Shown here one piece after another: positions 1 to 64,000 of a stretch of DNA of 64,000 bases. Source of the stretch: Alphaproteobacteria bacterium. Lineage in GTDB: Bacteria; Pseudomonadota; Alphaproteobacteria; SMXP01. The first letter of the stretch is position 1. Every line of letters starts with the position of its first letter. The notes beneath the pieces were generated by a model. That model searched no databases, had not been told where the DNA came from, and saw only the letters and a program-made list of their open reading frames with translations. Location of the stretch: NCBI GenBank assembly GCA_028285305.1, contig JANQPV010000056.1:225096-289095 (forward strand), in the 5' to 3' direction. The translations under genes were made by a program, and so were the position numbers.

Positions 1-501
1 ATGCAACGGGCGATCTTCAACGACAAGGATATTGGCATTCTCCAGAATACTGGGATCATCGAGCGCGCTATCCCCCCCGACACCAAAATCTTGGCCCGAC
101 ACATGTCGCAGACGCAACTCGTCAGACAACATCTTCACGCGAACCAAACTCTTTATCCGGGCAAAGAGCGCCACATCGTCCACAGGCTTGGTCAGAAAAT
201 CGTCCGCACCGGCGCTCAAGCCCTTGACGCGATCGCTTTGTTGATCGAGCGCCGTAACCATTACCACCGGGATATGCGTAGTTTGTTCGTTATCCTTCAG
301 GCGCCGGCAAACTTCAAATCCGTCGAGCCCCGGCATCATCACGTCGAGAAGAATGATGTCCGGATTCTCTGATGCGGCAACGTCCAACGCCTCAAAACCA
401 TTCTCAGCGGTGATGACATCATAATATTCTGCCATGAGCTTCGCTTCGAGCAGCCGAACATTGACAGGAATATCGTCGACGACAAGTACGCGTGCTGGCA
501 T
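1..501 (-). CDS. pleD: Response regulator PleD, N-terminal part (runs off the window)
   Basis: PleD is a response regulator and diguanylate cyclase with REC-REC-GGDEF architecture that makes c-di-GMP at a cell pole during the swarmer-to-stalked transition. Reading the minus strand from an ATG at 501 gives 167 codons with no stop before the window edge. Residues 1 to about 120 form a complete receiver domain: an acidic pair (VVDD), the phospho-acceptor in ILLDVMMPG, and a conserved Lys in LTKPVDD. A second receiver begins at NILVVEDRP and is cut off, so the GGDEF domain lies outside the window. The start is 8 bases after the divK stop, the usual divK-pleD operon. The ORF track misses this gene because it lacks a stop inside the window. 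Identity is strong from the double-receiver start plus DivK; the cyclase domain itself is not seen. Confidence 0.88.
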   Translation of the reverse strand, partial: MPARVLVVDDIPVNVRLLEAKLMAEYYDVITAENGFEALDVAASENPDIILLDVMMPGLDGFEVCRRLKDNEQTTHIPVVMVTALDQQSDRVKGLSAGADDFLTKPVDDVALFARIKSLVRVKMLSDELRLRHVSGQDFGVGGDSALDDPSILENANILVVEDRPLH

Positions 502-509
502 TGTTCAAT

Positions 510-881
510 CTACTTCTCAAGGAAGCTCTTGATGGTTTCTAAAAATGAAGCAACGGAAATGGGTTTTGCAATATAGGCCTCGCAGCCTCCCTCAATGATC
601 TTTTCTTCATCGCCCTTCATGGCGAACGCAGTGACCGCAATTACAGGTATGTCCGCGAGCGAATCATCTTCCTTCAACCACTTCGTGACCTCTAATCCGG
701 ACACTTCAGGCAGTTGGATATCCATGAGAATCAAATCGGGGCGGTTGTCTCTGGCGATATCCAGAGCCTCCATCCCGTCACGGGTTTGCAGTGTTTTATA
801 TCCGTGAGCGTCGAGTAAATCGTGAAAGAGCTTCATGTTAAGCTCGTTATCTTCGACGATTAGGACGGTTTTTGGCTTCAC
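510..881 (-). CDS. divK: Single-domain response regulator DivK
   Basis: DivK is a stand-alone receiver that, when phosphorylated, acts through DivL and CckA to lower CtrA activity and also stimulates the PleC and DivJ kinases. The protein shows the acidic pair in LIVEDN, the phospho-acceptor Asp in [10 protein letters not shown], the Thr in VIAVTAFAM and the Lys in IAKPIS, with no output domain. The ORF track extends to 944 (144 aa). I prefer the GTG at 881, which gives 123 aa, close to the known length of about 125, starts directly on the beta-1 strand ([11 protein letters not shown]), and has an AGAGG ribosome-binding site five bases upstream. It is followed by pleD after 8 bases, so the two are probably cotranscribed. 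Confidence 0.92.
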
Positions 882-1239
882 CTGCGCCTCTTGTGAATGG
901 TCTCGGTCGCTATTTTGGGCAGGGCCACGATCGCTGAGCTCCATGCTACACTGTCCACTCTAGATGCACATTACTGATTAACGGGCTTGCAAAAGTGTTT
1001 GACAGCCAGCCTCGTTCCACGCCTGCATAGTGTCACAAAGACTCTTAACCAACTATTTAAGATTGCCAAATGTCGGGAAGTTTTTGGCCGTATTGTGGTG
1101 AAGACCAATAGGATTTGCTTAGCATTTGGGCGCAACGGACCGGTCACCGATTACTGCTTGATCCCAACTGTCAAATCTACGAAGACTTCGCTTCGAACTG
1201 ATTCGTTCCTCCGCAAAACAGCAGCGAGAACCAAAAGGC
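882..1239. other. Intergenic region upstream of divK and the HAD gene, with a near-consensus CtrA box
   Basis: No credible gene lies here. It is the divergent regulatory region for divK (leftward) and the HAD hydrolase (rightward). On the plus strand, 1045-1060 reads TTAACCAACTATTTAA. That is two TTAA half-sites separated by 8 bases, where the CtrA consensus has 7. A GACTC site (a GANTC methylation sequence) ends immediately before it at 1040-1044. The pairing of a CtrA-like box with a GANTC site next to divK fits known CtrA control of divK in Caulobacter, but the spacing is one base off, so the call is tentative. Confidence 0.35.
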
Positions 1240-1890
1240 GTGCGCGACTGGGTTAAAGATCAGATTGACCGTGTTGTCTTGGACACGGACAGGCCACTCA
1301 TCATCTCCGATGCCGACGAGGTATTGTTTCAGTTTGTGCGGGGGTTGGAGGCGTTTCTTGAAACGGCAGGCCTCTACCTGGACCTCTCCAGCTTCCGGCT
1401 CTCTGGAAACATCAAGAACAAGACAACCAATGAAACCTACCCCATCGATGATGTGCCAAACTTGCTTGCTGAGTTCTTTGCTGAGCGAACCCGCCATCTT
1501 GAAGTCGTTGAAGGAGCCCAAAACGTACTGAATTCGCTGCGCGGCGATGCCCAGATCGTTGTGTTGACAAACGTTCCCGCCGAACAGAAGGCTGACCGCG
1601 TATCGGCGCTCGAACGGAATGGACTGGACTTCCCTGTCATTGCAAATTCTGGGGACAAAGGGCCCGCCGCTGCGTATTTGGCCACACGCGTCGAGGCACC
1701 GATCGTATTTATCGACGATATACCTCCAAATCTTGACTCTGTTAAGCAGCATGCAAATCATATTCACTGCGTTCACTTCGTATCTCATCCTCGTCTGTCT
1801 GAGTTGATTGAAGCGATGGACTTTGAGCATCCGCGAGCCAAAAGTTGGATGGAGTTGGATAAGATTATTCGAGACCACCTTTTCGACTGA
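1240..1890 (+). CDS. HAD-superfamily hydrolase
   Basis: A 216-aa protein of the haloacid dehalogenase superfamily, which mostly contains cytoplasmic Mg-dependent phosphatases using an Asp nucleophile. Visible motifs are motif I DADEV (nucleophile and general acid Asp), motif II in VVLTNVP, and the acidic motif IV in FIDDIPPN. The segment between motifs I and II is mostly helical, like a C1-type cap. The start is a GTG at 1240, preceded by an AAAAGG stretch. The next gene, a ROK sugar kinase, begins 8 bases after the stop, so the pair is probably one transcript and the enzyme may act on a sugar phosphate. The substrate cannot be read from the sequence. Confidence 0.75.
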   Translation: MRDWVKDQIDRVVLDTDRPLIISDADEVLFQFVRGLEAFLETAGLYLDLSSFRLSGNIKNKTTNETYPIDDVPNLLAEFFAERTRHLEVVEGAQNVLNSLRGDAQIVVLTNVPAEQKADRVSALERNGLDFPVIANSGDKGPAAAYLATRVEAPIVFIDDIPPNLDSVKQHANHIHCVHFVSHPRLSELIEAMDFEHPRAKSWMELDKIIRDHLFD

Positions 1891-1898
1891 GCGAACTC

Positions 1899-2813
1899 AT
1901 GCGCATAGGCATAGACGTCGGAGGCACGAAGATCGAAATTGCCGCTTTGTCTGATGACGGCAGCTTGCAGATACGCGAGCGTGTGCCCTCCCCGCAAAAC
2001 GACTATCAATCCACGATCCGGTGCATAAAAGACCTCGTAGAAAGCGTGGAAGCACGTCTGTCTCGCACGTGCTCGGTCGGTATTGGAATTCCTGGGACAC
2101 TATCTCGCCGAACCAACACGGTCAAAAACGCCAACTCAACCTGGCTAAATGGAAAGCCGCTTCTATCCGATCTCGAGACCTCCTTGCACAGGGACGTAAG
2201 GATCGCCAATGACGCAAATTGCTTTGCCCTATCTGAGGCCATAGACGGCGCGGGTGCCGGCCACCACTCCGTATTCGGAGTGATTTTGGGAACGGGGTGC
2301 GGAGCAGGCTACATTGTCAGCGGCAAAATTATGGACGGGCCAAATCAAATCACCGGCGAATGGGGGCACAACCCTTTGCCTTGGCAGACCGCGCGGGAAT
2401 TAGACAGTGCACGCCGTTGCTATTGTGGCAAGACCAACTGCATTGAAACCTGGTTGTCAGGGCCGGGCTTGGAACGAACCCATCACGAGCACCAAGACAG
2501 CGCAAGGCTTTCCGCGATCCAGGTGGCAGAACAAGCCAAAGACGGCGACCCCCACGCCATCGCATCGCTCCGGCTCTATCTCGTCCAATTGGCCAAGTCC
2601 CTCACCACTGTGATCAACCTTCTAGATCCGAAGATCATTGTTTTTGGTGGGGGCCTCTCTAATATTGAGGAGATCTATAAAGATGTGCCGACTTTGGTCG
2701 GCGATTACATTTTCTCGGACGCGGTCGAGACGCATTTCCATCGGAATCATTTTGGTGATTCAAGCGGTGTCCGCGGCGCAGCCTGGCTTTGGGACAGCCC
2801 GGCACCTGAATAA
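1899..2813 (+). CDS. ROK-family sugar kinase
   Basis: A 304-aa ROK (repressor, ORF, kinase) family protein without the N-terminal helix-turn-helix of ROK repressors, so a kinase. The ATP-binding DVGGTK motif is at residues 6-11 and the catalytic Asp is in NDAN (D105). The ROK zinc site is visible as H157 (GEWGHNP) followed by CYCGKTNC (C174, C176, C181). The substrate is a hexose or amino-hexose: fructokinase/mannokinase and N-acetylglucosamine kinase are the closest functional types, and I cannot choose between them. It sits between the HAD hydrolase (8 bases upstream) and dinB (8 bases downstream). Confidence 0.85.
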   Translation: MRIGIDVGGTKIEIAALSDDGSLQIRERVPSPQNDYQSTIRCIKDLVESVEARLSRTCSVGIGIPGTLSRRTNTVKNANSTWLNGKPLLSDLETSLHRDVRIANDANCFALSEAIDGAGAGHHSVFGVILGTGCGAGYIVSGKIMDGPNQITGEWGHNPLPWQTARELDSARRCYCGKTNCIETWLSGPGLERTHHEHQDSARLSAIQVAEQAKDGDPHAIASLRLYLVQLAKSLTTVINLLDPKIIVFGGGLSNIEEIYKDVPTLVGDYIFSDAVETHFHRNHFGDSSGVRGAAWLWDSPAPE

Positions 2814-2821
2814 GGGATCAT

Positions 2822-4084
2822 ATGTCTGCATTTTGCCGTGACTGTGCAACACCCTTGCCGGAGGACCAAAAGGACCTGCGATGCACCGCATGCGGAAGTC
2901 CAAAAGTCCTGACTCATCCCGAACTCAACAATCTGTCTATCGCCCACGTTGACTGCGATGCCTTCTACGCCGCCGTCGAGAAGAGAGACAATCCCGACCT
3001 TGCCGATAAGCCCGTTATCATAGGCGGAGGAAGACGAGGCGTCGTCTCAACCGCCTGTTACACAGCACGCCTCTACGGCGTTCACTCGGCAATGCCGATG
3101 TTCAAAGCCCTTAAAGCCTGTCCTCACGCCGTTGTATTGTCTCCCAACATGAACAAATACGTCGAAGTCAGCCGGCACATTCGCACCTTTATGGTTGAGC
3201 TGACCCCAATTGTAGAACCCCTTTCCATTGACGAAGCGTTTTTGGATTTGACCGGGACGGAGCGTTTACATGGGCAATCCCCCGCTGTGACCCTCGCCAA
3301 ACTATCGGCCAAGATTCGTGACGACGTTGGCATAACCGTTTCCATCGGTCTGAGCCACAACAAATACTTAGCCAAACTTGCATCTGATCTGCACAAGCCA
3401 GACGGCTTCTCAATTATCGGCAAAGAGGAAACACTTCGCGTTCTAGAACACATGCCCGTCACAAAGATTTTTGGTGTTGGCAAAGCCTTTCACAAAAAAC
3501 TGTTGGCAGACGGAATATCGACGATTGGAGATGTCAGGAAACGCGACCTAAAGGCCCTCGTCAAATCCTATGGGGAGATCGGCATCCGGCTGCACAATTT
3601 GTCGTGGGGACGCGACACACGCTCCATTAAACCGGCCCGCATGGCCAAGAGCATCTCGACCGAAACCACATTCAGCGTAGACGAATCAGATGTCTCTCGC
3701 CTCTCAGTCATCCTCTGGAACAATTGTGAGCGCCTTTCCAAGCGAGCCAAAGAGGCCGGCAAAGTTGGAACAACACTGACTCTAAAGCTGAAGACGTCCA
3801 AATTCAGGCTCCTGACGCGGAGTGTGACCCTCAGCGCGCCGACTAACTTGGCATCAGAACTTTTCGAGCAAGTCCGCAAGCTTCTCAAGGCCGAAGCGGA
3901 CGGAACCTCTTACCGTTTGCTCGGCGTCGGAATCAGCGGCCTGCAAGAAAGCGAAGAAACCCGTTCCGCAGATCTCTTTGAGGATACCCAGAGCCAACTC
4001 GCTCGCACCGAACGCGCCATAGATCGGGTGCGTGAAAAATTCGGTGACAAGGCAATTGTGAAGGGCCGCAGCCTGACCAAGTAG
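2822..4084 (+). CDS. dinB: DNA polymerase IV (Y family) with N-terminal zinc-ribbon-like segment
   Basis: Error-prone translesion DNA polymerase, 420 aa. The catalytic carboxylates are visible as VDCDAFYA (D44) and SIDEAF (D137, E138). The fingers, thumb helix-hairpin-helix (KIFGVGKAF) and little-finger regions follow. The protein begins with an extra segment of about 35 residues holding two CxxC pairs (C5, C8 and C21, C24) just before the palm, like a small zinc ribbon. E. coli DinB lacks it; I recall a similar segment in other alphaproteobacterial DinB proteins. RSADLFED near the C-terminus resembles a beta-clamp-binding motif. The ATG is preceded by AAGGGA overlapping the stop region of the ROK gene, suggesting coupling. 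Confidence 0.93.
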   Translation: MSAFCRDCATPLPEDQKDLRCTACGSPKVLTHPELNNLSIAHVDCDAFYAAVEKRDNPDLADKPVIIGGGRRGVVSTACYTARLYGVHSAMPMFKALKACPHAVVLSPNMNKYVEVSRHIRTFMVELTPIVEPLSIDEAFLDLTGTERLHGQSPAVTLAKLSAKIRDDVGITVSIGLSHNKYLAKLASDLHKPDGFSIIGKEETLRVLEHMPVTKIFGVGKAFHKKLLADGISTIGDVRKRDLKALVKSYGEIGIRLHNLSWGRDTRSIKPARMAKSISTETTFSVDESDVSRLSVILWNNCERLSKRAKEAGKVGTTLTLKLKTSKFRLLTRSVTLSAPTNLASELFEQVRKLLKAEADGTSYRLLGVGISGLQESEETRSADLFEDTQSQLARTERAIDRVREKFGDKAIVKGRSLTK

Positions 4085-4102
4085 GTCACTTCCGGCGGAC
4101 AA

Positions 4103-4984
4103 TCAACAGTCGGTGCGCGGCGTGAATTGCAGCTTAACCAGGACCGCCTCGACGGAGAAACTGCCGTAATCCATGATGATTCTCCGCCCAACACCATTTT
4201 GATGGAGGTCCATACTCATCTCGAAAATTGGCAGAGGCTCGATGTTCTCCCATTCGTGATAGCTCACATGGACCGGCCAATACGGATTGTCGATAAGCAA
4301 CGAAAGACCCGACTGATTGGCCTCACCCTCGTTGGACGTCTTGGCTGTGCGGCGCGGACCGATGGTCGTGGTGGTCCGAAACCCAACATGCTCGTCCGAG
4401 CCATCAAACATTGCTCCCTCGAAGACAGTCTCGCCGCGCTGCGCCGCCGCTAAAACCTCTGCCGTATAATGGGTTGGAAACATGATGCTCGCCGGCAGCG
4501 TTTGGGAGCCCTTTTTGGGTTTGGAAATCTCGATCAGTCCCTCCTGGTCAACAGAGTCTCGAGTTGCCTTTCCCGACAACCGCTTCATGACCCGGCCATT
4601 GACTTTGTTCTCCGTATAGAACTGGAAGAAAACTCGATCCTTACCTTCCCACGACGTGGCCGTGAAATCTGAATCTGTTACCGTGCCTTCCCGATCCGAA
4701 ATCGACGCAACAATACGCTGATCTGAGGCGAACCCATCACACGTGTCTCGCCAAGACACGCTCATGAGACCTTCATAGGAGGCGACGTTCGAAGAAGACG
4801 TTGTCTCATGGAGCTTGACTTCATAAAGCGCTTCGTGCGGTGCCTGCTGCTCCAGGACATCTGTCACTTGCGCAGCTTTTGACGCCACCGGCGAGGCCTG
4901 CGCCATGTTTGGCGGGATAATCGTCCCACTCAACACCAGTGTTGCCGACACAAATATGGACGCGAATTGACGGGATATGGACAC
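4103..4984 (-). CDS. eipB: Periplasmic cell-envelope integrity protein EipB (DUF1849)
   Basis: A 293-aa exported protein matching the DUF1849/EipB family of alphaproteobacteria, known in Brucella as a periplasmic beta-spiral protein needed for envelope integrity. It starts with a signal peptide (hydrophobic core FVSATLVLSG, likely cleavage after AQA near residue 30). It has exactly two cysteines in the mature region: C82 (RDTCDGF) and the final residue C293 (RTDC), matching the single conserved disulfide described for this family. The gene converges on dinB with 18 bases between stops. The divergent neighbour is a diguanylate cyclase. Confidence 0.85.
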   Translation of the reverse strand: MSISRQFASIFVSATLVLSGTIIPPNMAQASPVASKAAQVTDVLEQQAPHEALYEVKLHETTSSSNVASYEGLMSVSWRDTCDGFASDQRIVASISDREGTVTDSDFTATSWEGKDRVFFQFYTENKVNGRVMKRLSGKATRDSVDQEGLIEISKPKKGSQTLPASIMFPTHYTAEVLAAAQRGETVFEGAMFDGSDEHVGFRTTTTIGPRRTAKTSNEGEANQSGLSLLIDNPYWPVHVSYHEWENIEPLPIFEMSMDLHQNGVGRRIIMDYGSFSVEAVLVKLQFTPRTDC

Positions 4985-5246
4985 ACAAACTCCTTAGGAC
5001 CGGTTGGTCGCAAGACGCAACAAAGGGTACCGCGCAACTGTTAAATCCTAGTGTAGCACCAATTGCCAAGCGAAATGCAAGATTATCCGGGAAAAACCTT
5101 CCGCATGCATATTTTGCCTAGCGAACATGCACCTTTAACCTCCAGCGTTCTCACTAAGCCTTTGGATTAATTGAATTTTCTTGAGATCCCTTTTGGCACG
5201 GTCGTTGCGATACGGGAACAGAGAAAAATCAGCGAAGAGGTACACC

Positions 5247-5933
5247 ATGCAGAATGTCGTCTCCATAGAAGAAAGCGCAGGCTGGTTTCGCGACCATCCG
5301 GCGACGGAGCGTACAAATCCCCTGGCCCACTTAAGCCAGAAGAAGACCGTTCAATCGCCAAGTGTTGACGACTTCACGGAGCTTATGACCATCGCGCAAG
5401 ATGCCATTCGCACGGTTGCCGAACAAAAGAAACGAATCGAAACTCTACAAAAGCTGAGCGTGACAGACGAGCTCACCGGCCTTCTCAATAGGCGAGGATT
5501 TCATGCTGCGCTGAACCGTGTTCTGGATGAGTCCTACCGGTACGAAGAGTCCGGATTTCTGTCTCTTGTAGATCTTGATCGTTTTAAGGACGTCAACGAC
5601 ACGTTCGGGCACGAAGCGGGTGACAAAGTGCTACAAAGAGTCGCTGAAATCCTCAAAAAGAATACGCGGTCGACGGATTATACAGCTCGCATCGGCGGGG
5701 ATGAATTCGCAGTTATCTTCGTCCGCGCCAAGGGGGCCCCTCTATTCACGCGCCTCGAACAGCTTCAGCGCGACTTGAACAGTTCATATGTGCTCTATAA
5801 CGGCAACCGAATCGGAATTGAGGCGAGTATCGGCACGACCCAATTTCGAGCTCGCAGTGACGCGTCCTCTCTCATACGCCGCGCAGACGACGCCCTCTAC
5901 GCCCAAAAATCTCAGCTAAAGCAGAGCGCCTAG
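5247..5933 (+). CDS. GGDEF diguanylate cyclase
   Basis: A soluble protein of 228 aa that condenses two GTP into c-di-GMP. The N-terminal 60 or so residues are of unknown type, followed by a short coiled-coil-like linker (AEQKKRIETLQKLSV) and a complete GGDEF domain. The active-site loop is an intact GGDEF, and RSTD lies five residues before it, which is the RxxD inhibitory I-site, so the enzyme should be product-inhibited. There is no membrane segment or recognisable sensory domain. The ORF track begins at 5181. I chose the ATG at 5247 because it has an AGAGG ribosome-binding site and the upstream codons look non-coding. Confidence 0.88.
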   Translation: MQNVVSIEESAGWFRDHPATERTNPLAHLSQKKTVQSPSVDDFTELMTIAQDAIRTVAEQKKRIETLQKLSVTDELTGLLNRRGFHAALNRVLDESYRYEESGFLSLVDLDRFKDVNDTFGHEAGDKVLQRVAEILKKNTRSTDYTARIGGDEFAVIFVRAKGAPLFTRLEQLQRDLNSSYVLYNGNRIGIEASIGTTQFRARSDASSLIRRADDALYAQKSQLKQSA

Positions 5934-5959
5934 AACCCCGCCCCAACTTGCGCCCCCTT

Positions 5960-5993
5960 CCCCGATCCCCTAAGCTCTTCCGGAGGATCGGGG
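5960..5993 (+). promoter_or_regulatory. Hairpin covering the ribosome-binding site of the RidA gene
   Basis: The sequence has a perfect 9-bp inverted repeat, CCCCGATCC (5960-5968) and GGATCGGGG (5985-5993), with a 16-base loop. It ends 3 bases before the RidA ATG, and its 3' arm overlaps the GGAGG at 5982-5986. There is no T-run, so it is not a standard terminator for the upstream cyclase gene. It could regulate translation of the RidA gene by hiding the Shine-Dalgarno sequence. Function is inferred only. Confidence 0.4.
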
Positions 5994-5996
5994 ATC

Positions 5997-6458
5997 ATGA
6001 GCGTCGCAGACAAGATTGCAAAACTTGGGATTGATCTATCGGCACCGAGCGCGCCGGCCGCAAACTACGTGCCGTTCATACAGACAGGTCCACTCGTTTT
6101 TATTTCTGGCCAAGTGCCCATCCAAGAAGGTCGCCTTGCCTACCGAGGCAAGGTTGGTGACGAGGTTTCACAAGAGGATGCCTACCGGGCGGCCCGTTTG
6201 TGCGGGATCGGCATCCTGACTCAACTCAACGCAGCTTGCGGCGGCAATCTCGATGCCGTGGGAAAATGTATCAAGTTGGGGGGCTTTGTGAATTGCACTC
6301 CGGACTTCGACCAGCACCCTGCGGTGATCAACGGCGCCTCCGATTTAATGGTCGAAGTCTTCGGTGATCGCGGCCGCCATGCGAGATTTGCCGTCGGCGC
6401 ACCGAGCCTGCCGTTCAACGTCGCGGTCGAAGTCGACGCCGTATTTGAGATTGGCTAA
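5997..6458 (+). CDS. RidA family (YjgF/YER057c/UK114) protein
   Basis: A 153-aa Rid-family protein. RidA proteins form trimers and hydrolyse reactive enamine/imine intermediates released by PLP enzymes such as threonine dehydratase. The segment RHARFAVG followed by SLPFNVAVEVDAV corresponds to the family signature, including the Arg that binds the substrate carboxylate. The N-terminal extension and longer loop place it in the roughly 150-aa YjgF-like subgroup rather than the 130-aa archetype, so exact substrates are uncertain. The next gene starts within two bases of the stop. Confidence 0.85.
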   Translation: MSVADKIAKLGIDLSAPSAPAANYVPFIQTGPLVFISGQVPIQEGRLAYRGKVGDEVSQEDAYRAARLCGIGILTQLNAACGGNLDAVGKCIKLGGFVNCTPDFDQHPAVINGASDLMVEVFGDRGRHARFAVGAPSLPFNVAVEVDAVFEIG

Positions 6459-6459
6459 C

Positions 6460-7641
6460 GTGGCAACTCAAGATGCGTCCGTCCGCGCGGAGATCATTTC
6501 CGACCTTAGTCAGGTCCCAAAAGACGAATGGAATGCGTGCACGAATGTCAGCAACCCCTTACCGGATCCATTCAACACCTACGATTTCCTCCAAAGTTTA
6601 GAGGAAAGTGGATCGGCGACACCGGACACCGGTTGGGCGCCGCAGCATGTCATCATTCGCGATTGTGACGGTGCGATCGCAGCGGCAATGCCGATGTATT
6701 TGAAATCGCACAGCCAAGGCGAGTATGTGTTCGACCATTCTTGGGCAGACGCCTTCTATCGCGCCGGCGGTGAGTATTACCCCAAGCTTCAGGTGTCCAT
6801 ACCGTTTACACCGGCCACCGGACGGCGCTTGCTGGTCCGCAAAGATGAGCCCACACAATTGCGGGAATCTCAGCTTATCGCCGCCTCCGTCGAACTGGCT
6901 TCACGGATGGAAGTCTCGTCGATTCACTACACGTTCGTCACGAAGGACGAATGGGACCATTTGGGGGGCATCGGACTCCTTCAGCGTACGGACCAGCAAT
7001 TTCATTGGTCGAACAAAGGATATGGATCCTTTGACGAGTTCCTGGATGATCTATCTTCACGCAAACGCAAGAATCTGCGTAAAGAACGAAACGCCGCGCT
7101 TGAGAACGATATCGAGATCGAATGGCTGACAGGTTCAGATCTCAAAGAACACCATTGGGACCATTTTTTCGAGTTTTACATGGATACCGGCTCCAGAAAA
7201 TGGGGCCGCCCCTATCTCACGCGGACGTTCTTTAGTTTGATCAACGAGCGAATGAGAGATCAGACACTTCTCGTAATGTGCAAACGAAATGGCAGATACA
7301 TCGCAGGCGCCCTTAACTTCTTCGGCAATGGCACCCTGTTCGGCCGCTATTGGGGATGCGTTGAAGACCACCGCTTTCTGCATTTCGAAACTTGTTACTA
7401 TCAAGCCATCGACTTTGCGATTGCCCGCGGACTCAACCGCGTTGAAGCCGGAGCCCAGGGCACCCATAAACTGGCGAGGGGATACGAGCCCACACACACC
7501 TATAGCGCACACTACATCGCCGATAGCCGCTTTCGTGATGCCGTCGCCCACTATCTGGAAAGCGAACGCTCACATGTGGATGAGTATATCAGTGAGCTGA
7601 GCGGTCATACCCCCTTTCGCAAAGCCTCAGAGGAGACCTAA
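6460..7641 (+). CDS. Predicted N-acyltransferase (COG3146 / DUF482, GNAT-FemAB-like)
   Basis: A 393-aa cytoplasmic protein of the COG3146 family, which has a FemAB/GNAT-like double acyltransferase fold. Recognisable segments are DPFNTYDFLQSLEESGS near the N-terminus, the SHSQGEYVFDHSWADAF region, and the C-terminal ARGLNRVEAGAQGTHKLARG region. The real substrate is unknown. The ORF track starts at 6364 inside the RidA gene; the start is more likely the GTG at 6460, one base after the RidA stop, or the TTG at 6451 overlapping it. Translational coupling with RidA upstream and HIT downstream (2 bases) suggests one operon. Confidence 0.82.
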   Translation: MATQDASVRAEIISDLSQVPKDEWNACTNVSNPLPDPFNTYDFLQSLEESGSATPDTGWAPQHVIIRDCDGAIAAAMPMYLKSHSQGEYVFDHSWADAFYRAGGEYYPKLQVSIPFTPATGRRLLVRKDEPTQLRESQLIAASVELASRMEVSSIHYTFVTKDEWDHLGGIGLLQRTDQQFHWSNKGYGSFDEFLDDLSSRKRKNLRKERNAALENDIEIEWLTGSDLKEHHWDHFFEFYMDTGSRKWGRPYLTRTFFSLINERMRDQTLLVMCKRNGRYIAGALNFFGNGTLFGRYWGCVEDHRFLHFETCYYQAIDFAIARGLNRVEAGAQGTHKLARGYEPTHTYSAHYIADSRFRDAVAHYLESERSHVDEYISELSGHTPFRKASEET

Positions 7642-7643
7642 CA

Positions 7644-8060
7644 ATGGCCTATGACGAGAACAACATCTTTGCCAAAATCCTACGAGGCGAAGCCCCTTGC
7701 ATAAAAATCTATGAGGATGATCACACGCTCTCATTCATGGATATCATGCCTCAAGCCGAAGGCCACACCTTGGTTATTCCCAAAGAGCCCGCAGAAAACA
7801 TATTGGATCTATCACCCGAGATGGCAGGGCACCTGATCAAATCAACCCAAAAGGTAGCAAAGGCGGTAAAGGCCGCGACAAACGCCGACGGCGTGCTGGT
7901 GGCGCAGCTCAATGGTTCAGCCGCCGGCCAGACCGTGTTCCATATCCATTTCCACATTATTCCGCGAAATGAGGGCCTGGATCTGAAGTTCCACGCGCGG
8001 GACATGGCCGACATGGGCGAGCTGGAAGCATTGGCCGACAGGATTCGTGCCGAGCTATAA
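7644..8060 (+). CDS. HIT-family nucleotide hydrolase (HinT-like)
   Basis: A 138-aa histidine-triad protein. HIT/HinT enzymes hydrolyse AMP linked to amines or acyl groups, for example aminoacyl adenylates released from lysyl-tRNA synthetase. The triad is visible as HIHFHIIPR near residues 98-106. The N-terminal part FAKILRGEAPCIKIYEDD is typical of the bacterial HinT group. The ATG is preceded by AGAGGAGAC, a good ribosome-binding site inside the end of the acyltransferase gene. It ends the RidA-acyltransferase-HIT run. Confidence 0.92.
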   Translation: MAYDENNIFAKILRGEAPCIKIYEDDHTLSFMDIMPQAEGHTLVIPKEPAENILDLSPEMAGHLIKSTQKVAKAVKAATNADGVLVAQLNGSAAGQTVFHIHFHIIPRNEGLDLKFHARDMADMGELEALADRIRAEL

Positions 8061-8106
8061 GGGAAGCTCCGCGGTATGAACGCCGGGGAGCCGAACGGAG
8101 ATTACG

Positions 8107-9264
8107 ATGACACCGGAGTCCGAGAGAGACTTAACTGAGCGAATCAAATCCCACCTCGCCGCGGGGACCACTGACTTAGCGCCTGACCCTTACGAAAACC
8201 AGGTGGACATGTATACCTCGCCTGCGGTTCTCAAGCGGGAGCAGGAACGGTTCTTTAGGTCAGGCGTGCTGTGCGCCGGATTATGCGCCGACGTTCCCCA
8301 TCCAAACGACTGGTTGGTATTGGACGTGGCCGGAAAATCGGTTCTTCTTGCGCGAGACAATGCTGGCACTTTGCGAGGTTTTCTTAATGTCTGCCGCCAT
8401 CGCGGTGCACCGGTGGCCGAAGGACAAGGTAACGGAAATCGATTCACGTGCCCCTATCACGGCTGGACTTACAACAATATCGGCAAGCTGATTGCTCAGC
8501 CCATGGAAGAAGCCTTTGAAAGGCCCACTGCGTGCAAAGTAGCGCTTCAAGAGCTGCCCATCGAAGAAAAACACGGGCTCATTTACCTCTCGTGCGACCC
8601 TCAATCTAAGGTCTGCGCGGATCAACATCTTGGAGATGCGGCAAGTGAAATTGCGGCTTTCGATCTCTCCTCTTACCACCGTTTTGGAACACGAAAAGTC
8701 TCCAAACAGATGAATTGGAAGCTTGTCGTGGATACCTTCTTAGAGGCCTATCACCTCCAGACCCTTCACAAAGCCTCTCTCGCTCCTATGATCTATAACA
8801 CACATTGCGTTTGGGAAGACTGGGGTCATATCGGGCGCCTCACCACACCGCGCAAATCCATCGGCGAGATGAGCGACGGATCCCTGCTTCCTTACGTGAC
8901 GATGCTGTACTTTCTCTTTCCCAATCTGGTCCTCATCCAACAGCAAGATCACATTGAGACCTTTCACGCCTTCCCGAAGAACAATTCGCCCGATGAAGCT
9001 GATATTGTGGTTTCGCTCTATTGCCCAAACGTTCCCGAGACCGACAGCGCCGTTCGTCATTGGACGAAGAACTTCGACCTGCTCATGAATGTCACGGAAG
9101 GCGAAGACTTCGCTCTGTGCGAAAAGATCCAGAAGGGCTTTTACTCCGGTGCCCAATCCCACATCGTTTATGGACGAAATGAACCGGGGCTACAGCATTA
9201 TCACCGCAGCATAAAGTCTGCCCTCGGGCTTAGTGGCGGGACGGGCGAAACAATGGTGGCTTAA
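8107..9264 (+). CDS. Rieske non-heme iron oxygenase, alpha-subunit type
   Basis: A 385-aa terminal oxygenase. The Rieske 2Fe-2S site is C96-x-H98 (VCRHRGAP) and C115-xx-H118 (TCPYHGW). The mononuclear iron site is in DTFLEAYHLQTLH (H216 and H221) with Glu213 two residues before the first His, where naphthalene dioxygenase has a bridging Asp. Glutamate there is, as I recall, common in the carnitine and glycine-betaine oxygenase groups. No beta subunit, ferredoxin or reductase gene is adjacent, so electrons must come from elsewhere. A GGAG ribosome-binding site precedes the ATG. Carbamate kinase starts 11 bases downstream. The substrate is unknown. Confidence 0.88.
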   Translation: MTPESERDLTERIKSHLAAGTTDLAPDPYENQVDMYTSPAVLKREQERFFRSGVLCAGLCADVPHPNDWLVLDVAGKSVLLARDNAGTLRGFLNVCRHRGAPVAEGQGNGNRFTCPYHGWTYNNIGKLIAQPMEEAFERPTACKVALQELPIEEKHGLIYLSCDPQSKVCADQHLGDAASEIAAFDLSSYHRFGTRKVSKQMNWKLVVDTFLEAYHLQTLHKASLAPMIYNTHCVWEDWGHIGRLTTPRKSIGEMSDGSLLPYVTMLYFLFPNLVLIQQQDHIETFHAFPKNNSPDEADIVVSLYCPNVPETDSAVRHWTKNFDLLMNVTEGEDFALCEKIQKGFYSGAQSHIVYGRNEPGLQHYHRSIKSALGLSGGTGETMVA

Positions 9265-9275
9265 GCGGAGGACAC

Positions 9276-10181
9276 GTGCGACTTGTTGTTGCTTTAGGAG
9301 GAAACGCGCTTCTAAGCCCCGGAGAACGCCCCACGCCCGAAGGTCACCGAAGAAACATCGCCGCCGCAGCCAAATCCATAGCGCCCATCCTCGAAGTCCA
9401 CGAAGTCATCCTTACACATGGAAATGGACCCCATATCGGCCACTTAGCCGCACAACAATCGCAGCTGGCCAAGGATGAGCAAATCCCCCTCGACGTGATC
9501 GATGCCCTGACCGAGGGCTGGCTGGGTTACCTGATTGAACAAGAGATCTTGAACACCCTCCCGTTGGCCCATCAGTGTGCCACGATTCTAACCCAGGCTG
9601 AGGTCGCACCCGACGACTCTGCCTTCGACAAGCCAACGAAGCCTATCGGCCGCCTCTACAGTTACGAAGCCGGGAAGCGTTTAGCGGCAGAGCGGGAATG
9701 GGACATGATTGAGGTGGGCGACAAACTCCGCCGTGTCGTTCCGTCGCCCCGGCCTGTTCGGATCATTGAGATCGAAGCCATCCGGCGGCTGGTGCAGCCA
9801 AACACGACGGTCATCTGCGCGGGCGGCGGTGGAATACCAGTGATTCGATCGAAAAATGGTGCCCTCCGAGGAGTCGAAGCGGTGATCGACAAAGATCGCT
9901 GCAGCGCTTTGCTTGCCTCGCAACTTCAGGCCGACGGCCTTATGCTACTAACCAATGTAGACGCCGTATTTGAGAATTGGGGGCAACCCAACCAACGGCC
10001 AATTCAATCTCTTTCAGAGGGTTCCATCGGCGAACATGCTTTCGAAGCAGGCACGATGGGACCCAAGGTCGAAGCAGCGGGCGCATTCGTCCGCGCAGGG
10101 GGCGATTTCTCCCTGATCGGTTCCATCTCTCAAGCTGAAGACATTCTGGCGGGCAAGGCCGGCACAAGGATAATATCATAA
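9276..10181 (+). CDS. arcC: Carbamate kinase
   Basis: A 301-aa amino-acid-kinase-fold enzyme that interconverts ATP plus carbamate with ADP plus carbamoyl phosphate, usually making ATP in the last step of arginine deiminase or ureido-compound breakdown. The N-terminal VVALGGNALL glycine loop, ILTHGNGPHIG and the ICAGGGGIPV segment are family hallmarks, and length is normal. The start is GTG at 9276 with a GGAGG sequence seven bases upstream (GCGGAGGACACGTG). No arginine deiminase or carbamoyltransferase gene is in the window. It is 11 bases after the Rieske gene and converges on a COG2403 gene. Confidence 0.92.
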   Translation: MRLVVALGGNALLSPGERPTPEGHRRNIAAAAKSIAPILEVHEVILTHGNGPHIGHLAAQQSQLAKDEQIPLDVIDALTEGWLGYLIEQEILNTLPLAHQCATILTQAEVAPDDSAFDKPTKPIGRLYSYEAGKRLAAEREWDMIEVGDKLRRVVPSPRPVRIIEIEAIRRLVQPNTTVICAGGGGIPVIRSKNGALRGVEAVIDKDRCSALLASQLQADGLMLLTNVDAVFENWGQPNQRPIQSLSEGSIGEHAFEAGTMGPKVEAAGAFVRAGGDFSLIGSISQAEDILAGKAGTRIIS

Positions 10182-10204
10182 GCCGCCAACTCGAATGGAC
10201 ACGC

Positions 10205-11548
10205 CTAGACCAAGCCGTGCTTCCTGCAGAACCGATCGATCACAATGGCAAGCCCACCATCTTCACTATCGGCGAATTCATACCCCACCCGGACGATTGG
10301 GATTTGGACGTCAACGAGGCTGCCTAAATCCGCGGGCGTTGCAGCGACAATCGCATCAATTTCCATTGCCGAAAGCGTCTCGGAAATAGCCAAAATCTGT
10401 TCCGAATCGTATCCAACGGCCGGTATGACCTTTCCAATATGCGGATATTCATCGTATACAGACCGTAGCGTCGGCACTGCGTGGGGCCTTGGATCCACGA
10501 CTTCGGCCACCTGTCCTTCGCTTGCCGCGACATAACCTGCGCCATACGCCATGCCGCCATGCGTGATAGTTGGGCCGTCTTCAACTACTCCCACTCGCTT
10601 GCCTCTTAGTAAATCGGGCTCTTCCACGTCGATACGGGAAGACCCAACGATGATTTCCGCATTGGGATTGATCAATGAAACAGTGTCTACAACGCGTTCG
10701 ACATCTCCGGGCTCAGCAGAGTTGCTTTTGGTGACGAGCGCGACATCCGCCATCCGCAGAACAGCCTCACCGGGATGATACGTGTCTTCATGGCCCGGCC
10801 TCAAAGGATCAACAAGCGAGACTTGAAGGTCGGGAACGATAAACGAGAAATCGTTGTTTCCTCCGTCCCAGAGAACCACGTCACATTCCTGAACCGCCAG
10901 ATCCACGATCCGTTGATAGTCGATTCCCGCATAGACGATGTCGCCCAGAGCCAGATGGGGCTCATACTCCTCGCGTTCTTCAATGGTACAATCTGCTTCG
11001 TCCAAGTCCTTGAACGTTTCAAACCGCTGAACGACTTGCTTTTCGAGGTCGCCATACGGCATGGGGTGTCGAATAACAGCCGCCCGTAAGCCAGCAACTC
11101 GAAGCCGTTCAGCGATCCACCGAGTAACCGGAGACTTTCCACACCCGGTCCGGACGGCGCAGACCGAGATCACCGGCACCGTTGCTTTGATCTGCGTCCG
11201 GTTCGGCCCCAGCAAAGTAAAATCAGCTCCAGCAGCCAGAGCCCTTGAGGCCTTGTGCATCACCGCTTCGTGACTGATATCGCTATAGGAAAACACGACC
11301 TGGTCGATCTTCATCGCGGCGCAGACCTCTTCAAGCTTCGCTTCCTCAACAATGGGGATGCCGTCCAGATAGCGCTCCCCCGAAAGCGCCGGCGGCAACC
11401 GACGCCCAGAGATTCCGGGTATCTGCGCAGCAGAAAACGCTTTCACGCGATAGCACGGATCGTCCCGGTACACCATATTGAGGTTATGGAAATCTCGGCC
11501 CGCCGCCCCCATAATGAGAACGTTCACAGGTTGACGCTCATCGGACAT
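10205..11548 (-). CDS. COG2403 P-loop protein (annotated elsewhere as cyclic 2,3-diphosphoglycerate synthase-like GTPase)
   Basis: A 447-aa cytoplasmic protein with an N-terminal Rossmann-like segment (NVLIMGAAGRDFHN) and a central P-loop-like motif, RTGCGKSPVTRW. A switch-like region, DVVLWDGGNNDFSF, follows, and the C-terminal half carries the long conserved block THGGMAYGAGYVAA. This matches the COG2403 family, often labelled cyclic 2,3-diphosphoglycerate synthase after an archaeal enzyme, a role that is unlikely to hold generally in bacteria. The gene ends 23 bases from the convergent carbamate kinase gene. I recall such genes near carbamate kinase elsewhere, which hints at carbamoyl-phosphate or one-carbon metabolism. 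True activity is not known. Confidence 0.7.
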   Translation of the reverse strand: MSDERQPVNVLIMGAAGRDFHNLNMVYRDDPCYRVKAFSAAQIPGISGRRLPPALSGERYLDGIPIVEEAKLEEVCAAMKIDQVVFSYSDISHEAVMHKASRALAAGADFTLLGPNRTQIKATVPVISVCAVRTGCGKSPVTRWIAERLRVAGLRAAVIRHPMPYGDLEKQVVQRFETFKDLDEADCTIEEREEYEPHLALGDIVYAGIDYQRIVDLAVQECDVVLWDGGNNDFSFIVPDLQVSLVDPLRPGHEDTYHPGEAVLRMADVALVTKSNSAEPGDVERVVDTVSLINPNAEIIVGSSRIDVEEPDLLRGKRVGVVEDGPTITHGGMAYGAGYVAASEGQVAEVVDPRPHAVPTLRSVYDEYPHIGKVIPAVGYDSEQILAISETLSAMEIDAIVAATPADLGSLVDVQIPIVRVGYEFADSEDGGLAIVIDRFCRKHGLV

Positions 11549-11800
11549 AGAGACACCCGCTCGTTGATTGATGCTGACTCAACGAGTACAGCGGGGACAA
11601 CGCCGGGTTGTTGATTTCAGTCAATCCCGTACGTCTCAACGCTCACCGAGTTGCACAATAGCGCAAGACGGCGCTGCGTTGACACCAAGGAGGTCGTCTC
11701 TTTCGACTACCCTCATGCACAACGCATAGCCAAGAGACTGGCGAAACTAAGACGCAAGGCATAGACCCAGTCACACCGGGAGTGATCTTAGTTCAGGGAC

Positions 11801-14185
11801 TTACTCTGCCGTGACAGGAACCGACGGCATCGAACCTTCGGACCCATCATCATCGTCGGGCCCATTGTCACCCGAGCCAAGGTCGTCATCAGACGGATCT
11901 TCATCCACCGGTTCAGGCGGTGGAGGCGCCGCAGCGATCTCAAAATCGAGTTTGTCGTCTTCACCCACCAGCACAGTCACCGTTCCGCCATGCTTGAGCT
12001 CGCCAAACAGGATCTGATCGGCCAATGGCTTCTTGATGCTTTCTTGAATAACGCGCGCCAGAGGCCGGGCTCCGTATTTCTCGTCATAGCCCTTTTTGGC
12101 CAGCCACGTGTTGGCTTCGGGAGTCAGATCGAATGTGACGTTGCGATCATCCAGTTGCGCTTCCAGCTGAAGAACGAACTTCTCGACCACGCGTGCAATC
12201 ACCTCCGGCGGCAGGTTGCCAAAGGAGACAATCGCATCAAGACGATTGCGGAACTCCGGCGAGAACATCTTGTCGATAGCCTCTTGATCGTCCCCTTCCC
12301 GCTTGTCTCGCCCGAACCCGATCGGCGCCTTCGCAAGATCAGCAGCGCCGGCATTCGTGGTCATAATGACGATTACGTTGCGGAAGTCGATCTTTTTGCC
12401 GCTGTGATCCGTGAGCGTACCGTGGTCCATTACCTGCAAAAGGATATTGAAGAGATCGGGATGCGCTTTCTCTATCTCATCGAGCAGCAGCACACTGTGC
12501 GGATTCTGATCAATCGCATCGGTGAGCAAGCCTCCTTGATCAAACCCGACATACCCTGGAGGCGCGCCAATAAGACGGGAAACCGTGTGGCGCTCCATGT
12601 ACTCGGACATGTCAAAGCGGACGAGCTCAACGCCCATAATGCTCGCAAGCTGCCGCGCAACTTCGGTTTTGCCCACGCCCGTCGGACCTGAGAAAAGATA
12701 GTTACCTATGGGCTTTTCAGGTTCCCGCAAACCCGCACGGGAAAGCTTGATGGCGGCCGCCAATTGTTCGATAGCGGAATCTTGACCAAAAACAACGCGC
12801 TTCAGATTCTTTTCGAGGTCCTGCAGCACTTCCTCATCAGATTTGGACACGGTCTTCGGTGGGATCCGCGCCATCTTGGCCACGACAGCTTCGACCTGCT
12901 CCACGTCGATCTTCTTGATCCGCTCTTCAGGCGGCACCAGCATCTGCGATGCGCCAACCTCATCGATCACATCAATCGCTTTGTCCGGCAGCTTCCGATC
13001 ATGCATATACTTGGAAGAGAGCTCGACCGCGGTTTCGATCGCATCATCCGTATACTTGATTTTGTGGAACTCTTCGAAGTACGGCTTGAGGCCCTTAAGA
13101 ATCTCAATTGTGTCGGGAACGCTCGGCTCATTCACATCAATCTTTTGGAAACGCCGCACCAACGCCCGATCCCGCTCGAAATACTGGCGATACTCTTTGT
13201 ACGTCGTCGAGCCGATACAGCGCAATGAACCACTTTGCAGTGAAGGCTTGAGAAGGTTCGACGCGTCCATAGCCCCACCACTCGTCGCACCAGCCCCGAT
13301 GACCGTATGTATTTCGTCAATAAAGAGAATGGCGTTGTCCATCTCCTCCAGCTCGGTTACCACGGCCTTAATGCGCTCCTCGAAGTCTCCCCGATACCGG
13401 GTACCAGCCAAAAGGGCACCCATATCGAGCGAGAATATCGTCGACTCGATCAAGACTTCAGGGACTTCCTTCTTGACGATCCGCCGCGCCAACCCTTCGG
13501 CAATGGCTGTTTTGCCAACACCTGGATCTCCGACAAGCAACGGATTGTTCTTCGATCGACGGCACAGGATCTGAATCACGCGTTCGACTTCGGAGTCTCT
13601 GCCGATCAAGGGATCGATTTTTCCGGCCTCGGCTTTCGCGTTGAGATTGACGCAATAGGCTTCAAGCGCCTCATTGCCCTGTTTAATGACCTCTTCGCCC
13701 TCTTCTTCATCCGCACCCCGAGGAATACGCCGCTCAGTCATATTGGGGGACTTGGCAATACCATGCGAGATGTAATTGACCGCATCATAGCGGGTCATCT
13801 CTTGTTGCTGAAGGAAATACGCCGCGTGACTTTCCTTTTCGGACATGAGGGCTACCAAAACGTTGGCGCCGGTCACCTCTTCGCGTCCCGAGGACTGGAC
13901 ATGGACAATCGCCCTTTGCAGCACCCGATGAAAGGCTGCGGTAGGTTTGGGATCCTCATTATTCTGAGCGATCAAACTCGACAGTTCGTTCTCTACATAG
14001 TCGATCAGGTTGTCTCGCAGCACATCAAGATTGACACTGCACGCTCGCATTACGGCGGCGGCATCCTTGTCTTTGATGAGCGCATAAAGCAGGTGTTCGA
14101 GCGTGGCGTACTCGTGGTCATGATCGCCGGCAAACTGGATGGCGTCATGTAGTGCGTTTTCCAAGCTTTGTGAAAAGGAAGGCAA
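11801..14185 (-). CDS. clpA: ATP-dependent Clp protease ATP-binding subunit ClpA
   Basis: A 794-aa Hsp100 unfoldase that feeds substrates to ClpP. It has the Clp-N repeat domain (residues 1-145), the first AAA+ module with Walker A GDPGVGKT (219-226) and Walker B LFIDEIH, and the second module with Walker A GPTGVGKT (500-507). The ClpP-docking loop IGF is at 622-624. The start codon is TTG at 14185. The last 44 residues form a Pro/Asp-rich acidic tail ([19 protein letters not shown]) not present in E. coli ClpA. clpS lies 29 bases upstream in the same direction. No clpP is present in the window. Confidence 0.96.
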
Positions 14186-14214
14186 ATCAAACCCCGTTTC
14201 TCTCTAAGCGCCCG

Positions 14215-14562
14215 CTATTCTTTTTCCATCGTACACTGCAGCGGGTGCTGATGCCGACGCGCTTCGTCGATCACCTGAGCCACCTTGGTCTCAGCTACTT
14301 CGTAGGTGTACAGGCCACATACCCCAACACCATTTTGATGTACGTGCAACATGATTTGCGTCGCGTCTTCCCGGCTTTTGTTGAAGTACTTCTGAAGGAC
14401 GTACACAACAAACTCCATTGGCGTGTAATCATCGTTAAGCAGGAGTACCCGGTAAAGGGAAGGTTTCTTGGTTTTGGGACGTGTTTTCGTAACGAGACCG
14501 GTGGAGAAGCCGTCGTCGTCCTCAGTGTTCTTGTCAGCCATCGTCGGTGTGTTCGTGCGCAT
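14215..14562 (-). CDS. clpS: ClpA adaptor protein ClpS
   Basis: ClpS binds the N-domain of ClpA and delivers N-end-rule substrates. The core contains [17 protein letters not shown], the binding region for destabilising N-terminal residues, and [19 protein letters not shown], both diagnostic. The ORF track starts at 14619 with a hydrophobic stretch that does not belong to the family. The ATG at 14562 (115 aa) or the one at 14541 (108 aa) is more likely; neither has a strong ribosome-binding site. The N-terminal 25 residues are charged and unstructured, as usual. It is followed directly by clpA. Confidence 0.94.
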
Positions 14563-14916
14563 CGCCAAGAATATAGTGCAGTTAAAGGTTAAGACAAAGA
14601 TAGAAGCAGATAAAATCAACTGAGCGTTGGCACATCACGCGAACGCCCGACGCCATTAAGAGAGTTGTCCAAAAAATGGCACAAAACTCGCTTAACGAGA
14701 AAGTGGCAGATTGTAATGCCAATCTTGGCGATTTTCGATCTTCCACAAGAAGATTTCCGACGAGACAAAGGAAAATCTTTAGGAAAATCAGATAAAAATT
14801 TTACCTTACGGTGGCACTGATGGAGTGCGAAACTTGAAGTCCCATAGTTGATCTTGGTGTGATAATCTGCGAACGTTTGGTTTTGGGGCTTCAAAGATAG
14901 GGTGTGACTCGCAGAG
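14563..14916. other. Divergent intergenic region between clpS and the D,D-carboxypeptidase gene
   Basis: About 350 bases with no believable gene; ORF 14616-14894 is short and has no codon or family support. The stretch 14690-14830 is noticeably A+T rich (for example around GGAAAATCAGATAAAAATTTTACC) and should contain the two divergent promoters. GATAAT at 14860-14865 could be a -10 element for the rightward gene, but I cannot pair it with a good -35. No terminator or long palindrome is seen. Confidence 0.3.
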
Positions 14917-16410
14917 ATGCGTAATGTTGGTTCTGTGTATCCTCAATTATTGAGTACGAGCGTATTGTGCAGACTTGCGACGCTTGTTCTTCTTGCAGCC
15001 GGCTTAATCGTTGGCGCCCCATCTTCCGCCGAAGCAAATCCCAAATATGCGGCCATTGTTGTGAACGCAGTCGATGGCACTGTACTTTATTCCCGTAATG
15101 CGGATGCACGGCGCTACCCGGCCTCGTTAACCAAAGTCATGACCCTTTATATGCTGTTCGAGGCATTAGAGGATGGACGCATCACCCTTAATACGAAGAT
15201 GTCGGTGTCGCGGCGTGCAGCCGGACAGCCTCCTTCAAAGATCGCCTTAAGTGTCGGTCAGACAATTACCGTCAATGACGCCATTAAGGCCCTTGTGGTG
15301 AAATCTGCGAATAATGTGGCAACTGTCGTTGCTGAAAAACTCGGCGGAACAGAATACAAATTCGCTGTAAAGATGACGGCCCGCGCCCGCGCCTTGGGGC
15401 TCAAGAGGACCAAGTTCAATAATGCCTCTGGTCTGCCGGACTCCGGTCAGTATAGTACGGCCCGCGACCTCTCTGTCATGGCGCGGCGAATTGTCCAAGA
15501 CTTCCCTCAGTACTACCACTATTTCAAATTGACGAGCTTCACCTGGAAAGGCCGGACCTACAAGACGCACAACAATGTTCTCAAAACATTCAAAGGCGCC
15601 GATGGGATTAAAACAGGGTACATCCGGGCGTCTGGTTTCAATATTATCACATCGGCTAAGCGGAACGGCTACCATTTGATCGCCATCGTCATGGGAGGGC
15701 GAACAAAGTACTCTCGTGATGACCATGTGAAACTCATTTTGAACAATCAGTTCCGCCGCGTCGCTGCCAATCCTGGACTCATTTCTAGATCTCGAAAGCT
15801 ACCTGTGCCTGTCATGAAACCGGGTTCAGAGGGAGAGTTGATCGCCAAGACGTTGACCCCCAAGCCAGGCTCAGAGCAAATCGTAGCGGCAAGTCTTTTG
15901 AGCCCTCTTGATAAGCCGGGTCTGCTTGCAACGTTAGATGAGGCTCAGAACGATCCCATCGGCGATCTCATCGAAGTGGCCGAAGAGGAACAGTTGGCAT
16001 CGGTTCAAGCACAACGCGCACTCGAGTCTTTTGGCCTCGACAGTTTGTTGCATACGGATCCCCAAGATCCCCTCAGCCCAAAGATCGTTTCTCAGACCAA
16101 TTCGGTGTTCAGTTTGAATCCCTCCTCAAATGCATATTTTGCCATTCAAGTTGGCGCATACAGATATGAGGAGATTGCCACAGAGCGATTGAATTCGGTA
16201 AAGGCAAAAGCCGAAGACGCGCTTGATGACGCGATCCTCGCTATCTTTCCAGCTTCGGTGGACGAGCGGCTGGTTTACCGAGCACGCATCGGCCCTTACA
16301 CCAAAGCGGAAGCCGAAACCGTATGCCAAACGCTGAATGCCCGGGGCCTTGCTTGCTATCCCGTCTTCAAGGAAGAATGGCCGCTAAACAATGCCCGCGG
16401 TGACGGCTAA
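14917..16410 (+). CDS. D-alanyl-D-alanine carboxypeptidase (S11 family) with SPOR domain
   Basis: A 497-aa periplasmic penicillin-binding protein that trims the terminal D-Ala from peptidoglycan stem peptides. A signal peptide spans about residues 15-40 (hydrophobic LATLVLLAAGLIVGAP). The three penicillin-recognition motifs are S70-LTK73, S130-AN132 and K232-TG234. After a long linker, residues from about 405 to 490 form a SPOR domain (YFAIQVGAYRYEEIA ... IGPYTKAEAETVC), which binds denuded glycan at division sites. The two parts together point to septal peptidoglycan remodelling, which suits the nearby mipZ. It is divergent from clpS. Confidence 0.93.
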   Translation: MRNVGSVYPQLLSTSVLCRLATLVLLAAGLIVGAPSSAEANPKYAAIVVNAVDGTVLYSRNADARRYPASLTKVMTLYMLFEALEDGRITLNTKMSVSRRAAGQPPSKIALSVGQTITVNDAIKALVVKSANNVATVVAEKLGGTEYKFAVKMTARARALGLKRTKFNNASGLPDSGQYSTARDLSVMARRIVQDFPQYYHYFKLTSFTWKGRTYKTHNNVLKTFKGADGIKTGYIRASGFNIITSAKRNGYHLIAIVMGGRTKYSRDDHVKLILNNQFRRVAANPGLISRSRKLPVPVMKPGSEGELIAKTLTPKPGSEQIVAASLLSPLDKPGLLATLDEAQNDPIGDLIEVAEEEQLASVQAQRALESFGLDSLLHTDPQDPLSPKIVSQTNSVFSLNPSSNAYFAIQVGAYRYEEIATERLNSVKAKAEDALDDAILAIFPASVDERLVYRARIGPYTKAEAETVCQTLNARGLACYPVFKEEWPLNNARGDG

Positions 16411-16475
16411 CATAAGAGTCCACGAACGGCTGTAGCGCCCCGCATTTCCACAGACTCCGTCCCTCCACAAGATCC

Positions 16476-17228
16476 TCATTGGCCCAATAGGACATCGCGC
16501 GCAAGATTGATCTTGCGGGCCAAATAGTCCGATCCGTCTTGATCCGGATGAAATTTCAACATCAGCGTCTTATGGGCCCTCCGGATTGCCGCCTCATCGG
16601 CGGTGGACGGCAGCCCCAGAACCGCAAAGGCTTCCTCGCGGCTCATTTCCGCTGACTCCTCACCGCCCGGCTTTGGCCCTTCTCCCATCAACTCCGCAAC
16701 CGCTTCGCGGAACGCTTCAAGCTCTGACGGTCTCTGGCGCTCAACATAGGTCTGCACAAGGACAAAGCTTTCTTGATCATTCGCCCCCATGATCTCTCCG
16801 CAAACGGCTGCGATATCTGAGATAGGCATGTTGCTCAGATGTTGGCCGGCGAACGCCCCAACGCGGACGATGCCATCCATATCGCCGCTGGAGTGGTCAA
16901 GCGTCATCGTCACGAATTCCGTTTCAACCCGTGAACCCTGCGTTCCCTGGCTGGAGGCCGATCCCCCTTGATATTGCGGCGCGGAAGGAGAAAGTGATCT
17001 GAGCAAAGACAAAACTTGTTCCCTGAACAAGAAAAATAGCACTCCGCCCAACGCGCTGGCCACAAACGAGCCGAACCGCGTACTCACTACAATCAAGATG
17101 ATAGCCGCAACGAGAATACCGAGAATGGTGAACAATCGCGCCGTTTGTTTTGCGGGCGTGGATAAGAACGCGTTGAATGCGATCATTGAAACGGCGAGGA
17201 TGACAGCACTCGCGAGAAGCCAACCCAT
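16476..17228 (-). CDS. Membrane-anchored J-domain protein
   Basis: A 250-aa protein with two or three hydrophobic segments in the first 75 residues (LLASAVILAVSMIAFNAFL, LFTILGILVAAIILIVV, and a third near SFVASALGGVLFFLF). A Gly/Ser/Gln-rich linker and a TerB-like helical segment follow, then a C-terminal J domain of about 60 residues ending at the stop. The HPD tripeptide that stimulates DnaK ATPase is intact (KFHPDQDGSD). C-terminal J domains on membrane anchors occur in DjlA/Tim14-like proteins. It follows the VWA gene by 71 bases on the same strand. The client is unknown. Confidence 0.82.
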   Translation of the reverse strand: MGWLLASAVILAVSMIAFNAFLSTPAKQTARLFTILGILVAAIILIVVSTRFGSFVASALGGVLFFLFREQVLSLLRSLSPSAPQYQGGSASSQGTQGSRVETEFVTMTLDHSSGDMDGIVRVGAFAGQHLSNMPISDIAAVCGEIMGANDQESFVLVQTYVERQRPSELEAFREAVAELMGEGPKPGGEESAEMSREEAFAVLGLPSTADEAAIRRAHKTLMLKFHPDQDGSDYLARKINLARDVLLGQ

Positions 17229-17299
17229 CCTACCTCACCCCAATTCCCATCTTTTAAGCCACCAATCGAGTATCAACGAAAGACCCAGGCAATTGATAT

Positions 17300-18043
17300 C
17301 TAGTCTGAGAGTTGCTGGGTGATGAGGCGCGTCAGATTGGATTCTGCACCGCTCAGTTTCTTCACCGCTTCAACACCCCCTGAAGCATAGGCAGCAGCCG
17401 CCCGCAACAAGTCCTTCAAAGTTGAGGCGGAACCGGAATCGAACTTCGCATAGGCGCCGTTTGTCAGGTCGGCGATTCGGCGAAACACCCTCTCGGCGGC
17501 CGCATCGCGCCCTTCCTGGAAGATGAAACCGCGCACCCCCAACAGCCCAAGGCGACCGGCGGTATCAATAACAGAGGCGGTATGCTCTTCGAAAGAATCT
17601 CCCACAAAGACGAAAGCTCGAACCGGATTGGTACGTGTTTCGCGTTCCACGTGCCGCAACACTTTGTTCAATTGAGTTCGTCCTGCACGGCACCGAACCC
17701 GTGACATGATGTTCAGCAAGTCCTCAGAGGATCGGGACCATTGGCTTTTGAAGACCTCGCGGGGCCCTCGAAAATAGACCAACTGGACATCGAGCCCGGT
17801 GTACTTGGACGCTTCGAGGAACATTTCCGACTGTAACGACGTCGCCATATCCCAGGTGGCATCTCGGCTCATTGTGGCATCCAGTGCAAAAACGAGGCGG
17901 CCACTCCCTGCCGACTTTCTGACAACCGGGGTTCGCTTTACTTGATCCAGAAAGGCACCGACGGAAAGGTTATCGTCCGCCTCACGCACGACAGGCTTTC
18001 CGCTTTCAGCGGCCGTCAAATCGGTGCGAGACTTTTGGGACAT
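17300..18043 (-). CDS. VWA-domain protein encoded next to mipZ
   Basis: A 247-aa soluble protein. After about 45 polar residues comes a von Willebrand factor A fold: beta-1 strand GRLVFALDATMSR carries D-x-T-x-S, a conservative form of the DxSxS metal-ion adhesion site. VRAFVFVGDSFEEH supplies the later Asp. The C-terminal segment with AAAAYASGGVEAVKKL is helical. There is no signal peptide or membrane segment. It starts 9 bases after mipZ stops, so the two are probably coupled. VWA proteins with this pattern in alphaproteobacteria are uncharacterised as far as I know; a role in MipZ or J-protein function is inference from position only. Confidence 0.75.
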   Translation of the reverse strand: MSQKSRTDLTAAESGKPVVREADDNLSVGAFLDQVKRTPVVRKSAGSGRLVFALDATMSRDATWDMATSLQSEMFLEASKYTGLDVQLVYFRGPREVFKSQWSRSSEDLLNIMSRVRCRAGRTQLNKVLRHVERETRTNPVRAFVFVGDSFEEHTASVIDTAGRLGLLGVRGFIFQEGRDAAAERVFRRIADLTNGAYAKFDSGSASTLKDLLRAAAAYASGGVEAVKKLSGAESNLTRLITQQLSD

Positions 18044-18052
18044 GCTTAAGAT

Positions 18053-18937
18053 TTAAAACGCAGCAAGCTCTCTTTCAAGGCCCGGCAGATTGAGTTCGGT
18101 CAGAAGCTCCCTAAGCTCCTGACGCGCTGCGAGATGACTCATCGTTAAAGGCACATCTGTACCCGGCTCACCCAAGTCCAGCAATGTCAACCCAGCCAAG
18201 AAGAGTTCCCTGTAAATAACACGTTCGCCGAAACCAGGAGCAATCCGAAAGCCCGTTCGCGGCGCCAGGCGCGTCAGAACCTCTTGCATCAGCTTCTTGT
18301 TTTTTGAGCTGAGGTTTGAAAGCCGGTTTCTCATCAGAACCCAGTCGATGGTCGCACGATCCGACTGAGCGCGCAGTTTGCGGCTGTCCCAAATCATCTG
18401 ACTGTAGATGGACGGACCCCTGACTTCGTATGTTTGGGGATCGATCTTAGCAATCACGTCCAAATCGACGAAACTGTCATTCATCGGTGTAATGATGAGG
18501 TCCGCATTGGCATGAGCAACCCGGGATAAGTTCGTGTAGCTTCCAGGGCTGTCGATAACGACAAAATCGCAGATTGTGCGAAGTTCCGCGATGGCAGAAA
18601 GCAACTTTCGCCGCTCTTCCGCATCGCCTTGCTTACGGCTGTCCAAAACACTGGCATCGACAGTTCGCTCGATGGGCAGAGGGATGGTCAGGTTCTCTCG
18701 TTCCGCCCACTGGCGCCGATTCTCGACATAGCGAGAAAGGCTTTGCTGGCGAACGTCCAAATCAATAAAGCCGACGGACCGGCCCATTTTCAACAAAGCC
18801 ACGATGATATGCATCGCCGTTGTCGATTTACCTGAGCCACCCTTCACATTGCCTAAGCAAATCACCGTCGCGTAGGTTTTGGCCTGGCTTTGAGGCTGCG
18901 AGGATTCCGGTAGATCTCTTCTTAGCTGAATACGCAT
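18053..18937 (-). CDS. mipZ: Division-plane positioning ATPase MipZ
   Basis: A 294-aa ParA/MinD-superfamily ATPase that forms a polar gradient through ParB and inhibits FtsZ polymerisation away from midcell. The deviant Walker A motif KGGSGKST is at 32-39, with the signature Lys. Switch segments FIDLDVRQQSLSRY and VVIDSPGSYTNLSR, plus the LMRNRLSNLSSKNK region, are characteristic of MipZ rather than ParA or MinD. The sequence SYTNL shows the S/P-G-S pattern. It lies upstream of the VWA and J-domain genes on the same strand. Confidence 0.94.
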   Translation of the reverse strand: MRIQLRRDLPESSQPQSQAKTYATVICLGNVKGGSGKSTTAMHIIVALLKMGRSVGFIDLDVRQQSLSRYVENRRQWAERENLTIPLPIERTVDASVLDSRKQGDAEERRKLLSAIAELRTICDFVVIDSPGSYTNLSRVAHANADLIITPMNDSFVDLDVIAKIDPQTYEVRGPSIYSQMIWDSRKLRAQSDRATIDWVLMRNRLSNLSSKNKKLMQEVLTRLAPRTGFRIAPGFGERVIYRELFLAGLTLLDLGEPGTDVPLTMSHLAARQELRELLTELNLPGLERELAAF

Positions 18938-19295
18938 TACTTCTGCAGCTCATCTATCATCGTTAATTAAACCTGTGGGTTTGCAAACAACCCAAAATCG
19001 AACACTTTCCATTTATCATCCAATAGAAAACAAAATCTGGACCGAAATCAGCGAATTATTTGTTTCCTAAGTATTACTCTCACCATTCAACTTAAAATAC
19101 TTGTGCTACAGTGCATATAACTCTTTTGCACTTGCGTTCCAGCGGCGCTATTGCCGAGAAGCGTATCACTGACATTTGAAACATCAAAACTACAACGATT
19201 CTGAGCGCTGCTCCAACGCCATGGACGTTGTCGACTCATGTGTTAGGAAGCACCATTGAGAGCCGCTCTCACAGATACCCAGCAGCGCAAAAGCC
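18938..19295. other. Divergent intergenic region between mipZ and panC, with two inverted repeats
   Basis: No gene is apparent in about 358 bases. Near mipZ, TTAATTAA (18963-18970) is followed by a 6-bp inverted repeat TGGGTT/AACCCA (18976-18981 and 18989-18994, 7-base loop). Nearer panC, AGTGCA/TGCACT (19110-19115 and 19127-19132) flanks TATAAC at 19116-19121, which resembles a -10 element. The dyad around a -10-like sequence could be an operator, but the -35 match is poor, so this is only a candidate promoter/operator. Confidence 0.3.
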
Positions 19296-20150
19296 GTGAA
19301 AGACATTCAAACCATTCGCCAAATACGAGAACAAGTCAGCAAGTGGCGCAACGACGGCGAGCAGATCGGCTTCGTTCCCACCATGGGCGCGCTTCACGAG
19401 GGACATCTCTCCTTGGTTCGCTTGGCCCAAGAACGCTCGTCAAAATCCGTTGCCAGCATTTATGTCAATCCGGCTCAGTTCGCTCCCAATGAGGATTTTG
19501 AGACGTATCCGCGTCCACTCGATGAAGACTTGGAAAAACTGGAACAACTCGGGGTGGACGCGGTCTATATGCCGTCTTCGGAAGAAATGTACCCGGACGG
19601 TTTCGCAACACACGTTCATGTAGACCGACTTTCAGACGGGCTGTGTTCATTGTCTCGACCGCACTTTTTCGATGGCGTCGCCCTTGTGGTTTCCAAACTT
19701 CTTTTGCAGGTGCTGCCCGACTTGGCCGTTTTCGGAGAGAAAGACTATCAGCAGTTGATGATCATTCGTCAGATGGTCAAGGATCTCAACATCCCCGTGA
19801 CCATTGTCGGAGGCCCCACCCAGCGCGAGGCGGACGGCCTAGCCATGTCCTCACGCAATGCATATCTCAGCACTTCGGAACGTGCCGTTGCAGGCAAACT
19901 CAACGTTATCTTGAAAGAGGCCGCATTGAAAATCGAGAACCTGCAAGACGTTTCGCAGACCGTATCCGGAGCGATTTCGCAACTCACGCAGGCCGGCTTT
20001 TCGGAAGTCGACTATTTCGAGTTTCGCGATTCACAAACTCTAAGTCCACAAGAACGAAATGAAAGCGGAGGACGGCTGTTGGCGGCTGCGAAACTCGGAC
20101 GAACACGCTTGATCGACAACTGGCCGGTACGAGAACCCAAATTACAGTAA
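19296..20150 (+). CDS. panC: Pantothenate synthetase (pantoate-beta-alanine ligase)
   Basis: A 284-aa enzyme that joins pantoate and beta-alanine with ATP in the last step of vitamin B5 synthesis. The nucleotidyltransferase signature TMGALHEGH (HxGH) lies near residue 30, followed by VASIYVNPAQFAPNEDFETYPR, FGEKDYQQL and the KMSKS-like MSSRNAYL region. The start is a GTG at 19296 because no ATG lies upstream in frame before the conserved region. panB is not present in the window. The last 9 bases overlap the convergent DUF1489 gene. Confidence 0.96.
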   Translation: MKDIQTIRQIREQVSKWRNDGEQIGFVPTMGALHEGHLSLVRLAQERSSKSVASIYVNPAQFAPNEDFETYPRPLDEDLEKLEQLGVDAVYMPSSEEMYPDGFATHVHVDRLSDGLCSLSRPHFFDGVALVVSKLLLQVLPDLAVFGEKDYQQLMIIRQMVKDLNIPVTIVGGPTQREADGLAMSSRNAYLSTSERAVAGKLNVILKEAALKIENLQDVSQTVSGAISQLTQAGFSEVDYFEFRDSQTLSPQERNESGGRLLAAAKLGRTRLIDNWPVREPKLQ

Positions 20151-20561
20151 CCCCAATTCGCAAAGACGAGAATAAAGCTCAGCTGGCAGCTCGTTTTCGC
20201 CTTCAGCAAATCCTTCCAAGTCAGCGGGAGCCTCATCGCTCCTTAGATAGCGCCATCCTTGAAAGGCGCGACGCGGTACCGGCCGAGTCAAGACCGGGTG
20301 CGGGTCGAGAACGATCTCGCACGCTTTCCGCTCACCTTTGCGCTCACAGGGCCTGAGATCCAATAGAGTTTGTCGCATTGCGATTTGACCGCCAACAACC
20401 CAATACAGCGAACCTCCGTCAAGCAATTCCTGGTCTCTTTTGGGCATCATGCGCGTTCGATGCACGATCTCCTCGTTTCTGGCGGCTTTTCCAGCCATAT
20501 ACTCATAGAGGTTTTGGACCGAACTTGCCCCCACGGCCAGCTTAATGAGATGTAGTGTCAA
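20142..20561 (-). CDS. DUF1489 family protein
   Basis: A 139-aa protein starting MTLHLIKLAVGASSV, the typical opening of DUF1489 proteins, which occur almost only in alphaproteobacteria and have no assigned function. The middle holds GGSLYWVVGGQIAMRQ and VLDPHPVLTRPVPRRAFQGWRYL, which are the most conserved parts of the family and look like a PUA-like or small RNA/nucleotide-binding fold, though this is a guess. No signal peptide or membrane segment. Its 3' end overlaps panC by 9 bases on the opposite strand. Confidence 0.82.
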   Translation of the reverse strand: MTLHLIKLAVGASSVQNLYEYMAGKAARNEEIVHRTRMMPKRDQELLDGGSLYWVVGGQIAMRQTLLDLRPCERKGERKACEIVLDPHPVLTRPVPRRAFQGWRYLRSDEAPADLEGFAEGENELPAELYSRLCELGLL

Positions 20562-20767
20562 GCTTTTTTACCACCTGTAGGAGCAAAATAACGCAAACAG
20601 AAGAACCTGCTCATTCCTTAGACACTGTAATTCGTTTCGCGGGATGCGATTGGATCACAACCAATCAATTTCTTCAGTGCATAGGCCTTATAACCGCACA
20701 TTCTTTTGACGCGGTCTCTCGAATTTAGTACCCTCATAGGGTTATTGCTACTTGGGAATTGGGACTC

Positions 20768-21664
20768 ATGGAAATTGACACCTGGATTAGATCCGTCACC
20801 ACGGGGGTGCTTCTCACAATTATTGCCTTTGCAGCGCTTGTGGGGATCAATTTTGTTCCTTCGTACATCAACGAGATGGTCCATTCAGCAACGGGTCTGA
20901 GCGACGTTTCACTGATCGGTATTTTGATGTTGGTCTTTTTGGTTGGGTTCGCCGCCGCGGCCAAATCGGAACCGGAAATGAGATTTGAAGGACCGGGCCA
21001 AGGTAAGAAACGTGTTTTCCCGAAAGCAAACAACCCTGTCGTGAGTTCCGTTCAACAAAATCGTGTCGAAGAAATCGAATGCGAAGAAGATGGCTATGTT
21101 ACTTACGTTAGGGAGCGCACGGAGCAACTCGCCGAGGATACGAACATCATTCTCAAGATCGTTGTCCGGCCCAAGTTAGAGCATAAGCGAGACACAATCC
21201 TATACTACATCGACAAGCTGTCTCAGTTTCCCAATTTCAAGTATGTGGCCTTTGTGAACCGCCACAATCGTTTCATGTTCTTTGCGAAAGCGTCTGAGCT
21301 GAAAAAAGAAATCGAAACCATCCAGGGCGCATATATCATCGACTTGTTGAATGCGAATCGCTTTGACGAACTCAAGATGGAATCATTTATCAATCCGCAT
21401 GCCATCTTTAATCACAAGTCCAACATGTATGCCCTTGAGATGATGGCTCACAAGAAACTCAATGAGGTTATGGTAGTCTCCCGTGTTGGAAATCGCATAG
21501 TGGACGTATTGGATATCCAGTCTCTCGTCCGTGGCATGATCGTCAAAAATGCGAATATGAAGCGGGGGCGCCAAGGCTTCCGAGGAAAGCCTCAAAACGG
21601 TGAGACCGGATTACGTTTGGTTTCAAATGAGGATGACAATCAAGACAACCGGGATGCCGCCTAG
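20768..21664 (+). CDS. Membrane-anchored protein with CBS-like segments, unknown function
   Basis: A 298-aa protein I do not recognise. Two hydrophobic segments (VLLTIIAFAALVGINFV and LIGILMLVFLVGFAAAA) anchor it, leaving a cytoplasmic C-terminal part of about 220 residues. That part contains a repeated pattern of a helix then FKYVAFVNRHNRFMFFAKASEL, and again NEVMVVSRVGNRIVDVLDIQSLVRGMIV. The second resembles the end of a CBS motif (hydrophobic strand, D/N-G-x, hydrophobic strand, helix), so a degenerate CBS pair that senses a nucleotide is possible. The tail is basic (KRGRQGFRGK) and then acidic. I chose the ATG at 20768 rather than the TTG at 20759. It is followed by a bidirectional terminator. 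Confidence 0.6.
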   Translation: MEIDTWIRSVTTGVLLTIIAFAALVGINFVPSYINEMVHSATGLSDVSLIGILMLVFLVGFAAAAKSEPEMRFEGPGQGKKRVFPKANNPVVSSVQQNRVEEIECEEDGYVTYVRERTEQLAEDTNIILKIVVRPKLEHKRDTILYYIDKLSQFPNFKYVAFVNRHNRFMFFAKASELKKEIETIQGAYIIDLLNANRFDELKMESFINPHAIFNHKSNMYALEMMAHKKLNEVMVVSRVGNRIVDVLDIQSLVRGMIVKNANMKRGRQGFRGKPQNGETGLRLVSNEDDNQDNRDAA

Positions 21665-21694
21665 CTGGCACTTCAACGATTCTGAATAAAAAAG

Positions 21695-21722
21695 ACGCCT
21701 CGGCCAATTGCCGAGGCGTTTT
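21695..21722. terminator. Bidirectional rho-independent terminator
   Basis: A perfect 10-bp stem, ACGCCTCGGC (21695-21704) and GCCGAGGCGT (21710-21719), with a 5-base loop. It is followed by TTTT on the plus strand and preceded by AAAAAA, which is a T-run on the minus strand. It lies between the convergent membrane-protein gene (ends 21664) and the isovaleryl-CoA dehydrogenase gene (ends 21766) and should stop both transcripts. Confidence 0.88.
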
Positions 21723-21765
21723 GCATTTCATCACTCGCGCATAGATCAAAAGCTGCCTGGTCGAA

Positions 21766-22938
21766 TCAGGCCGTCTCTTCGAATATTTCCCGGCCAATCA
21801 GCATACGCCGAATTTCGCTTGTGCCGGCACCGATTTCGTAAAGCTTAGCATCCCGCAGCAAACGGCCGGTCGCATACTCGTTCACATAGCCATTGCCACC
21901 CAATGCCTGAATCGCATCCAGTGCGACTTGAGTCGCTTTTTCGGCCGCATAGAGAATTGCACCGGCAGCATCTTTTCGCGTCGTATGTCCGGCATCGATT
22001 GCCTTTCCTACGGCATAAACGTAGGCGCGGCACGCATTTGCGGTCGTGTACATGTCGGCCAGCTTTCCCTGCATCAATTGGAAGGTACCGATAGGTTTTC
22101 CGAACTGTTCCCGCTCATGCACATAAGGGATGACGATATCCAAACACGCTTGCATGATGCCAAGCGGCCCCCCTGCAAGGACCGCGCGTTCATAGTCCAA
22201 TCCACTCATGAGCACACCAACACCGTCATTAAGCGGGCCCAACACGTTCTCTTCAGGCACTTCACAGTCCTCAAAGACGAGCTCACACGTATCGGAGCCT
22301 CGCATGCCAAGCTTATCGAGCTTTTCCGAGGTACTAAATCCGTCCATGCCTCGTTCGATCAGAAAACCGGTAATCCCTCGCGAGCCTGCTTTTGGGTCCG
22401 TCTTTGCATAGACGATCAGAAAGTCAGCTTCGGGACCATTCGTGATCCAAAACTTCGTGCCATTGAGTAAAAAGCCATTGCCGGTTGGTTCGGCACGCAG
22501 ACGCAGGGACACAACATCAGAACCCGACCCCGCCTCGGACATAGCCAAAGCCCCAACATGTTCACCGCTTATGAGAGGAGGAAGGTACTTGCGCTTTTGT
22601 TCCTCTGTGCCCCAACGTCTTAGTTGGTTGACGCACAAATTCGAGTGCGCGCCGTAGGATAGACCCACGCTCGCAGAACCGCGGCTGATCTCCTCCATGG
22701 CAACGATGTGATCCAAGTACCCCATCCCTGCCCCGCCATAATCCTCTTCAACCGTTATGCCGAGAAGGCCTAAATCTCCCAATAGCGGCCACAGATCACG
22801 AGGGAACGCATTGTCCCGATCGATCTGGTCCGCCCTTGGCGCAATATGATCGGCGGTGAACGAGCGCACACTGTCACGCAACATGTCGGTGGTTTCGCCC
22901 AGACAAAAATCAAGGTTCGGAAAGTCGTTGGGTATCAT
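21766..22938 (-). CDS. ivd: Isovaleryl-CoA dehydrogenase
   Basis: A 390-aa FAD-dependent acyl-CoA dehydrogenase that converts isovaleryl-CoA to 3-methylcrotonyl-CoA in leucine breakdown. Family segments are [31 protein letters not shown] and the C-terminal [36 protein letters not shown]. The catalytic Glu is in [14 protein letters not shown], the internal position diagnostic of isovaleryl-CoA dehydrogenases rather than other acyl-CoA dehydrogenases. The ORF track begins at 22971, but the ATG at 22938 has GGAGG four bases upstream and gives the usual length. The methylcrotonyl-CoA carboxylase genes that usually accompany it are not here. Confidence 0.9.
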
Positions 22939-23048
22939 AAGGCCTCCACAGCAAACCCGGCGTTCGATCAAACTTATACCGGCACGGCTTATCTAGCCAG
23001 ACAGTCAACGCCGCAAGGGAGAATTGGCCAGCATGGCAACGGATCGGC

Positions 23049-25328
23049 TCACGCTGCGTCTTGATGCTTCTCTTTGGAAGACCGAAAGAAGCGACGCCTT
23101 TTCCGGGGGGAACGGGACTTCTTCGCAGCCATCTTCTTATGACCATACTGGGTCGTGTAGTAGGCATCATCACCATGCCCATATGCCTTGATACGAGCCA
23201 GGTCGGCCTGGGATAACAACATGGCAATGCGCGGACAGCCCGCCATTTGAACTCTTTCCAGAGCACTCGCAAGAGCCGACGCAGGCGTTGCCTCCCATTT
23301 GACCGCGAAAACCGTTGCATCCAACCAGCGAGCGAGTATAGGCGCATCCCCAACCGGCAATATTGGGGCACTGTCCAGAATGATGAAGTCATACGCCTGT
23401 CGGACTTGATCGAAGAACAACTGAACGGACGCGCTATTCAAACCAAGAGGTTGGGCGTACACCGCCTCTTTGAGTGGCAAGATTTCAAGACCGGAATCCC
23501 GCTCCGCCACAACCGCTTCTTCCAGCGTGCACTGACCAGTAAGGACCTCCACGAAGCCGGACGATACATTCTTCACCAAAGCCGACGACAAAGATGGATT
23601 GCGAAAGTCTCCATCGATTAACAATGTGCGGGCACCACCCAGTGCCGCCGTTTGCGCAAGACAAAAAGCCGAAGTGCTTTTGCCTTCACCTTCTAAGGCA
23701 GACGCCATCATAACGACTTGCGGAGGTGTGTTGACGTCCAAAAGAACGAGATTCGAGTGCGCCAATCGAAACGCTTCGGAAAACCGTGAGCGGCGGTGTA
23801 GCACCAAGTAATTTCGAATCCCCATGGCCCGCGTCCCCCGCTGACCAACGAGCTGAGTCTGCAGAGGAATCGTTGCCAGGTTCATGGCGCCGAAGGCGCT
23901 TTGGAGCTGACGGCCGGTGGAAAAGGTCTCATCCAAAATCCCGAACAAAAAGACCAGACCAAACGCGAAAACGCCCGAGCCTAAAAATCCGAGCACCACC
24001 ATAACTTTGCGGTTGGGCTCAGCCGGCGCCATCGGCAACGTCGCCTCAGAGATCTGCCGTGCAACGGGATCAAATGGCCGCTGACCGGCAAGGACCAAAG
24101 AACGCCGGGATTCTTCAAGAAGATTGTTCAGCAAGCGACGCTCTGTCTCCACCCGTCCCTCAAGAACAGCTAATTGAGATAACGCCGATTCCTCCGCCAG
24201 GTCGATCTGCTCGAACGTTTCGACACTTTCTAAAAGGGAAGCCACCCGCGAGCGCGCCACCGAGAGGTCATTGTCGAGTGCGGCAACGTTCCGCGCAATT
24301 TCAGCCTCAATCTCACGCGCGAGATCAGCGATTTCCGAGTTCAAGGCAACAAAGCTGGGATGGCGCGAACCCAACATCGTGGAATACTCCGCCTGCTTCT
24401 GCCTAAGGCTCGCTTGTCGCTCGCGTAGGTCGGCCATCACGCGGGAGTCCATCGCCCTGCCGATCGTCTCTGCACTTTCTCCCCGCTCAATCAGCGCTCT
24501 AACTTCCCGCTGCCGGGCTTCATATTTGGCCAAGTCCGCCCGCGCGAGCGCCAACTGGTGAGTCAACTCTCCCAGTTGCATGTCCGCCGCGGTGTCCTGC
24601 CCGGTCAATGCTAAACGATGCTGCTTTTTGAAGGTTTCGGCGGCCGTTTCCGCTTCCTTTAATCGGGTCTGTGTACGAACAAGTTCACCCTTGAGCCAGG
24701 AACTGGTTGATCGATGATCTTCCACCTGCGTTGTGAGGCTGAAATTCAAATACGCCTCTATGAGCCCGTTTGCGATTTGCGCGGCCCGTGCCGGGTCTTC
24801 GGAGCGCGCGGAAACCGTAACCAGATAGCTCTTGCTCTGCCGCACAGCTTCGATCCGCGCCCCCAACAATTGCACGGCTTTGTGAATTTCACGCGCCGTC
24901 ACGGCTTCTTTCTGCTCAGCGTCCTGAGACGCATACGCCGCCATTATGGGTTGCTGGCGCTTTTGCTGATCCCGAATGCGGGCATTAAACTCAGGCACCC
25001 GGGCCAAATCGAGCTCGGCGACCACCCGCTCCATTAACTGGCGTGAGCGCAAAATCTCTATCTGCGTCGCAATAAAGGGCGCTTCTTTGTTTTCGGAGCT
25101 TTGCGTACCACTTTCCAAAACCCCCGGCGACGGCGGCCGCAATTCCAATTGAGCCGACGAGACGTAGCGATCCGTCATCTGCATACTGAAAATCGCAGAC
25201 GCCAATGTCCCCAGCACAACAATGCCGGCGGCCAACCATAGCCGGCGCCGCACCGCGACATAGACGTCTTTCAGGTCAATGGGCTGGATCGAACCACTGC
25301 TCTCTTGGGTCAACAACTGCGAAGGCAT
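23049..25328 (-). CDS. Polysaccharide co-polymerase / tyrosine autokinase (Wzc/ExoP type)
   Basis: A 759-aa inner-membrane protein that controls chain length and export in Wzx/Wzy pathways. A membrane segment near residues 30-50 (LAAGIVVLGTLASAIFS) leads to a long periplasmic coiled-coil region, then a second membrane segment (VMVVLGFLGSGVFAFGLVFLFGI). The cytoplasmic BY-kinase has Walker A LEGEGKSTS (about 545-553), Walker A' LLIDGDFR and Walker B FIILDSAP. A C-terminal Tyr cluster is present (Y716, Y723, Y724, Y728), followed by an unusually basic tail (RSPRKRRRFFRSSKEK). I prefer the ATG at 25328 to the TTG at 25349. It opens the exopolysaccharide locus; no Wza-type export gene is adjacent. 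Confidence 0.93.
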   Translation of the reverse strand: MPSQLLTQESSGSIQPIDLKDVYVAVRRRLWLAAGIVVLGTLASAIFSMQMTDRYVSSAQLELRPPSPGVLESGTQSSENKEAPFIATQIEILRSRQLMERVVAELDLARVPEFNARIRDQQKRQQPIMAAYASQDAEQKEAVTAREIHKAVQLLGARIEAVRQSKSYLVTVSARSEDPARAAQIANGLIEAYLNFSLTTQVEDHRSTSSWLKGELVRTQTRLKEAETAAETFKKQHRLALTGQDTAADMQLGELTHQLALARADLAKYEARQREVRALIERGESAETIGRAMDSRVMADLRERQASLRQKQAEYSTMLGSRHPSFVALNSEIADLAREIEAEIARNVAALDNDLSVARSRVASLLESVETFEQIDLAEESALSQLAVLEGRVETERRLLNNLLEESRRSLVLAGQRPFDPVARQISEATLPMAPAEPNRKVMVVLGFLGSGVFAFGLVFLFGILDETFSTGRQLQSAFGAMNLATIPLQTQLVGQRGTRAMGIRNYLVLHRRSRFSEAFRLAHSNLVLLDVNTPPQVVMMASALEGEGKSTSAFCLAQTAALGGARTLLIDGDFRNPSLSSALVKNVSSGFVEVLTGQCTLEEAVVAERDSGLEILPLKEAVYAQPLGLNSASVQLFFDQVRQAYDFIILDSAPILPVGDAPILARWLDATVFAVKWEATPASALASALERVQMAGCPRIAMLLSQADLARIKAYGHGDDAYYTTQYGHKKMAAKKSRSPRKRRRFFRSSKEKHQDAA

Positions 25329-25466
25329 AACGCTTAGACTGAACCTCAACTAAATACCGATCAGACCCGCCTCTTCAAATGGCACATCCAAACCACTGCT
25401 TTTCGGGCTGGAAGTCTTTGGTCCAATCTACTGATTCGCGGGCAACGGCGATACCGAAGGGCACCC

Positions 25467-26537
25467 TCATTCGGCAGCGTTTAGGAACTTTTCCAAGATC
25501 CGCATTTGCGGGGCAGTCTCACCGTCCCGCCGCGGATGAATGCTGAACGGGTAATCCCCCCACCAGGCTCCCGCCGCCCAATAGCTCCACCCCATCCAGG
25601 CATCGGCGTTGACGTGCATATGTTCGAGCATCTGCCCGAGTGCGCGCAAGCAGATTGCGGATCCCCCTGCCCCAAACTCACCCAAAAACGCGCGCGTGCC
25701 CGTCTCTTGGAGCCACGCCGTCATTCCTTCAAGCGCGGCGGCGCCAACTCCGGGTGACTGGCAGGATGGGTCGGTGCCCGAATAATCACCATCTAAATAC
25801 TGATGCACCTCGAACGCAAAATTGTTCGCCGGATCTTTCAGGACTTTCAGTGCGTCGGCGTTTCCCGACCCCTTCCAGGAATGCGCCCCGGACCAGGCTG
25901 TCCCTGGAACCAGCACAAGATTTTGTGCACCTTCCTCGCGGATGGCCCAAAGCGCCTTTTGTGCGGACGCGGCCCAGTCCGCCGCCGGAATACCGTGCGG
26001 CTCATTCATCAACCCGAAAACAACCAGAGCATTGTCCTGGTAGCGGCGGGAGAGTTTTCGCCAGAGATCCAAAAAGGCTTGTTCTGTGGGCGTGCCCGGA
26101 AGAACGCGCTCCCCCCGATACCGGCCATAGTTATGAACATCGAGAATGAGCGTCCCCCCGGCCCCCGTGACCGTGTTCACAATCCGGTCAATTTCTCTCA
26201 GTTCTGTCTTGTGAAGCTTACCGGAGGGCTCGCGCTGCAGACGCTCCCAGCGGAACGGCAAGCGCACACCGGCAAAGCCCTTGCCCAAAAAATAGTCAAT
26301 TTCCTCGGTACTCGGATAGATATAGTCCCGGCCCAGAACGCCCGGGAGCTCGTCGCCCGTGAATTCAGCCCCGGCGAGGTTGACCGTGGCGAGGGGGGCG
26401 GCGGCGTGGGCAACAGCCGCGCTGAAGTTCGCTGCGCCCGCCAAAATGGACCACGCCAAAGCCGCCCAAAATGCAGACGCCGCTGGGCGAAACCCCACGG
26501 ATCTCGCCACGACTAGAACGCGCAAATCAGGGGACAC
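25467..26537 (-). CDS. Glycoside hydrolase family 5 endoglucanase
   Basis: A 356-aa exported GH5 enzyme. The N-terminus has a hydrophobic export signal (about residues 21-47, ending AVAHAAA). The catalytic pair is E179 in GLMNEPHG (acid/base) and E287 in FLGEFGAG (nucleophile). H-N after ILDVHNYGRY and the W in WMGWSYWAAGAWWG are also family features. Most bacterial relatives cut beta-1,4-glucans. Placement inside the polysaccharide locus suggests it trims or releases the cell's own polymer, as BcsZ does for cellulose, but a degradative role cannot be excluded. Its 5' end overlaps the FkbM methyltransferase gene by 25 bases. Confidence 0.88.
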   Translation of the reverse strand: MSPDLRVLVVARSVGFRPAASAFWAALAWSILAGAANFSAAVAHAAAPLATVNLAGAEFTGDELPGVLGRDYIYPSTEEIDYFLGKGFAGVRLPFRWERLQREPSGKLHKTELREIDRIVNTVTGAGGTLILDVHNYGRYRGERVLPGTPTEQAFLDLWRKLSRRYQDNALVVFGLMNEPHGIPAADWAASAQKALWAIREEGAQNLVLVPGTAWSGAHSWKGSGNADALKVLKDPANNFAFEVHQYLDGDYSGTDPSCQSPGVGAAALEGMTAWLQETGTRAFLGEFGAGGSAICLRALGQMLEHMHVNADAWMGWSYWAAGAWWGDYPFSIHPRRDGETAPQMRILEKFLNAAE

Positions 26538-27400
26538 TTATCGATCTGATCGGGATCAACTTTCTCGAAAGAAACGGATACGCCTTCGATAAAGCTTCCC
26601 ATTGATATCTTGCGCCGGAACGTGACGAAGTTCCGATAACCAATATCCCTCAGAATGCGCGCACAGCTTTCGCGCGCGTGCGGCAACTTCTCGTACAGAA
26701 CAATAGGCTTGTCCCGTCTCAAATGTCGCTCGGCGCCTTCAAGCACCTTAGCCTCGTGTCCCTCAACGTCGATCTTGAGCATGCTCAGTCTTAATCCCGG
26801 ATCGATTTCGTCAACAAGATCATCGAGCCTGTCGGTGGGAACCCTTACCGAAGAGGAAGAAGGCTGATCAGTGGTTTCAAGGCTCGCCCAACCGGCCTGC
26901 CCCTCAAACAACCGGAGATCCGATTGGCCCTTCTTGTTGGAAGCGCCCGCGCAGACAGCATGGACGCCTCCCTTTCCCGAAGCTGCGATGTTCGCTTCCA
27001 ACACCTTGTAGGTGGAGGGGTTTGCCTCTATCGCAATCGTTTTACGAAAATACTCCGCGTACCTTATCGTATATACGCCTATGTTTGCTCCGACATCAAC
27101 GAACCCTTCCCAAGACCCGGCAAGACTATTTGAAAGTAGCTCAGGGTTACTCAAGATAGCATCCAACGCATCCAATTGCGTCTGCTCAAACACGCCAGTC
27201 GAAATTAGACGCTGTCCGATCAAATCAGACGTAGGAACGTACATGGTTCTTGCAAAGTGGTGATTCTTCTTCGCGCGTTTGTTCATCGCCTGTAACAAGG
27301 TAAACATGATTTCATCCAGGACCAATGAAACAAATGGCCGCTTCCTGATCACTTTGTCAATTTGTGTGGAAACTTTTATTGTCAAAGGAGAAACCCGCAT
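26513..27400 (-). CDS. FkbM-family methyltransferase
   Basis: A 295-aa SAM-dependent methyltransferase of the FkbM family, often found in polysaccharide clusters where it O-methylates sugars. Motif I is FVDVGANIGVYTIRYA, followed by the acidic TIAIEANPSTY, and MLKIDVEGHEAKVLEGA, the most diagnostic FkbM block. No signal peptide. The ATG at 27400 is chosen over the TTG at 27421. The next gene downstream (GH5) begins inside its 3' end. Its sequence is more A+T rich than the flanking core genes. Confidence 0.86.
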   Translation of the reverse strand: MRVSPLTIKVSTQIDKVIRKRPFVSLVLDEIMFTLLQAMNKRAKKNHHFARTMYVPTSDLIGQRLISTGVFEQTQLDALDAILSNPELLSNSLAGSWEGFVDVGANIGVYTIRYAEYFRKTIAIEANPSTYKVLEANIAASGKGGVHAVCAGASNKKGQSDLRLFEGQAGWASLETTDQPSSSSVRVPTDRLDDLVDEIDPGLRLSMLKIDVEGHEAKVLEGAERHLRRDKPIVLYEKLPHARESCARILRDIGYRNFVTFRRKISMGSFIEGVSVSFEKVDPDQIDKCPLICAF

Positions 27401-27443
27401 GTCCAAAAGCCATACACTCAATCTAGAATGGTATCACCCGTAA

Positions 27444-28796
27444 TCAGCGACGAATCAGTTCTAAAGCAAAGGAAACAGCAGTCCCCAGTGGAAAAACAGT
27501 TAGAACCCCGCGTCTGGACCAGCTCCAATATGCTGTCAGAGAATGCAAAGCAGTAACGTAGCACAGACTGGCGATCGCAACGCCAACCACCCCAGAATAC
27601 TGTGACAAAGTCCACAAGAGTATTAGATAGATTGGAAACACAATAAACTTCAACATCAGATAGTCCCGTTCGCCACCTGTCAAAATCATTATCCAATCTC
27701 CAGGCCCCATAAACAAACGGATCAATACGGAAACCGTCAAGATCACCAACACATTGGCAGACTCTGCGAACGCGTCCCCAAACTGAGACATAATGACATC
27801 ACCAAAAGCTACCATCGGTACACTAATCAACAGAGCCGGAACGAGGAACATTATTGAACAGGTTTTGATAGTACTTTTTAAATCCTCAAATCTACCGCCG
27901 AGATAGCTCTGTGAGATTTTGTGTTCGTGTACGGTTGAGGCTACCACCGCAGACAAGGACAGTAATTGAGACAATCTAACTGCAATAAAGTACGCTGCGG
28001 CGGCTTCAAAACCTAAAACCGCGCCAACTAGAATTGTTTCGAAAAACGAACTTAGCGCTTCGAACAACGAATGAGCTGTAAATGAATAAGACTCGTACCG
28101 TTGCGAAGTTGTTCGGCAGTCTAAAGAGCTCTGAGAGAATAACGATTTTTCTTGGCGCCTTATCCGCACCACCTGGAGGATTGCTACACCCCACAGTGTT
28201 GCCGCTGCAAACACTCCTATCTGAGCCCCGGAAACCTCCGTCCCGAACAATACGCAAACCGCACCACAAAGGATAATTCCAAATCGCCATAAATTCTCGC
28301 GAGGAACAAGCGACCACATGATCTGTCCGCGAGCACGAAAGTAATTAAGCCCGTACTCAGATAGGGAAAATGCGCTCGCAATCAAAATGGCTATGTACAA
28401 CCCCTCAAATCGCTGGGGAAAAACATCGGAGATTAAGAACAGAACAACTCCTAGAACGACCAATCCAAGGGTTGATGTTCCGAGAATTCTAAAGTTACTC
28501 TCAAGCACACATTTATTGCGGCCCGAATCATTGCTGGGGTCGTAGTGTTTCAAGACGACAAGCTGTTGTCCCCAGGTCGCGACGAGACCGACCGCGCAGC
28601 CTACTGAGAATAGAAAGACAAAAGCACCGTACTGACTGGGTCCCAGAGCGTGAGCCAATACCCACATCATTGCGAAGCTCAGAACGGTGCTCGATCCCCT
28701 TGCTACAATCGCGACAAGTGTGGCGGGAACCTCGAACTGGGATGAGTCCCTCAACTTCAGAAGAGGACGAAGGTTGAGCGGAAATGATGGTCTCAT
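27444..28796 (-). CDS. Wzx-like polysaccharide flippase
   Basis: A 450-aa integral membrane protein with about 12 to 14 hydrophobic helices (for example STVLSFAMMWVLAHALGPS, LGLVVLGVVLFLISDVF, LIRLFMGPGDWIMILTG). It belongs to the MOP/polysaccharide-transporter superfamily, whose members turn lipid-linked repeat units to the periplasmic face. The N-terminal pattern ARGSSTVLSF...LGPSQYGAFVFLFS is typical of the group. It is followed by the FkbM gene after 43 bases. Base composition is lower in G+C than the neighbours, typical of acquired polysaccharide genes. Confidence 0.85.
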   Translation of the reverse strand: MRPSFPLNLRPLLKLRDSSQFEVPATLVAIVARGSSTVLSFAMMWVLAHALGPSQYGAFVFLFSVGCAVGLVATWGQQLVVLKHYDPSNDSGRNKCVLESNFRILGTSTLGLVVLGVVLFLISDVFPQRFEGLYIAILIASAFSLSEYGLNYFRARGQIMWSLVPRENLWRFGIILCGAVCVLFGTEVSGAQIGVFAAATLWGVAILQVVRIRRQEKSLFSQSSLDCRTTSQRYESYSFTAHSLFEALSSFFETILVGAVLGFEAAAAYFIAVRLSQLLSLSAVVASTVHEHKISQSYLGGRFEDLKSTIKTCSIMFLVPALLISVPMVAFGDVIMSQFGDAFAESANVLVILTVSVLIRLFMGPGDWIMILTGGERDYLMLKFIVFPIYLILLWTLSQYSGVVGVAIASLCYVTALHSLTAYWSWSRRGVLTVFPLGTAVSFALELIRR

Positions 28797-28833
28797 AAAC
28801 GAGCGTTCGACACTTCACAGCTTCTGAAAGCGA

Positions 28834-30183
28834 ATGCCACGCTCGAAGCGGTACGCGGATGAAATATACTGGATGGCACTGAGTGGCCGCGCTACATTTT
28901 ACCCGATTCTCTCCCTTGAAGATCCGACGTTGTTGGACCTTCCGAGCACCTGGCCGTCACAAATGAAAACTGCATATCGATTCTTTCGAGCCCACCTCCT
29001 GCAAAGAATGATTAGGGGATCACAAATCCCATCCCCCAACACTCAGCGACCCGAGGTCGTGGGCCTTTTTTCCTCAACGTCGGGAATTGGCCAGTCGGCA
29101 AGACTCTGTGCCAACGCCCTATCAGAGGATGGCGTCCTTCACCGATATAGAGACGTGATGAAGACTTTCAGGAAGGAACCTGAGCTGCAATTTGACCTGC
29201 CTCAACCAGATGCTCCCCACACTCCAGACGTTTCCATCTATCACCTCAACCCCCCTATGCTTCCGCCTGCCATCCTGAGTGAAGGGATGACTGCGTTTTG
29301 TAGCAAATACAACATTGCGTACTGGGCATGGGAACTGGATATTCTGCCCCAAGAATGGCAGCGTGCCCTCAAATACATGAATGAGATATGGGTTCCGTCT
29401 CAGTTTACGGCAAATGTCATACGCAAGTATACGGGTAAGCCAGTCAGAGTCGTGCCTCATCCTGTCGACGTTACCGAAGTCCAACTCGGCGCACGGTCAA
29501 GCCTCGGCCTCGACAGTGACCATTTTGTTGTCTCCAGCATTTTTAGTTTCGGCTCCTCTTTCGGACGAAAAAACCCGATTGCCGTTGTACGTTCGTTCCT
29601 TTCTGCATTTCCAAGCGTGCCTGAAGCCCGGCTCGTGATCAAAGCCACGGAGGGTGAGGCCTATCGAGCAAATGTAGATGAACTCGAAGAGGTCATCGGA
29701 CACGACAATCGAGTGCTGATCGTCGACGAAGTATGGCCAATGAAGAAGGTGTATGGCTTGCTGGCAGAATCGGACGCTTACTTATCTCTCCATCGCGCCG
29801 AAGGATTTGGACTGACAATTGCCGAAGCACAACTCCTAGGGGTGCCTGTGGTAACCACAGATTGGTCAGGCACGAGAGACTTTGCCTTCGAAGATTCAAG
29901 CTACTTGGTGCCAATTCAGCTGACTGAAGTTAAGGATCCACATCCGGAGTATCGGTCCTTAGCAGGAGCAAAGTGGGCTGAACCTAACGTTCACGCCGCA
30001 TCCCGACATCTTCAAACCATCTATGAGGATCGCAACCAAGCAAAAGAAAAAGCCGAATCGGCAAAAAAAAGAACTCGAGACTATCTCGATGAAAGTACAT
30101 ACTCACGAACTCTGGCGTACCTTTCGCGCGACGCACATGAAGGCAGCGTACCGAACCAAAACTCCATTCCGCTCACTGCCTAA
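28834..30183 (+). CDS. Glycosyltransferase, GT4 family
   Basis: A 449-aa cytoplasmic retaining glycosyltransferase with a GT-B fold. The N-terminal half contains GLFSSTSGIGQSARLCANAL, where the glycine-rich loop accepts the acceptor phosphate. The C-terminal half has FGRKNPIAVVRSF and the donor-binding E-x7-E motif, HRAEGFGLTIAEAQLLGVPVV. The donor and acceptor sugars cannot be read. Its start is only 37 bases from the divergent flippase start; a later in-frame ATG at 28873 is possible. The gene is transcribed opposite to most of the locus. Confidence 0.86.
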   Translation: MPRSKRYADEIYWMALSGRATFYPILSLEDPTLLDLPSTWPSQMKTAYRFFRAHLLQRMIRGSQIPSPNTQRPEVVGLFSSTSGIGQSARLCANALSEDGVLHRYRDVMKTFRKEPELQFDLPQPDAPHTPDVSIYHLNPPMLPPAILSEGMTAFCSKYNIAYWAWELDILPQEWQRALKYMNEIWVPSQFTANVIRKYTGKPVRVVPHPVDVTEVQLGARSSLGLDSDHFVVSSIFSFGSSFGRKNPIAVVRSFLSAFPSVPEARLVIKATEGEAYRANVDELEEVIGHDNRVLIVDEVWPMKKVYGLLAESDAYLSLHRAEGFGLTIAEAQLLGVPVVTTDWSGTRDFAFEDSSYLVPIQLTEVKDPHPEYRSLAGAKWAEPNVHAASRHLQTIYEDRNQAKEKAESAKKRTRDYLDESTYSRTLAYLSRDAHEGSVPNQNSIPLTA

Positions 30184-30308
30184 TAGCAGACCTTCAGATA
30201 CTTCCTGAGCATACGCTATGTATTAGATCGTGACGTTCTAACCCCATCTTGGCGTGGGAAGTCCGCGAACTCTGCCCCTAAAGACAGTGCTTGCCATCTG
30301 ATAGAGCG

Positions 30309-31082
30309 TCAATTTTCATTCTGTATCAAGAATGTCGCAAATGTTTCTCGAGGCGAATACACGTAGTCTTTGGCAGGGACCTCGAACAATTTCTGAACGT
30401 TCATCAACCCAAATGGTTCCTTATCGAGAAAAACGCCTGAATGCTCGCAAACCCGAATATCATATCCACTTGGTTTGTCTTTGTTGAACGACTTCAGCAA
30501 GTTGGGATCCGGGAGGTGTTCCGTTACAATCACGTATTTGAACTTTCTAGTCTTCTGCAAAATCGACTGTATTTGGTCATTCGACAAATGCTGCAAGACT
30601 TGACGAACAAAGCAAAGATCTCCTTCGGGAAGTTCTTGCGTAATAGCGTCGACGCAAACGAAAGAGCATGTATCAGAGCCAAAAGCGTGGTTGAGGTGAT
30701 CAACGAGCGATGCAACAATATCTATCCCAATATATTTCGTGCCTTGATGCATGAGGCGACGACCAACGCGAAAATCGCCGCAGCCCAAATCAACTATAGT
30801 CTCAATTTGATCTTCTCGCTCTTTGATGAAGGCGAGCACAGTTTCGACATAGAATTCCGTTCCTTCCGAATCTGATCCCGGACCGGAATAAAACTCACCT
30901 TCCTCCCCGCCCCATACATTTCTGGAATAGATTCTTTCGAACCGCTCCGTCGTTGAAAGATTGGCATTCGCAAAACGTCGCAGGAGTCTGCCAGCGTTAT
31001 GCTTCATATCAAGCACCCGCGCAGCTAACTTGTTAATTGGCAACAGAAGTTCTTTTTTGGAAGAACCAGTAATTGTCGGCAT
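30309..31082 (-). CDS. Class I SAM-dependent methyltransferase
   Basis: A 257-aa protein. Motif I is TIVDLGCGDFRVGRRL, with the acidic residue after beta-2 in YIGIDIVASLVDHL. LPEGDLCFVRQVLQHLSNDQIQ is motif IV with the post-motif region. These fix the fold but not the target. In this location a sugar O- or N-methylation role is plausible. It is among the most A+T rich genes of the window (one sampled 60-base line has 23 G+C). There is no signal peptide. It stands alone, 85 or more bases from the polymerase gene. Confidence 0.8.
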   Translation of the reverse strand: MPTITGSSKKELLLPINKLAARVLDMKHNAGRLLRRFANANLSTTERFERIYSRNVWGGEEGEFYSGPGSDSEGTEFYVETVLAFIKEREDQIETIVDLGCGDFRVGRRLMHQGTKYIGIDIVASLVDHLNHAFGSDTCSFVCVDAITQELPEGDLCFVRQVLQHLSNDQIQSILQKTRKFKYVIVTEHLPDPNLLKSFNKDKPSGYDIRVCEHSGVFLDKEPFGLMNVQKLFEVPAKDYVYSPRETFATFLIQNEN

Positions 31083-31167
31083 AACGGCCTCACTACATTG
31101 GATGATTATTCAAACAGGACCACTTGGATTAAAATCACGCGATTCTGACAGGGATTCAATTCGAAAC

Positions 31168-32433
31168 TCACCGTGTGATGAGCTTGGCGCGCTCCTCGAG
31201 CGGACGGAGCTGACTTCTAATTTCTATGAAGAAACACACCCCCACCAAGAACCAGGCAAACGCCGCAGTTTTGATAGAGAAGAGCGAGTAGCTGACCATC
31301 ATCGTCAGCGCCAGGTATAATAACAGTCCGTGCACATATGTCCTTGACGGCGCAGACTGACCCGGTGCGGCAAGCGAAATCCAAATCCAAATCACCATAA
31401 GGCCGATTGCTGACTGTGTCAGCATGAGATAGGCAATCCCGGAATCGGCGGCCGGACCTCTCAAGGCATCATCGAGCCCCAGGTACGCAAGAAGCGAGAA
31501 ATCCGAAAATAGGGCGACGGTGTGCGCCATTCTCCCCGCAAAATTATCAGCTCCCGGCTCGAATCCGAACAAATGGACAACGAGAAATGTCCCTGCCAGA
31601 ACCATCGGCAAGTAGAGAACGTGGAAATACCGGGGCAAATACGCATACGCCCAAGACGTGGCCGCAATCAGGGCGCAGGTGACGGTGGCCAGACGCCCGT
31701 CTGACCCCACGAGAACGGCAAAGATGGAAACCCCGAAAAACAGCCGCATGCCCCATCTCATTCGCCCAAAGAACGCAGCAGCAAAGATCGTAATCAGGAT
31801 GGCCCAATTGCCCAGCGACACAGGTTCCAAAAAGATCGAAGACAGACGATGAACGTCGATCCCATTGAACCAAAACCGGTCGCCGGGCCGCGTTGCGCTC
31901 ACAAAAAGGTCCGAGTCTTCGTTCCAAAAGTTTTCTTCAGTGAAGTCACGCGTGTTCACATAATAGCTCTGCACGCCCAGAACATCGGCAAAGGCCGCCG
32001 GCGCCACAGCCTCTAAGAGCATCACGGCGACGACCAGCACCTGCAAACCCGCAACAAAACGCACAAGGATTTTGAAGTCCCGCAATTGTGATGCAACCGC
32101 GATGCCCAACATGACAAAAGTGGGGATCAGGATCACGTCCCGGAGGAGTTTTGGATCGAAAGACTGGCGGAAAACACCAAGACACAGCCCCAGAACGCAC
32201 ACAAACCAAAGCAGTCCCAACCAAGGGCCCATCTCCCTCCGCCAAAACAGCAAACTCGTACCCAATGCCATCCCAACCAGCACCACCTCGGCACCGACAA
32301 CATGGGCGCGCGTAACACCAAACAGGTTGGCGTTCAACAGAGACAAGACCGCGTTAAAGGACAAACACCCCGCGACGATGGCAAAGCCGAGACTGAGGGG
32401 ACCAACGCGAATGCGAGGACGCGCAGCGGGCAT
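31168..32433 (-). CDS. Wzy-like polysaccharide polymerase / O-antigen ligase-type membrane protein
   Basis: A 421-aa polytopic membrane protein with about 10 to 12 helices (LSLGFAIVAGCLSFNAVLS, VVGAEVVLVGMALGTSLLF, FVAGLQVLVVAVMLLEAVA, and others). A large periplasmic loop follows the middle helices (SYYVNTRDFTEENFWNEDS ... GDRFWFNGIDVHRLSSIFLEPVS). Topology and context fit a Wzy polymerase, a group with very low sequence conservation. The ORF track starts at 32514, overlapping the upstream GT4 gene by 50 bases; the ATG at 32433 gives a more normal start. Assignment rests on topology and neighbours. Confidence 0.72.
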   Translation of the reverse strand: MPAARPRIRVGPLSLGFAIVAGCLSFNAVLSLLNANLFGVTRAHVVGAEVVLVGMALGTSLLFWRREMGPWLGLLWFVCVLGLCLGVFRQSFDPKLLRDVILIPTFVMLGIAVASQLRDFKILVRFVAGLQVLVVAVMLLEAVAPAAFADVLGVQSYYVNTRDFTEENFWNEDSDLFVSATRPGDRFWFNGIDVHRLSSIFLEPVSLGNWAILITIFAAAFFGRMRWGMRLFFGVSIFAVLVGSDGRLATVTCALIAATSWAYAYLPRYFHVLYLPMVLAGTFLVVHLFGFEPGADNFAGRMAHTVALFSDFSLLAYLGLDDALRGPAADSGIAYLMLTQSAIGLMVIWIWISLAAPGQSAPSRTYVHGLLLYLALTMMVSYSLFSIKTAAFAWFLVGVCFFIEIRSQLRPLEERAKLITR

Positions 32434-32464
32434 AGGACTGTAGTGTGACCGAACCCCAATCGTA

Positions 32465-33604
32465 TCAGGCAGCAAGGATCCTCCGCCTCCCGTCGGCCTC
32501 CCCCTCAGGACCAAGAGCCATCAAATAGACCCTCTCCACGTCTCGAGCATAGGACGGCCAATTGAACTTCTCAGCATACGCCTGAGCGCGGCTTTGCTCA
32601 TTTGATCTTTTGTCCGCCGTCAGGCACGCACGCCAATTAGCGAAACGCTCGGCCGCCTGATGAGGGTCAGCAAAGTCCAACAAGAGCCCAACCCCCGCTT
32701 CCCGCTGTAGGACCTCAAAAGAGTCATTTCTATGAACGATGGGCAGAAGACCCGCAGCCATACATTCAATCATGGTCATACCAAACCCTTCATAGGCTGA
32801 AGCCGACACAAAGAATCCGCACCGACGAAAAAGCCGGGTCAGCTCTCCATCATTCAAAAATCCGTAGACCGACACTTTGTCCTCAATGCCCAAACTTTGC
32901 GCATGTTCAATGAGTGCAGCCCGCGAAAGATCGAATTCCGGGCCCACGATGTGCAAGTGGCCAGCATCCCCTTTTTCGTTGAGCCTCGCATAAAAAGCCA
33001 ACAAACGCTCCAGGCACTTATTTTTGGACAAGCGGCCGAGATACAAAAGGTCGTCACCTGAACACCGTTCTGTCGTCACGGGCCGAACCGCATTTGGAAG
33101 CACGTTCACCCGATTGGTGATTTTTCGAAACAGCGCACCGTCGGCTTCGCTGCACGCGATAAAGCCGTCATAGCTGTGCGCAAAGAACCGCGTCAGTGAG
33201 TGAAAATAGGCGACTTTCAGGGGCTTTAGGTAGCGCGTGTGGAAGAACCCGCCATGGGTCGTGCAAACGAGCGGCTTGCGATGCACGCGCTTTGTTACCC
33301 CGCAATGATCGAAAAAATTATCAACACAATGAACATGTAACAAATCTGCCTCGCTGAATTTCACTCCGGAGAACTGCGCAAGAAAATAGCGTTGCCCCCC
33401 CGTAAAGGGAACGCGCCGCACATTTATCCCATCGATCATTTCGCTTTCGGAGAGCACATCCTTGCTCCCCCGAAACAGACGATTCAAAGTAACGACCTGC
33501 ACATCATATCCGAGACTTTTTTGCGCAGCAGCAAGAGACGCCACGTGCTGTTCCAGGCCGCCGACCGAAGGTGAGTATTGCCTGACGAGATGAGTGACGC
33601 GCAT
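32465..33604 (-). CDS. Glycosyltransferase, GT4 family (GumH-like)
   Basis: A 379-aa GT-B enzyme. It opens with VTHLVRQYSPSVGGLEQHV, the GG loop of GT4 enzymes, then LHVHCVDNF and CTTHGGFFHT. The donor half has LLYLGRLSKNK and ASAYEGFGMTMIECMAAG, the E-x7-E motif. The short length and opening resemble GumH and AceC alpha-mannosyltransferases of xanthan and acetan pathways, which add the third sugar to cellobiosyl-PP-lipid. This is suggestive beside a GumD-GumM fusion, but specificity is inference. It lies directly upstream of the polymerase gene on the same strand. Confidence 0.82.
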   Translation of the reverse strand: MRVTHLVRQYSPSVGGLEQHVASLAAAQKSLGYDVQVVTLNRLFRGSKDVLSESEMIDGINVRRVPFTGGQRYFLAQFSGVKFSEADLLHVHCVDNFFDHCGVTKRVHRKPLVCTTHGGFFHTRYLKPLKVAYFHSLTRFFAHSYDGFIACSEADGALFRKITNRVNVLPNAVRPVTTERCSGDDLLYLGRLSKNKCLERLLAFYARLNEKGDAGHLHIVGPEFDLSRAALIEHAQSLGIEDKVSVYGFLNDGELTRLFRRCGFFVSASAYEGFGMTMIECMAAGLLPIVHRNDSFEVLQREAGVGLLLDFADPHQAAERFANWRACLTADKRSNEQSRAQAYAEKFNWPSYARDVERVYLMALGPEGEADGRRRILAA

Positions 33605-33847
33605 ACAAAGCCCAGCTGGCTGGAAAGAGCTAAAGTCCGGTATCGCCCGGAGCGAGGAGCCGCTCTAACACGATTCGAGCGACACGTGCGTGACATCAGC
33701 AGTCAGATCTTATCACATTTTTTGCGAGCACAGATAACACAGGAAAGTCACAGGCAACCCGTCGCCAAAGCCAAGAATCAGATACTATCTTCGCACATGC
33801 GAAATACCGTACCCACCCTATTTCCCGATCGAACGGCTTGAGAGAGA

Positions 33848-36187
33848 ATGGAACGCCAAATTCCCAGCGATACATCTGTGCAAGGATCTTTTTTGCCATC
33901 GACGTTTACAAACGACATTACAGTCACGCATGATGCCTTGGACACAGGCACACAGACATTGGACCCTAGGCGTTTCTTGCCGGAGCTTCTTTCCGTCGCC
34001 GACGTGATTCTTCTTACCCTGTCGCTTTGGGCTGTCGCAAGTTTATGGCAGGTGTTCGACCCGCAATCAGCAAGGATCTTTGACCAGCACCTCGTGTTTG
34101 GCTTGGTAGTCAGCATTGCCTTTAGTCTCTTTGCATTCGAGAAGGGCCTCTACAATTTTCAGTCTGTACGCTGGCGTCTGTCGAACTTGACACGCTTGGG
34201 CGCCTTACTCGCGGCAACAGGAGCCGTCGTCATCGCGTTCCTCTTTGCCCTGGGAAAGGCCACGACATCGTCCCTTTGCGTGGTCGCCGCTGGATTGATC
34301 TTGGGGTTCTGTGCCATTTGCGGGATACGCCGGGCAACGGAACTGATGCTGCGTTCGCTGACCGGTCTTCAAGATGTGCTCACACCCCGGATTGCGATCG
34401 TGGGTCCGGCGCATAAAGCACAGGCCTTACGGGACCTTATCGAGACCTACAGAGACGAGGGAGATCTCTACCGTATCGTTGGCGTTTTTTCTGACCCGAT
34501 TCATTCAGAGTCACGCGAAGAGGCGAGCAAGGCCACAGGATCCCTGGATAACTTGATCCAGTATGCATTCCGCCATCGACTAGACGAAATCATTATTGTG
34601 CAACCATCTGCATACGGCCTTTCACTGCAAGAAGTGAAACATCGTCTCGCCTGTTTGCCGGTGCCGATACGGCTCTGCCCGGAGGGAACGGAGTTTCGGC
34701 TGCGCCCGACGGACTCCGACTACTCGTCCGAATTGGGTCTCATCACTCTGAGCAGGCGTCCGATCGATGGACTGTCCGGTCTCGTCAAGGATATCTTCGA
34801 TCGCATCTGCGCCCTTGGCCTTTTGCTCCTGACTGGCCCTTTGCTTCTCATGGTCGCCATAGCGATCAAACTCGAGTCTCCGGGACCGGTTTTCTTCCGT
34901 CAGAGGCGCCACGGGTTCAACCATCGGGTCTTCCAGATTTGGAAGTTTCGCACAATGTCATGTCTGGAGGATGGCCCGAACGTCAAACAAGCGTCCGAGG
35001 ACGGCGATGAACGCATAACAAAGCTGGGGGCATTTCTTCGAAAGACAAGCATCGACGAACTCCCTCAATTGTTCAATGTGCTGATCGGGGACATGTCCGT
35101 CGTTGGCCCGCGTCCCCACGCCTTGTCTCACAACGATCACTATTGCCGTCACATCGGCAACTATGCCTGCCGGCACACGGTTAAACCCGGAATGACCGGC
35201 CTGGCGCAAGTCGAAGGCTGGCGAGGTGAAACCAAGGACGTGTCCAAAATGGGCCGCCGCGTGTATTACGATCTGAAGTACATCGATCGCTGGTCACTCG
35301 CTCTTGATCTACAGATTTTGCTTCGAACGTTCGGCATTTTGGTGACGTCTCCCAAAGCCCAAGACCAAGACAAGACACCTTCTCTTTCGGCACTTCTGGA
35401 CTCGGTCTACGAAGCACACGGAGCAGACGCCCAAAAAGAACTCTTTCGCAAAATTGAATTCCATGAGAAGCCACTTACGCTGGCCTTTCTCAACGCACAC
35501 GGATTCAACCTTGCCTGGAAGGATGAAAAGTTTCGCAACGCTTTGCTGGGGTCTGATTATTTGATGCGCGACGGCATCGGAATGAAGATTGCCGATCTCC
35601 TTTTGGGCAAAAAGCCGGGCCTGAATATGAACGGTTCGGATCTCATTCCCGATCTGCTGAAGCAATTTCGAGGGCGACGCGTGGCCATATTGGGGACGGA
35701 AGATCCTTGGCTCAGCGAGGCTGTCGACAAACTAACGACGGACGGGATCAACGTGGTTTGGACCCATCATGGCTTTGAACCTCTGAGCTTTTATGTCGAA
35801 GAGGTAAAGTCCAGGGATTTAGAAGTCATCATCTTGGCCATGGGCATGCCCAAGCAAGAACTTGTCGCCCAGGCTCTTCTTCGCAGTATCCAGTCGCCTT
35901 CAATAATCGTTAGCGGCGGATTTGTTATCGACTTCATCGCGGGGCGAAAACCCCGTGCACCCGTGATGCTGCAACGAATGGGGATGGAATGGCTCTTCCG
36001 CCTCGTGCACGAACCCCAGCGTTTGTTCCGCCGATATGTTATCGGAAATCCGCTGTTCTTATGGCGTGTCTGTTATCTAGCTTTCCAAAGTGCGCGTCAC
36101 CGCGAGGCGCAGCAGGCAGAACAACTGCTGATCAAAGCCCCGGCCCTCGAACGAAGCTCCACCTCGATTGCCATAGCCGCAGAGTAG
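33848..36187 (+). CDS. Fusion of polyprenyl glycosyl-phosphotransferase (GumD/WcaJ type) and GT26 glycosyltransferase (GumM/WecG type)
   Basis: A 779-aa protein with two enzymes in one chain. Residues 45-160 hold four hydrophobic helices and 180-300 a Rossmann-like segment. Residues 312-505 form the sugar-phosphate transferase, with a membrane helix (LGLLLLTGPLLLMVAIAI), KFRTM (366-370) and SIDELPQLFNVLIGDMSVVG. After a short linker, residues 515-750 form a WecG/TagA/CpsF (GT26) domain with YLMRDGIGM, LNMNGSDLI, LAMGMPKQE (664-671) and RMGMEWLFRL. The first half would put a hexose-1-phosphate on undecaprenyl phosphate and the second add a second sugar. No stop or frameshift separates the halves. 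Confidence 0.9.
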   Translation: MERQIPSDTSVQGSFLPSTFTNDITVTHDALDTGTQTLDPRRFLPELLSVADVILLTLSLWAVASLWQVFDPQSARIFDQHLVFGLVVSIAFSLFAFEKGLYNFQSVRWRLSNLTRLGALLAATGAVVIAFLFALGKATTSSLCVVAAGLILGFCAICGIRRATELMLRSLTGLQDVLTPRIAIVGPAHKAQALRDLIETYRDEGDLYRIVGVFSDPIHSESREEASKATGSLDNLIQYAFRHRLDEIIIVQPSAYGLSLQEVKHRLACLPVPIRLCPEGTEFRLRPTDSDYSSELGLITLSRRPIDGLSGLVKDIFDRICALGLLLLTGPLLLMVAIAIKLESPGPVFFRQRRHGFNHRVFQIWKFRTMSCLEDGPNVKQASEDGDERITKLGAFLRKTSIDELPQLFNVLIGDMSVVGPRPHALSHNDHYCRHIGNYACRHTVKPGMTGLAQVEGWRGETKDVSKMGRRVYYDLKYIDRWSLALDLQILLRTFGILVTSPKAQDQDKTPSLSALLDSVYEAHGADAQKELFRKIEFHEKPLTLAFLNAHGFNLAWKDEKFRNALLGSDYLMRDGIGMKIADLLLGKKPGLNMNGSDLIPDLLKQFRGRRVAILGTEDPWLSEAVDKLTTDGINVVWTHHGFEPLSFYVEEVKSRDLEVIILAMGMPKQELVAQALLRSIQSPSIIVSGGFVIDFIAGRKPRAPVMLQRMGMEWLFRLVHEPQRLFRRYVIGNPLFLWRVCYLAFQSARHREAQQAEQLLIKAPALERSSTSIAIAAE

Positions 36188-36226
36188 ATCAAGCGCCTCA
36201 AAATCAGAGAATTCAAGTGAGAAGAC

Positions 36227-36313
36227 TGGTGCGGCCGAGAAGACTCGAACTTCCACCCGTGTTACCGGACAGCGACCTCAACGCTGCGCGTCTACCAATT
36301 CCGCCACGGCCGC
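36227..36313 (-). tRNA. tRNA-Leu (anticodon GAG)
   Basis: An 87-base gene on the minus strand with a 7-bp acceptor stem (GCGGCCG with CGGCCGC), discriminator A and an encoded CCA. The D-loop is GGCGGAATTGGTAGACGC. The anticodon arm is CAGCG-TTGAGGT-CGCTG (anticodon GAG), followed by a long variable arm typical of leucine tRNAs, and the T-loop TTCGAGT. It lies between the glycosyltransferase fusion and fliN, on the strand opposite the fusion. Confidence 0.95.
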
Positions 36314-36391
36314 ACTTAAAGAATGAGGGCGAGGACTTAGCAGAAGTGAGGCCCGATGTGAAGCGAACTCTCACCGGCCGGCATCACAAAG

Positions 36392-36628
36392 TCATTCCAG
36401 TTTGCCCTTAATGGTATCGGTGATGGACACCGCGATGCGGTCGCCTTGGAGAATGATCTCGCCTTTCGCGATCGGCTCTTCATTGGCAAAGATTTGCACT
36501 TCATCGTTCATATGGGCATCAAGTTCAACCACCGCCCCGCGCCCCATACGCAACAATTGATGAATGGGAACGGTGGATTGACCGATAACCACCGTTAGTT
36601 CTACTTTGACTGCATCAATGGCGTTCAT
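36392..36628 (-). CDS. Short FliN/SpoA-domain protein
   Basis: A 78-aa protein with the C-ring SpoA domain: VKVELTVVIGQSTVPIHQLLRMGRGAVVELD, then VQIFANEEPIAKGEIILQGDRIAVSI. These blocks match FliN, which with FliG and FliM makes the flagellar motor switch. It is shorter than usual FliN (about 110 or more residues) because the variable N-terminal region is missing, leaving essentially only the SpoA domain. No other flagellar gene is in the window. It could be the real FliN encoded at an orphan site, or a paralogue. Confidence 0.82.
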   Translation of the reverse strand: MNAIDAVKVELTVVIGQSTVPIHQLLRMGRGAVVELDAHMNDEVQIFANEEPIAKGEIILQGDRIAVSITDTIKGKLE

Positions 36629-36690
36629 ATCTGCCCATAAGATAAAATCTAAACCATTCGTTTATTACGTTCTCACTTTTGACTTTCGGA

Positions 36691-37404
36691 ATGTTTAAGA
36701 GCCTTCAAAATACACCCGTTGAATGGTTGGTCACGAAAGACCAAGTGGACTATCCAGATGCGGTCTCGGTGATGGAACAGCGGGTAGAACGGATTCAGTC
36801 TGGAGAAGCGGCCGAGCTCGTGTGGCTCCTAGAGCATCCTCCCCTCTATACGGCCGGAACGAGTGCAAAGAAGACGGACCTGTTACAACCGGACCGATTT
36901 CCCGTTCATACGACCGGGCGCGGCGGCCAGTATACCTATCACGGTCCCGGTCAACGGGTCGCCTATGTCATGTTGGACTTGAAACAGCGACGACGAGATG
37001 TTCGGCTTTTCGTCACCGCACTAGAGGCATGGATTACGAACACCCTCAAAACTCTGGATATCCGGTCTCACACTTATTCCGGCCGCGTCGGAGTTTGGGT
37101 CGCGTCCGATTCGGGCGCCCGTCGTTCGGAAGAGAAAATCGCTGCCATTGGTGTTCGTCTGCGCAAATGGGTTTCGTTTCACGGCGTGAGTATCAACGTT
37201 CGCCCAAACCTTGAGCACTTTTCCGGAATTGTGCCCTGCGGTCTCTCCGGCTACGGAGTAACAAGTCTCGAGAAACTGGGCAAGGCCCTGCCCCAAGAAA
37301 GATTTGACGAATTACTGCAAGCCGAGTTCGAAAAAGTCTTCGGTGCAACCGTCGACGCGGAAATTGAACTGCCGCGCTTTGGCCAGCTTACTCAAACTCC
37401 ATAA
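36691..37404 (+). CDS. lipB: Octanoyl-ACP:protein N-octanoyltransferase
   Basis: A 237-aa enzyme that moves octanoate from acyl carrier protein to lipoyl domains, the first step of endogenous lipoylation. The conserved [21 protein letters not shown] region, the catalytic Lys in [10 protein letters not shown] and the catalytic Cys in [15 protein letters not shown] (34 residues later) are present. The ATG at 36691 is preferred to the TTG at 36679 given by the ORF track. The 3' end overlaps the convergent pccA gene by 17 bases. Confidence 0.95.
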
Positions 37405-39400
37405 TCACTTCATCGACTGCCAAACTGTCACCGGCCTTCGCCAAGATCTTGCTTACAACGGCATCACGTTCTGCGGACAGCACATTTTCCATCTTCATGG
37501 CTTCCACGACCGCAAGGGCTTCGCCCGCCTTCACTTCCTGTCCTTCTTCCACATTGATGGAAACAACAAGACCCGGCATAGGGCACATCAAGAATTTGGA
37601 CGTATCGGCTGCAACCTTTTCAGGCATAAAGACAGACAAATCCGCCGCCCGAGGTGTCCGGACGTAGAAGTCGTTCTTGGTGCCTCGGTATGAAAGCGTA
37701 CGCGCCTCCATATGGCGATCCGACTGAACCAGAACGTCAGTCCCATTTACACGCGCCTCGATCGTTGCATCTCCAGGACTCCATGCGCTCTCGATCGTAT
37801 ATTGATTGGCACTATCGATATCTTCGGCAATTGAAACTGTCGCTCCATTCTCCTCAAGAGCAACAATCGCAATAACCTTCTGTACACCGACAGAAACGGC
37901 CCATTCAAAGGATTTTTCCGCTTCGCGTTCAAAGGCTTGGCCCTCCACAGCAAACCGCCGGGCCACATCCTTGCTGTGCATAAACGCCGCAATCGCGCTA
38001 AGCCACAACCGATCGCTCTCTTTCAACTCGGCCCCGGAGAACCCGTCAGGAAACTCTTCTGCGATGTAGTTTGTCGTCAAGCGGCCGTCGCGAAACCGAT
38101 CCTGCATCATAACGGCGGCTAAAAATGCGACATTGTGCTGGATCCCGCGAATTCGAAATCCATCCAAAGCGTCGGCCATATGATCAATGGCCAGCTCGCG
38201 CGTTGGGGCGTGAGTGCATAATTTCGCAATCATCGGATCGTAATAAAGAGAAATCTCGCCGCCCTCATATACGCCCGTATCGTTTCTGACCGTCAGTCCG
38301 CCTTTGACTTCTTCCTCCGGCGGACGGTACTCAACCAGACGGCCGATTGACGGCAAAAAGTTTCGAAAGGGGTCCTCCGCATAAATGCGGCTCTCAATCG
38401 CCCAACCGTCCAGTTTGATGTCGTCCTGCGTGAGTTTCAGTTTTTCGCCGGCAGCCACACGGATCATCTGTTCGACGAGATCAATACCCGTGATAAGCTC
38501 CGTAACGGGATGTTCCACCTGAAGGCGGGTATTCATCTCCAAAAAATAGAAATTCCGCTCTTTATCGACAATGAACTCCACGGTTCCAGCAGATTCGTAT
38601 TGAACCGCTTTGGCCAGCGCCACTGCCTGCTCACCCATTGCCCGCCGCGTCTCTGGGTCCAAAAAGGGGCTGGGTGCTTCTTCGATCACTTTTTGATTAC
38701 GGCGCTGAATGGAGCACTCACGCTCACCCAAGTAGATTGTATTGCCAGACTTATCGGCAAGAACTTGAATCTCGATATGGCGGGGTTCGGTGATGAACTT
38801 CTCAATGAACACCCGGTCATCCCCAAACGATGACCGGGCCTCGTTCATTGACGACTCAAATCCTTGGGCGACCTCATCCTCGCTCCAAGCAATCCGCATA
38901 CCTTTGCCGCCGCCACCCGCAGACGCCTTGATCATCACTGGATAGCCGATGTCTGAGGCGATCTTTATGGCTTCGTCAGTCGATCCGATTACACCCAAAT
39001 ATCCGGGGACGGTGCTGACTTGTGCTTCGTTTGCGAATTTTTTCGATTCGATCTTGTCGCCCATGATACTGATCGCATCGATATTTGGTCCAATGAAGCG
39101 AATGCCCGCCCGATCAAGGGCTTTGGCAAATTCGGCGTTCTCGGAAAGAAATCCATACCCCGGATGAATCGCTTCGGCGCCCGTCTTCTTGGCCGCATCG
39201 ATAATTTTGTCGATGACCAGATACGATTCGGCGGCGGGTGCAGGCCCGATGAGTACAGCTTCATCTGCCATTTCCACGTGCAAAGCATCTGCATCCGCCT
39301 CAGAATAGACCGCCACGGTCGAGATACCCATTTTACGGGCGGTTTTTATAACGCGGCAAGCGATCTCACCGCGATTAGCAATCAGTATTTTGGAGAACAT
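37388..39400 (-). CDS. pccA: Propionyl-CoA carboxylase alpha subunit (biotin carboxylase plus biotin carrier)
   Basis: A 670-aa subunit that carboxylates biotin with ATP and bicarbonate for conversion of propionyl-CoA to methylmalonyl-CoA. The biotin-carboxylase part opens with [18 protein letters not shown], has the ATP-grasp glycine loop [12 protein letters not shown], and the [14 protein letters not shown] block. The C-terminal biotinyl domain carries [10 protein letters not shown] with the biotin Lys at about residue 636. A linker domain of about 180 residues between them is typical of propionyl-CoA carboxylase. I chose the ATG at 39400, not the 39493 track start. It follows pccB by 16 bases. 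Methylcrotonyl- or acetyl-CoA carboxylase is possible but less likely. Confidence 0.9.
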
Positions 39401-39416
39401 CGATCCGCTCTCGTCC

Positions 39417-40949
39417 TTAAAGTGGAATATTGTCGTGTTTCTTCCAGGGCTTGGAAACCTTCTTTGAACGAAGGACTTCAAGCGCCCTTGCAACCCTTCG
39501 ACGGGTAGAATGCGGCATGATGACTTCGTCTAGATAGCCTCGTTGCGCGGCAATGAAGGGATTGGCGAACCTCTCTTCATATTCATTCGTCCGCTGAGCG
39601 ATTTTCTCTTCATCACCAAGATCCGACCGGAAGATAATTTCAACGGCCCCTTTTGCGCCCATGACCGCGATCTCAGCCGTCGGCCAAGCATAGTTTATGT
39701 CGGCACCGATATGCTTAGACGCCATCACAACGTAGGCACCGCCATACGCTTTCCGGGTAATGAGCGTCACCAGAGGAACTGTGGCCTGGGTGTAGGCAAA
39801 GAGCAATTTGGCACCGTGCTTGATCAGACCGCCATATTCCTGTGCTGTTCCTGGCAAAAAACCCGGCACATCAACAAACGTTACAATGGGAATACTAAAG
39901 GAGTCACAGAAACGGACAAATCTAGCCCCTTTACGGCTTGCATCGCTGTCCAAAACGCCAGCCAATACCATTGGCTGATTGGCTACAATACCGACCGTTT
40001 GACCGTTGATCCGCGCAAAGCCAGTAATGATGTTCTTTGCAAAGGCCTCCTGAACTTCAAAGAAGTCGCCCTCGTCCACAATCTTATGCACCAACTCCAG
40101 CATGTCATAAGGCTTGTTGGGGTTTGAGGGTATGAGAGTGTCCAGTGACTTATCTTCGCGCGCAATTTCATCGTACACCGGGCGGGTCGGTGGTTTTTGT
40201 TTATTGTTCAGCGGCAGGAAATCGATGAGACGGCGAACTTGGCTCAGCGCCTCAATATCATTGTCATAAGCAAAATCGGCAATGGAGGACTTGCTCGTGT
40301 GGACCTTCGCACCGCCCAGCTCTTCGGCCGTCACCGTCTCTTGCGTAACGGTCTTCACCACATCTGGACCCGTCACGAACATGTAAGACGTATCTCTCAC
40401 CATAAAGATGAAATCCGTCATGGCCGGCGAATAAACGTCGCCTCCTGCGCACGGCCCCATAATGACTGAGATCTGAGGGATGACGCCCGAGGCTTCTACG
40501 TTTCGAAAGAAGACTTCGCCATAACCGCCAAGGGCATCGACGCCTTCTTGAATCCGCGCCCCGCCTGCGTCAAACAGACCGATGACCGGGGCACCGACCT
40601 TCAGTGCCATGTCTTGGATTTTGCAGATCTTTTGCGCATGCGCCCACGAGAGGGATCCCCCGAAAACAGTGAAGTCTTTTGCAAAGACATAGACCAAGCG
40701 GCCGTGAATGGTGCCCCATCCTGTAACTACGCCATCCCCTGGAATGCGCTGTTCGTCCATCCCAAACTCAGTGGTCTGATGCTCAACGAACATATCGTAT
40801 TCTTCAAACGACCCTTGATCCAACAGCAGGTCCAAGCGCTCACGCGCTGTAAGCTTTCCCCGGTTGTGTTGTGCTTCGATACGCTTCGCGCCGCCCCCCA
40901 TGCGGGCTCGCTCGCGTTTGTTCTCCAGTTGATGAAGTATTTCCTTCAT
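39417..40949 (-). CDS. pccB: Propionyl-CoA carboxylase beta subunit (carboxyltransferase)
   Basis: A 510-aa carboxyltransferase of the crotonase fold, which moves CO2 from biotin to propionyl-CoA. Diagnostic segments are [55 protein letters not shown], and [29 protein letters not shown], with the GG oxyanion-hole loops. Length matches actinobacterial and alphaproteobacterial PccB. Upstream TGCCAA and GACATA on the plus strand (41012-41040) form a possible TTGGCA-N17-TATGTC promoter, weakly supported. It heads the pccB-pccA pair. Confidence 0.94.
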
Positions 40950-41084
40950 CCACGCCTCTTATGTGTTTGTTATGACTGAATAATCAGGCTCAGCTCGCGC
41001 AAGCCCCCGTTGACATAGCCTAGTTCAATTCAGATGCCAATCGCGGCGTTGATGACAGTTGGAATTTCAGCTGAAAACCTCTCG

Positions 41085-42068
41085 TCACGACGAGCGAATC
41101 CCCGCCGCTTCCGCTTTATCGACCAGGCGTTGATACTTCTTCTGGTCTTGGGAAATTCCCGTAACCGGGTGATAGAACCAAGCCAGTCTAAGAAGGTTGA
41201 TGGGATTGGCTCCGCCTAAGAGTTTGAGCAGTTTTGTATCAAGGATGGAGAAAGCCCGCGCATTGGGCTTGCCCACAATGATCTTCGACGCCGGCCGCTG
41301 CTCCGGCAGCAAAGCCGGAAGTGGGCGCTTGATGGCGGCGTACACGTAAATGGGTAAATCCAGAAAGAAGATACTATCGACAGCTGCCTTACGCAGGCGA
41401 ATAGCATCCATCAGCGTTGCCTGATCAAACGAGTACGTCCGACCGCCAACGGCCTCCGCTTCGATCTGCAGCGCATAGCCGTCTTCGTCCCGCCAATCCA
41501 CGACGGAACACATATACATGCCTTGCTCTAAGGTCTCGGCAGAGTCGAGGAACTCTGAACGCACGCGCTGTGAAATAAATACGGAGAACTTCGGCGGTAG
41601 CAACGGAAAACTCATTGCAAGCAGTCTGGACGGAGCTTCAATTGGTTCTTCGTAAAGAGCTCGGAGATTCCCCCTGCGAATCTGCCCAACGGACTTTACC
41701 AAATTCTCTTGTATCAAACGCGCCGCCTCTCCGCGTTCCTTGCTCCACGAGGGCGATGCCAGCCATTTGTTCAGAGTTTGATCGGGTTCAAAGCTCGCTG
41801 CGTAGGTCAGAAGGAATTCCGCGCGCAGATAAACAGAACGGGCATCCAGTGCATCTTCGAGCTGCTTAATGATTGTATTGCGCGATCTGGCCGGGATTCG
41901 GTAATCGATTCGCACATAGGATGCCCCTTTTGAACGGCTACCGCCTCCAAATCCCCCCAATCTACGAAAAGGGCGCAACCCTGCAAACGGAAGCGTAAGC
42001 GCCCAGCTTCCGACGAGAAACGCGATCAAGAAAACCAAGAACCAAACAGAACTCGGATCTTCGAACAT
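41085..42068 (-). CDS. Membrane-anchored protein of unknown function
   Basis: A 327-aa protein I do not recognise. It has a single hydrophobic segment near the start (SVWFLVFLIAFLVGSWALTLPFAGL), a Gly-rich stretch (RRLGGFGGGSRSKG), and then about 280 soluble residues. These include a helical region with DARSVYLRAEFLLTYAA and beta-rich segments such as GYALQIEAEAVGGRTYSFDQATL. There is no lipobox, no catalytic motif that I can name, and only one Cys (MYMCSVVD). The chosen ATG at 42068 places the membrane helix at the N-terminus; the track start at 42128 adds 20 residues. It follows the ATP12 gene by about 130 bases. Confidence 0.6.
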   Translation of the reverse strand: MFEDPSSVWFLVFLIAFLVGSWALTLPFAGLRPFRRLGGFGGGSRSKGASYVRIDYRIPARSRNTIIKQLEDALDARSVYLRAEFLLTYAASFEPDQTLNKWLASPSWSKERGEAARLIQENLVKSVGQIRRGNLRALYEEPIEAPSRLLAMSFPLLPPKFSVFISQRVRSEFLDSAETLEQGMYMCSVVDWRDEDGYALQIEAEAVGGRTYSFDQATLMDAIRLRKAAVDSIFFLDLPIYVYAAIKRPLPALLPEQRPASKIIVGKPNARAFSILDTKLLKLLGGANPINLLRLAWFYHPVTGISQDQKKYQRLVDKAEAAGIRSS

Positions 42069-42198
42069 CTGGCTTATTTCGTACCTATCCCCTACCAACC
42101 CGGGCAGCAAAAAGACCTGCCCACACACCTTATTGCAAAGTTAGGCCGGGTATGTGTTCAATAAATGATACCCGACATCATAAATGCCGCAAATGCTG

Positions 42199-42912
42199 TC
42201 AAAGTCGCAACAAGTGCAACACTTCCGTCGCTGACAAGAAGTCTTTTTTTTGGGCATCAACCCGTCTTTCCGCGTCCAAATCTCTTCCCCAGCGCTTAAT
42301 TTGCCATTCCTCATCGACTCTGGATGCCTGCCAGGCTTCGTCCGCCGAGATGGCTTCGTGCAAAACAGCTGCAGCAATACAGAGAGATCCGGAGAGACGC
42401 GTTGTCAGATCGACCGCCGCCAACTGAAACGCTGAAAGCGCTTGGACCTTCTCCTTAAGTGTCTCAGCCAATTCGGCCTCTTGCACAACGGGGTGTAGAC
42501 TGTCGGTGAGAACGACCGCACATCCACATGTTTGCGAAATCCATTCGCAGATGGGGGTCAGATGCGCGTCCTGCATCTCGCGTAAGCTATCGGGCTCAGC
42601 AACCCGAAAGAACACCAAGTCGGTATCAAGATAGCCCAACAATTGGCCCATCGTTTCTTCTCGCGCCCCCGGCACGAGATCGATCGCGCTAAAACAAAGA
42701 CGGCTGAGCGGCAACAGATCGTAGCGCACTTTCGAGCCCTCAAGAGAGCGCCACTCCTGGGCTACCGCCTCGCCCAATGCGTCATTCGGCACCACGAATG
42801 GATTGCCCTTCGGCGTGCGCATCGGCCTTCCCATCAGTGTGAGGTGAAGTCCACCGTTGATCTTCTCCACAGCTGCGGAATCAAATGCGACACCTGAGCC
42901 CTGTTTCGCCAT
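42199..42912 (-). CDS. ATP12-family F1-ATPase assembly chaperone
   Basis: A 237-aa protein of the ATP12 family, which in mitochondria holds the F1 alpha subunit until assembly; the bacterial version is restricted mainly to alphaproteobacteria. The N-terminal segment has GRPMRTPKGNPFVVP, and the middle has PLSRLCFSAIDLVPG, TDLVFFRVAEPDSLREMQDAHLTPI and AVVLTDSLHPVVQ, all family features. The C-terminus has DEEWQIKRWGRDLDAERRVDAQKKDF. It follows the AsmA-like gene by 6 bases, so is probably cotranscribed with it. Confidence 0.88.
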   Translation of the reverse strand: MAKQGSGVAFDSAAVEKINGGLHLTLMGRPMRTPKGNPFVVPNDALGEAVAQEWRSLEGSKVRYDLLPLSRLCFSAIDLVPGAREETMGQLLGYLDTDLVFFRVAEPDSLREMQDAHLTPICEWISQTCGCAVVLTDSLHPVVQEAELAETLKEKVQALSAFQLAAVDLTTRLSGSLCIAAAVLHEAISADEAWQASRVDEEWQIKRWGRDLDAERRVDAQKKDFLSATEVLHLLRL

Positions 42913-42918
42913 AGCGCC

Positions 42919-44745
42919 CTAACCCAAAAAGTCGCCTATGCAAGCTTGGCCGGCACCGGAAGCCCCCTGAGCCAACCGAGACAACGTCTCCGAAGTCACC
43001 GTGCTGGACGCCAATCCGGCCGAGAAGCTTGAAAACCCGCGTGCAACCCGTCTCGTGCGAAAATCGAAATCCGGCGTGTCGAGAAGTCCCGTAACAAAGA
43101 TGTCCCGTGCATCAGCCAACAAGCGCGGGTCCTTCGGTCTGGGCCGTAACTCCATATTGATCGTGCGCGCATCAAAATCAATCATGCCTGAACCCGAAGC
43201 AAAACTTTTATCTGTGTCCAAATAAACCAACCGGCTAAAGGCTTTGCCTTGGATAAGGTCAAAGGCGCCGACGAAACAGTTAATCTGCACAATGTCCTCG
43301 GCGTTTTTGTCCGCCTCTGATCTAATCATATGAGCCGTTATGGGATTGTCGGAAAGTCCAGAAAACTGGCCGTCAAACAGAGCCACGGTCAGATCGCCAT
43401 GAAGATCGGTCAGGATTTCCTCAGCGTTGGCGCCCGAAGAGGACAATTTGGCTGAGATGATGCTCTTTGCTGTTGTCTGAAAATCGATATTGAGCAACGT
43501 CCCCAGATCCCCCAGAGGCAGACTGCTCGCCTCCAAATCGACAGTGAGATCTGGAATATCCGACCACTTCATTAACGCGGAACCGGCAGCGGTCCCTTCG
43601 CCGAGACCAATTGAGAAGTCCACAAGTTCCGTTTTCTCTTCATCTCCATGCAGAACAAGTCGTATTGGCGATGCACGCACATCATCGATGGAAACCGCTT
43701 CCATTTCGACGTCCAATGTGACGTCAACCGGAAGGAAGGCCTCGGAGCCAGAGCCCGATCTCATCCATTTCCGCCAAGACAGGGCGCTGCCAACAGTCCC
43801 CAGATCCATCTCCCCCGCAGACTTCAGCTTCAAGGAAAACGCTTCTTGACTGACGCTGGGTGTGATCAGCGTACCGTTAACGTTGGCACCGGACACATAA
43901 CCTGAAAACACGCTGACGTAAGACCCGTTCTGATTTTCAGCAATTCTGAGAGAAAAACTATCATCGGTCCCGTTCCGCCGTTCTTCAGGATGCAACTGCG
44001 CGCGCAGCCGCAAGGGTGAGATTTCATCTATTTCACCGTCCCCAAGAAACGCAAGATCAGCAACTTGACCCTCAACACCAAATGTCAAGGCCCCCTCTTT
44101 GGACTGACCTTCCTCGTAAAACCGAATCTTCACCAATTCGGTTTCGCCATCGGGAACCAAGTGAACTGCAATGGCTCTCTCGTCCATATCGTATATGAGC
44201 TTCGGCACATGGACTTCGATCGGCTCAAAATTCCCATTTCGTACAAAGACAATGTCGAGGTCGTCGAATTCGATCTGCCCGATATCGACCAATTCGACAT
44301 AGTTGGGGCTACTCCTGGTCAACGCTGTCCAAGACTTGCGAAGCGCGGACAAATCAATTCCGGTTTCGTTACTGACAGGCACGACGAGCTCGCTTCGCAA
44401 AAAGACCACATCGCTGACCCTGAAAAGGCCGTGTTCCGCTGAAGGGAGCTGGGGCGCCACGCGCACTTCAAATCGGTCCGAACGGAGCAAGGGGGCATCT
44501 TCTTGGCTCCAATCTGCCGTTTCGTACAATCGGATATTGGATAGGCCCACAGTCGGCCGCGACAGAAGGCGGGTAACGAACAATCCTCCGTCGATTTCCA
44601 GAGGCGCCCCCGATTTCGCCTTTAAGTATGTCTCGACGCGCGCGCCAAAAACACTCGATCCGACCGGAGTGAAGCCCAGACCCACGATCAACACCAAAGA
44701 CAGAACAATCACGGAGACCCAAAGCCACCGAAAAAATCTCTTCAC
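42919..44745 (-). CDS. AsmA-like envelope protein
   Basis: A 608-aa protein with one N-terminal membrane segment (WLWVSVIVLSLVLIVGLGFTPVG) and a long periplasmic region rich in beta-strands with many short Asp/Gly turns. Its first part has LKAKSGAPLEIDGG followed by repeated DFVV-like strands. The C-terminal part has DLTVALFDGQFSGLS and FASGSGMIDFDARTINMELRPRPKDPRL, typical of AsmA C-terminal domains. The AsmA superfamily is thought to carry phospholipids or stabilise outer-membrane assembly. It lies between rluC and ATP12. Confidence 0.78.
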   Translation of the reverse strand: MKRFFRWLWVSVIVLSLVLIVGLGFTPVGSSVFGARVETYLKAKSGAPLEIDGGLFVTRLLSRPTVGLSNIRLYETADWSQEDAPLLRSDRFEVRVAPQLPSAEHGLFRVSDVVFLRSELVVPVSNETGIDLSALRKSWTALTRSSPNYVELVDIGQIEFDDLDIVFVRNGNFEPIEVHVPKLIYDMDERAIAVHLVPDGETELVKIRFYEEGQSKEGALTFGVEGQVADLAFLGDGEIDEISPLRLRAQLHPEERRNGTDDSFSLRIAENQNGSYVSVFSGYVSGANVNGTLITPSVSQEAFSLKLKSAGEMDLGTVGSALSWRKWMRSGSGSEAFLPVDVTLDVEMEAVSIDDVRASPIRLVLHGDEEKTELVDFSIGLGEGTAAGSALMKWSDIPDLTVDLEASSLPLGDLGTLLNIDFQTTAKSIISAKLSSSGANAEEILTDLHGDLTVALFDGQFSGLSDNPITAHMIRSEADKNAEDIVQINCFVGAFDLIQGKAFSRLVYLDTDKSFASGSGMIDFDARTINMELRPRPKDPRLLADARDIFVTGLLDTPDFDFRTRRVARGFSSFSAGLASSTVTSETLSRLAQGASGAGQACIGDFLG

Positions 44746-44856
44746 CGCCTTACCCCGTTGACGGGCTACTTACGGGGAAACGCCCGCGAAGCCCATATAA
44801 GTTTCCGTTCAACTTAGATCGCGCCAACGCACAATGGAAGCTTGACACCGCACCGA

Positions 44857-45810
44857 TTACTCGTGGAATTCCAACAGCTCATCAGCATCGATCGGCGCCT
44901 GAAATCCAAGTAAGGACCAGGTTTCTTGCATATGATCGCTGAGTTGGGCGACAAATCTCAAGTCTTCTCCTGTTCGAGGGTGCTTTAACGCCAGAACGCG
45001 TGCGTGCAGATGCAACTTTTTGGGAATATTGGCATCAACGAGTTGATAATTAGGCAAGTGGTAGCGCCGATCACCAACAAGAGGATGACCCATCTCGAGA
45101 CAATGAAGCCTCAGCTGATGCGTTCGCCCCGTGCGCGGTTCCAGCCCAAGCCAAGCAAAGCGTCGTCCCGCCGCGCTGATCACCCGGTACGAGGTCTCCG
45201 CCATTTTGGCCGGGGCCGTCCTGTCATTCGATTTCTGAACACTTGACTTGATTTTGCCCCGAGCCGGCCGGGGCACACCAAAACAGAGGGCCCAATACAG
45301 TTTCGTTACACGCCGCGCTCGAAACGCTTCCGCAAGGCGAGAGGCCGCAAACTCGTTGCAGCCGGCGATTAAGACCCCGCTTGTTTCTTTGTCCAGACGG
45401 TGGACGAGCTTGGGGCGTTGTCCTCCTTTGCTCTCAAGCGAGTGAAACATTCCATCCAAATGCGCTTGGGTTTTGGAGCCCCCCTGAACCGCCAGTCCAG
45501 AAGGCTTGTTTAGTACGACAATGTCATCGTCCCGGTACAAAGTCATAGCCTCAAGAAGTCGCTTGTCCGTCTGAGAAACCTGTTTGCGTACCTGCGCCGG
45601 TTGGGAAAGCGAAGGTGGAATTCTGATCTCCTCACCTGCGGACACGCGAGACCCCGCCTTGCATCGCTTTCCATCCACGCGGATTTGACCGGTGCGCAAT
45701 AGCTTTTCTATCGTGTGATGGTTGGTGCTCGGATAGTGGCGCTTGAACCAACGATCAAGCCGAACTCCGTCCTCATCGGCTGTGACTATCTGCTTTCTTA
45801 CCTCAGCCAT
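44857..45810 (-). CDS. RluC/RluD-family 23S rRNA pseudouridine synthase
   Basis: A 317-aa enzyme. An N-terminal S4 RNA-binding domain (about residues 15-65, LDRWFKRHYPSTNHHTIEKLLR) precedes the catalytic domain, whose essential Asp is D140 in LVHRLDKETSGVLI. GLEPRTGRTHQLRLHCLEMGHPLVGD is the conserved C-terminal motif. Isomerisation targets are likely U955, U2504 and U2580-type sites as for RluC, but RluC and RluD cannot be separated by eye. The start overlaps the crcB stop by 13 bases. Confidence 0.88.
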   Translation of the reverse strand: MAEVRKQIVTADEDGVRLDRWFKRHYPSTNHHTIEKLLRTGQIRVDGKRCKAGSRVSAGEEIRIPPSLSQPAQVRKQVSQTDKRLLEAMTLYRDDDIVVLNKPSGLAVQGGSKTQAHLDGMFHSLESKGGQRPKLVHRLDKETSGVLIAGCNEFAASRLAEAFRARRVTKLYWALCFGVPRPARGKIKSSVQKSNDRTAPAKMAETSYRVISAAGRRFAWLGLEPRTGRTHQLRLHCLEMGHPLVGDRRYHLPNYQLVDANIPKKLHLHARVLALKHPRTGEDLRFVAQLSDHMQETWSLLGFQAPIDADELLEFHE

Positions 45811-46199
45811 GAACTCAACAAATCAAACACGATGAAGCCAAACCACAAGGCGAGTACAGAGGCAATGACCGACGCCATAACATAGAGTAAGGAAAGACTG
45901 TATGCGGATTGCTGAACCAGACCGACCGCATCGAGTGAAAATGCCGAAAAGGTCGTGAAGCCGCCCAGAAACCCAGTTGTCAAAAACAATCTGAGATTCT
46001 CGGACAGCTCCCCCGAAACCAAGAACCATTTGAACATCACACCCATAAGCAGCGAACCAACCACATTGACCGCCAATGTCCCCCAAGGAAAGCTCGACCC
46101 CAGAACTTGAGCACAGAACACAACAACGGCATAGCGCGAGGCGGCACCGAGTGCGCCGCCCGAAGCCACGGCCAACAGAGACTGTGCGCTTAGGGACAT
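45798..46199 (-). CDS. crcB: Fluoride ion transporter CrcB/Fluc
   Basis: A 133-aa small membrane protein with four helices. Fluc dimers form two-pore fluoride channels that reduce cytoplasmic fluoride. The second helix has WGTLAVNVVGSLLMGV, and helix 3 contains the diagnostic GFLGGFTTFSAFSLDAV with the Phe box and the T-F-S core. No fluoride riboswitch is seen directly upstream. The 3' end overlaps rluC by 13 bases. Confidence 0.94.
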   Translation of the reverse strand: MSLSAQSLLAVASGGALGAASRYAVVVFCAQVLGSSFPWGTLAVNVVGSLLMGVMFKWFLVSGELSENLRLFLTTGFLGGFTTFSAFSLDAVGLVQQSAYSLSLLYVMASVIASVLALWFGFIVFDLLSSWLR

Positions 46200-46241
46200 T
46201 GCAGAGGAGCACCGGGGATGAATGAAGGAGGCCTCATGACT

Positions 46242-47549
46242 CTAAGACTCTTTCTTCTCTGCTCGCAGCTTGCTGAATTTCTTCACGCGTTCCAGCAACT
46301 TTTGCTCAAATCCATGCTCTGTCGGCTGATAAAAGGATTGCCGCTCCATCTCCTCGGGAAAATAGCTTTGCCCGGAAAAACCCGACTCTGCATTAGGGTC
46401 GTACTCATATCCAGAACCGTATCCAAGTTCCTTCATGAGAGAAGTTGGGGCGTTGAGGATGTGTTTGGGAGGCATGTGCGAACCATGGGCTTTTGCCCCC
46501 GCCCGCGAGAACTTTGCCGCCATGTATGTCGCGTTGGATTTGGGGGCCAGCGCGAGATAAGCGACCAGCTCCGTAAGCGCTATGTCCCCTTCGGGGCTTC
46601 CCAAAAATTGGTAGCTCTCACGAGCGGCATTGGCGATCACAAGCGCTTGGGGGTCCGCCAAGCCGATATCCTCCATCGCAGCCCGCGTCATTCGCCGCAA
46701 GATGTAAAAAGGATCCTCTCCGCCAATGAGCATCCGTTCCAGCCAATAGAGTGAAGCATCCACATCCGAGCCTCGCACGGATTTATGTAAGGCACTGATT
46801 AGGTTATAGTGTTCCTCACGGCCTTTGTCGTAGAGGGGTGCTCTTCGTTGTGTGAGCTCGACAAGACGTTCCGAATTGATGAGCTCTTTGGTCTTAACCT
46901 GAAGAAGCTCTTCTGCGAGGTTTAGGAGATACCTGCCGTCCCCATCCGCCATCCCCACAAGGGTCTCTCGCGCTTCCGGCGTCAATGGAAGGGTACGAGC
47001 CTCAGAGTCTTCAGCGCGGCCAAGGAGAAGATCGAGGTCTGCAAGAGACAAGCGGTTCAGGACAAAAACCTGCGCCCGCGAAAGTACCGCTGAATTAAGT
47101 TCGAACGAAGGATTCTCCGTCGTCGCCCCAATCAGAACGATGGTTCCATCTTCCATATGTGGCAAGAAGCTGTCTTGCTGCGATTTATTGAACCGATGAA
47201 TCTCATCCACGAACAAGAGGGTTCCCCGGCCGGTCTGGTGCAGCGCTTTGGCCTGGTCAAACACCTTCCTCAGATCCGCAACACCGGCAAAGATCGCTGA
47301 AACGGGAACAAATTCCAAGTTGGTTTCATGCGCCAAAAGCCGGGCGATGGTCGTCTTTCCGGTTCCAGGTGGTCCCCACAGAATCATTGAGCTGAGTCGG
47401 CCAGCATCGATCATCCTGCGAATGGCCCCCTCTCCCTTCAACAGATGATCTTGCCCAACAACATCGCTTAAGTTCGTTGGACGCAGCCGGTCGGCCAGAG
47501 GCCTCGGCGCACTGTTTTCAAGCCCAGCTGCCTCGAATAGATTAGGCAT
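46242..47549 (-). CDS. rarA: Replication-associated recombination protein A (RarA/MgsA)
   Basis: A 435-aa AAA+ ATPase that acts at stalled replication forks with RecA and SSB. It begins with ADRLRPTNLSDVVGQDHLL, has Walker A GPPGTGKTT, Walker B LLFVDEIHRF, the sensor GATTENPSFELN, and the conserved C-terminal helical region with LHKSVRGSDVDASLYWLERMLIGGEDP and ALVIANAARESYQFLG. It ends with HMPPKHILNAPTSLMKELGYG, as usual. degP lies 4 bases upstream, so the two are probably one transcript. Confidence 0.96.
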   Translation of the reverse strand: MPNLFEAAGLENSAPRPLADRLRPTNLSDVVGQDHLLKGEGAIRRMIDAGRLSSMILWGPPGTGKTTIARLLAHETNLEFVPVSAIFAGVADLRKVFDQAKALHQTGRGTLLFVDEIHRFNKSQQDSFLPHMEDGTIVLIGATTENPSFELNSAVLSRAQVFVLNRLSLADLDLLLGRAEDSEARTLPLTPEARETLVGMADGDGRYLLNLAEELLQVKTKELINSERLVELTQRRAPLYDKGREEHYNLISALHKSVRGSDVDASLYWLERMLIGGEDPFYILRRMTRAAMEDIGLADPQALVIANAARESYQFLGSPEGDIALTELVAYLALAPKSNATYMAAKFSRAGAKAHGSHMPPKHILNAPTSLMKELGYGSGYEYDPNAESGFSGQSYFPEEMERQSFYQPTEHGFEQKLLERVKKFSKLRAEKKES

Positions 47550-47553
47550 GGTC

Positions 47554-48972
47554 CTAAAAGCGGTAGGATAAAGTCATTGTTTGGCCACCTCGACTGATGA
47601 CAAAATGCCAGCCATTCATCGGCTGAGCGAGGGCGGTTTCCAGCTGTTTGATCTTCTGGACTTTCTCACCATTCACTTCCAAAACGATATCACCGACCCG
47701 AAAGCCGAAACGTCTGGCAACAGACCGTCCCTCGACCCTTGAGATCACCAATCCGCTCTGATCCCAATCAAATCCATGCTCCTCAGCAAACGCCGGGGTC
47801 AAGACCGCAACTTCAGCGCCGCCCAGCGGATGATCCCCCTGCAGATTGACAGCTTCAGGGGTTAGACTTCCTGGTGCCCGGGCCAGTTTCACTTTTGCGA
47901 TGCGCTTTTGGCCTTTGCGGAGATAGGTCACAGAAACCACCTCACCGACCGTCCGGGTCGCAACCCGGTATGCGAGCCCTTGCAGATCGAAAATATCAAA
48001 ACTCCCGACCGTCGTAACCACATCGCCTGTCTTAATCCCTGCTTTGGCGAATGCGCTTTCCTTATGCAGTTTCGAGATAAGGACACCAATTGGACGATCC
48101 AGACCGAGCGATTCCGCAATATCGGAGGTGACAGTTTGACCTTTCACGCCGAGCCACGGCCGCACGATGGTCCCATCCAAAAGGGCCGCTGACACAACCG
48201 CTTTCACCATGTTCCCAGGGATCGCAAAGCCAATTCCGTTCGAACCGCCGCTTCGCGAGAAGATCGCGGTGTTCACGCCGACAAGCTTACCGTTCATATC
48301 AACCAATGCCCCACCCGAATTCCCCGGGTTGATGGCCGCATCGGTTTGAATGAAGAATTGATAGTCACTTACCCCGACTTGCGTTCGGGCCACAGCCGAC
48401 ACAATGCCGTTCGTTACTGTTTGTCCGACCCCGAACGGATTCCCAATGGCAAGAACCAAGTCACCCACTTCAAGGCGGTCTGAATCGGCAAAAGCAAGAG
48501 CCGGCAAAGTGACCCCTTTCGTGTCTAAACGGAGCACCGCCAAATCCGACTTCTCGTCTTGCAGAATGACTTGCGCATCGAATTCACGGCGGTCATTTGT
48601 CACCACAGTGAATGTATCACCGCCTTCAATCACATGATTGTTGGTGACGACAATCCCATCTTTTCGCAGGATAACACCCGACCCTAAGGAGTTTTCGATG
48701 CGTCTGCGCGGAACCCCCGCCCAATCGCGCCCAAAAAAGCGCTCAAAAAACGGATCTCCCATAAAAGGAGACCGTCGGGTCTCCACAACACGCTTGGTAT
48801 AGACGTTGACGACGGCCGGAGCTGCTTTGGAGACAACCGGCGCATAGGAGAGCTGGACCTCCGCCGTTGATCCCGGCACTTTCCTGACCGTTTCAGCCGC
48901 AGACGCGGACACGAAACACAAGGCGAATGCCAAGACAGCCAAACGAAAGATCTTCTTTTCTGCAAAAGACAC
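47554..48972 (-). CDS. Periplasmic serine protease, DegP/DegQ (HtrA) family
   Basis: A 472-aa exported protease/chaperone. The signal peptide is residues 1-26 (LAVLAFALCFVSASAA). The trypsin-like triad is H113 (TNNHVIEGGD), D143 (KSDLAVLRLD) and S219 (PGNSGGALVD). Two PDZ domains follow: one with AKAGIKTGDVVTTVGSF, and a second near the C-terminus with ARRFGFRVGDIVLEVNGEKVQ. Family members degrade misfolded envelope proteins. It is upstream of rarA. DegP and DegQ are not distinguishable here. Confidence 0.94.
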   Translation of the reverse strand: MSFAEKKIFRLAVLAFALCFVSASAAETVRKVPGSTAEVQLSYAPVVSKAAPAVVNVYTKRVVETRRSPFMGDPFFERFFGRDWAGVPRRRIENSLGSGVILRKDGIVVTNNHVIEGGDTFTVVTNDRREFDAQVILQDEKSDLAVLRLDTKGVTLPALAFADSDRLEVGDLVLAIGNPFGVGQTVTNGIVSAVARTQVGVSDYQFFIQTDAAINPGNSGGALVDMNGKLVGVNTAIFSRSGGSNGIGFAIPGNMVKAVVSAALLDGTIVRPWLGVKGQTVTSDIAESLGLDRPIGVLISKLHKESAFAKAGIKTGDVVTTVGSFDIFDLQGLAYRVATRTVGEVVSVTYLRKGQKRIAKVKLARAPGSLTPEAVNLQGDHPLGGAEVAVLTPAFAEEHGFDWDQSGLVISRVEGRSVARRFGFRVGDIVLEVNGEKVQKIKQLETALAQPMNGWHFVISRGGQTMTLSYRF

Positions 48973-49012
48973 GGCACGAAACCTCTGGTCATAGAATACA
49001 ACAATGTAGTCC

Positions 49013-49118
49013 TAGAGCGCATCCAGGGTAAGGGAAAACCGGTTAACCGTCTGGAATCGCGCAAAACAAGGAATTTGGAGCCGCTTTGTGTTTCCGTCAA
49101 AACCAAAACGGCTCCAGG
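49013..49118 (+). repeat. Palindromic intergenic repeat, copy A
   Basis: A 106-bp element beginning TAGAGCG and ending CGGCTCCAGG, in the gap between degP and rplQ. It contains a strong inner dyad, GGAGCCGCTTTG and CAAAACGGCTCC, with one mismatch. By hand alignment it matches the inverted copy at 54434-54540 in about three quarters of positions, including TAGAGCG, CCAGG, CGCGCAAAACA and TTTGTGTTTCC. The next 30 bases hold another partial half (AAATCGGCTCTAA). It looks like a small dispersed repeat of the kind seen in many alphaproteobacterial genomes. Confidence 0.7.
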
Positions 49119-49184
49119 CTTATCCACGAAACCAAATCGGCTCTAACTGCGATCGATGCCCAGATATAGTGCCGAGCACCAACC

Positions 49185-49209
49185 AAAAAAGGGGGCCATT
49201 GGCCCCCTT
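49185..49209 (-). terminator. Rho-independent terminator of the ribosomal operon after rplQ
   Basis: A perfect 9-bp stem, AAGGGGGCC (49189-49197) and GGCCCCCTT (49201-49209), with a 3-base loop. On the minus strand it is followed by TTTTTT (the plus strand AAAAAA at 49185-49190, overlapping the stem). It is 24 bases past the rplQ stop and marks the end of the long leftward ribosomal transcript. Confidence 0.9.
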
Positions 49210-49232
49210 AGAAATTCTCAAAACCCTTTGTT

Positions 49233-49658
49233 TCAGATTTCTTCCTGCAGTTCTTCTTCTTCGATTTGCGTCGGACCTGAATCCTGACCTTTGGCGTCTT
49301 CATCCCGGTCGACGAATTCGATGACAGCCATCGGGGCGGAGTCTCCATAACGAAATCCTGCCTTCAGAATGCGAGTATAGCCACCTGCCCGTTCCGCATA
49401 GCGCGGCGCCAATGTCTCAAACAGCTTGCCCACCATTTTGGCATCGCGCATTTTGGAAATGGCTTGCCGGCGGGCATGCAGGTCGCCGCGCTTACCCAAC
49501 GTGACCAGACGCTCAACGAATGGGCGAAGCTCCTTGGCCTTGGGCAAGGTGGTTACAATCTGCTCGTGTTTCACCAATGCAGCAGACATGTTGGCCAACA
49601 TCGCTTGGCGATGGGACGATGTCCGGTTTAGCTTTCTTTTTTTCAGACCGTGACGCAC
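49233..49658 (-). CDS. rplQ: 50S ribosomal protein L17
   Basis: A 141-aa ribosomal protein that lines the exit-tunnel side of the 50S subunit. It starts [24 protein letters not shown], the invariant L17 opening, with a GTG start codon at 49658. The last 25 residues form an acidic tail ([28 protein letters not shown]), longer than in E. coli L17. It is the last gene of the run, followed by the terminator at 49185-49209. Confidence 0.97.
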
Positions 49659-49685
49659 CGGTCCCTCCTTCCGATTTCCGTCAGA

Positions 49686-50702
49686 TCAATATTGATCTTC
49701 GAACTTCTTGGCAAGCTCTTCAATGTTCTCCGGTGGCCAATTCGGCGCATCCATACCCAATTGCAGACCCATCTGGGAAAGCACTTCTTTGATCTCATTT
49801 AAAGACTTCCGGCCGAAGTTCGGTGTCCGAAGCATTTCGCCTTCCGTTTTCTGGATGAGATCACCGATATAAACAATGTTATCGTTCTTAAGGCAGTTCG
49901 CGGAGCGAACAGACAACTCCAACTCGTCCACTTTCTTGAGCAGCGCCGGATTGAATTCAAGCTCAGGCCGCGCTTCTTCTTCGAACTTCGCCGACGGCTC
50001 TTCAAAGTTGATGAAGATCTGAAGCTGGTCTTGAAGTATCCGGGCCCCGTACGCCAAAGCGTTTTCGGGTGTAATCGCCCCGTTGGTTTCGATCTCCAGA
50101 CTCAGCTTATCATAATCCAGAATCTGCCCTTCCCGTGTATTCTCAACGTTGTACGACACGCGTTTAACGGGGCTGTAAAGCGAATCCACTGGGATAAGAC
50201 CAATCGGTGCATCCTCCGGCCGGTTCCGATCGGCAGATACATATCCTTTGCCGTTGTTGACCGTAAACTCCATCCGAATATCAACGCCTTCATCCAACGT
50301 ACACAGAACATGTCCTGGATTAAGCACTTCGACGTCGGCCGTCTCTTCGATTTGGCCTGCGGTGACTTCGCCGGGCCCCCGGGCAGTGAGAACGACACGT
50401 CTTGGACCTTCTGAATGCATCAAAAGCGCAATGCCCTTGATGTTCAAGACAATGTCCGTCACGTCTTCGCGCACTCCTGAGATCGACGAGAACTCGTGCA
50501 GCACACCGTCGATTTGGACCGCCGTCACAGCCGCCCCTTGCAATGAAGACAACAAGACACGGCGCAGTGAGTTCCCCAAGGTGAGGCCAAAACCCCGCTC
50601 TAACGGTTGGGCAACAAATTTGGCGTGATAGCGTGGATCCCAATCGCTCTCCACATCTAGTTTTGTGGGCCGAATGAGTTCTTGCCAGTTTTTTTGAATC
50701 AC
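49686..50702 (-). CDS. rpoA: RNA polymerase alpha subunit
   Basis: A 338-aa subunit that nucleates RNA polymerase assembly and contacts UP elements and activators. The N-terminal domain has [34 protein letters not shown], and the C-terminal domain (about residues 245-320) has [27 protein letters not shown] and [14 protein letters not shown]. The start codon is GTG at 50702, preceded by GAGG nine bases upstream. An unusual hairpin lies between rpsK and this gene. Confidence 0.97.
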
Positions 50703-50740
50703 TTAGTGTACCTCGTGATTTGGAGTAAACCGAAACAATG

Positions 50741-50785
50741 CAGGTTCCGCTCAGCAGACGAACAAAAGCGGAAAATTGGAGCCTG
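50741..50785 (-). other. Inverted-repeat structure in the rpsK-rpoA gap
   Basis: TTCCGCT (50745-50751) pairs perfectly with AGCGGAA (50767-50773), loop 15 bases. It is flanked by CAGG (50741-50744) and CCTG (50782-50785), which can pair with a bulge between. The structure fills half of the 90-base gap between rpsK and rpoA. There is no T-run, so an RNA processing, stability or translation-control role is more likely than termination. The role is inferred. Confidence 0.35.
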
Positions 50786-50792
50786 TGCTCTC

Positions 50793-51182
50793 CTAAACCC
50801 TTCGCCGCTTCGGTGGGCGACACCCATTATGGGGAATAGGGGTAACATCCCGGATTGACGTAATGGTAAATCCAACCGCCTGGAGCGCACGCAAAGCGGA
50901 CTCGCGCCCGGAGCCGGGGCCACAAACACTCACAGACAGCGTCTTCATTCCATGCTCCATGGCCTTCTTTCCGGCATCTTCAGCCGCAACTTGTGCTGCA
51001 TACGGCGTAGACTTGCGCGATCCGGAGAACCCCATGGACCCAGCCGATGACCAAGAAATGGCATTGCCCTGAACGTCGGCGATGGTGATCATCGTGTTGT
51101 TAAAGGTAGCGTTGACGTGTGCCACGCCTGCGGAGATGTTTTTCTTTTCTTTGCGGCGCACCCGTTTCGGATCACGTGCCAT
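50793..51182 (-). CDS. rpsK: 30S ribosomal protein S11
   Basis: A 129-aa ribosomal protein of the 30S platform. [22 protein letters not shown] and [36 protein letters not shown] are diagnostic, with the [13 protein letters not shown] basic tail. ATG start. It sits between rpsM and rpoA, the standard alpha-operon order. Confidence 0.98.
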
Positions 51183-51223
51183 AATCTTCTCTCACCGTAT
51201 GGGAATTTGCTCTAATTCTGAGG

Positions 51224-51592
51224 TTACTTCTTCTTGCCTGCGATCGGCCGGGCCGGGCCTTTACGCGTACGGGCGTTGGTGTGCGTACGCTGACCGCGCA
51301 CAGGCAATCCCCGCCGATGACGCAATCCTCGATACGGCCCCAAATCCATCAATCGTTTGATGTTCATTGAAACCTGGCGTCTCAAATCACCCTCGACCAT
51401 ATATTCGGAGTCGATGACTTCCCGGATCCGAATCACATCGGCATCTGACAACTCGTTTACGCGCCGCTCTGGCGGAATATCCACCTGCTTGCAGATCTCG
51501 TCTGCCTTTGCCCGCCCTATTCCATGAATATAAGTTAGGGCAATCGGGACCCGTTTTCCCGTTGGAATGTTTACACCTGCAATCCTGGCCAA
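51224..51592 (-). CDS. rpsM: 30S ribosomal protein S13
   Basis: A 122-aa protein of the 30S head that contacts L5 and P-site tRNA. The sequence begins [26 protein letters not shown] and has the C-terminal [25 protein letters not shown]. The start is a TTG at 51592, forced by the invariant N-terminus, with AGGAG seven bases upstream. It is the first gene of the alpha operon and is preceded by a consensus-like promoter at 51680-51707. Confidence 0.97.
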
Positions 51593-51679
51593 GGATCTTC
51601 TCCTGACTTCGTCTTCTGCTTTTGTTTGGTTTCTATGAGCGCGCGTTCGTGGCCGGTTTAGGCCTGTCGAAGGGCGCGG

Positions 51680-51707
51680 AGTATATTCGAATTCGCCTCT
51701 CAGTCAA
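51680..51707 (-). promoter_or_regulatory. Sigma70-type promoter for the alpha operon (rpsM-rpsK-rpoA-rplQ)
   Basis: On the minus strand the gap between adk and rpsM contains TTGACT (51702-51707) and TATACT (51680-51685) separated by 16 bases, close to the sigma70 consensus. It begins right after the adk stop region, 88 bases from the rpsM start. The 131-base gap is much longer than others in the operon, which supports an internal promoter here. Confidence 0.7.
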
Positions 51708-51723
51708 CTGTCGACGCCGAGTT

Positions 51724-52299
51724 CTAATCAAATTCCGACAGTATCTCCTCCACTTGTTCATTTACTTCTTCGATGGAGAGCATCCCATCAACCGTTCTCA
51801 GTTTTCCTTGCTCTTCATAGTAAGGAAGAAGCGGCGCAGTTTGCTGGTAATAGACTTCGAGCCGGTTTTTGAACGTCTCTACGTTGTCGTCTGAGCGCGT
51901 TTCCGAAGACTCTTCGATACGGTTTTCTATCCGCCCGATGAGAACCGCATCGTCCACTTTGATCTCCAAGACGCAGTCCAGCTTCAACGATTTATCCTCC
52001 AGGAGTGCATCAAGAGCCTCCGCTTGAGGGATCGTTCGAGGAAACCCATCGAGGATAAAGCCGCCGGCGCAGTCCGGCTCTTCGATGCGCTCAGAAATTA
52101 TGCCCACCACGACGTCATCCGGCACCAGATCGCCCTTATCCATAATCTTCTTGGCTTTCTTGCCAATTTTCGTTTTTGCCGCGACCGCCGCTCGCAGCAT
52201 GTCACCCGTCGAAAGTTGCGGCCACCCGTGTCTTTTGGTGATCAGAGCTGCCTGGGTGCCCTTGCCGGCCCCCGGCGGTCCGAAAAGGATGATATTCAT
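51724..52299 (-). CDS. adk: Adenylate kinase (short-lid form)
   Basis: A 191-aa enzyme that equilibrates ATP, ADP and AMP. The P-loop GPPGAGKGTQA, STGDMLRAAVA and GFPRTIPQAEALD are present. It lacks the roughly 27-residue LID insertion of the long enzymes, going directly from IGRIENRIEESSETRSDDN to VETFKNRL, which is the short form typical of alphaproteobacteria and not a truncation. The start codon overlaps the secY stop by 4 bases (ATGA). Confidence 0.97.
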   Translation of the reverse strand: MNIILFGPPGAGKGTQAALITKRHGWPQLSTGDMLRAAVAAKTKIGKKAKKIMDKGDLVPDDVVVGIISERIEEPDCAGGFILDGFPRTIPQAEALDALLEDKSLKLDCVLEIKVDDAVLIGRIENRIEESSETRSDDNVETFKNRLEVYYQQTAPLLPYYEEQGKLRTVDGMLSIEEVNEQVEEILSEFD

Positions 52300-53630
52300 C
52301 GACGACTCCCCCGCAGTTTCGATTTCTTGATGAGACCCTCATACTGGTGCGCCAACAAGTGACTCTGGACTTGGGCAACCGTGTCCATCGTCACCGTTAC
52401 GACAATCAGCAAGGACGTCCCTCCGATATAGAACGGGATTGGGAGCTCAGCCCGCAAAAATTCCGGCATCAGACAAACGGCCGTCAAGTAAGCGGCGCCA
52501 ACAACGGTCAGCCGTGTCAGGACATAATCGATATATTCGGCCGTTTGCTTGCCCGGCCGTCTTCCAGGGATAAAGCCTCCATACTTCTTCAAATTATCCG
52601 CCGTATCCTCGGGATTGAAGACGAGCGATGTGTAGAAGAAACAGAAGAAGATAATCCCGGCGGCGTATAAAGCCATGTACAAGATTTTGCCCGGTGCAAG
52701 CGATGCGGTAATCGCTGTCACCCACGCAGGTGCATCCGCCCCACCTGAAAACCCGACCAAAGTCGCAGGCAGCAAAAGAAGCGACGAAGCGAAGATCGGC
52801 GGAATAACCCCAGCGGAATTCAGCTTCAACGGCAGATGCGACTTGTCTCCGGCGAACATCTTATTGCCGACTTGACGCTTTGGATATTGAACAATGAGGC
52901 GCCGCTGAGAACGCTCGATGAAAACGATGAAGTAGATGACCGCGACGATCAGAACAATGAGCGCAACAATGATCAATATGGACAACCGCCCTTCGCTACC
53001 TAATTGAAGCGTCTGCGCAATAGCTCGAGGCAGCTCCGCAACGATCCCTGCAAAAATGATGAGGGAAATGCCATTGCCCACACCGCGCGCCGTGATCTGC
53101 TCGCCCAGCCACATCAGGAAGATCGTCCCTCCGGTAAGGGTGATCACTGTGCTCAACCGGAAATACCATCCCGGGTCGACCACCGCGCCCTGCGCGCTTT
53201 CCAACCCAATGGAAATGCCATAGGCCTGCAGCGCCGCCAAAAAGACAGTGCCGTATCTAGTGTACTGATTGATTTGTTTCCGGCCCTGCTCGCCTTCTTT
53301 TTTGAGCTGAGAAAGCGTCGGAGAAACGGCCGTCATCAGCTGCATAATGATCGAGGCCGAGATGTAGGGCATGATGTTCAAGGCAAAGATCGCCATGCGC
53401 TCAACGGCACCGCCGGAAAAGACGTTGAACATGCCGAGTATGCCGGTCTGTACCCCCTGGAATGCGCGCGCATATTGATCCGGGTCGATCCCGGGCAGCG
53501 GAATATAGGTTCCCAAACGATAAACAATCAGGGCGCCCAATGTGAAAAGGATGCGCTGCTTCAGCTCAGTCGCCTTGGAAAAGGCGGAAAAGTTTATATT
53601 CGACGCGAGTTGTTCAGCAGCTGATGTCAT
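52296..53630 (-). CDS. secY: Preprotein translocase subunit SecY
   Basis: A 444-aa, ten-helix core of the SecYEG channel. GALIVYRLGTYIPLPGID near the N-terminus, SLIIFAGIVAELP, RRLIVQYPKRQVG and PEDTADNLKKYGGFIPGRRPGKQTAEYIDYVLTRLT are strongly conserved. It precedes adk, with which it overlaps by 4 bases, and follows rplO after 68 bases. No rpmJ (L36) gene follows it, as usual for this class. Confidence 0.98.
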   Translation of the reverse strand: MTSAAEQLASNINFSAFSKATELKQRILFTLGALIVYRLGTYIPLPGIDPDQYARAFQGVQTGILGMFNVFSGGAVERMAIFALNIMPYISASIIMQLMTAVSPTLSQLKKEGEQGRKQINQYTRYGTVFLAALQAYGISIGLESAQGAVVDPGWYFRLSTVITLTGGTIFLMWLGEQITARGVGNGISLIIFAGIVAELPRAIAQTLQLGSEGRLSILIIVALIVLIVAVIYFIVFIERSQRRLIVQYPKRQVGNKMFAGDKSHLPLKLNSAGVIPPIFASSLLLLPATLVGFSGGADAPAWVTAITASLAPGKILYMALYAAGIIFFCFFYTSLVFNPEDTADNLKKYGGFIPGRRPGKQTAEYIDYVLTRLTVVGAAYLTAVCLMPEFLRAELPIPFYIGGTSLLIVVTVTMDTVAQVQSHLLAHQYEGLIKKSKLRGSRR

Positions 53631-53698
53631 TCACAGATACTCCGTTGAAAATCAACGCCGCCATTCGGACTTGGCCCGCTCAAGTCGAACAATCGTGG

Positions 53699-54202
53699 TC
53701 AAGACGGCTGTTCTTCACCTGTATTTATATCGGAAGACTCTTGCGGGCGCACAAGGGTCACCTTTCCGCCTGCCTTTTCAATGCTCTCGATGGCCCCTTT
53801 CGAAGCAGAGTAGGCCGTTATAGAAAGGGCCGAAGTCACTTCACCATCACCCAAAAGCCGCAACCCGTCCAGCTTACGGCGGACCACGCCGCAATCGACC
53901 AGCGTTTGTTCATCAATGTCACCATCGGCCTTCAGTTTTCCATTATCGATGGCCTGCTGTAATCTTCCCACGTTCACAATCGTGAGTTTCTTCCGGTACG
54001 GCGGGGTAAAGCCGCGTTTCGGCAAGCGCATATGAAGAGGCATCTGACCACCCTCGAACCCATGAATGGCAACACCTGAACGGGACTTTTGACCTTTGAC
54101 GCCGCGTCCACCGGTCTTTCCTTTGCCACTGCCGATACCGCGGCCAACCCGGACACGGTTCCGACGCGCGCCTTTGTTATCGGAGAGTTCATTCAGCTTC
54201 AT
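53699..54202 (-). CDS. rplO: 50S ribosomal protein L15
   Basis: A 167-aa protein of the 50S core. It starts [43 protein letters not shown], the Gly/Lys-rich opening of L15, and has [18 protein letters not shown]. The C-terminal [13 protein letters not shown] is the globular end, followed by a short extra tail. It lies between rpmD and secY. Confidence 0.97.
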
Positions 54203-54221
54203 AAGAGTGTCTCCAATCGTC

Positions 54222-54416
54222 CTAAGCTTCTTCGACGATCTCTACAAGATGGCTGACCTTGTTGATCATGCCACGAACCGCAGGCGTGTCCTCCAAAACC
54301 CGTGTCCGCTGCAGTTTGTTCAAACCCAATCCAACAAGCGTAGCCCGTTGATCCTTCGGCCGTCTGATGGGACTTCCAATCTGCCGCACAGTGATGGTCT
54401 TTTCTCCACTACTCAT
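54222..54416 (-). CDS. rpmD: 50S ribosomal protein L30
   Basis: A 64-aa protein. [45 protein letters not shown] is the family core. I chose the ATG at 54416 rather than the GTG at 54434: the ribosome-binding site AAGGCGA lies eight bases upstream, in the short remnant between the intergenic repeat and the gene. The gap to rpsE is about 121 bases, far longer than other gaps in the operon, because it contains a palindromic repeat. Confidence 0.95.
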
Positions 54417-54433
54417 AGGACTGTCGCCTTTCA

Positions 54434-54540
54434 CCTAAAGCCGTTTGGTTTTCTGGGAAACACAAAACGGCTCCCAATTCTTCTATGTTTTGCGCGTTTC
54501 GGGACGGTGAACCAGATTGCACTGACCTGGAAACGCTCTA
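54434..54540 (-). repeat. Palindromic intergenic repeat, copy B, inside the spc operon
   Basis: A 107-bp element between rpsE and rpmD, read on the minus strand as TAGAGCG to CTTTAGG. It matches copy A (49013-49118), in opposite orientation, in about three quarters of aligned positions by hand. The inner dyad AGCCGTTT and AAACGGCT can form a hairpin in the mRNA. Its first three bases, TAG, are the rpsE stop codon, so the element reaches into the coding sequence. The rest fills the gap almost to the rpmD ribosome-binding site. Confidence 0.72.
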
Positions 54541-55089
54541 AGCCGATACGGCGGCCTCGTCTTCGGCTCCCGCATCACGACGCGAGATGATGTCGCCAAC
54601 CTTCTTGTTTCGCTTTGAGGCGATCTGCCGAGGGCTCGCGATGCGGCTTAACGCATCGATCGTGGCATGTATCATATTGTGCGGGTTCGATGTGCCCACG
54701 GATTTGGCCACCACATCTTGAACACCCAGCGTCTCGAACACCGCGCGCATCGGACCACCGGCAATGATGCCCGTGCCCGGGGGAGCCGCGCGCAACACGA
54801 CCTTGCCGGCGCCACTATGGCCTTTCACATCGTGATGCAATGTCCGCCCTTCCCGAAGAGGAACGCGGATGAGTTTTCCCTTGGCGGCTTCTGTCGCTTT
54901 ACGAATAGCCTCGGGCACTTCCTTCGCTTTGCCGTGCCCAACGCCGACACGGCCTTTTTGATCTCCCACGACAACGAGGGCGGCAAAGCCGAAACGACGG
55001 CCCCCTTTGACCACTTTCGCTACGCGATTGATGTGTACCAAGCGGTCAACAAATTCGCTTTCACGTTCCTGATTATCTTGTCGAGCCAC
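54538..55089 (-). CDS. rpsE: 30S ribosomal protein S5
   Basis: A 183-aa protein of the 30S decoding region. [57 protein letters not shown] and [17 protein letters not shown] are diagnostic. The start is GTG at 55089. The C-terminal residues (AEDEAAVSA) are acidic and end on a TAG that is also the first triplet of the repeat at 54434-54540. Confidence 0.97.
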
Positions 55090-55101
55090 GCGTCTCGCTC
55101 C

Positions 55102-55464
55102 TTAAAAGTTCAATCCACCTTCACGGGCCGCTTCCGCTAACGCAAGCACGCGACCGTGATAAAGGTACCCACCTCTGTCGAAAACAACATCGACAACATT
55201 TTGTTCCGCAGCCCGCTGAGCAATCAACTTACCGACTTCACTGGCTGCTTCCGTGGTCGCACCATTCTGAAGTCTTTCGCGCACGTCCTTTTCGAGAGAA
55301 GATGCCGAAGCGATCGTTCGCCCCTCACCATCATGAATGATCTGCGCATAGATATGCCGCCCAGAGCGAAAGACCGAAAGACGGGGCCGCCCCGCTCCTG
55401 TTGAGCGCAGTTTACGGCGCACGCGCTGTTTCCGTTTTTCTTTGAGTGACAATCCTTGTTTCAT
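55102..55464 (-). CDS. rplR: 50S ribosomal protein L18
   Basis: A 120-aa protein that with L5 (and L25 where present) binds 5S rRNA. It has [30 protein letters not shown] and the C-terminal [28 protein letters not shown], both typical. ATG start; 12 bases separate it from rpsE. Confidence 0.97.
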
Positions 55465-55471
55465 GATCCGT

Positions 55472-56005
55472 CTACTTCTTCTTACCTTCTTTGATCATCA
55501 CGTATTCATCCTTGTATCGAATACCTTTTCCCTTGTAGGGCTCAGGTGGACGAAACGATCTGATTTTGGCAGCGACTTGACCGACTTGTTGTTTGTTAAT
55601 GCCGGTAATGACCACTTCTGTTTGGGAAGGACACGCCAGAGACACGCCTTCCGGCGCTTCATAAATCACATCATGACTAAGTCCCAGCATAAGCTTGAGG
55701 CCTTTGCCTTGCATCTGCGCCCTGTAGCCCGTGCCTCTCAGTTCGAGTTCCTTTGTGAAGCCGTTCGTAACGCCTTCCGCCAAGTTGTTGACGAGCGTGC
55801 GTTGCATACCCCACATAGCCAGCGCCCTCTTGCTGTCGTCGCGGGGCTTGACCGTGATTGTACCGTCCTCCAAAAGCGCTTCGACTTCATCGACAAGCGT
55901 GAGGGACTGCTCACCTTTTGGTCCCTTCATGCTCACCGTCTTATTGTCAATTGTCGCCGTAACTTTATCTGGCACAGAGACAGGCAATTTACCGATACGT
56001 GACAT
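55472..56005 (-). CDS. rplF: 50S ribosomal protein L6
   Basis: A 177-aa, two-domain protein near the sarcin-ricin loop. It starts [15 protein letters not shown], has [11 protein letters not shown] and the second-domain [34 protein letters not shown] signature. ATG start. It lies between rpsH and rplR. Confidence 0.98.
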
Positions 56006-56045
56006 AATTTCTTCTCGTTAGGCTCTCAGGGCTCTGACCGGTGTA

Positions 56046-56444
56046 TCAATAAACCTGACAAAGAACTTCCCCGCCAACATTATTCTTGCGCGCCTGTGCG
56101 TCAGACATGACACCCTTGGGCGTTGAAATAATCGAAATCCCCAAACCGTTCCGCACACGGGGCAAATCACTTACATTCGAGTACACCCGCCGGCCAGGTT
56201 TTGAAATGCGCTTGACGTCAGAAATGACGGGTTCCCCGTTATAGTACTTCAGCTCAACTTCAAACTCAGGTTTTGCGCCTTCAAACTCTACGCGGGCATA
56301 ACCACGAATATAGCCTTCGTTCTCAAGTACATCGAGTACCCAACCACGAAGCTTTGAGGCCGGTGTCGACACTTTCGATTTTCCCCGCATCTGCGCGTTT
56401 CGGATGCGAGTGAGCAAATCGGCAATCGGGTCGCTTATTGTCAT
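56046..56444 (-). CDS. rpsH: 30S ribosomal protein S8
   Basis: A 132-aa protein that binds the central domain of 16S r[35 protein letters not shown] opens it and [33 protein letters not shown] closes it, the usual S8 ends. The gene follows rpsN by 12 bases. Confidence 0.98.
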
Positions 56445-56456
56445 GAAGATCCCCTT

Positions 56457-56762
56457 CTACCAACTAGACTTAACCATGCCGGGCACTTGTCCGTAATTCG
56501 ACAATTGCCGCAAGGATATTCTCGACATACGCAACTTGCGATAATACCCACGGGGCCGTCCGGTAACCTCACATCGATTGCGCACCCGCGTCGGTGACGA
56601 GCTGCGCGGCAATTCGGCCAACTTCATCGTAGCCGCGAAGCGCTCTTCTGCCGGCAATGAACGGTCCTGCACGATCGCCTTCAGACGCGCGCGTTTCGAA
56701 GCGTACTTCTTGACTTTACGCTTCACCAGATCGTTGCGTTCTATCGTTCCTTTTTTTGCCAT
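56457..56762 (-). CDS. rpsN: 30S ribosomal protein S14 (zinc-free form)
   Basis: A 101-aa S14 of the longer, cysteine-poor type. It has [41 protein letters not shown], which is the family signature. The CxxC pairs of zinc-binding S14 are absent, so it does not need zinc. It lies between rplE and rpsH. Confidence 0.97.
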
Positions 56763-56776
56763 TGTTTCTCCAAACG

Positions 56777-57334
56777 CTAATTGACAAATGGAAACTGAAA
56801 TTCGGTAAGAAGAGCTTTTGCCTCTTCATTGTTCTCAGCGGACGTACAAACAATCACATCCATTCCCCACATATGATCAATCGAGTCATAGTCGATTTCC
56901 GGAAAGACGATGTGCTCTTTGATTCCCATGGCAAAATTGCCGTTTCCGTCAAAGCTCTTGCCATTTAATCCCCTGAAGTCTCGCACTCTGGGCAGCGCCA
57001 CATAGATCAGACGATCAATAAATTCATACATCCGGTCGCGGCGCAGAGTCACTTTCACACCGATCGGCATCCCCTCGCGAAGTTTGAAGGTCGCCACCGA
57101 TTTTTTAGCCTTTATGATCACCGGCTTCTGGCCTGCGATCGTCTCCATGGCACTGGCAGCCGAGTTGATGATCTTCGTATCGCCCGTTGTCTCGCCGACC
57201 CCCATATTGAGCACCACTTTTTCAAGGCGGGGGATCTGCATCTCGTTCTTATACGAAAACTGCTCCTGCAGTTTCGCCCGAATATTCTCCTGATACATCT
57301 GTCGTGACCGAGACGTATATGCAAGATCAGGCAT
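56777..57334 (-). CDS. rplE: 50S ribosomal protein L5
   Basis: A 185-aa protein that binds 5S rRNA and the P-site t[26 protein letters not shown] and [40 protein letters not shown] are diagnostic. The first bases overlap the rplX stop region by 8 bases, indicating translational coupling. Confidence 0.98.
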
Positions 57335-57644
57335 CGATCACTTCTCCAGACCGTTTTGCAAACCGGACCTTTCGCCCGTCTTCCAAAGTTTTTATTCCCA
57401 CACGAACCGGACGATCGTCTTTTGGATCAATGTGCGCAACATTTGACACATGCAACGAGGCTTCTTGCTCAACAATCCCGCCCTGAGATTGCATGGTCTG
57501 TTTTTGATGCCGCTTCACTTTGTTGGCGCCTTGCACGAGCACGCGATTGGTTTTTGGAAAGACCTTAAGCACGTCGCCGCGGTGGCCCTTGGATTTCCCC
57601 GCTAGAACGACAACGCGGTCACCCTTTTTTATCTTCGCTACCAT
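57327..57644 (-). CDS. rplX: 50S ribosomal protein L24
   Basis: A 105-aa KOW-domain protein that starts 50S assembly. The KOW motif is [25 protein letters not shown], with [32 protein letters not shown] following. Its start codon overlaps the rplN stop by one base. Confidence 0.97.
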
Positions 57645-58012
57645 TAGAGGACCTCCGGCGCCAAAGATATGATCTTCATGTGGTTCTTGGCCCTCAATTC
57701 ACGCGTGACGGGACCGAAAATTCGCGTCCCAATCGGCTCGCCCTGATTGTTCACCAGGACTGCTGCGTTGTTATCGAACCGAATAGCACTTCCATCGGCG
57801 CGGCGAATGTCCTTGGCCGTACGAACAACAACCGCCCGCATCACCTGTCCCTTTTTCACGCGGCCTCTCGGAATGGCCTCCTTGACGGAGACAACGATGA
57901 TATCCCCAATACGGGCATACTTACGCTTTGCACCGCCCAGAACTTTTATGCACTGAACTCGTTTCGCGCCTGAATTATCAGCCACATCCAAATTCGTCTG
58001 CATCTGGATCAT
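57644..58012 (-). CDS. rplN: 50S ribosomal protein L14
   Basis: A 122-aa protein near the subunit interface. [27 protein letters not shown] and [37 protein letters not shown] are diagnostic. The spacing to rpsQ upstream is 20 bases and to rplX is a one-base overlap. Confidence 0.98.
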
Positions 58013-58032
58013 GATCGTGCTCCTATAGATCC

Positions 58033-58272
58033 CTACTGCGAGGCCAACTCAACAGCAATCCAACGCTTGGATTTTGAGATCGGCTTGCATTCTTCGATGC
58101 GCACGGTGTCTCCCACCTTGTATTTGTTTTCGGCATCGTGAGCGCTATACCGTTTGGAGCGCCGGACTGTCTTTTTCAGAACAGGATGCTGAAAACTTCT
58201 TTCAACGCGAACCGTAATAGTCTTGTCATTCCGGTCACTGACGACGACGCCCTGTAATATTCTCTTTGGCAT
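58033..58272 (-). CDS. rpsQ: 30S ribosomal protein S17
   Basis: A 79-aa OB-fold protein that binds the 5' domain of 16S r[45 protein letters not shown] is the family opening, with [19 protein letters not shown]. It is short at the C-terminus but normal for the class. Confidence 0.97.
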
Positions 58273-58283
58273 CCTAGTTTCCT

Positions 58284-58511
58284 TTAGGCCTCTGCAGCCG
58301 TTGCTTCTTTGCGTTTTTGGTTCAAATAGGTTTTGGCAATGGCAATATTTTTGCGGACGCGGCGCTGAAGGTGTGTGGCTTCCAATTGACCCGACGCCTT
58401 CTGAAATCTCAGATTAAATTGCTCTCGCTTGTACTTTTCCAACTGCTCTTCCAATTGATCGACAGTCATGCCGGCCAGGTCTCGTTTATCGGTCTTGTAT
58501 TTCTTCGCCAT
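58284..58511 (-). CDS. rpmC: 50S ribosomal protein L29
   Basis: A 75-aa helical protein next to the exit tunnel. [53 protein letters not shown] is the family core. The ATG at 58511 is chosen over the track start at 58538 because the first nine track residues are not part of L29 and a GGAG ribosome-binding site precedes it. Confidence 0.96.
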
Positions 58512-58530
58512 TTTTCGCTCTCCACCGACC

Positions 58531-58944
58531 CTATTCACCCGTCCGGGAAACGGTTCGGCACTTAAGCGGCAATTTCGCAGCTGCCAAGCTCAACGCTTCC
58601 TTGGCCACGGCCGGCGGCACACCATCAATCTCAAACATGATCCGCCCAGGCTTTACCTTGCAGACCCAGTATTCCGGGGAGCCTTTACCTTTACCCATGC
58701 GCACCTCGGTCGGCTTTTTACTCACCGGAACATCTGGAAAGATGCGGATCCAGACACGCCCCGCCCGCTTCATGTGACGAGTCATTGCGCGCCGCGCCGC
58801 TTCGATTTGACGAGCGGTTACGCGCTCCGGTTCGACCGCCTTCAGACCGAACGATCCAAAATTGAGGTCCGTGCCGCCTTTGGCTTTTCCCTTGATGCGG
58901 CCCTTATGGGCTTTGCGAAACTTTGTTTTCTTTGGCTGCAGCAT
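58531..58944 (-). CDS. rplP: 50S ribosomal protein L16
   Basis: A 137-aa protein near the A site. It starts [24 protein letters not shown] and has the conserved [40 protein letters not shown] region. ATG start. It follows rpsC after 20 bases. Confidence 0.98.
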
Positions 58945-58964
58945 GGTTCTTCTCCGGCGCTCCC

Positions 58965-59660
58965 TTAGTTGGGCCGCGCGCCTCCACCTTCCTGAGCACT
59001 CAGGGCCCGCTTCTCTTGGGCCATGGGATCATGTTCCATGATCTCACCCTTAAAGATCCAGACCTTGATACCTATGATGCCATAGGCGGTCAGCGCTTCG
59101 GACACGCCATAGTCAATGTCCGCCCGCAAAGTATGAAGCGGCACCCGGCCTTCCCGGTACCATTCCATCCGAGCGATCTCGGCCCCGCCTAAACGACCGC
59201 CTACATTGATACGAATACCTTCCGCTCCCAAACGAATGGCGGACTGCATCGCCCGCTTCATGGCCCGTCTAAAAGCGATCCGCCGCTCCAGCTGCTGAGC
59301 AACATTTTCGGCCACCAATTGCGCATCAACCTCAGGCTTGCGAACTTCAACGATGTTCAGATGCACTTCACTGTTGGTTTGCGCGGACAATTCCTGGCGC
59401 AGCTTCTCAATGTCAGCACCTTTTTTCCCGATAACCACACCGGGACGGGCCGTATAGATCGTCACCCGGCACTTCTTGTGGGGCCGTTCAATGACGATGC
59501 GCGACACGCCGGCTTGCTTGAGCTTCTTGTTTAAAAACTTCCGCATGCGTATATCTTCATGCAGCAGTTTGCCGTATTCGTCTCGGCCGGCGAACCATCT
59601 GGAATCCCAGGTCCGGTTAATGCCCAGACGAAGGCCGATTGGATTGACTTTTTGTCCCAT
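58965..59660 (-). CDS. rpsC: 30S ribosomal protein S3
   Basis: A 231-aa protein of the mRNA entry site. The KH domain ([16 protein letters not shown]) and [36 protein letters not shown] are diagnostic, with [32 protein letters not shown]. Its start overlaps the rplV stop by one base. Confidence 0.98.
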
Positions 59661-60040
59661 TAAGCTGCCTCTTCAACTTGCCGTACAACGATCGTTATCT
59701 GACTGAACGGCTTTTTGATTCTACCGACGCGGCCTCGCGCCCGCGCCCGAAACCGGCGCATAACAATGTTCTTTCCAACATGAGCCTCAGCGACAATGAG
59801 ATCATCAACATCGAGATCGTGATTGTTTTCCGCATTGGCGATGGCTGACTCCAGCACTTTCTTGACCGGACCCGCGACACGCTTGCGGGAGAATGTCAGC
59901 TCCGCCAAAGCCTTTTCCACCTTCAGCCCTCTGATCGATTGCGCAAGCAGCCCAAGTTTCTGGGGGCTTGTCCGGATCATCCGCCCAACAGCATAAGCTT
60001 CGTTTTCTGCGACGCGGGGCTCATTTTTGCTTTTAGACAT
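59660..60040 (-). CDS. rplV: 50S ribosomal protein L22
   Basis: A 126-aa protein whose loop lines the exit tunnel. [53 protein letters not shown] and [17 protein letters not shown] are diagnostic. The gene ends overlapping the rpsC start. Confidence 0.98.
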
Positions 60041-60063
60041 GAGGCGAAATCTCTTCTCTTACC

Positions 60064-60342
60064 TTACCGTCTCTTAGCTTTCTTATCGACACCATGACCA
60101 TAATAGGTCCGCGTCGGAGAAAACTCGCCAAACTTGTGACCAACCATATCCTCCGTGACCAGCACCGGAATGTGTTTCTGACCGTTGTAAACGCCAAACG
60201 TCAGACCAACGAACTGCGGCAATATCGTCGAGCGCCGCGACCAAATCTTAATCACTTCCTTGCGGCCAGATTCGCGGACCTTCTCAGCTTTCTTGAGAAG
60301 ATATCCGTCAACGAATGGACCTTTCCATGCAGAACGTGGCAC
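60064..60342 (-). CDS. rpsS: 30S ribosomal protein S19
   Basis: A 92-aa protein of the 30S head. [22 protein letters not shown] and [51 protein letters not shown] match S19 almost word for word. The start codon is GTG at 60342. Confidence 0.98.
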
Positions 60343-60351
60343 GATTGCCTC

Positions 60352-61191
60352 CTAACGTCTCGACTTCCGCAGATGCCGACTGCGGATAATGTCTTTATCT
60401 GTAGACTTATTGCTGCGGGTTCGTTTGCCCTTTGTGGGCTTACCCCAAGGTGTCACAGGATGCCGGCCACCCGAGGTCCGGCCTTCACCGCCACCATGGG
60501 GATGGTCCACCGGATTCATGGCCACACCTCGAACAGAGGGACGCTTGCCCATCCAGCGTTTGCGGCCGGCTTTTCCAAGCTTCACATTGGTATGATCCGG
60601 ATTTGACACCGCACCCACCGTCGCCATGCACTCTGCCCGGACCCGCCGTTGTTCACCCGAAGACAATCGCAGCAATGCGTACCCGGCATCGCGCCCCACA
60701 AGCTGGGCATACCCGCCGGCCGAACGAGCAATTTGACCGCCCTTGCCAGGCTTCATCTCGATATTGTGGATGATCGTACCCACGGGAATATTCGACATGG
60801 GCATCGCATTGCCAGGCTTCACATCCACACGTTCCCCGGCGATGACCTGATCACCGATATTCAATCGCTGCGGCGCTAAGATATAGGCCTGCTCACCATC
60901 TTCATACTTGATAAGCGCGATGAACGCCGTGCGGTTGGGATCATATTCAAATCGCTCCACCGTTCCCGATACATCAAACTTCCGCCGCTTAAAATCGACC
61001 TTTCGGTAGAGACGTTTCGCACCGCCACCGATGCGGCGCGCTGTAATCCGGCCATTGCTGTTACGGCCACCAGTCTTGGTCAGCCCCTCCGTCAAGGACT
61101 TCACCGGCCGTCCCGCCCACAATTGCGAACGATCAACGAGCACCAAAGAACGCCGGCCCGGTGACGTCGGTTTATAGGTCTTCATTGCCAT
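60352..61191 (-). CDS. rplB: 50S ribosomal protein L2
   Basis: A 279-aa protein needed for subunit joining and peptidyl transferase function. [29 protein letters not shown] and [46 protein letters not shown], including the conserved His of VDHPHGGG, are diagnostic. ATG at 61191 (or the in-frame one at 61185). Confidence 0.98.
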
Positions 61192-61226
61192 CGATCAGTG
61201 TCCTAATTTTCTTCTCTATTCACGCG

Positions 61227-61523
61227 TCACGACAGTCCGGTCGTAACGTCGATGGTGTGGCCTTCTTCAAGAGTCACGATCGCCTTTTTCCAATCGCTCC
61301 GCTTTCCAAGCCGGCCCCGAAATCTCTTTGTCTTTCCCTTAACCCGCAAAGTATTCACGGACTTCACCTTGACTTTAAACAACGTCTCAATCGCAGACTT
61401 GATCGAGGGCTTGTTCGAGTCCAACGGCACCATAAAGGCGACTTGATTGTACTCAGACGCCATCGTGGCTTTTTCCGTAATCAACGGGCTCAGGATAACA
61501 TCGTATGCGGAAAGCTCTTTCAC
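61227..61523 (-). CDS. rplW: 50S ribosomal protein L23
   Basis: A 98-aa protein of the tunnel exit, the docking site for trigger factor and SRP. It has [63 protein letters not shown]. The start is GTG at 61523 and overlaps the rplD stop by 4 bases. Confidence 0.97.
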
Positions 61524-62140
61524 GCGAGTCTCTCCTCTAATTCGCGCAATGCGCCTTGTGTAACGACCAATTTATCGCGGTTCAAAATGTCGTAAACATT
61601 GGCGCCGCGGCTGGGCAGCACGATCAAATTCGGAATATTGCGCGCCGCCCGCGAAAAGTTCTCATCGCCCTCATTCTCTGTGACGATCAAAGCCGATCCG
61701 ATCTGGTGTTTTGTCAGAGCGGCCACAAGCTCAGCCGTCTTGCCCGAAGGAAGCTTCGCCTCATTCAATACGATAAGATCCCCGCTCCCCTGCTTCGCAG
61801 ACAGTGCGTGTCGCATGGCGAGCGCCCGCACCTTCTTGGGCAACTTAATTGCGTGGCTGCGCGGCACGGGACCGAATGCTTTTCCGCCGCCGACAAAGAT
61901 GTTTGATTTGCGGTTGCCATGGCGCGCGCCGCCGGAACCCTTCTGCTTGACGAACTTCTTCGACGTTCCGGCAATTTCGCTGCGCTGCTTTGTCTTATGG
62001 GTTCCCGCCTGCCGTTTGGCCAGCTGATAGGTCACCATGCGGTGCAAAATATCCTTACGGGGCTCCAATCCAAACACCGCCTCATTAAGCTCAACCGTGC
62101 TGGACTTTTCCGCCTGAAGAGTAACGACATCGACTTGCAT
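61520..62140 (-). CDS. rplD: 50S ribosomal protein L4
   Basis: A 206-aa protein with an extension into the tunnel. [52 protein letters not shown] is the tunnel loop and [19 protein letters not shown] is near the C-terminus. In E. coli L4 also represses the S10 operon; whether it does here is unknown. It overlaps the rplC stop by one base. Confidence 0.97.
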
Positions 62141-63006
62141 TATGCATCACCCTTCTTTTCATCAGTTTGTTCCGCATCTTGAGGGGCCGCCTCTTCGACT
62201 GGCGCATCTTCTCCACCGCTTGCGTCATTGTCTTGTACTGGACTGGCGGCCGCATCGGTTGTTTCTTCCGCTGCCGTATCGTCAGCAGACTCCTCCGAAA
62301 CAGCTTCTTGCACCGGCTCCTCTACCGCACCCGGATCAACGAACGATCCCGGAACGGGCGCTTCTTCGTGCACCTGCTTCTTCACTGCGTCTTTCAAAAA
62401 GACCCAGCCTCCTGCAGAGCCAGGGACTGCACCCTTCACATAGATCAGCGCCCGGTCGACATCCGTTTTGACAATCTCTAGATTTTGGGTCGTGACGCGG
62501 GTCGCCCCCATTTGGCCCGCCATCTTCTTGCCCTTGAAGACCTTACCCGGATCTTGGCACTGGCCCGTAGACCCGTGACTACGGTGAGAAATCGAAACAC
62601 CGTGAGACGCACGCAGGCCTCCGAAGCCATGACGTTTCATACCGCCGGCAAACCCTTTACCAATCGACGTTCCACAAGCATCAACCATTTGACCGACGAC
62701 AAAGTGATCCGCTTTGAGCTGTGCTCCCACATCGATAAGGCCATCAACATCAACGCGGAACTCGGCAAGCTTTCTCTTGGGTTCAACCTTGCTCTTTGCA
62801 AAATGTCCACGTTGAGGCTTGGACACGCGTTTGACTTTCGCCTTGCCCGCCCCCAGCTGAAGCGCTGTATAACCGTCTTTTTCTTCCGTGCGCTGCGCGA
62901 CAACCTGACAGCCATCCAAATGCAGCACGGTGACCGGCACTTGGACTCCATTCGACTGGAACACCCGCGTCATGCCGATCTTTTTTGTTATGGCTCCGGT
63001 TCTCAT
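62140..63006 (-). CDS. rplC: 50S ribosomal protein L3 with long acidic C-terminal tail
   Basis: A 288-aa L3, an early-assembly protein close to the peptidyl transferase centre. The core (residues 1 to about 215) is normal: [20 protein letters not shown] and [45 protein letters not shown]. The last 70 or so residues are rich in Glu, Asp, Ala and Pro ([19 protein letters not shown]), with no basic residues until the end. E. coli L3 is about 209 aa, so this is a real extension rather than a wrong start. Confidence 0.97.
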
Positions 63007-63020
63007 GTTCTTCTCTGTAT

Positions 63021-63329
63021 CTAAAGCTTGATCTCAACGTCGACGCCGGCAGCCAGATCCAATTTCATCAAAGCATCGACTGTCTGCGGGGTTGGATCAA
63101 CAATGTCGAGAAGCCTCTTGTGAGTACGAATCTCAAACTGCTCACGGCTCTTCTTGTTGACATGGGGCGATCGATTCACCGTGAACTTCTCAATCCGAGT
63201 TGGAAGAGGAATAGGTCCACGGACCTGTGCGCCCGTTCGCTTTGCCGTATTGACGATTTCCAGCGTAGACGTATCGAGCACCCGGTGATCGAATGCCTTC
63301 AATCGTATACGAATATTCTGCCCTTGCAT
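63021..63329 (-). CDS. rpsJ: 30S ribosomal protein S10
   Basis: A 102-aa protein of the 30S head that also works with NusB in antitermination. [72 protein letters not shown] matches S10. The ATG has an AAGGA ribosome-binding site nine bases upstream. It begins only about 29 bases from a terminator hairpin that follows tuf. Confidence 0.98.
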
Positions 63330-63348
63330 TCTTCTTCGTCCTTAATTC

Positions 63349-63379
63349 GGCAAAACAAAACGGGCCAAAAGGCCCGTTT
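63349..63379 (-). terminator. Rho-independent terminator after tuf, just before rpsJ
   Basis: A perfect 9-bp stem, AAACGGGCC (63358-63366) and GGCCCGTTT (63371-63379), loop of 4. On the minus strand the stem is followed by a T-rich tract TTTTGTTTTG. It starts 18 bases after the tuf stop and ends about 20 bases before the rpsJ start, leaving no room for a promoter between it and rpsJ apart from the hairpin itself. Confidence 0.82.
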
Positions 63380-63396
63380 CAACTAATAGTGCCCGC

Positions 63397-64000
63397 TTAT
63401 TCAATGATCCCTGCGACGACACCGGCACCGACGGTACGTCCGCCTTCACGGATCGCAAAGCGAAGCTTTTCTTCCATCGCAATCGGCGTGATCAACGTCA
63501 CTTCCATTTCGATATTGTCCCCCGGCATCACCATTTCCGTCCCGTCAGGAAGCGTGCACTCCCCCGTCACATCCGTCGTGCGGAAGTAAAACTGCGGACG
63601 GTAGCTCGTAAAGAACGGCGTATGACGCCCCCCTTCTTCTTTTGTCAAAATGTAAGCTTCCGCCTTGAACTTCGTATGCGGCGTCACCGTGCCCGGCTTA
63701 CACAGGACCTGGCCCCGCTCAACGCCGTCCCGTTCGATCCCGCGCAGCAAACAGCCAACATTGTCGCCCGCCTCGCCCGTGTCCAACAGCTTGCGGAACA
63801 TCTCAACGCCCGTCACCGTCGTCTTCTCCGTATCGCGGATGCCGATGATCTCAACCTCTTCGCCCACATTGACAACGCCGCGCTCGATCCGCCCCGTCAC
63901 AACCGTCCCCCGGCCGGAAATCGAGAACACATCCTCAATCGGCATCAAGAACGGCTGATCTTTCGGCCGCTCGGGCTGCGGAATGTACTCATCAACCGCC
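63397..64000 (-). CDS. tuf: Elongation factor Tu, C-terminal part (runs off the window)
   Basis: EF-Tu delivers aminoacyl-tRNA to the ribosome. The visible 200 codons cover the end of the G domain and domains 2 and 3: [70 protein letters not shown] and [19 protein letters not shown]. The ORF track begins at an internal TTG at 63948, but the frame stays open to the window edge ([14 protein letters not shown]), so the gene is cut by the boundary. The terminator at 63349-63379 follows it. Confidence 0.97.

Follow-up and report, generated by a model that had tools for sequence, protein, structure and literature searches.

In xanthan synthesis, a phosphoglycosyl transferase (PGT; GumD) and a transferase of the WecG/TagA/CpsF family (GT26; GumM) carry out steps 1 and 2 and are followed by a GT4 enzyme, with GumD and GumM made as separate proteins from separate genes. 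The holdfast pathway of Caulobacter also employs a PGT (HfsE) and then a WecG-type transferase (HfsJ), again as separate proteins; the presumed substrate of HfsJ is UndPP-Glc, an intermediate that can be supplied by PGTs of several alphaproteobacteria (PMC11340318). According to PMC10942596, O'Toole, Imperiali and Allen (2021) reported bifunctional monotopic PGTs (Bi-PGTs), whose PGT catalytic domain carries a further functional domain on its N- or C-terminal side. No paper on the exact PGT-GT26 architecture was found in the literature searched, which excluded the 2021 Bi-PGT survey. Public records already contain unremarked PGT-GT26 fusions named WecB/TagA/CpsF glycosyltransferase, and plasmid-encoded proteins of Sulfitobacter, Alloyangia and Ruegeria (e.g. 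WP_322329976.1) carry only this annotation.

The window analysed here is a stretch of 64,000 nucleotides from an alphaproteobacterial assembly (GCA_028285305.1, contig JANQPV010000056.1), in which a single gene codes for both a PGT and a GT26 transferase. Its product belongs to the Bi-PGTs by definition, since its monotopic PGT catalytic domain carries a fused functional partner (PMC10942596), and is set apart within them by a PGT of the large type, with a membrane bundle and a CoA_binding_3 domain, and by GT26 as the partner. The class, in the account of it given there, is already described; new in the window is an independent case uniting the large-PGT architecture with GT26.

A large PGT and a complete GT26 domain in one reading frame

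The fused gene (P0001; 33848..36187, forward strand) runs from an ATG to a stop codon as a 779-aa frame with zero internal stops, and the opposite strand of the same interval holds no frame of comparable size. The preliminary description had proposed a single polypeptide joining a glycosyl-phosphotransferase to a GT26 transferase, and this was borne out by the unbroken frame, which shows no stop around the join, and by Pfam matches to PF02397 and PF03808, both above their cut-offs. The motifs named there were located at residues 366-370 (KFRTM), 401-407 (SIDELPQ), 666-671 (GMPKQE) and from 713 on (MEWLFRL). From N- to C-terminus, Pfam and an AlphaFold2 model depict a membrane bundle, CoA_binding_3, a WcaJ-like PGT catalytic domain, a short linker and a full GT26, and in sequence searches the two halves match separate solved structures, WbaP and PglC versus TagA/TarA.

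The N-terminal half contains membrane helices typical of large PGTs at residues 47-170 (33986..34357) by hydropathy and in the model, where helices span residues 40-70, 81-98, 111-134 and 140-170. These are followed by CoA_binding_3 (PF13727, residues 100-278, 34145..34681; 36.1 bits, cut-off 25) and by the catalytic domain Bac_transf (PF02397, residues 314-498, 34787..35341; 215.1 bits), which aligns with PglC (8e37) and WbaP (8t53). Within the latter lie a D-x12-P motif at residues 318-331 (34799..34840), as described for the re-entrant membrane helix (PMC7484181), and the predicted catalytic Asp-Glu dyad in SIDELPQ (35048..35068), aligned with SLDELPQ of PglC. Together, the dyad-bearing domain, the membrane bundle and CoA_binding_3 place this half among the large monotopic PGTs of the WcaJ/WbaP type. 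It passes the NCBIfam model TIGR03023 (WcaJ, undecaprenyl-phosphate glucose phosphotransferase) narrowly (414.6 versus 410.75) and falls far under the cut-off of the HfsE equivalog (244 versus 750). The best-matching named relatives of this PGT, and also those of a carboxylase, are mostly Hyphomicrobiales. In structure comparison the model matches WbaP and PglC less strongly than TagA, and it is of low confidence at PGT residues 420-485, a likely effect of combining fused and unfused rows in the underlying alignment, from which one row from a plasmid record was left out.

PGT homology stops near residue 498-503, and from about residue 511 on the sequence aligns with stand-alone GT26 relatives, beginning at their native N-terminus. 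Between them lies a flexible linker of about 8 residues, delimited at residues 498-508 (35339..35371) by the model (pLDDT <50) and by alignment with the stand-alone N-termini.

The C-terminal half is a complete GT26 domain with its native N-terminus and C-terminal appendage (residues 511-760, 35378..36127), modelled mostly at pLDDT >90 up to residue 750 and adopting the TagA fold, with a target-normalised TM-score of about 0.8 for TagA (7mpk). A truncated N-terminus, considered because the usual first strand is apparently absent, was rejected, as stand-alone relatives begin alike. The Glyco_tran_WecG match (PF03808) covers residues 570-730 (35555..36037; 131.4 bits, cut-off 27.4). In TagA, Asp65 is the catalytic base and the C-terminal appendage is required for membrane binding and activity (PMC6493773). 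Aligned with 7mpk, D575 in RDGIGM (35567..35584) corresponds to Asp65, and Q670 and E671 in GMPKQE (35843..35860) to Gln167 and Glu168; N549 is also retained, as is the Arg-rich appendage MEWLFRLVHEPQRLFRRY (35984..36037), whose membrane-binding role is assigned by likeness to TagA. The PF03808 domain, the fold, the catalytic base, the Gln/Glu pair and the appendage together make this half a member of the GT26 family.

Two pocket residues of TagA are changed, with Phe547 replacing Thr37 and Asn593 replacing Arg83, and the donor or acceptor may therefore differ from that of TagA. The asparagine lies in the subfamily signature GLNMNGSDLIP (35618..35650) and is invariant in ten aligned GT26 subfamily members, which suggests a distinct GT26 pocket whose donor may not be ManNAc. 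The GT26 half barely passes the superfamily model TIGR00696 (WecB/TagA/CpsF; 69.4 versus 69) and misses the TarA, Escherichia coli WecG and EpsA equivalogs (66, 57 and 67 bits versus cut-offs of 350, 323 and 500); it shares 42% identity with a Lysobacter GT26 encoded in a PGT cluster. The labels GumD- and GumM-type in the preliminary description are too specific, while the pairing of PGT with GT26 stands, as does the narrow TIGR03023 match of the N-terminal half; "GumM" can be used as an analogy only.

The surrounding exopolysaccharide cluster

By the Pfam matches of its neighbours, the fused gene forms one end of a Wzx/Wzy-type exopolysaccharide cluster. It adjoins a divergent GT4 glycosyltransferase gene (32465..33604, reverse strand), a homologue of the GT4 domains that are fused to GT26 in Micavibrio UBA7689 (locus L110; 37% identity) and in genome G096 (locus L169; 35%). 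Farther along, also on the reverse strand except where stated, are a candidate Wzy-like polymerase or ligase (31168..32514; no Pfam match, role putative), a methyltransferase (30309..31082), a GT4-like glycosyltransferase on the forward strand (28834..30183), a candidate Wzx-like flippase (27444..28796; weak MatE match under the cut-off, role putative), an FkbM methyltransferase (26513..27421), a GH5 glycoside hydrolase (25467..26537) and a Wzz/BY-kinase polysaccharide co-polymerase with Wzz and AAA_31 domains (23049..25349). Homologues of the Wzy-like candidate adjoin GT26 or GT4 at loci L108, L110, L115, L146 and L159, and homologues of the GH5 enzyme occur in the clusters L108, L115, L146 and L159. 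Alphaproteobacterial MAGs, Methylophaga and Vibrio also have homologous sets of GT26, GT4, Wzy-like and GH5 genes. The xanthan gum cluster differs in gene content from that of the window, which includes GH5, FkbM and BY-kinase genes.

A tRNA-Leu (GAG) gene (36227-36313, reverse strand) lies about 40 bp past the fused gene and faces it. The same genome also carries a second, stand-alone GT26 and five more PGT domains; another contig holds this GT26 and a WcaJ-like PGT as separate genes some 17 kb from each other (G000:C76:16116-16625 and C76:33759-34325).

Split and fused relatives

A GT26 match is present in 76 of the 385 genomes of the class that were surveyed, and the window holds the only PGT-GT26 fusion detected when GT26 frames of at least 430 aa were examined for extra domains. 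Hidden PGT fusions in these long frames were rejected, as the partners were GT4 (G096), flippase-like (G055) or methyltransferases (G039, G319), never PGT, and the extra part of the remaining long frames had no match to the PGT queries. In plasmid records the PGT and GT26 are usually two neighbouring genes (28 bp apart in Chelatococcus; also Azospirillum, Rhizobium and Pseudoalteromonas), and in Micavibrio UBA7689 (L110) and Pseudomonadota KLAP117 (L116) the PGT stop codon overlaps the GT26 start. The premise of the preliminary description that the two enzymes are normally separate proteins is therefore correct for the usual state, in which the genes are often adjacent, but fused forms also occur elsewhere. 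PGT-GT26 fusions are rare.

Two fusions with the same domain order as that in the window, in Mycolicibacterium lacusdiani (L085) and a Mycobacterium MAG (L086), came from a one-genome-per-species scan that relied on a handful of short patterns and retained 80 loci, and its counts are to be read as "at least". They are about 800 aa long and share the GT26 subfamily of the window protein, whereas their PGT halves are only 36-38% identical to its own. In L085 (5011-7392), the dyad reads SIDGLP for SIDELP, an Asp-Glu to Asp-Gly change, and this PGT half may be inactive. In L086 (4954-6762), the gene immediately upstream of the fused one encodes another large PGT, with 61% identity in the catalytic domain. 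Four Roseobacteraceae plasmids (Sulfitobacter faviae, two of Alloyangia pacifica and Ruegeria sp. B32) encode fusions of the reverse order, confirmed by Pfam in two of the four; unlike the window protein, these WP_322329976.1-type proteins place GT26 first and have a small PGT without N-terminal domains.

At least three independent changes are required by the GT26 tree and likewise by the PGT tree, both built quickly and with SH-aLRT values as their only support. The former places the mycobacterial fusions within a supported (starred) clade with stand-alone proteins of Myxococcota and Kitasatospora and the Roseobacteraceae pair elsewhere, and leaves the window protein alone on its branch. In the latter, the window protein groups with Hyphomicrobium, Bradyrhizobium and Chelatococcus in a supported (starred) clade, apart from the other fusions, and the mycobacterial fusions are of independent origin in both trees. 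A single origin of all five fusions was rejected by an AU test on GT26 (one clade, p about 1e-74); the same test was borderline for the window protein and the mycobacteria as one clade (p 0.0475). On these sequence phylogenies, the PGT-GT26 fusion arose independently at least three times.

Proposed function and the reason for the join

The fused gene probably encodes a bifunctional initiator of Wzx/Wzy-type exopolysaccharide synthesis that yields an undecaprenyl-diphosphate-linked disaccharide. At the inner membrane face, the PGT half would load undecaprenyl phosphate with a hexose-1-phosphate, of which glucose-1-phosphate taken from UDP-glucose is the likeliest. The tethered GT26, kept at the same face by its C-terminal appendage, would then add the second sugar, and the disaccharide so formed would probably be extended by the neighbouring GT4. 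We infer both activities, glucose as the first sugar, the order PGT-GT26-GT4 and any benefit of fusion. Possible benefits include matched dosage, less lipid carrier stuck as the monosaccharide intermediate, and direct hand-over. Dead-end Und-PP intermediates trap the carrier lipid (PMC12826051), which gives a reason to couple both steps.

Channelling of the lipid-linked intermediate between the halves is plausible. It appears doubtful, however, that a large PGT with an attached second-sugar transferase is a channelling initiator in the full sense, one that never releases the Und-PP-monosaccharide, renders the first step irreversible and committed, and was reached independently in at least three lineages. 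The AlphaFold2 model (pTM 0.58) does not fix the relative placement of the active sites and lends channelling no structural backing, and the existence of both domain orders, together with the disordered linker, rather favours tethering without a rigid channel. The same two observations fit a neutral or expression-level fusion, in which the stop codon between coupled adjacent genes was lost and each enzyme functions as it would on its own, at equal dosage and without passing the intermediate across: both orders would not be expected of an exact channel geometry, the linker is short as well as disordered, and the split state is common, with the genes very close or overlapping, as in Chelatococcus, L110 and L116. 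Repeated independent fusion of the same pair may point to an advantage, but one that could come from dosage alone, and we consider the chances of this explanation to be about even. It concerns why the genes are joined and is compatible with a bifunctional protein.

That the pathway uses the activity of just one half, with the other a specificity or membrane-anchoring remnant, is improbable; the altered dyad of L085 demonstrates that a half can decay, and the five further PGT domains of the genome could lend support, but both sets of active-site residues are intact in the window protein. An assembly or sequencing error that merged two neighbouring genes is more improbable still, for even though in the closest split relatives the two genes adjoin or overlap in different frames and no fused orthologue occurs in the four examined genomes of the same family, such an error would require an indel that spared two complete, in-frame ends and a short linker, at a join with no long homopolymer and with codon-position G+C and frame continuous throughout, and independent fused forms are known in other genomes. 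At the level of sequence, the join is genuine.

Suggested order of the sugar-adding steps

Fused proteins reveal enzymes acting in succession, and the putative bifunctional initiator of the window can be read alongside fusions in which GT26 is itself joined to a GT4 of the family of the window neighbour. Such fusions are present at L110 (4308-6191) and at L116 (4661-5953, reaching the contig end). At L169 (2277-5003, reverse strand; genome G096), a 909-aa frame encodes GT4 and then GT26, the reverse of L110, with the GT4/GT26 assignment covering the residues beyond the first 260. As these fusions tie PGT to GT26 and GT26 to GT4, an order of action of PGT, then GT26, then GT4 is suggested as the simplest reading. 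The PGT-GT26 fusions of three lineages and the GT26-GT4 fusions thereby suggest in which order the first three sugars are added in a family of exopolysaccharide clusters that is widespread and whose products are mostly uncharacterised. If the intermediate is indeed passed on between the halves, the window protein would offer a natural system in which to test how bacteria avoid dead-end trapping of a scarce lipid carrier, and a ready tool for making lipid-linked disaccharides. Other partners of GT26 are found at L051 (1435-3183), L053 (1444-3345) and L047 (1426-3510), all on the reverse strand, where it is joined to methyltransferases (two genomes) or to a flippase-like Polysacc_synt domain (one genome).
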